From: Nitrospirae bacterium CG2_30_53_67
Lineage (GTDB): Bacteria; CG2-30-53-67
Direction: 5' to 3'
Assembly (NCBI GenBank): GCA_001873285.1
Contig: MNYV01000174.1
Span: 1 to 10,358, forward strand
Length of the DNA stretch: 10,358 nt
Part shown: positions 1 through 10,358 of the stretch, one piece after another
How the letters are laid out: each line of letters begins with the position of its first letter
How positions within the stretch are numbered: the first letter of the stretch is position 1
Translations under genes and position numbers: made by a program
Notes under the pieces: generated by a model
The model's input: the letters and a program-made list of their open reading frames with translations, nothing else
The model's database searches: none
Told to the model about the DNA's origin: nothing

Positions 1-1308
1 CTCATCGAGCGTCAGGGGGAGGTGCAGGAAAAGCTCGATGCGCTGAATGCCTGGGATCTGGACTCACGGCTGGAGATGGCCATGGATGCCCTGCGCTGTC
101 CGGCGGGCGACACGCCGGTCAAGGTCCTCTCCGGCGGAGAGAAGCGCCGCGTGGCGCTCTGCCGGCTCCTCCTTCAGAATCCGGACATCCTGCTCCTTGA
201 CGAGCCGACCAACCATCTGGACGCCGAGTCCGTGGCCTGGCTGGAGCGCCATCTGAAGAGCTATGCCGGGACCATCATCGCCGTGACCCATGACCGTTAT
301 TTTCTGGACAACGTGGCCGGGTGGATCCTGGAGCTGGACCGCGGCCAGGGGATTCCGTGGCACGGAAACTATTCCTCCTGGCTGGGGCAGAAACAGGAAA
401 AGCTCAAGCGCGAGGAGAAGAGCGAAAGCGAACGGCAGAAGACCCTGCAGCGGGAACTGGAGTGGATCCGGATGTCGCCGAAAGGACGCCATGCCAAATC
501 AAAGGCGCGCATCCATTCCTATGAATCCCTGCTGACCCAGGACAGCGAAAAACGGGCAAAGGACCTGGAGATCTATATCCCGCCGGGCCCTCGGCTGGGA
601 AGGACGGTCATCGAGGCCGAAAACGTGAGCAAGACCTACGGCGACAGAATCCTGATGGAAGCCCTTTCTTTCTCACTTCCGCCCGGCGGTATCGTGGGGA
701 TCATCGGCCCGAACGGAGCCGGGAAGACCACCCTGTTCCGGATGATCACCGGCCAGGAAACGCCCGATACCGGCACGATCAGGATCGGGGAGACGGTCAA
801 GCCGGCCTATGTGGACCAGAGCCGGGATGTTCTCGATCCGGAGAAGACCATCTGGGAGGTGATCTCCGAAGGCGAAGAGGTGATCCAGCTCGGGAAGAGG
901 GAGGTCAACTCACGCGCCTATGTGGCGCGGTTTAATTTCTCCGGCGCCGACCAGCAGAAAAAGGTCGGCATACTCTCCGGAGGCGAGAGGAACCGGGTCC
1001 ACCTGGCACGGATCCTGAAACAAGAGGCCAATGTGCTCCTTCTCGACGAGCCGACCAATGACCTGGATGTGAACACCATGCGCGCCCTGGAGGAGGCGCT
1101 GGAGAACTTTGCGGGATGCGCCGTGGTCATCAGCCACGACCGGTGGTTCCTGGACCGGATCGCCACCCATATCCTCGCCTTCGAGGGGGAGAGCCGCGTG
1201 GTCTGGTTCGACGGGAATTATTCAGAGTACGAGGCGGACAGAAGGGCCCGGCTCGGCGGCGCCGCGGACCAGCCGCACCGGATCAAATACCGGCAGTTGA
1301 CAAGATGA
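1..1308 (+). CDS. ettA: Energy-dependent translational throttle protein EttA (ABC-F ATPase), 5' end missing
   Basis: ABC-F proteins are soluble twin-ATPase proteins that bind the ribosomal E site. EttA gates the first steps of elongation according to the ATP/ADP ratio. The open frame enters from base 1 without a start, so the GTG at 22 is internal. Visible are the first ATPase signature LSGGE (127-141) with Walker [12 protein letters not shown], the phrase [22 protein letters not shown], the linker rich in charged residues, then a full second ATPase: Walker A GPNGAGKT (about 706-729), a second LSGGE (about 979-993), [11 protein letters not shown], and [15 protein letters not shown]. The closing IKYRQLTR resembles the family end (IKYKRI). 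About 120 N-terminal residues, with the first Walker A, lie outside the window; 435 residues are seen against roughly 555 in the family. Assignment to EttA rather than Uup is from recalled similarity along the whole length. It converges on the next gene with 40 bp between stops. Confidence 0.93.
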
Positions 1309-1348
1309 CGGGTCGCCTGTGCCTTGGCTGATCCCGCAAAACCCCGGA

Positions 1349-2380
1349 TCATCCGTTATTGACGACGTCAATGAGACTTCGCAGCCGGCTGAAGTCTTTC
1401 CGGTTGAAATCAACAACCAGCCTCGGCAGATGGGCGATCTCAGGCTCATCGGCCTCTGCCGGAAGAGGCCCGGAGAGGGAGAGGCCGCCCCGGGGTGACA
1501 GGATATCGGAAAAGCGCCCCTTGAGTTCCATGACCCTCGACGGGTCAATGGCGGAACTCAGACGAATCACCAGTTTCTCTCCAACGAACCTCATGCTGTG
1601 ATAGCGTCGGTAGAAGTGATCAATCTTTGCCAGCGCATCATCCGCCGACTCCACCCGTTCGAAGAGATCAAAGTCCGTGCCGCTGATATAACCGTGGGCC
1701 AGAAGCTCCTTCTTGAAGAATTTGAGCCACTGCGACCAGTAGGAGCCGCCCGGTTCATCCACCAGGATGAGCGGCATGGGATCCCGTTTCCCGGTCTGCA
1801 GGAGCGTGAGGGTCTCCATGGCCTCATCGAGCGTGCCGAACCCGCCAGGGAAAAGGACGATGGCATTCGCTTCCTTAATAAAGGCCACCTTCCGGTTGAA
1901 AAAATATTTATACATAATATAACGGGGGTTCCCCTGAAGGACATAGTTGGGCTTTTGTTCAAAAGGAAGGCGGATGTTGACCCCGAAGGAGTTTTCCGGT
2001 CCGGCGCCTTCGTTCACAGCCTGCATGATCCCCGGACCGCCGCCGGTGATCACCATGTAACCGGACTGAACCAATTTTTTTCCGAAAAGACGGGCCATCT
2101 CGTATATGGGCTCATCAGACTTGGTCCTGGCCGAGCCGAAGACGGTTATTTTTTTCACGTGCCGGTAAGGGCTGAAGACCTTGACCGTAAAACGCATCTC
2201 CTTCAAGGTGCTGTTCATGAATTTCAGGTCGGCCTTGTTCACGTCCTCCTGCCCGGCCTTCAGTGCCGCCAGGATCATCTCCCGGACGATTTCCGGGTGA
2301 TAGATCCCCCCGATCCGTTTGATCAACTGGTCGATGGCCTCGTCTGCAGGACCGTTGGTTCTGGTAAAGTGCAGTTCCAT
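1349..2380 (-). CDS. LOG-family Rossmann-fold nucleotide 5'-monophosphate phosphoribohydrolase, long form
   Basis: Members of the LOG/TIGR00730 family cleave the N-glycosidic bond of nucleoside monophosphates (cytokinin riboside phosphates in plants, general nucleotides in bacterial PpnN). The two hallmark motifs are present in the 343-residue product: GGGPGIMQA (residues 113-121) and PGGFGTLDE (178-186), separated by a typical core. The core is flanked by about 75 extra residues at the N-terminus and about 80 at the C-terminus, so it is longer than the common 180-250 residue form. The start is secure: ATG at 2380 is preceded by AGGAGGG about 8 nt upstream. A weak promoter-like pair lies upstream on the same strand, TTGCTT (2481-2486) and TAGAAT (2457-2462), 18 nt apart. 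It is monocistronic by layout, divergent from the HNH gene. The exact substrate cannot be read from the sequence. Confidence 0.9.
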   Translation of the reverse strand: MELHFTRTNGPADEAIDQLIKRIGGIYHPEIVREMILAALKAGQEDVNKADLKFMNSTLKEMRFTVKVFSPYRHVKKITVFGSARTKSDEPIYEMARLFGKKLVQSGYMVITGGGPGIMQAVNEGAGPENSFGVNIRLPFEQKPNYVLQGNPRYIMYKYFFNRKVAFIKEANAIVLFPGGFGTLDEAMETLTLLQTGKRDPMPLILVDEPGGSYWSQWLKFFKKELLAHGYISGTDFDLFERVESADDALAKIDHFYRRYHSMRFVGEKLVIRLSSAIDPSRVMELKGRFSDILSPRGGLSLSGPLPAEADEPEIAHLPRLVVDFNRKDFSRLRSLIDVVNNG

Positions 2381-2534
2381 GTAATGATATCCCTCCTATA
2401 TCTTATCCCGGACGTCCTTGCGTCTCAGGGTTAAAGATCGTTTAGAGTTTATTTGAATTCTAATCAATTTACCATGGAATAAGCAAGCTTAAAACATATT
2501 GCATCTTTTCCGTTTTTCTTGTATCTTAACCGGC

Positions 2535-2876
2535 ATGAGTATAAGAAAGAGCCTTTACAGCGTCCGCAAGAAACTGCGGCCCGTAAAAAAAGAAAGCGGG
2601 AAATCCGTTGACGAGATCGTCCGGGAACTGAAAAAAATGCGCCCTGAAAGTGAAGGCTACAGAGAGCGTTCGCTTAAGATTCACGGGCTCATCTGCGCCA
2701 AATGCGCAAGGGAGTTTGAATACAAAGACAGACATCTCCTGACCGTACACCATAAGGATGGAAATCACATGAACAACCCGTCTGACGGGTCCAACTGGGA
2801 GAACCTGTGCATTTACTGCCATGATGATGAGCACAGCCGGGGACGTCTGGGGAGCTATCTGAGCGATCAGGAATAG
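2535..2876 (+). CDS. YajD-like HNH-domain protein
   Basis: This is a 113-residue product with a basic, coiled N-terminus and an HNH/zinc-finger module. In order come CAKC, a short spacer with REFEYKDRHLLTVHHKDGNH, then NNPSDGSNWENLCIYCHDDEHS. The two CxxC pairs would bind a structural zinc, and the HH pair plus the later N and H form the HNH metal site. The pattern matches the small stand-alone E. coli YajD type, whose cellular role is not established, rather than restriction or homing nucleases. ATG at 2535 is preferred. An in-frame TTG at 2499 would add 12 residues, but neither start has a clear Shine-Dalgarno sequence. A weak TTGCAT (2499-2504), 17 nt, TATCTT (2522-2527) pair would place transcription start almost on the ATG, so a leaderless mRNA is possible. 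It is transcribed divergently from the LOG gene, with 154 bp between starts. Confidence 0.82.
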   Translation: MSIRKSLYSVRKKLRPVKKESGKSVDEIVRELKKMRPESEGYRERSLKIHGLICAKCAREFEYKDRHLLTVHHKDGNHMNNPSDGSNWENLCIYCHDDEHSRGRLGSYLSDQE

Positions 2877-2903
2877 ATCAAGAGATCTTTCAACCGTTAA
2901 GTA

Positions 2904-3092
2904 AGTGGTCCTGTTCGTAAATATGGTAACGTACCGAGAGGGTCGTAGGGCGGTCTCATCAAGGCGCGCGACTGAGGCGTACCCACTGTGGTACACCGCA
3001 AGGAGTGCAACGCCGAGGAGATCGCCCTACGGCACCTGTCTGCAATGGCACAGGCAGGCTCGAATGCGATCGTATTTACGAATAGGGCCACT
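2904..3092 (+). repeat. 189-nt imperfect palindromic element able to fold as a multi-helix RNA
   Basis: The outer arms 2904-2927 and 3069-3092 form 24 consecutive pairs when read as plus-strand RNA: 20 Watson-Crick and 4 G-U, no mismatch. A second helix pairs 2942-2966 with 3011-3033 (two G-U pairs, one A-G mismatch, a two-A bulge). A capping hairpin has stem 2979-2983/2990-2994. A side hairpin pairs 3035-3042 with 3051-3058 (8 bp, one G-U), and a short 2935-2938/3059-3062 helix may link them. On the minus strand the G-U pairs would become A-C mismatches, so the fold favours plus-strand RNA. The element ends at 3092 and the ribosome binding site AAGGAGG of the lipoprotein gene starts at 3093. 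It could be a mobile palindromic repeat (MITE-like), a cis-acting leader, or both. I do not recognise it as a named riboswitch. Confidence 0.7.
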
Positions 3093-3099
3093 AAGGAGG
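3093..3099 (+). promoter_or_regulatory. Ribosome binding site of the BamE-like lipoprotein gene
   Basis: AAGGAGG lies 5 nt before the ATG at 3105 and directly after the right arm of the palindromic element. It fixes the start and argues against a longer reading frame running back into the repeat. Confidence 0.8.
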
Positions 3100-3104
3100 A
3101 AACC

Positions 3105-3443
3105 ATGATCAAGAATAGAAAGCCGGCTGTCTTTGCAATCCTCATCGTTTTGCTTTTGTCCATCACCGCCGCCGGGTGCCTCACGGTCGGCCATGAATTT
3201 CGTGTCGACGCCGTATCCAGGATCCGCATCGGCGAGACCACCCGCCTGCAAATCGGCGATATCTTCGGGCCGCCGTGGCGTACGGGCATAGAAGACGGGA
3301 AAACAACATGGACCTACGCCCATTACCGTTACTCCATGCTCGGAGAATCCATGACCAGGGACCTGGTCATCCGCTTTGATGATCATGGTGTCGTGACCTC
3401 TTATACCTTCAACTCATCTTATCCGGAAGACCAGAGGCGGTAA
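3105..3443 (+). CDS. Small BamE/SmpA-OmlA-like outer-membrane lipoprotein
   Basis: The product has 112 residues. A basic start (MIKNRK) is followed by a hydrophobic stretch (residues 8-20) and a lipobox-like TAAGC with the lipidation cysteine at residue 25, so a lipoprotein is predicted. The mature part has the SmpA/OmlA pattern: an I-R-I-G-E-T start, about ten residues to IFGPPWRTGIEDGKTTWTY, then beta strands ending in a charged tail. BamE proteins of this fold assist the Bam complex in outer-membrane protein insertion, but many small lipoproteins share the domain without that role, and no bam genes are nearby. The start is chosen from the AAGGAGG 5 nt upstream; a GTG at 2988 would read through the palindromic element and is rejected. 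The last 25 bp overlap the 3' end of the convergent DUF523 gene. Confidence 0.78.
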   Translation: MIKNRKPAVFAILIVLLLSITAAGCLTVGHEFRVDAVSRIRIGETTRLQIGDIFGPPWRTGIEDGKTTWTYAHYRYSMLGESMTRDLVIRFDDHGVVTSYTFNSSYPEDQRR

Positions 3444-3925
3444 ATAAAGTTCCCCCGCAAAAGAGGGTCCTTAAGACCCTCTTCATCTTCCACGGGAAGG
3501 GACGGGAAATGTTCCATGAAGGCTCGGGCGAAGAGGCCGGCCCCCGCAGTTTGGACCGTTCCGGACGCAGACTCTATGCTCACGTCACGCACCCCGCAGC
3601 TCGGCGATCTGCATTTGAAGATAAAACCGCAAAGTTTCTCCAGTTCAAGTTCCGGAAGTTTTTTCTTTGCCCATTGCAGGATCCGGCTTGTGTGGTCAAC
3701 CCCGGTCACCAGGGTCACAAGTCGAGGCGTCTCAGGGCCGGGAACTAAATGCATCGGCTCCCTGGGCACAGGAAGCCCGCATTCCACCTCCGGGCATACG
3801 GGGACCCAGTCAACAAACCCTTCCAGATTCTCTTTCAAAGAGGGATTCAGCCGGTGCCCGCCGTCATAACGGACCTTCTCACCCAGGAGGCAGGCGCTTA
3901 CCCCTATCTTGATCCGATCTTTCAT
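3419..3925 (-). CDS. DUF523 family protein
   Basis: This is a 168-residue protein of the DUF523 (YbbK) family, function not established. Family marks are the N-terminal IGVSACLLGEKVRYDGGH, the phrase PVCPEVECGLPVPREPM, and CGFIFKCRSPSCG in the middle. The conserved cysteines suggest metal or thiol chemistry, but that is inference. Length is slightly above the usual 150-160 residues. The start ATG at 3925 has only a weak AAGG about 11 nt upstream. The gene lies 71 bp downstream of the CbiA-like gene on the same strand, so co-transcription is possible. Its 3' end overlaps the convergent lipoprotein gene by 25 bp. Confidence 0.85.
   Translation of the reverse strand: MKDRIKIGVSACLLGEKVRYDGGHRLNPSLKENLEGFVDWVPVCPEVECGLPVPREPMHLVPGPETPRLVTLVTGVDHTSRILQWAKKKLPELELEKLCGFIFKCRSPSCGVRDVSIESASGTVQTAGAGLFARAFMEHFPSLPVEDEEGLKDPLLRGNFIYRLWSSG
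3461..3483 (+). terminator. Hairpin just after the lipoprotein gene, possible terminator
   Basis: A perfect 9-bp stem AAGAGGGTC / GACCCTCTT with a 5-nt loop lies 17 bp after the stop at 3443. It lies inside the coding region of the opposing DUF523 gene and lacks a strong T-run, so activity as an intrinsic terminator is uncertain. Confidence 0.35.
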
Positions 3926-3996
3926 GAGTCATGCAACCTTGATGGGCGATGATCCTGTCAGTATAGGGCATAAATCAGAACCCTTCAGAATCCGCT

Positions 3997-5379
3997 TCAC
4001 CCGCTGATCCTGAAGCGGACCTCCCGTACAAACGAGACAAAGCGCCCGGCCCACTCCGGAGCGCCCGCATGGTGAAGATGGGCATAGGAGGCCAGGACGT
4101 TTTTGTAGAGGATGCCGTCATGTTCCCCGTCTATTCCCTGTCCTCGGGCCAGCCGGTAGGCGAAGTCCGCCTTCCCCAGGTTCGCCGCCCGTGAATGGTG
4201 AAATTCATGCGCCCGGACCTCGGTCTCTCCCGGAGACCATGGCCCTTTCCCCGTAGGCTTAAGGATCACATAGCCGTGCCCCATGGGACGGGGGAGCATC
4301 TCGATGTCACAGGGGAGCGCGCCCACCATGGACCGTGTCCGGCTGCGAAAGGATATGGAACGAGACAGGTACATCAGCCCCCCGCATTCGGCATAGACCG
4401 GCATCCCTTGTTCGATGGCAGACCGGATCTCGGCACGGAGAGTGACGTTCTTCTCCAGCGCATCCATAAAGATCTCCGGGAATCCGCCGCCGATATAAAG
4501 GCCGCCGACCTCCGGCAGGTGCGGATCTCTCAACGTATTGAATGGGACCAGCTCGGCGCCAGCCATGCTTAGAGCCTGCAGGTTCTCCGGGTAATAAAAG
4601 GTAAAGGCGGGATCCGAAGCCAGCCCGAGCCTGACATCCGGAACCGGAAAAGAAACAAGATCCTCAGGTTGCACGGGCATCATGGGAGCCGAACCGGCCA
4701 GTTCCAGGATCCGGTCGAGGTTGAGGTATTCGTTCACGGCATGGGCGATTCTTTCGATGACCGGGTGCAGTCCGGCATCCTCCTTGAGCGGGGTGAGCCC
4801 CAAGTGACGCTCTTCAATGAAAAGCTCTTTTTTGTCCGGAACGGCCCCGACCACCTCCATGCCGCAATAGTAGTCGAGAGCTTCCCTCAGTTTCTTCTCA
4901 TGCCGAGATCCCCGGACTCGGTTCAGGATCACCGATGCGATGTGGGTCTCCGGCTCGAATTTCTGGTGTCCGAGGATCAGGGGGGCCACCCCACGGGTCA
5001 TCCGGAGGGTATTGACCACAAGGATTGAAGGAGCCTTGAGAAGCCTCGCAAGGGCGGCGGTGCTGTCCGTACCCTTGAGATCAAGCCCGTCGTAAAACCC
5101 CATGTTCCCTTCGATCACGGAGAGATCCGAACCCCGGCTCGCCGCTGCAAACGTCTCGAGGATGTTCCGTTCCCCCATCATAAAGAAATCGAGGTTCCGG
5201 CATTCCCGTCCTGAGGCCGCGGTCAGCCACATGGGATCAATGAAATCCGGCCCCTTCTTGAAAGGCTGGACAGAAAGCCCTGAATCCTTGAACGCTGCGC
5301 AAAGACCGAGGCTGATGGTCGATTTCCCGGAACTCCGGTGCGGGGCGGAGATCACAATACGGGGTCTTGCCTGTTCCAT
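3997..5379 (-). CDS. CbiA/CobB-type a,c-diamide synthase (cobyrinate or siroheme amidase)
   Basis: The enzyme family uses glutamine and ATP to amidate the a and c acetate side chains of a tetrapyrrole. The 460-residue product has both expected domains. An N-terminal ATP domain has P-loop SAPHRSSGKST (11-21), KKGPDFIDPMW (41-51), CRNLDFFMMG (60-69) and EGNMGFYDGL (90-99). A C-terminal class I glutamine amidotransferase-like domain has GGGFPEIF (297-304), nucleophile Cys332 in YAECGGLMYL, HEFHHS (391-396) and SYAHLHH (431-437). The start ATG at 5379 follows GGAG about 7 nt upstream. No other cobalamin gene is in the window. In sulfur-metabolising bacteria a close relative, DsrN, is thought to amidate siroheme, and that is an equally open reading here. 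The stop codon sits in an 8-bp inverted repeat (3992-3999/4011-4018) without a T-run. Confidence 0.9.
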   Translation of the reverse strand: MEQARPRIVISAPHRSSGKSTISLGLCAAFKDSGLSVQPFKKGPDFIDPMWLTAASGRECRNLDFFMMGERNILETFAAASRGSDLSVIEGNMGFYDGLDLKGTDSTAALARLLKAPSILVVNTLRMTRGVAPLILGHQKFEPETHIASVILNRVRGSRHEKKLREALDYYCGMEVVGAVPDKKELFIEERHLGLTPLKEDAGLHPVIERIAHAVNEYLNLDRILELAGSAPMMPVQPEDLVSFPVPDVRLGLASDPAFTFYYPENLQALSMAGAELVPFNTLRDPHLPEVGGLYIGGGFPEIFMDALEKNVTLRAEIRSAIEQGMPVYAECGGLMYLSRSISFRSRTRSMVGALPCDIEMLPRPMGHGYVILKPTGKGPWSPGETEVRAHEFHHSRAANLGKADFAYRLARGQGIDGEHDGILYKNVLASYAHLHHAGAPEWAGRFVSFVREVRFRISG

Positions 5380-5510
5380 GAAGGCTCCACGAATCCCAAG
5401 GAAGAATTTTCATCGATATATTAAGGTTCTCATAGATACGACATCATATCGAAAATCCCTCCCCCGATAAACCTATTCGAGGGCAGGCTCTAACCTCCCT
5501 TTTCTAAAGG

Positions 5511-5540
5511 CTTGCCCCCTCTTATTTAAGAGGGGGCAAG
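5511..5540. repeat. 13-bp perfect hairpin of a dispersed intergenic repeat type
   Basis: 5511-5523 (CTTGCCCCCTCTT) pairs perfectly with 5528-5540 around a 4-nt loop ATTT. C-rich/G-rich hairpins of this kind occur as dispersed repeats in many environmental bacterial genomes (recalled pattern, not checked). No T-run follows on either strand, so it is not a typical terminator, though it could act as a transcription barrier between the minus-strand and plus-strand genes. Confidence 0.6.
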
Positions 5541-5595
5541 GGGGAGTTATCCCTCTGAGGGGCAAGGGGGAGTTATCCCTCTGAGGGGCAAGGGG
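5534..5595. repeat. Tandem repeat, 26-bp unit, two exact copies plus a 10-bp partial
   Basis: Copies occupy 5534-5559 and 5560-5585 with no difference between them. A third begins at 5586 and diverges after GGGCAAGGGG. The first copy shares its start with the right arm of the adjacent hairpin, so the array seems to have grown from the hairpin arm by slippage or recombination. Confidence 0.85.
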
Positions 5596-5702
5596 AGATT
5601 TTATGAACCATGTCTATTCTATTTCGATACTATTAATAACTGCCGATTTCACGAGACATGGTACCTTTCCAAAGGCGTAAAAATCAAGCGAATAAAAAAT
5701 TC

Positions 5703-5732
5703 TTGACCAACGGCCATTCCATATCGGATAAT
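5703..5732 (+). promoter_or_regulatory. Sigma-70-like promoter before the small ORF
   Basis: TTGACC (5703-5708) and GATAAT (5727-5732) each match five of six consensus bases with an 18-nt spacer, in an AT-rich setting. Transcription would start near 5740, about 20 nt before the ATG at 5760. Confidence 0.5.
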
Positions 5733-5759
5733 AAAATTAATCATCCAATGGATTTTATA

Positions 5760-5921
5760 ATGAAATGCGTCATCAGGTACCAACCCATCCTTCGGAAGAC
5801 CAGCCCCGAAGACGCGGCCGCGCTCAAGGCCGCCTATCTCGCCGGGGACGGCCTCTGCCCTGCCTGCAAAAGAGAGGGGTTTTCCGTGCCCATTGAAGAG
5901 CGGTTCGGAGAGACCCCTTGA
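5760..5921 (+). CDS. Small hypothetical protein with CPAC motif, frame continues past an in-frame TGA
   Basis: This is a 53-residue frame starting MKCVIRYQPILRK. It contains a short alanine-rich helix-like region (residues 18-28) and one CxxC pair (CPAC, residues 33-36) that could form half of a zinc site. I do not recognise it. A sigma-70-like promoter lies just upstream, but the ribosome binding site is weak (GGA, 7 nt before the ATG). After the TGA at 5919-5921 the same frame stays open for 19 codons (EGDGTYAVCAGLKHAAHLD) to a TAG at 5979-5981. This continuation is protein-like and adds another cysteine. The TGA may be a true stop, a nonsense mutation from TGG (a decaying gene), or less likely a recoded codon. 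A longer frame from 5658 exists, but it runs through the promoter and is rejected. Confidence 0.35.
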   Translation: MKCVIRYQPILRKTSPEDAAALKAAYLAGDGLCPACKREGFSVPIEERFGETP

Positions 5922-6017
5922 GAAGGCGACGGAACCTACGCCGTGTGCGCAGGACTTAAACATGCCGCCCATCTGGATTAGAAGAAAGCCTGCGCCGGAA
6001 TCCAAAGGCGGGCCGGA

Positions 6018-6869
6018 TCATTGACTGATGAATCGGATCAGCTTCTTTGCATCGTGCACAGCCCGTCCCCCTGCGTCATTGTTAAAATAACAGAAGACCC
6101 TCTTTCCGACACCGGCCCATTCACGGATCTTCTTTGCCTCCGACCTCAGCTCAGGTTCCGCATATCCGGAGGCATAGAGCTCCTGCGGCCCATGCCGGCG
6201 GATGTAGATGATCCCGGATCTGCGGGGGTCACGGACATTCAGATTCGGCCAGTCGGCAAGGCAGAGCGATGCACGGTATCGCCGGAGAAGACCCCCGACC
6301 TCGTCGCATACCCAGGTGGGATTGCGAAACTCGAAGACACAAACGGGGCGCCTCACGAGACTCTGCGATTTGAGGTACTTGAGCATGGACTCCAGACGTT
6401 CAATGTTCACCTTCCAGAACGGCGGGAGTTGAAACAGCAGGGGGCCGAGCTTTCTCCCCAATCCTGAGACGTTCTCCAGGAATGCCTTCATGGAGCTCTC
6501 CGGCTCGGAGAGCTTCTTCATGTGGGTGACAAACCGGCTCACCTTAACGGCAAATATAAATCCTTCGGGGACCGTATCCCTCCAATTTTCAAAGGTCTCT
6601 TTCTTGGGGAGGTGGTAAAATGAATTGTTGATCTCGACCGTTTGAAAGTGATCGGCGTAAAAGGCGAGCCATGCTCTTTGTCTGAGCTCAGGAGGATAAA
6701 AAACCCCGTCTCCCCAGTGAGGATAGTTCCAGCCCGAGGTCCCGATGAAGATATTCCCTGAAGTTCCGGCCGACCGCCCCTTCGTTGTCATTCCGAGGGA
6801 GCGGAGCGACCGAGGAATCTTTGCCTCTGACATGAGGAATACACCATCTTTAACCAACCACCAACTCAA
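6018..6869 (-). CDS. DUF72 (YecE-like) family protein
   Basis: The core starts at NIFIGTSGWNYPHWGDGVFYPPEL and carries the DUF72 marks: FQTVEINNSFYHLP, FIFAVKVSRFVTHMKKL, GPLLFQLPP, CVFEFRNPTW, YIRRHGP, and the C-terminal VFCYFNNDAGGRAVHDAKKL. These are TIM-barrel proteins of unproven function. The start is uncertain. The frame is open from TTG at 6869 (283 residues), with ATGs at 6833 and 6791 (257 residues), and none has a good Shine-Dalgarno sequence. Residues 17-27 of the long form (KIPRSLRSLGM) are encoded by a short dispersed repeat, and the ATG at 6791 lies inside it. Related proteins usually begin only a few residues before IGTSGW, so most of the N-terminal extension is probably not ancestral. 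A ribosome binding site followed by a separate 19-codon ORF lies just upstream. Confidence 0.85.
   Translation of the reverse strand: MSWWLVKDGVFLMSEAKIPRSLRSLGMTTKGRSAGTSGNIFIGTSGWNYPHWGDGVFYPPELRQRAWLAFYADHFQTVEINNSFYHLPKKETFENWRDTVPEGFIFAVKVSRFVTHMKKLSEPESSMKAFLENVSGLGRKLGPLLFQLPPFWKVNIERLESMLKYLKSQSLVRRPVCVFEFRNPTWVCDEVGGLLRRYRASLCLADWPNLNVRDPRRSGIIYIRRHGPQELYASGYAEPELRSEAKKIREWAGVGKRVFCYFNNDAGGRAVHDAKKLIRFISQ
6786..6822. repeat. Short dispersed repeat at the 5' end of the DUF72 gene
   Basis: The segment begins TGTCATTCCGAGGGAGCGGA and ends GACCGAGGAATCTTT. It is of a type I recall as scattered through many bacterial and metagenomic genomes. ATTCC and GGAAT at its ends form a short inverted repeat. 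Only one copy is in this window, so its repetitive nature rests on recall. Confidence 0.55.
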
Positions 6870-6909
6870 ACGGGAAAGGCTTGTGATAGTAAACCACTAC
6901 TTTGTCCAT
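6850..6909 (-). CDS. 19-codon ORF with strong ribosome binding site upstream of the DUF72 gene
   Basis: GGAAGGAG lies 7 nt before an ATG at 6909. The frame encodes MDKVVVYYHKPFPFELVVG and stops with TAA at 6850-6852, 17 nt before the ATG at 6833 of the DUF72 frame. It is the best translation start on this strand between the DsrE2-like gene and the DUF72 gene. It may be a leader peptide coupling translation into DUF72, or the stump of a gene whose body was lost where the dispersed repeat now lies. I do not recognise the sequence. Confidence 0.35.
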   Translation of the reverse strand: MDKVVVYYHKPFPFELVVG

Positions 6910-7366
6910 ATAACGTCTCCTTCCTTTACCTTGTCTGTGGGATAAGCAGTTATTAGGAAACCTTTCATCCCCATCTGAATGCTTTTCATAAAGGGCTACT
7001 CCAAAATAACAAAATACCTAAGCCTGACCCCACGCATGACTCAAATCTAATTTCCCAAGAGCAAGGAGAAATAGGAAAGCAACCAACAGAACGATCACCG
7101 AGATCTTAAATCCGCCTTTTGATGATACGAGAAACTCAGGGGGTACAGAGAAATTCAAAGTAGGAATATTCTGAACCCCGGTCCATGGAATTGAAACTTG
7201 GATGGCACTTCCCGGACTGCACACCCGGCCGGGTATGTGCGCCCGTTTGAAGGGGAAAAATGCACTGCAAGAAGGAGATGATACGTCTGAAGGGGGCGGC
7301 GGGGCAATCCACCACCCTACAGGATTTCCCCGCCGCTCTCTTCTTCAATACCGGATGTCAGATCCC
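6910..7366. other. 457-bp region with weak coding signals
   Basis: On the minus strand a GTG at 7224 opens a 68-residue frame to 7018. It contains a clear hydrophobic segment (FKISVIVLLVAFLFLLALG), but there is no ribosome binding site and the start lies in a 12-bp palindrome ACCCGGCCGGGT (7223-7234). It may be a small membrane protein or the tail of a decayed gene. Near its end (7015-7035) the text CTAAGCCTGACCCCA resembles ends of short transposon-related repeats, but one copy proves nothing. The hairpin at 7296-7336 is listed separately. Confidence 0.3.
7296..7336 (-). terminator. Strong hairpin downstream of the DsrE2-like gene
   Basis: 7296-7310 pairs with 7322-7336 (15 bp, one mismatch, GC-rich base, 11-nt loop). 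It begins 30 nt after the DsrE2-like stop. There is no T-run on the minus strand, so it is more likely an mRNA 3'-end stabiliser or attenuator than a classical terminator. Confidence 0.45.
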
Positions 7367-7870
7367 TTAAACGAAAAGATTGATCTTGGCGTCGCTCGCG
7401 ATATCCAGATAGCTCGCCGCGCCCACAAACTCACACCCATCGATAAAATCACTCTGATGAAAACCGAAGAGTTCGACCGTCATCTGGCAGGCCAGCATCT
7501 TGACCCCGGCTTCCATACACAGGCTTCTGAGCTGTTCGATGGTGGCAACGCCGTTATTGGCGATGGTCTTCTTCATCAGGACGGTAGCCAAGTTCTCATA
7601 TCCAGGAATATTGGCCTGAACAATATTCGGGATGTTCCAACTGATATTCCGGAACCATTTGGGACCCATAGGCATCTTCATGGGCATGGCCGGGTTGCCC
7701 AAGGGGCTGACCGTGGCTGTGATCTTTTTCTTGAGCAGGGTCAGACCATAAAAGGTAAAGAAGATGCTGACTTCATAATCAAGCGCCGCCGCCGTGGAAC
7801 CGAGAATAAAAGGCGGATAGGCCCAGTCCAATGTTCCCTTACTTGCAATGATCGTCATCTTCGTCCCCAT
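7367..7870 (-). CDS. DsrE2-like protein (DsrE/DsrF/DrsH-like family)
   Basis: The product has 167 residues. Family marks are the start MTIIASKGTLDWAYPPFILGSTAAALDYEV, then FFTFYGLTLLKKK, PLGNPAMPMKMPMGP, and LACQMTVELFGF with Cys128, the position where the conserved cysteine of DsrE2 proteins sits. Cys118 and Cys146 are further candidates. Relatives carry sulfane sulfur on cysteine and work with rhodanese and TusA in sulfur transfer to or from dissimilatory sulfur enzymes; none of those partners is in the window. The ATG at 7870 has an excellent ribosome binding site, AAGGAGAG, directly upstream. A 6-bp hairpin GGCTGA/TCAGCC (7890-7895/7904-7909) lies in the leader just before an A-run and that site. 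The gene appears to be transcribed alone. Confidence 0.88.
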   Translation of the reverse strand: MGTKMTIIASKGTLDWAYPPFILGSTAAALDYEVSIFFTFYGLTLLKKKITATVSPLGNPAMPMKMPMGPKWFRNISWNIPNIVQANIPGYENLATVLMKKTIANNGVATIEQLRSLCMEAGVKMLACQMTVELFGFHQSDFIDGCEFVGAASYLDIASDAKINLFV

Positions 7871-8258
7871 ACGTCTCTCCTTTTTTTTCGGCTGAGTTTC
7901 AAGTCAGCCTTTGGTTTAAGAAGCCCCAAACACCTGAAGGCAGTACGGTTTTATATCCGACTTCCCTTTCTCAACGATCCATGTCTTAGTCCCGGCATGG
8001 ACACTGAACACCTTCCAATATATTCCAATTCTTGACTTCTCTTACCGCCCCTCGATAGGCCGAGACCCATACATGATCTAACCATGTTGTGGTACATTAC
8101 CAGAAGAAAAAGTAAAATGGAAGAAAAAAATTTATTCCCAGTGTTTTTTTGGGGGATGGGATTTTTAAGACCATACAACCCTTGGCAGACGGCTTTTGTC
8201 AAATTTAACGTGTCACATATTTAGCGTTCTCAAACGATTCGATAAGATCCCGGCTTTC
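7871..8258. other. 388-bp intergenic region upstream of the DsrE2-like gene
   Basis: No reading frame here has a ribosome binding site; an 83-residue minus-strand frame (7951-8202, TTG start) shows no recognisable content. A direct repeat TTCCAA spaced by four bases (8013-8028) and a TATAAA on the minus strand (about 7949-7954) could belong to the DsrE2-like promoter, but no matching -35 box is clear. A perfect TTGACA on the minus strand (about 8197-8202) lacks a convincing partner. Confidence 0.4.
8123..8161 (-). terminator. Weak terminator-like structure after the cytochrome operon
   Basis: On the minus strand TCCCA and TGGGA (5 bp, 16-nt loop) are followed by ATAAATTTTTTTC. The T-run is good but the stem is short. 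It lies about 100 nt after the stop of the two-helix membrane protein gene. Confidence 0.28.
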
Positions 8259-8531
8259 TCATTCCTCCGGGCCTTTGCCCTTCTTAAAAATGATGTGCGT
8301 TTCATCTGTTAGAAGTCCGCAGGCCGTGTAATTGACCACCCATAACAGAATGGCGACAATGGGGATGGCCACAATGGCGATGCCCATTCCAGGACCTGTG
8401 GATTCGTTCAGCTCTCTTGCAGAGTAGATCAGGTAAAAAAACCAGCCGAAAAAACTTAAAATAAAGAGATTGAAACAAAGGACCATTACAATTTGGATAA
8501 TGTACGCGCTCTTGGCCTGGACTTTGATCAT
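8259..8531 (-). CDS. Small two-helix membrane protein in operon with the cytochrome
   Basis: The product has 90 residues and two predicted membrane segments, about residues 11-36 (IIQIVMVLCFNLFILSFFGW and on) and 49-68 (MGIAIVAIPIVAILLWVVNY), with a short polar loop between them and a charged C-terminal tail (KKGKGPEE). The ATG at 8531 has AGGAGG 7 nt upstream. The cytochrome stop lies only 15 nt before the start, and the ribosome binding site overlaps the end of the cytochrome gene's stop region, so the two are almost surely co-transcribed and perhaps translationally coupled. I do not recognise a family. A membrane anchor or quinone-side partner for the cytochrome is a reasonable guess from context only; there are no heme or metal motifs in it. 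Confidence 0.75.
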   Translation of the reverse strand: MIKVQAKSAYIIQIVMVLCFNLFILSFFGWFFYLIYSARELNESTGPGMGIAIVAIPIVAILLWVVNYTACGLLTDETHIIFKKGKGPEE

Positions 8532-8546
8532 GGATCTGCCTCCTAT

Positions 8547-9818
8547 TCAGTGTTTGTCGTGAATGGCCGGGACCTCTTTCTGATCCCCGCTCATCTCTAT
8601 TTTCATTTCGGTCTTCTGAATCAGGACCGGTTGATACAGATAATTGACATAGGCCTTGACGATCACATCCTTGTCCGGAACGACCATGAACCTGAACGTC
8701 TCGGTCCGGGTTTCATGCGGGGAAATCCGGTTGTCTTCAACAAAGCGGGCGGGCTTCCACATGAGATCCGCATCCCCGGAAAATTCCTCTCCGGTCTCTT
8801 GGTCCACCAGTTTTTTTCTGTAAACCTTCTGCCGGATCACGGTCTTTCCATCGGGAACCGTTTTGACCTCACAGATCAGAACCAGATTTCTCGAAGGGAT
8901 GCCGGTAGGCAATTTATGCCCTGAACCTGTATTGGTCAAACTCACGACAACAGTGAGGTTGCCCCCTCTTCTTTCCACCTTCTCAAGTCGTGTGACGATA
9001 TCATCATGTTCATGTTCCGTTTTGACAGGCGGCGCGTCTTTAGAATGGATCCCTCCGCTGAGTGAATCTTTGAACATCCGCATCCTGGGGTCTTTCACTT
9101 TCCCCTCTGCATGGGGCACATGGCAGCTTTGACATGGAATGCCCTGTCCGGCGTAAGGACTTTTCTTCCATTCCGTATAGGTCCCCAATAAAGATACGCC
9201 ATTTTCATCTGAGTACTCATGGCACCCTGCGCAGAATTCCGAAGAAGCAAGGACCGGATTTTTTTTGATATCGTGATACGTTCGATCCCGTTTCCAATCC
9301 ACGCCGGCCTTGCTTAAGAGCGGATTCATGGCCATCGGGCTCGCCCGTCCGGACAAATCCACATCCTTGACCGCGTGGCAGAAATCACAGGTGACACCTT
9401 CTCTGGTTATCTCAAGTTCCTGATCAAAATCTTTGGTTAACAAGACCGTGGGCGCATGACATCTCAGGCAGAATTTTTTCGCCTGACCTCCTGTTCGGGT
9501 ATAGACCAGAGCATAGGTTGATTCAAAGATGGGATCGTCCATGGAATGGGCGTGCATGGACAAACTCCACGTCTTAAAGATTTCCTGGTGACACTGACCG
9601 CATATTTTCGCAGGAATATATATCCTTTGACGTCCCGTCTCGCTCTCGGTCAGTGGTTCGGCCTGCAAAGAAAACAGAGGCCGTTCCATCAGTAAAGCAG
9701 TCAGGATGACCAGCACAGCCATCAGGATGGAACAGCGTGTTTTGAACTCATGAGTGTGCCGGTTCCCGGGTATTGAACGCCGGTTTTGTTGTGTTTGAAG
9801 CGTATGAGAAGAAACCAA
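8547..9818 (-). CDS. Periplasmic pentaheme c-type cytochrome with C-terminal beta domain
   Basis: The product has 423 residues and five CxxCH heme sites: CGQCH (73-77), CLRCH (117-121), CDFCH (144-148), CAGCH (196-200), CQSCH (229-233). Extra histidines in the heme region (for example 89 and 91) can serve as distal ligands. Residues about 270-410 form a heme-free, strand-rich domain with GHKLPTGIPSR, a phrase seen in other multiheme cytochromes with a cytochrome c554-like front part. A hydrophobic segment (30-46) gives export or an inner-membrane anchor. The start is a TTG at 9818 with AGGAG about 6 nt upstream. The first in-frame ATG (9722) has no ribosome binding site, so the signal has an unusually long n-region of about 29 residues. 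It leads a two-gene operon with the membrane protein, probably under the sigma-54 promoter at 9869-9884. The electron donor and acceptor cannot be told. Confidence 0.9.
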   Translation of the reverse strand: MVSSHTLQTQQNRRSIPGNRHTHEFKTRCSILMAVLVILTALLMERPLFSLQAEPLTESETGRQRIYIPAKICGQCHQEIFKTWSLSMHAHSMDDPIFESTYALVYTRTGGQAKKFCLRCHAPTVLLTKDFDQELEITREGVTCDFCHAVKDVDLSGRASPMAMNPLLSKAGVDWKRDRTYHDIKKNPVLASSEFCAGCHEYSDENGVSLLGTYTEWKKSPYAGQGIPCQSCHVPHAEGKVKDPRMRMFKDSLSGGIHSKDAPPVKTEHEHDDIVTRLEKVERRGGNLTVVVSLTNTGSGHKLPTGIPSRNLVLICEVKTVPDGKTVIRQKVYRKKLVDQETGEEFSGDADLMWKPARFVEDNRISPHETRTETFRFMVVPDKDVIVKAYVNYLYQPVLIQKTEMKIEMSGDQKEVPAIHDKH

Positions 9819-9868
9819 GTTTTTCTCCTGATGGCGCTTGTACAGGAATTCGATTCTTTAATTTTATA

Positions 9869-9884
9869 TGCAACGGTTGTGCCA
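9869..9884 (-). promoter_or_regulatory. Sigma-54 (RpoN) promoter of the cytochrome operon
   Basis: The minus strand reads TGGCACAACCGTTGCA, an exact match to TGGCAYRNNNNTTGCW, with GG and GC at -24/-12 spacing. Start of transcription would be near 9858, giving a leader of about 40 nt to the TTG at 9818. A weaker sigma-70-like pair, TTGGAT (9884-9889) and TAAAAT (9861-9866) with a 17-nt spacer, overlaps it. Confidence 0.75.
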
Positions 9885-10189
9885 TCCAAGAGAAAAAAGG
9901 GAGAAGTTTCCCAACAAATTGTTTTTCAAAGGATTTTTTAAATAAGGATCCCCATTTAAAAACTGTCCTGAAACCGGTCAGTGTCCGGAAATGCAGTGAC
10001 TTGTTTTTAACTTTAAAATCAAACTGTTGAAACAGATAGCCTCAAGATTGTTATGAAAAGTGTATGGAAACCGGTCGTTTTTCTTTTATCCCTGAACTTT
10101 GTCCGGCCCTGGTCCAACAGGCACTCAACTTGTGATAAAATATGGCCTTATCCATTTATCAATCTTCCTTTCCGGGTGAGCCTTCAATT
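9885..10189. promoter_or_regulatory. Candidate shared enhancer region between two divergent sigma-54 promoters
   Basis: The AT-rich spacer holds a 10-bp direct repeat GAAACCGGTC (9970-9979 and 10067-10076), paired blocks CCTGAA...TGTCCGG (9967-9988 and 10091-10106), and two short dyads, AACAAaTTGTT (9913-9923) and CTGTTgaAACAG (10024-10035). Enhancer-binding activators of sigma-54 usually bind 80-200 bp upstream. Most of these sites lie in that range of one promoter or the other. The bound protein is unknown. Confidence 0.4.
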
Positions 10190-10205
10190 TGGCATACCTT
10201 TTGCT
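10190..10205 (+). promoter_or_regulatory. Sigma-54 (RpoN) promoter of the gene at 10285
   Basis: The plus strand reads TGGCATACCTTTTGCT, an exact match to TGGCAYRNNNNTTGCW with correct -24/-12 spacing. Transcription would start near 10216, giving a leader of about 69 nt before the ATG at 10285. Confidence 0.75.
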
Positions 10206-10222
10206 TGACGGAATCTTAATCA

Positions 10223-10275
10223 GGTTCTTTATGAACCGTCGCTTCGGAAGTTTTCATTGATCTCCTTTCAAGGAG
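10223..10275 (+). promoter_or_regulatory. Leader hairpins, one covering the Shine-Dalgarno sequence
   Basis: GGTTC (10223-10227) pairs with GAACC (10233-10237) around a 5-nt loop. Further down, CTCCT (10262-10266) pairs with AGGAG (10271-10275), which is the ribosome binding site of the gene at 10285, around a 4-nt loop. The second hairpin could limit translation, though with five pairs it would be only moderately stable. Confidence 0.4.
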
Positions 10276-10284
10276 GGGAATTCC

Positions 10285-10358
10285 ATGACAAGGCGATCCG
10301 CCACCGGCATGATCTTCTGTGCGCTCTTAAGCGCCATGGCGGTGTCACTGTTTTGCAT
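10285..10358 (+). CDS. Secreted or membrane protein, N-terminus only, cut by the window end
   Basis: ATG at 10285 follows AGGAGGGG by 6 nt. Only about 24 residues are seen: a basic start MTRRSATG, then the hydrophobic run MIFCALLSAMAVSLFC, which fits a signal peptide or membrane anchor. No mature sequence is present, so the product cannot be named. Its own sigma-54 promoter, divergent from that of the cytochrome operon, suggests that it belongs to the same respiratory or stress programme; another cytochrome or a porin-like partner would fit, but this is guesswork. Confidence 0.7.
   Translation, partial: MTRRSATGMIFCALLSAMAVSLFC

Follow-up and report, generated by a model that had tools for sequence, protein, structure and literature searches.

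The DNA analysed here (the window, 10,358 nt in its entirety) carries two co-directional genes, encoding a YajD-family HNH nuclease and a BamE-domain lipoprotein, that are separated by a strongly folding near-palindrome (Table 1). Re-examination of the sequence and its fold confirmed what a preliminary description had reported of the 24-bp outer helix (arms 2904-2927 and 3069-3092): it departs from Watson-Crick pairing at exactly four positions, all of them G-U in the plus strand. The two further G-U pairs noted in the second helix are also as described, as are the side and capping hairpins. The minimum free energy of the plus strand is -110.3 kcal/mol, compared with -67.2 +/- 4.5 for shuffled sequences (z = -9.5). 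The element had further been said to stop exactly at the AAGGAGG of the lipoprotein gene. That motif does directly abut its 3' end, following position 3092; the element proper, however, is 187 nt and ends at 3091, A2904 and T3092, the outermost pair, being part of a target duplication. The window copy is composed of a 163-nt repeat and a nested 24-nt palindrome. Elsewhere in the window, a 26-bp unit (GGGGCAAGGGGGAGTTATCCCTCTGA) is present as two perfect copies in tandem (5533-5584).

Table 1. Features of the element and its surroundings in the window, with related copies at other loci
Feature	Position	Strand	Basis or remark
YajD-family HNH nuclease gene, upstream	2535-2876	+	also neighbours the empty site of the sister species
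Target-site duplication TAA, left copy	2902-2904		TAA / GTGG...CCAC / TAA
Palindromic repeat, very probably mobile and MITE-like, window copy	2905-3091	+	ends set by 72-copy alignment and flanking TWA repeat
Left terminal inverted repeat (left arm of outer helix)	2905-2927	+	
Second helix, left arm	2942-2957	+	
Capping hairpin GGCGTACC...GGTACACC	2976-2997	+	
Second helix, right arm	3018-3033	+	
Nested REP-like palindrome CCTGTCTGCAATGGCACAGGCAGG ("side hairpin")	3035-3058		absent from most repeat copies; dispersed independently elsewhere in the genome
Right terminal inverted repeat (right arm of outer helix)	3069-3091	+	
Target-site duplication TAA, right copy	3092-3094		its AA opens AAGGAGG
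Ribosome binding site AAGGAGG, lipoprotein gene	3093-3099	+	sequence
BamE-domain lipoprotein gene, downstream of insertion	3105-3443	+	PF04355, E 2e-6
Small palindrome, examples at other sites	G000 C75:9458; G000 C104:39459		
Longer-class copies of the element	L087:6841-7108; L148:6727-6989; L099:5528-5790		

The palindrome belongs to a dispersed family with a 163-nt consensus and ends GTGGYCCTRTTCGTAAATA, represented by some 85-90 copies in its own 2.36-Mb genome (183 contigs). A DNA search of this genome, in which 40 of 108 candidates were scored, returned 71 matches, some of them fragments of single copies, and the 19-nt end, at three mismatches or fewer, occurs 90 times in forward and 88 times in reverse orientation, against one each for the control. 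The preliminary description had proposed a covariance-model search of the genome and its relatives, in which many copies at varied sites would indicate a mobile repeat; this was the outcome. A model built from 72 copies matched 138, 47, 58, 32, 19 and 86 times in six genomes of the host family (some sites being matched on both strands), and gave zero matches in two genomes of a sister family. When about 85,000 genomes, one for each species, were scanned for exact matches to the end, it proved almost confined to the window's group, namely the records FCS_M_CG2-30-53-67_02, Hainich-H32-bin143-1, Dive96_bin10.193 and CG_2015-17_54_20, with a small number of copies in MAGs of Desulfobacteraceae and Desulfosarcina. 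CG2-30-53-67 has been described as a candidate phylum (PMC11406059), and these records suggest that the window falls within it. Searches of plasmids, phages and viral contigs for the element gave no match.

Both flanks of the copies are mostly TWA (95 copies), and the middle base is identical in all 53 pairs with TWA on both sides, comprising 32 TAA/TAA, 21 TTA/TTA and no mixed TAA/TTA pairs. The flanking TWA is a target duplication of 3 bp, set between C and G (C-TWA-G). In the sister species of the same genus (G001), the orthologous HNH and lipoprotein genes lie about 18 nt apart and the element is absent, the pre-insertion site of the window being ...AAGTAAGGAGG...; three more sites are polymorphic for insertion between the two genomes, one of which aligns poorly. 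That the element stops abruptly at the ribosome binding site reflects the target, whose TAA sits in TAAGGAGG. Copies are intergenic and occupy every gene arrangement (tandem in the same orientation as the genes, 23; tandem opposite, 35; convergent, 19; divergent, 22), with no significant orientation preference at tandem sites (p = 0.15, using a simple reading-frame gene caller). The mobile palindrome that the preliminary description had offered as one of two alternatives is thus borne out by numerous copies, varied sites, lack of preferred orientation and an ortholog with no element upstream.

Some copies are themselves composite or altered. The side hairpin of the window copy is a separate dispersed, REP-like palindrome of the form CCTGCCTGTGC-loop-GCAGACAGG, with variable loops, whose position varies among copies of the large repeat. 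Strict copies number 22 in the genome of the window and 9 and 17 in two relatives (the palindrome being dispersed in G000, G003 and G005), with none by the strict pattern in three others (G001, G002 and G004). A longer class of the element, 263-268 nt with an extra multi-hairpin insert, was seen in two genomes from different genera of the family, and a 20-nt insert (ACTTGTACTCGGTTTACCGGT) at a constant place in about ten copies (at L200, L195, L198, L049 and L160, for example) marks a subfamily. Very short hairpins (about 26 nt; GTGGYCCTGTTCGTAAATAGGGYCAC) with TWA-like flanks, located near L129 1465 and L115 6353, are apparently collapsed copies.

The G-U pairs that first drew attention to this element can be compared across 123 copies. 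Three of the four in the outer helix (5-159, 9-155 and 20-144 in element numbering) are the commonest state of the family, present in 86, 103 and 81 copies respectively, and the fourth (22-142) is rare, occurring in five. Being fixed family-wide, the three count as one observation inherited from the founder; where a founder is common to all copies, such fixed pairs in any single copy can mimic RNA selection. The single-copy pattern is in itself weak evidence, because, if either strand may be picked, four transition-type differences will all be G-U with a chance of about 1/8. Among rare exceptions to Watson-Crick pairing, G-U and A-C are equally represented, both as singletons (14 versus 12) and as distinct states found in five or fewer copies (37 versus 35), and either is exceeded by other mismatches (54-82). 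The preliminary description, which had proposed selection on a plus-strand RNA fold, had itself named A-C mismatches as frequent as G-U pairs as a finding that would refute it, and the proposal is not supported. Uncorrected per-cell counting of G-U and A-C had suggested a strong bias, but inherited states entered that count many times over, and the bias dwindled once it was based on distinct rare states. Parsimony on a tree gave 168 G-U versus 111 A-C events (138 versus 89 on terminal branches), with the excess mostly at G-C pairs (123 versus 76) and less at A-U pairs (44 versus 35); this tree joins closely related, possibly recombining copies and was hence given less weight, and we attribute the mild excess to common, homoplasious states. 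Compensatory double changes, found at 12 of 46 pairs, could also be produced by correction within a DNA palindrome.

These results bear directly on the notion of a cis-regulatory leader, or undescribed structured RNA, whose plus-strand fold would control how the lipoprotein gene, or a gene family, is translated. The position of the element between co-directional genes, its termination at a Shine-Dalgarno sequence and its very stable fold speak for such a leader. However, the sister-species ortholog of the lipoprotein gene is free of the element; the copies stand in every gene context and in either orientation, rather than before one gene family in one orientation; pairing is not preserved against A-C among rare states, apart from the mild parsimony excess; and Rfam, at curated and loose thresholds, yielded nothing above threshold. 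A sub-threshold match to a microRNA model (23 bits; cut-off, 100) was rejected as chance. A leader function for the family is largely refuted, and we consider it highly improbable that the element acts as one. A more modest proposal, compatible with a mobile repeat, is that this one insertion has been co-opted locally, its transcribed hairpin altering mRNA stability or insulating translation of the lipoprotein gene. The flanking genes are co-directional and adjacent in the empty site, so that read-through is plausible, and precedent exists in the ERIC and NEMIS repeats, for which effects of transcribed hairpins on mRNA stability or translation have been reported (PMC2229807). The insertion is not conserved, however, and transcription of the hairpin here is putative; we view co-option as conceivable but rather unlikely.

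Strand asymmetry raises a different alternative. Of 123 copies, 117 give a more stable fold from the plus than from the minus strand (mean -96.3 versus -82.1 kcal/mol); the plus strand also prevails in 110 of 113 with DNA parameters and in 90 of 113 when the inner core is folded without its arms, and the advantage recurs in the unrelated cores of Desulfobacteraceae copies and in the 263-nt class. Together with the reappearance of the fixed end G-U pairs in Desulfobacteraceae copies, this would be consistent with a mobile repeat that needs one strand folded, as single-stranded DNA or RNA, in order to move, ancestral masters being selected on the plus strand and resident copies decaying freely. 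Against this, founder inheritance explains the plus-strand advantage across copies, and the independent core types, about three and all with identical ends, are too few to decide on the asymmetry of the core. Moreover, inverted termini together with a 3-bp target duplication are what DDE-type integration of double strands usually leaves behind. The distribution of Y1 transposase genes also counts against single-strand mobility, since they are present in 11 of 11 genomes searched, element-free ones included: none of the 20 Y1 loci read has an intact element, and one (L276) has a lone end. We judge this explanation improbable, and marginally more so its stricter form, whereby mobilisation proceeds through a folded single strand, and movement depends, despite the target duplication, on a strand-specific fold that fixed G-U (G-T) pairs in the core and the ends maintain. 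An ancestral strand-specific role is possible.

The characteristics of the family are instead those of miniature inverted-repeat elements, or MITEs: near-identical dispersed copies with no transposase gene, the 163-nt consensus being too short for one; terminal inverted repeats with outer arms of 23 bp; a target-site duplication; and insertion polymorphism, with empty orthologous sites. Bacterial MITEs such as RUP, NEMIS/Correia and ERIC are likewise non-coding, 100-200 bp long, bounded by terminal inverted repeats and target duplications, found in many intergenic copies and highly folded if transcribed (PMC2229807). By their descriptions these are mostly TA-ended and A+T-rich (PMC2229807), and the present element is set apart by its 3-bp TWA duplication, G+C-rich body, ends of 19-23 bp and different host group. 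Its 3-bp duplication at TNA also fits the target rule of the IS1031 group of the IS5 family (PMC12016507), from which it differs in having no transposase and in its ends (GTGGTCCTGTTCGTAAATA, versus GAACCTGTCTAGTATCT in one member; PMC12016507); none of the six host-family genomes contains either of the IS5/IS1031-type domains, PF13340 and PF13586. REP sequences mobilised by Y1 transposases (RAYTs) offer another likeness, in that both are palindromic intergenic repeats in genomes with Y1 genes and the nested 24-nt hairpin is REP-like. The element differs from them in its inverted ends and target duplication, and no Y1 locus among the 20 read is flanked by the element or the 24-nt hairpin. No transposase locus bearing the ends of the element was found in the loci read, around PF01609 hits or in viral contigs, the genomes being fragmented. 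Where two ends lie 0.6-4.5 kb apart, no matching duplication flanks them, and the long frames in the pairs inspected were, by eye, not those of transposases. Eight DDE transposase loci were rejected as a source, their inverted repeats being different, and an IS1182-family copy (L165) has ends (GAGCCTGTTGCACAAAT) just loosely similar.

We conclude, with a probability of roughly 0.9, that the stretch before the lipoprotein gene represents one copy of a mobile element that is MITE-like and non-autonomous. This quasi-palindrome of 163 nt, whose terminal inverted repeats are conserved, inserted at TAA between the HNH and BamE-domain lipoprotein genes, duplicating those 3 bp as the flanks show, and was presumably mobilised in trans by a transposase recognising its ends. 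Its strong fold would then be a consequence of near-palindromy, and the G-U pattern would represent a left/right end difference fixed in the founder plus one rare variant; copies appear to decay after insertion without clear regard to strand, and a second small palindrome is nested in the window copy. What weighs against this conclusion is that no autonomous partner was found, that an explanation in terms of DNA only does not require the plus-strand folding advantage, and that parsimony gives an excess of G-U. The striking fold of this locus is accounted for by a mobile repeat: it is no dedicated RNA switch but a mobile repeat of a sort common in bacteria, from a family that is itself undescribed. 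The family could serve as a tracer of insertions in a bacterial group about which little is known.

Follow-up and report, generated by a model that had tools for sequence, protein, structure and literature searches.

Conserved divergent sigma-54 promoter elements between two cytochrome operons of an uncultured Nitrospirae lineage, with a candidate two-component activator

The stretch of DNA considered here (the window) is the 10,358-nt contig MNYV01000174.1 of Nitrospirae bacterium CG2_30_53_67 (GCA_001873285.1), that is, the whole of contig C174 in a genome (G000) of 2.36 Mb on 183 contigs. The relatives with which it is compared are five further genomes of the same family (G001 to G005, of which G001 belongs to the same genus) and Nitrospirae bacterium isolate 128-326 (G041, locus L121), which is outside the searched family list. 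Near the right end of the window, a gap of 466 nt separates two gene starts that face away from each other, a TTG at 9818 on the minus strand and an ATG at 10285 on the plus strand, which have the Shine-Dalgarno sequences AGGAG and AAGGAGG, respectively; Rfam revealed no structured RNA in the gap. The TTG opens the first gene of the minus operon (8547-9818), which encodes a c-type cytochrome of 423 amino acids with a Pfam match to Cytochrome_C554 and orthologues that are 44 to 88% identical. Its five CXXCH motifs bear out the earlier description of this gene product as pentaheme. The second gene of the operon (8259-8531, minus strand) encodes a small membrane protein of 90 amino acids that has no Pfam match and whose orthologue, in the same gene order, is 88% identical in G001 and 62 to 76% identical in G002, G003, G005, and G041. 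In the relatives, a gene for a cNMP-binding protein adjoins that of the small membrane protein, on the same strand in G001 to G005 and on the opposite strand in G041; the window is without this gene, and about 360 bp (7922-8284) stand for about 850 bp in G001 (positions 515-1361 of locus L064). Also close to the cytochrome operon is a DsrE2 sulfur carrier gene (7367-7870, minus strand) that scores over the curated cut-off, and a similar gene is found near this operon in G001, G003, G004, and G005.

To the right of the gap, the window holds only the first 24 codons of a QrcA-like pentaheme cytochrome gene (10285-10358, plus strand), because the contig ends; they encode a signal peptide whose identity to the G001 protein is 75% over 24 amino acids. 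Based on the full operon as read in G001, G002, G003, and G041 (loci L064, L066, L068, and L121), the gene order is a pentaheme cytochrome of about 167 to 192 amino acids, a MopB-like protein, a four-cluster FeS protein, an NrfD-type membrane protein, and a four-haem cytochrome c. On two details the original prediction of a divergent exported protein is to be corrected: the product is a multiheme cytochrome whose gene heads this operon, not a generic exported protein, and here the gene is truncated by the contig end. Among curated families, the first three subunits match QrcA, QrcB, and QrcC best; in NCBIfam bits against the cut-off, the scores are 91/180 for QrcA, 322/440 for QrcB, 300/400 for QrcC, and 49/570 for QrcD, so that none passes. 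Because the Qrc matches fall below their cut-offs and the NrfD subunit is nearest to DsrP (and matches QrcD weakly), we do not file the operon as Qrc; given that its small cytochrome also matches the subunit A chains of alternative complex III (ACIII) in solved structures, we name it, on these matches, Qrc/ACIII-like. Contig C165 carries the continuation of the operon in G000 (MopB, FeS, NrfD, and the start of the last cytochrome), and it overlaps contig C4 by 309 identical bases. The join of C174 to C165 rests on the unbroken gene order in G001, G002, G003, and L121 and not on the G000 sequence.

Within the gap, two 16-mers match the sigma-54 consensus TGGCAYRNNNNTTGCW, with its GG-N10-GC core, at all defined bases. 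One of these -24/-12 elements, TGGCACAACCGTTGCA (9869-9884, minus strand), faces the pentaheme cytochrome gene, and the other, TGGCATACCTTTTGCT (10190-10205, plus strand), faces the Qrc/ACIII-like operon. With the C of the GC set at -12, the predicted starts fall at about 9858 and 10216, which would give leaders of about 40 and 69 nt, respectively. On all of these points (i.e., two exact divergent matches, a gap of 466 nt, and starts at 9858 and 10216), the original prediction stands, as does its view that such a pair is unlikely to arise by chance: when the window was shuffled 200 times with dinucleotides preserved, exact matches averaged 0.01 per shuffle, and no shuffle held two. Scanned for the same consensus, the whole genome yields 14 exact sites, including the 2 in the gap, versus 2 for a reversed-pattern control. 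Most of the other 12 sites lie outside long frames and a short distance upstream of a same-sense gene, and we take the consensus to be meaningful in this organism for that reason. The sigma factor on which the interpretation depends is likewise there; rpoN is encoded in G000 by a 480-amino-acid frame (Sigma54_DBD, E = 2.9e-60).

Both promoter elements are kept in seven genomes, the six of the family and G041. They are identical in G001, where they lie 321 bp apart; the spacing is 321 to 323 bp in G002 to G005, and in G041 both elements are exact and 304 bp apart. Loss of the -24/-12 bases in relatives had been named as a sign against these promoters, and near and farther relatives alike retain these bases, apart from a single mismatch in the left element of G002 and of G004. 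When the seven gaps are aligned, the left element has a between-genus identity of 0.89 and the right one of 0.82, versus 0.30 for background columns, and the invariant columns number 13 of 16 and 11 of 16, respectively (24 of 32 together), versus 8 of 223 in the background. A search of 386 genomes, in which the single position that varies in the left element could be any base, found the divergent pair in six of them, once per family genome and in no others. These observations support the reading of the gap as a putative pair of back-to-back sigma-54 promoters, each upstream of a same-sense gene. An extension to distant homologues of the pentaheme cytochrome (in Nitrospinota, Methylomirabilota, and others) was rejected, given that the exact promoter pair was not found at them and that the homologue is in other gene contexts in L125, L127, and L130.

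What might the two promoters have in common upstream? A dyad resembling TGTCCGGAAnCCGGACA occurs in two copies, one upstream of each promoter, and the copies are 97 to 98 bp apart in all seven genomes. Dyad 1, TGTCCTGAAACCGGTCA (9964-9980), is at the same place in 7/7 genomes, with a between-genus identity of 0.75, and is adjoined by an extra half-site, TGTCCGGAA (9982-9990, plus strand), that is seen in the alignment (identity of 0.65 over 9981-9990). Dyad 2, TGTATGGAAACCGGTCG (10061-10077), is conserved in position in 7/7 genomes with an identity of 0.69, and its clearest palindromes are those of G004 and G002. The dyads are imperfect, with four mismatches in G003 and in the second copy of the window. 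The center of dyad 1 is about 114 bp upstream of the predicted minus start and that of dyad 2 about 147 bp upstream of the predicted plus start, which is a usual distance for enhancer sites, and we regard both dyads as candidate activator sites. A repeated dyad common to both promoters supports the idea that a single activator may serve the two. The dyad is rare genome-wide, and among the listed G000 dyad matches and the exact sigma-54 sites, the two kinds occur together only on C174. A wider regulon was considered, but we claim no second target because the other dyad matches and the other exact sigma-54 sites are on different contigs. Also set aside were some 40 dyad-like matches in G003, all of them one repeated sequence, TGAACGGAATCCGGAAA; with about 40 places across the G003 contigs, this sequence looks like a dispersed repeat family.

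Sites resembling the IHF consensus WATCARNNNNTTR are found in the gap as well. Between dyad 1 and the minus promoter lies AAACAATTTGTTG (9912-9924, minus strand), which has one mismatch to this consensus; G003 and G005 have an exact match at this position, G000, G001, G002, and G004 have one mismatch, and the site runs into a conserved T-rich block that ends at 9940 (identity of 0.75 over 9921-9940). On the right-hand side, between dyad 2 and the plus promoter, an IHF-like site (10139-10151, plus strand) is exact in G003 and G005 and has one mismatch in G002 and G041, while at this site the window has no match within one mismatch (it is weak in G000). Genes of the IHF/HU family are present, and IHF may have a role at the gap. 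Separately, an exact match to the IHF consensus, AATCAAACTGTTG, lies between the dyads (10017-10029, plus strand) in the window and in G001 only.

If the gap is a control region, which activator would run it? A look for an NtrC-type activator nearby had been proposed as a check, and G000 does encode one, immediately beyond the end of the right-hand operon. On contig C4 of G000, a histidine kinase of the dCache-HAMP-HisKA type comes next after the final gene of the operon, and then a response regulator (G000:C4:3452-4807), whose Response_reg, Sigma54_activat, and HTH_8 domains, all over cut-off, give it the receiver, AAA+ sigma-54 domain, and Fis-type HTH of the NtrC family. G004 likewise has the kinase and then the regulator immediately behind the operon; in G002, the operon leads into the kinase, after which the contig stops. 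All seven genomes that have the promoter pair also have an orthologue of the kinase, and no checked relative that lacks the pair has one. The regulator is 71 to 96% identical among the four family genomes compared, and the five family regulators read carry GAFTDA, not GAFTGA, a variant that is listed as compatible with activation and reported among the activators of Desulfovibrio vulgaris (PMC4641369). L121 has a response regulator (14845-16215) not far from the pentaheme gene; we rejected it as a different one, at 46% identity to that of G000, and the G041 orthologue of the kinase is on another contig, with its own regulator. At loci L084 (4889-5470) and L085 (3652-6697), a multiheme cytochrome gene comes after the response regulator, and in L085 so do a DsrO-like gene (just under cut-off) and a DsrP gene (over cut-off). 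Because a kinase and an NtrC-family activator directly follow the right operon and the kinase tracks the promoter pair, the presumptive shared activator now has a named candidate, one for which place and co-occurrence make a strong, if not conclusive, case.

We consider it likely that the gap is a two-way sigma-54 control region run by the downstream kinase and NtrC-family regulator, and that the two operons are induced together. In the mechanism that we propose, the histidine kinase and response regulator encoded after the right operon would constitute a dedicated switch. The phosphorylated regulator would bind the dyads at 9964-9980 and 10061-10077; DNA bending, probably aided by IHF, would carry each bound complex to RNA polymerase-sigma-54 at the nearer promoter; and ATP hydrolysis would open both promoters, such that the pentaheme cytochrome operon and that of the Qrc/ACIII-like quinone-cytochrome oxidoreductase would be induced together. 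Does one signal, then, turn on both gene sets? Very probably it does, because the promoters and the putative shared activator sites stay put in the seven related genomes. As far as sequence can speak to it, the original interpretation of RpoN acting with a shared activator draws support from the presence of rpoN, the conserved elements, the repeated dyad, and the nearby NtrC-type activator.

Could a different enhancer-binding protein (EBP) do the activating? In that case, both promoters would still depend on sigma-54, and the downstream pair would control something else, for example, the DsrOP-type genes after it. Another activator could bind the gap because G000 has about 17 whose sigma-54 domain is complete; moreover, the genes that follow the pair are of the DsrO/DsrP type in G001 and similar in G003 and G005, and the pair is apart from the operon in three genomes (G003, G005, and G041, in the last of which it stands alone). 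We nonetheless think this unlikely, though deserving of serious thought, given that the pair comes immediately after the operon in G000 and G004, as does the kinase in G002, that the kinase orthologue and the promoter pair occur in the same genomes, and that upstream of the DsrOP-type genes the stretches read hold no sigma-54 site within one mismatch, except for one inside the G001 kinase gene.

The same dyads bear on the idea that the promoters are real but separately controlled, each having its own activator or only one of them being used. In its favor, the distance from each promoter to a dyad of its own (114 and 147 bp) is a usual one, and in genera g1 and g3 the sequence of dyad 2 differs from that of dyad 1; against this, the two copies share one consensus at a fixed distance in the seven genomes, and both promoters are kept together everywhere, which makes separate control quite improbable. 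That the elements are chance resemblances or functionless relics is scarcely credible, even though promoter activity is a prediction only, with 0.01 matches expected in the window, between-genus identities of 89% and 82% against 30% in the background, and a pair seen in no other of the 386 genomes, a record of conservation that already contradicts it.

What would a joint, two-way switch of these operons mean for the organism? The candidate phylum CG2-30-53-67 has been reported to carry two sets of dsrAB, one reductive and one oxidative (PMC10591310; PMC11406059), and the direction of sulfur metabolism in this lineage is debated. A link between the putative switch and sulfur metabolism is plausible because the family genomes carry dsrA, which is over cut-off in 6/6 of them, with two copies in G000, G001, G002, G003, and G005 and one in G004. 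The two copies in G000 are distinct genes (G000:C147:552-1718 and G000:C37:4284-5432). From the setting of the kinase-regulator pair, with the Qrc/ACIII-like operon on one side and DsrOP-type genes on the other, in bacteria with two dsrA genes, one might speculate that the pair senses redox or sulfur state and, when sulfur metabolism changes direction, uses the region to switch the flow of quinone-linked electrons, although we would hold this to be doubtful. What the locus offers is a checkable regulatory circuit, with promoters, candidate activator sites, and a named kinase and activator, for a respiratory complex of an uncultured lineage; the dyads and the predicted starts lend themselves to tests in a laboratory host, with no need to cultivate the organism itself.

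Pairs of divergent operons that depend on sigma-54 and a cognate activator are already known. The orp (orange protein) system of Desulfovibrio vulgaris is listed as a divergent pair of operons whose activation takes sigma-54 and a single cognate EBP, DVU2106 (PMC4641369, Table 1, pointing to Fievet 2011). The arrangement in G000 is alike in having divergent operons, sigma-54 elements, and one cognate EBP (here a candidate only), and, as in an orp-type shared enhancer region, there is a common upstream motif for both promoters, i.e., two dyads with one consensus; DVU2106 also carries the GAFTDA variant (PMC4641369). In contrast, the orp EBP is single-component and its operons are listed there under cell division, whereas in G000 a two-component pair goes with electron-transport operons. 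The Ohc octaheme cytochrome complex of Desulfovibrio is similar in that sigma-54 and a local EBP (DVU3142) are predicted to control an operon for membrane cytochrome electron transfer, but the DVU3142 gene is itself divergent from the operon and only one operon is controlled (PMC4641369). As to the complex, the right operon has the multiheme cytochrome, MopB-like, four-cluster FeS, and NrfD subunits in the same order as the menaquinone reductase QrcABCD (PMC13059093, PMC6303296), but it scores under the curated cut-offs, its fifth gene is an extra four-haem cytochrome c, and its NrfD protein best matches DsrP, not QrcD; with alternative complex III, it shares the small cytochrome that matches subunit A, but its MopB and FeS proteins are encoded by separate genes. 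What is new is a strongly conserved, nearly symmetric region with what looks like a dedicated two-component pair for a Qrc/ACIII-like complex in an uncultured lineage.
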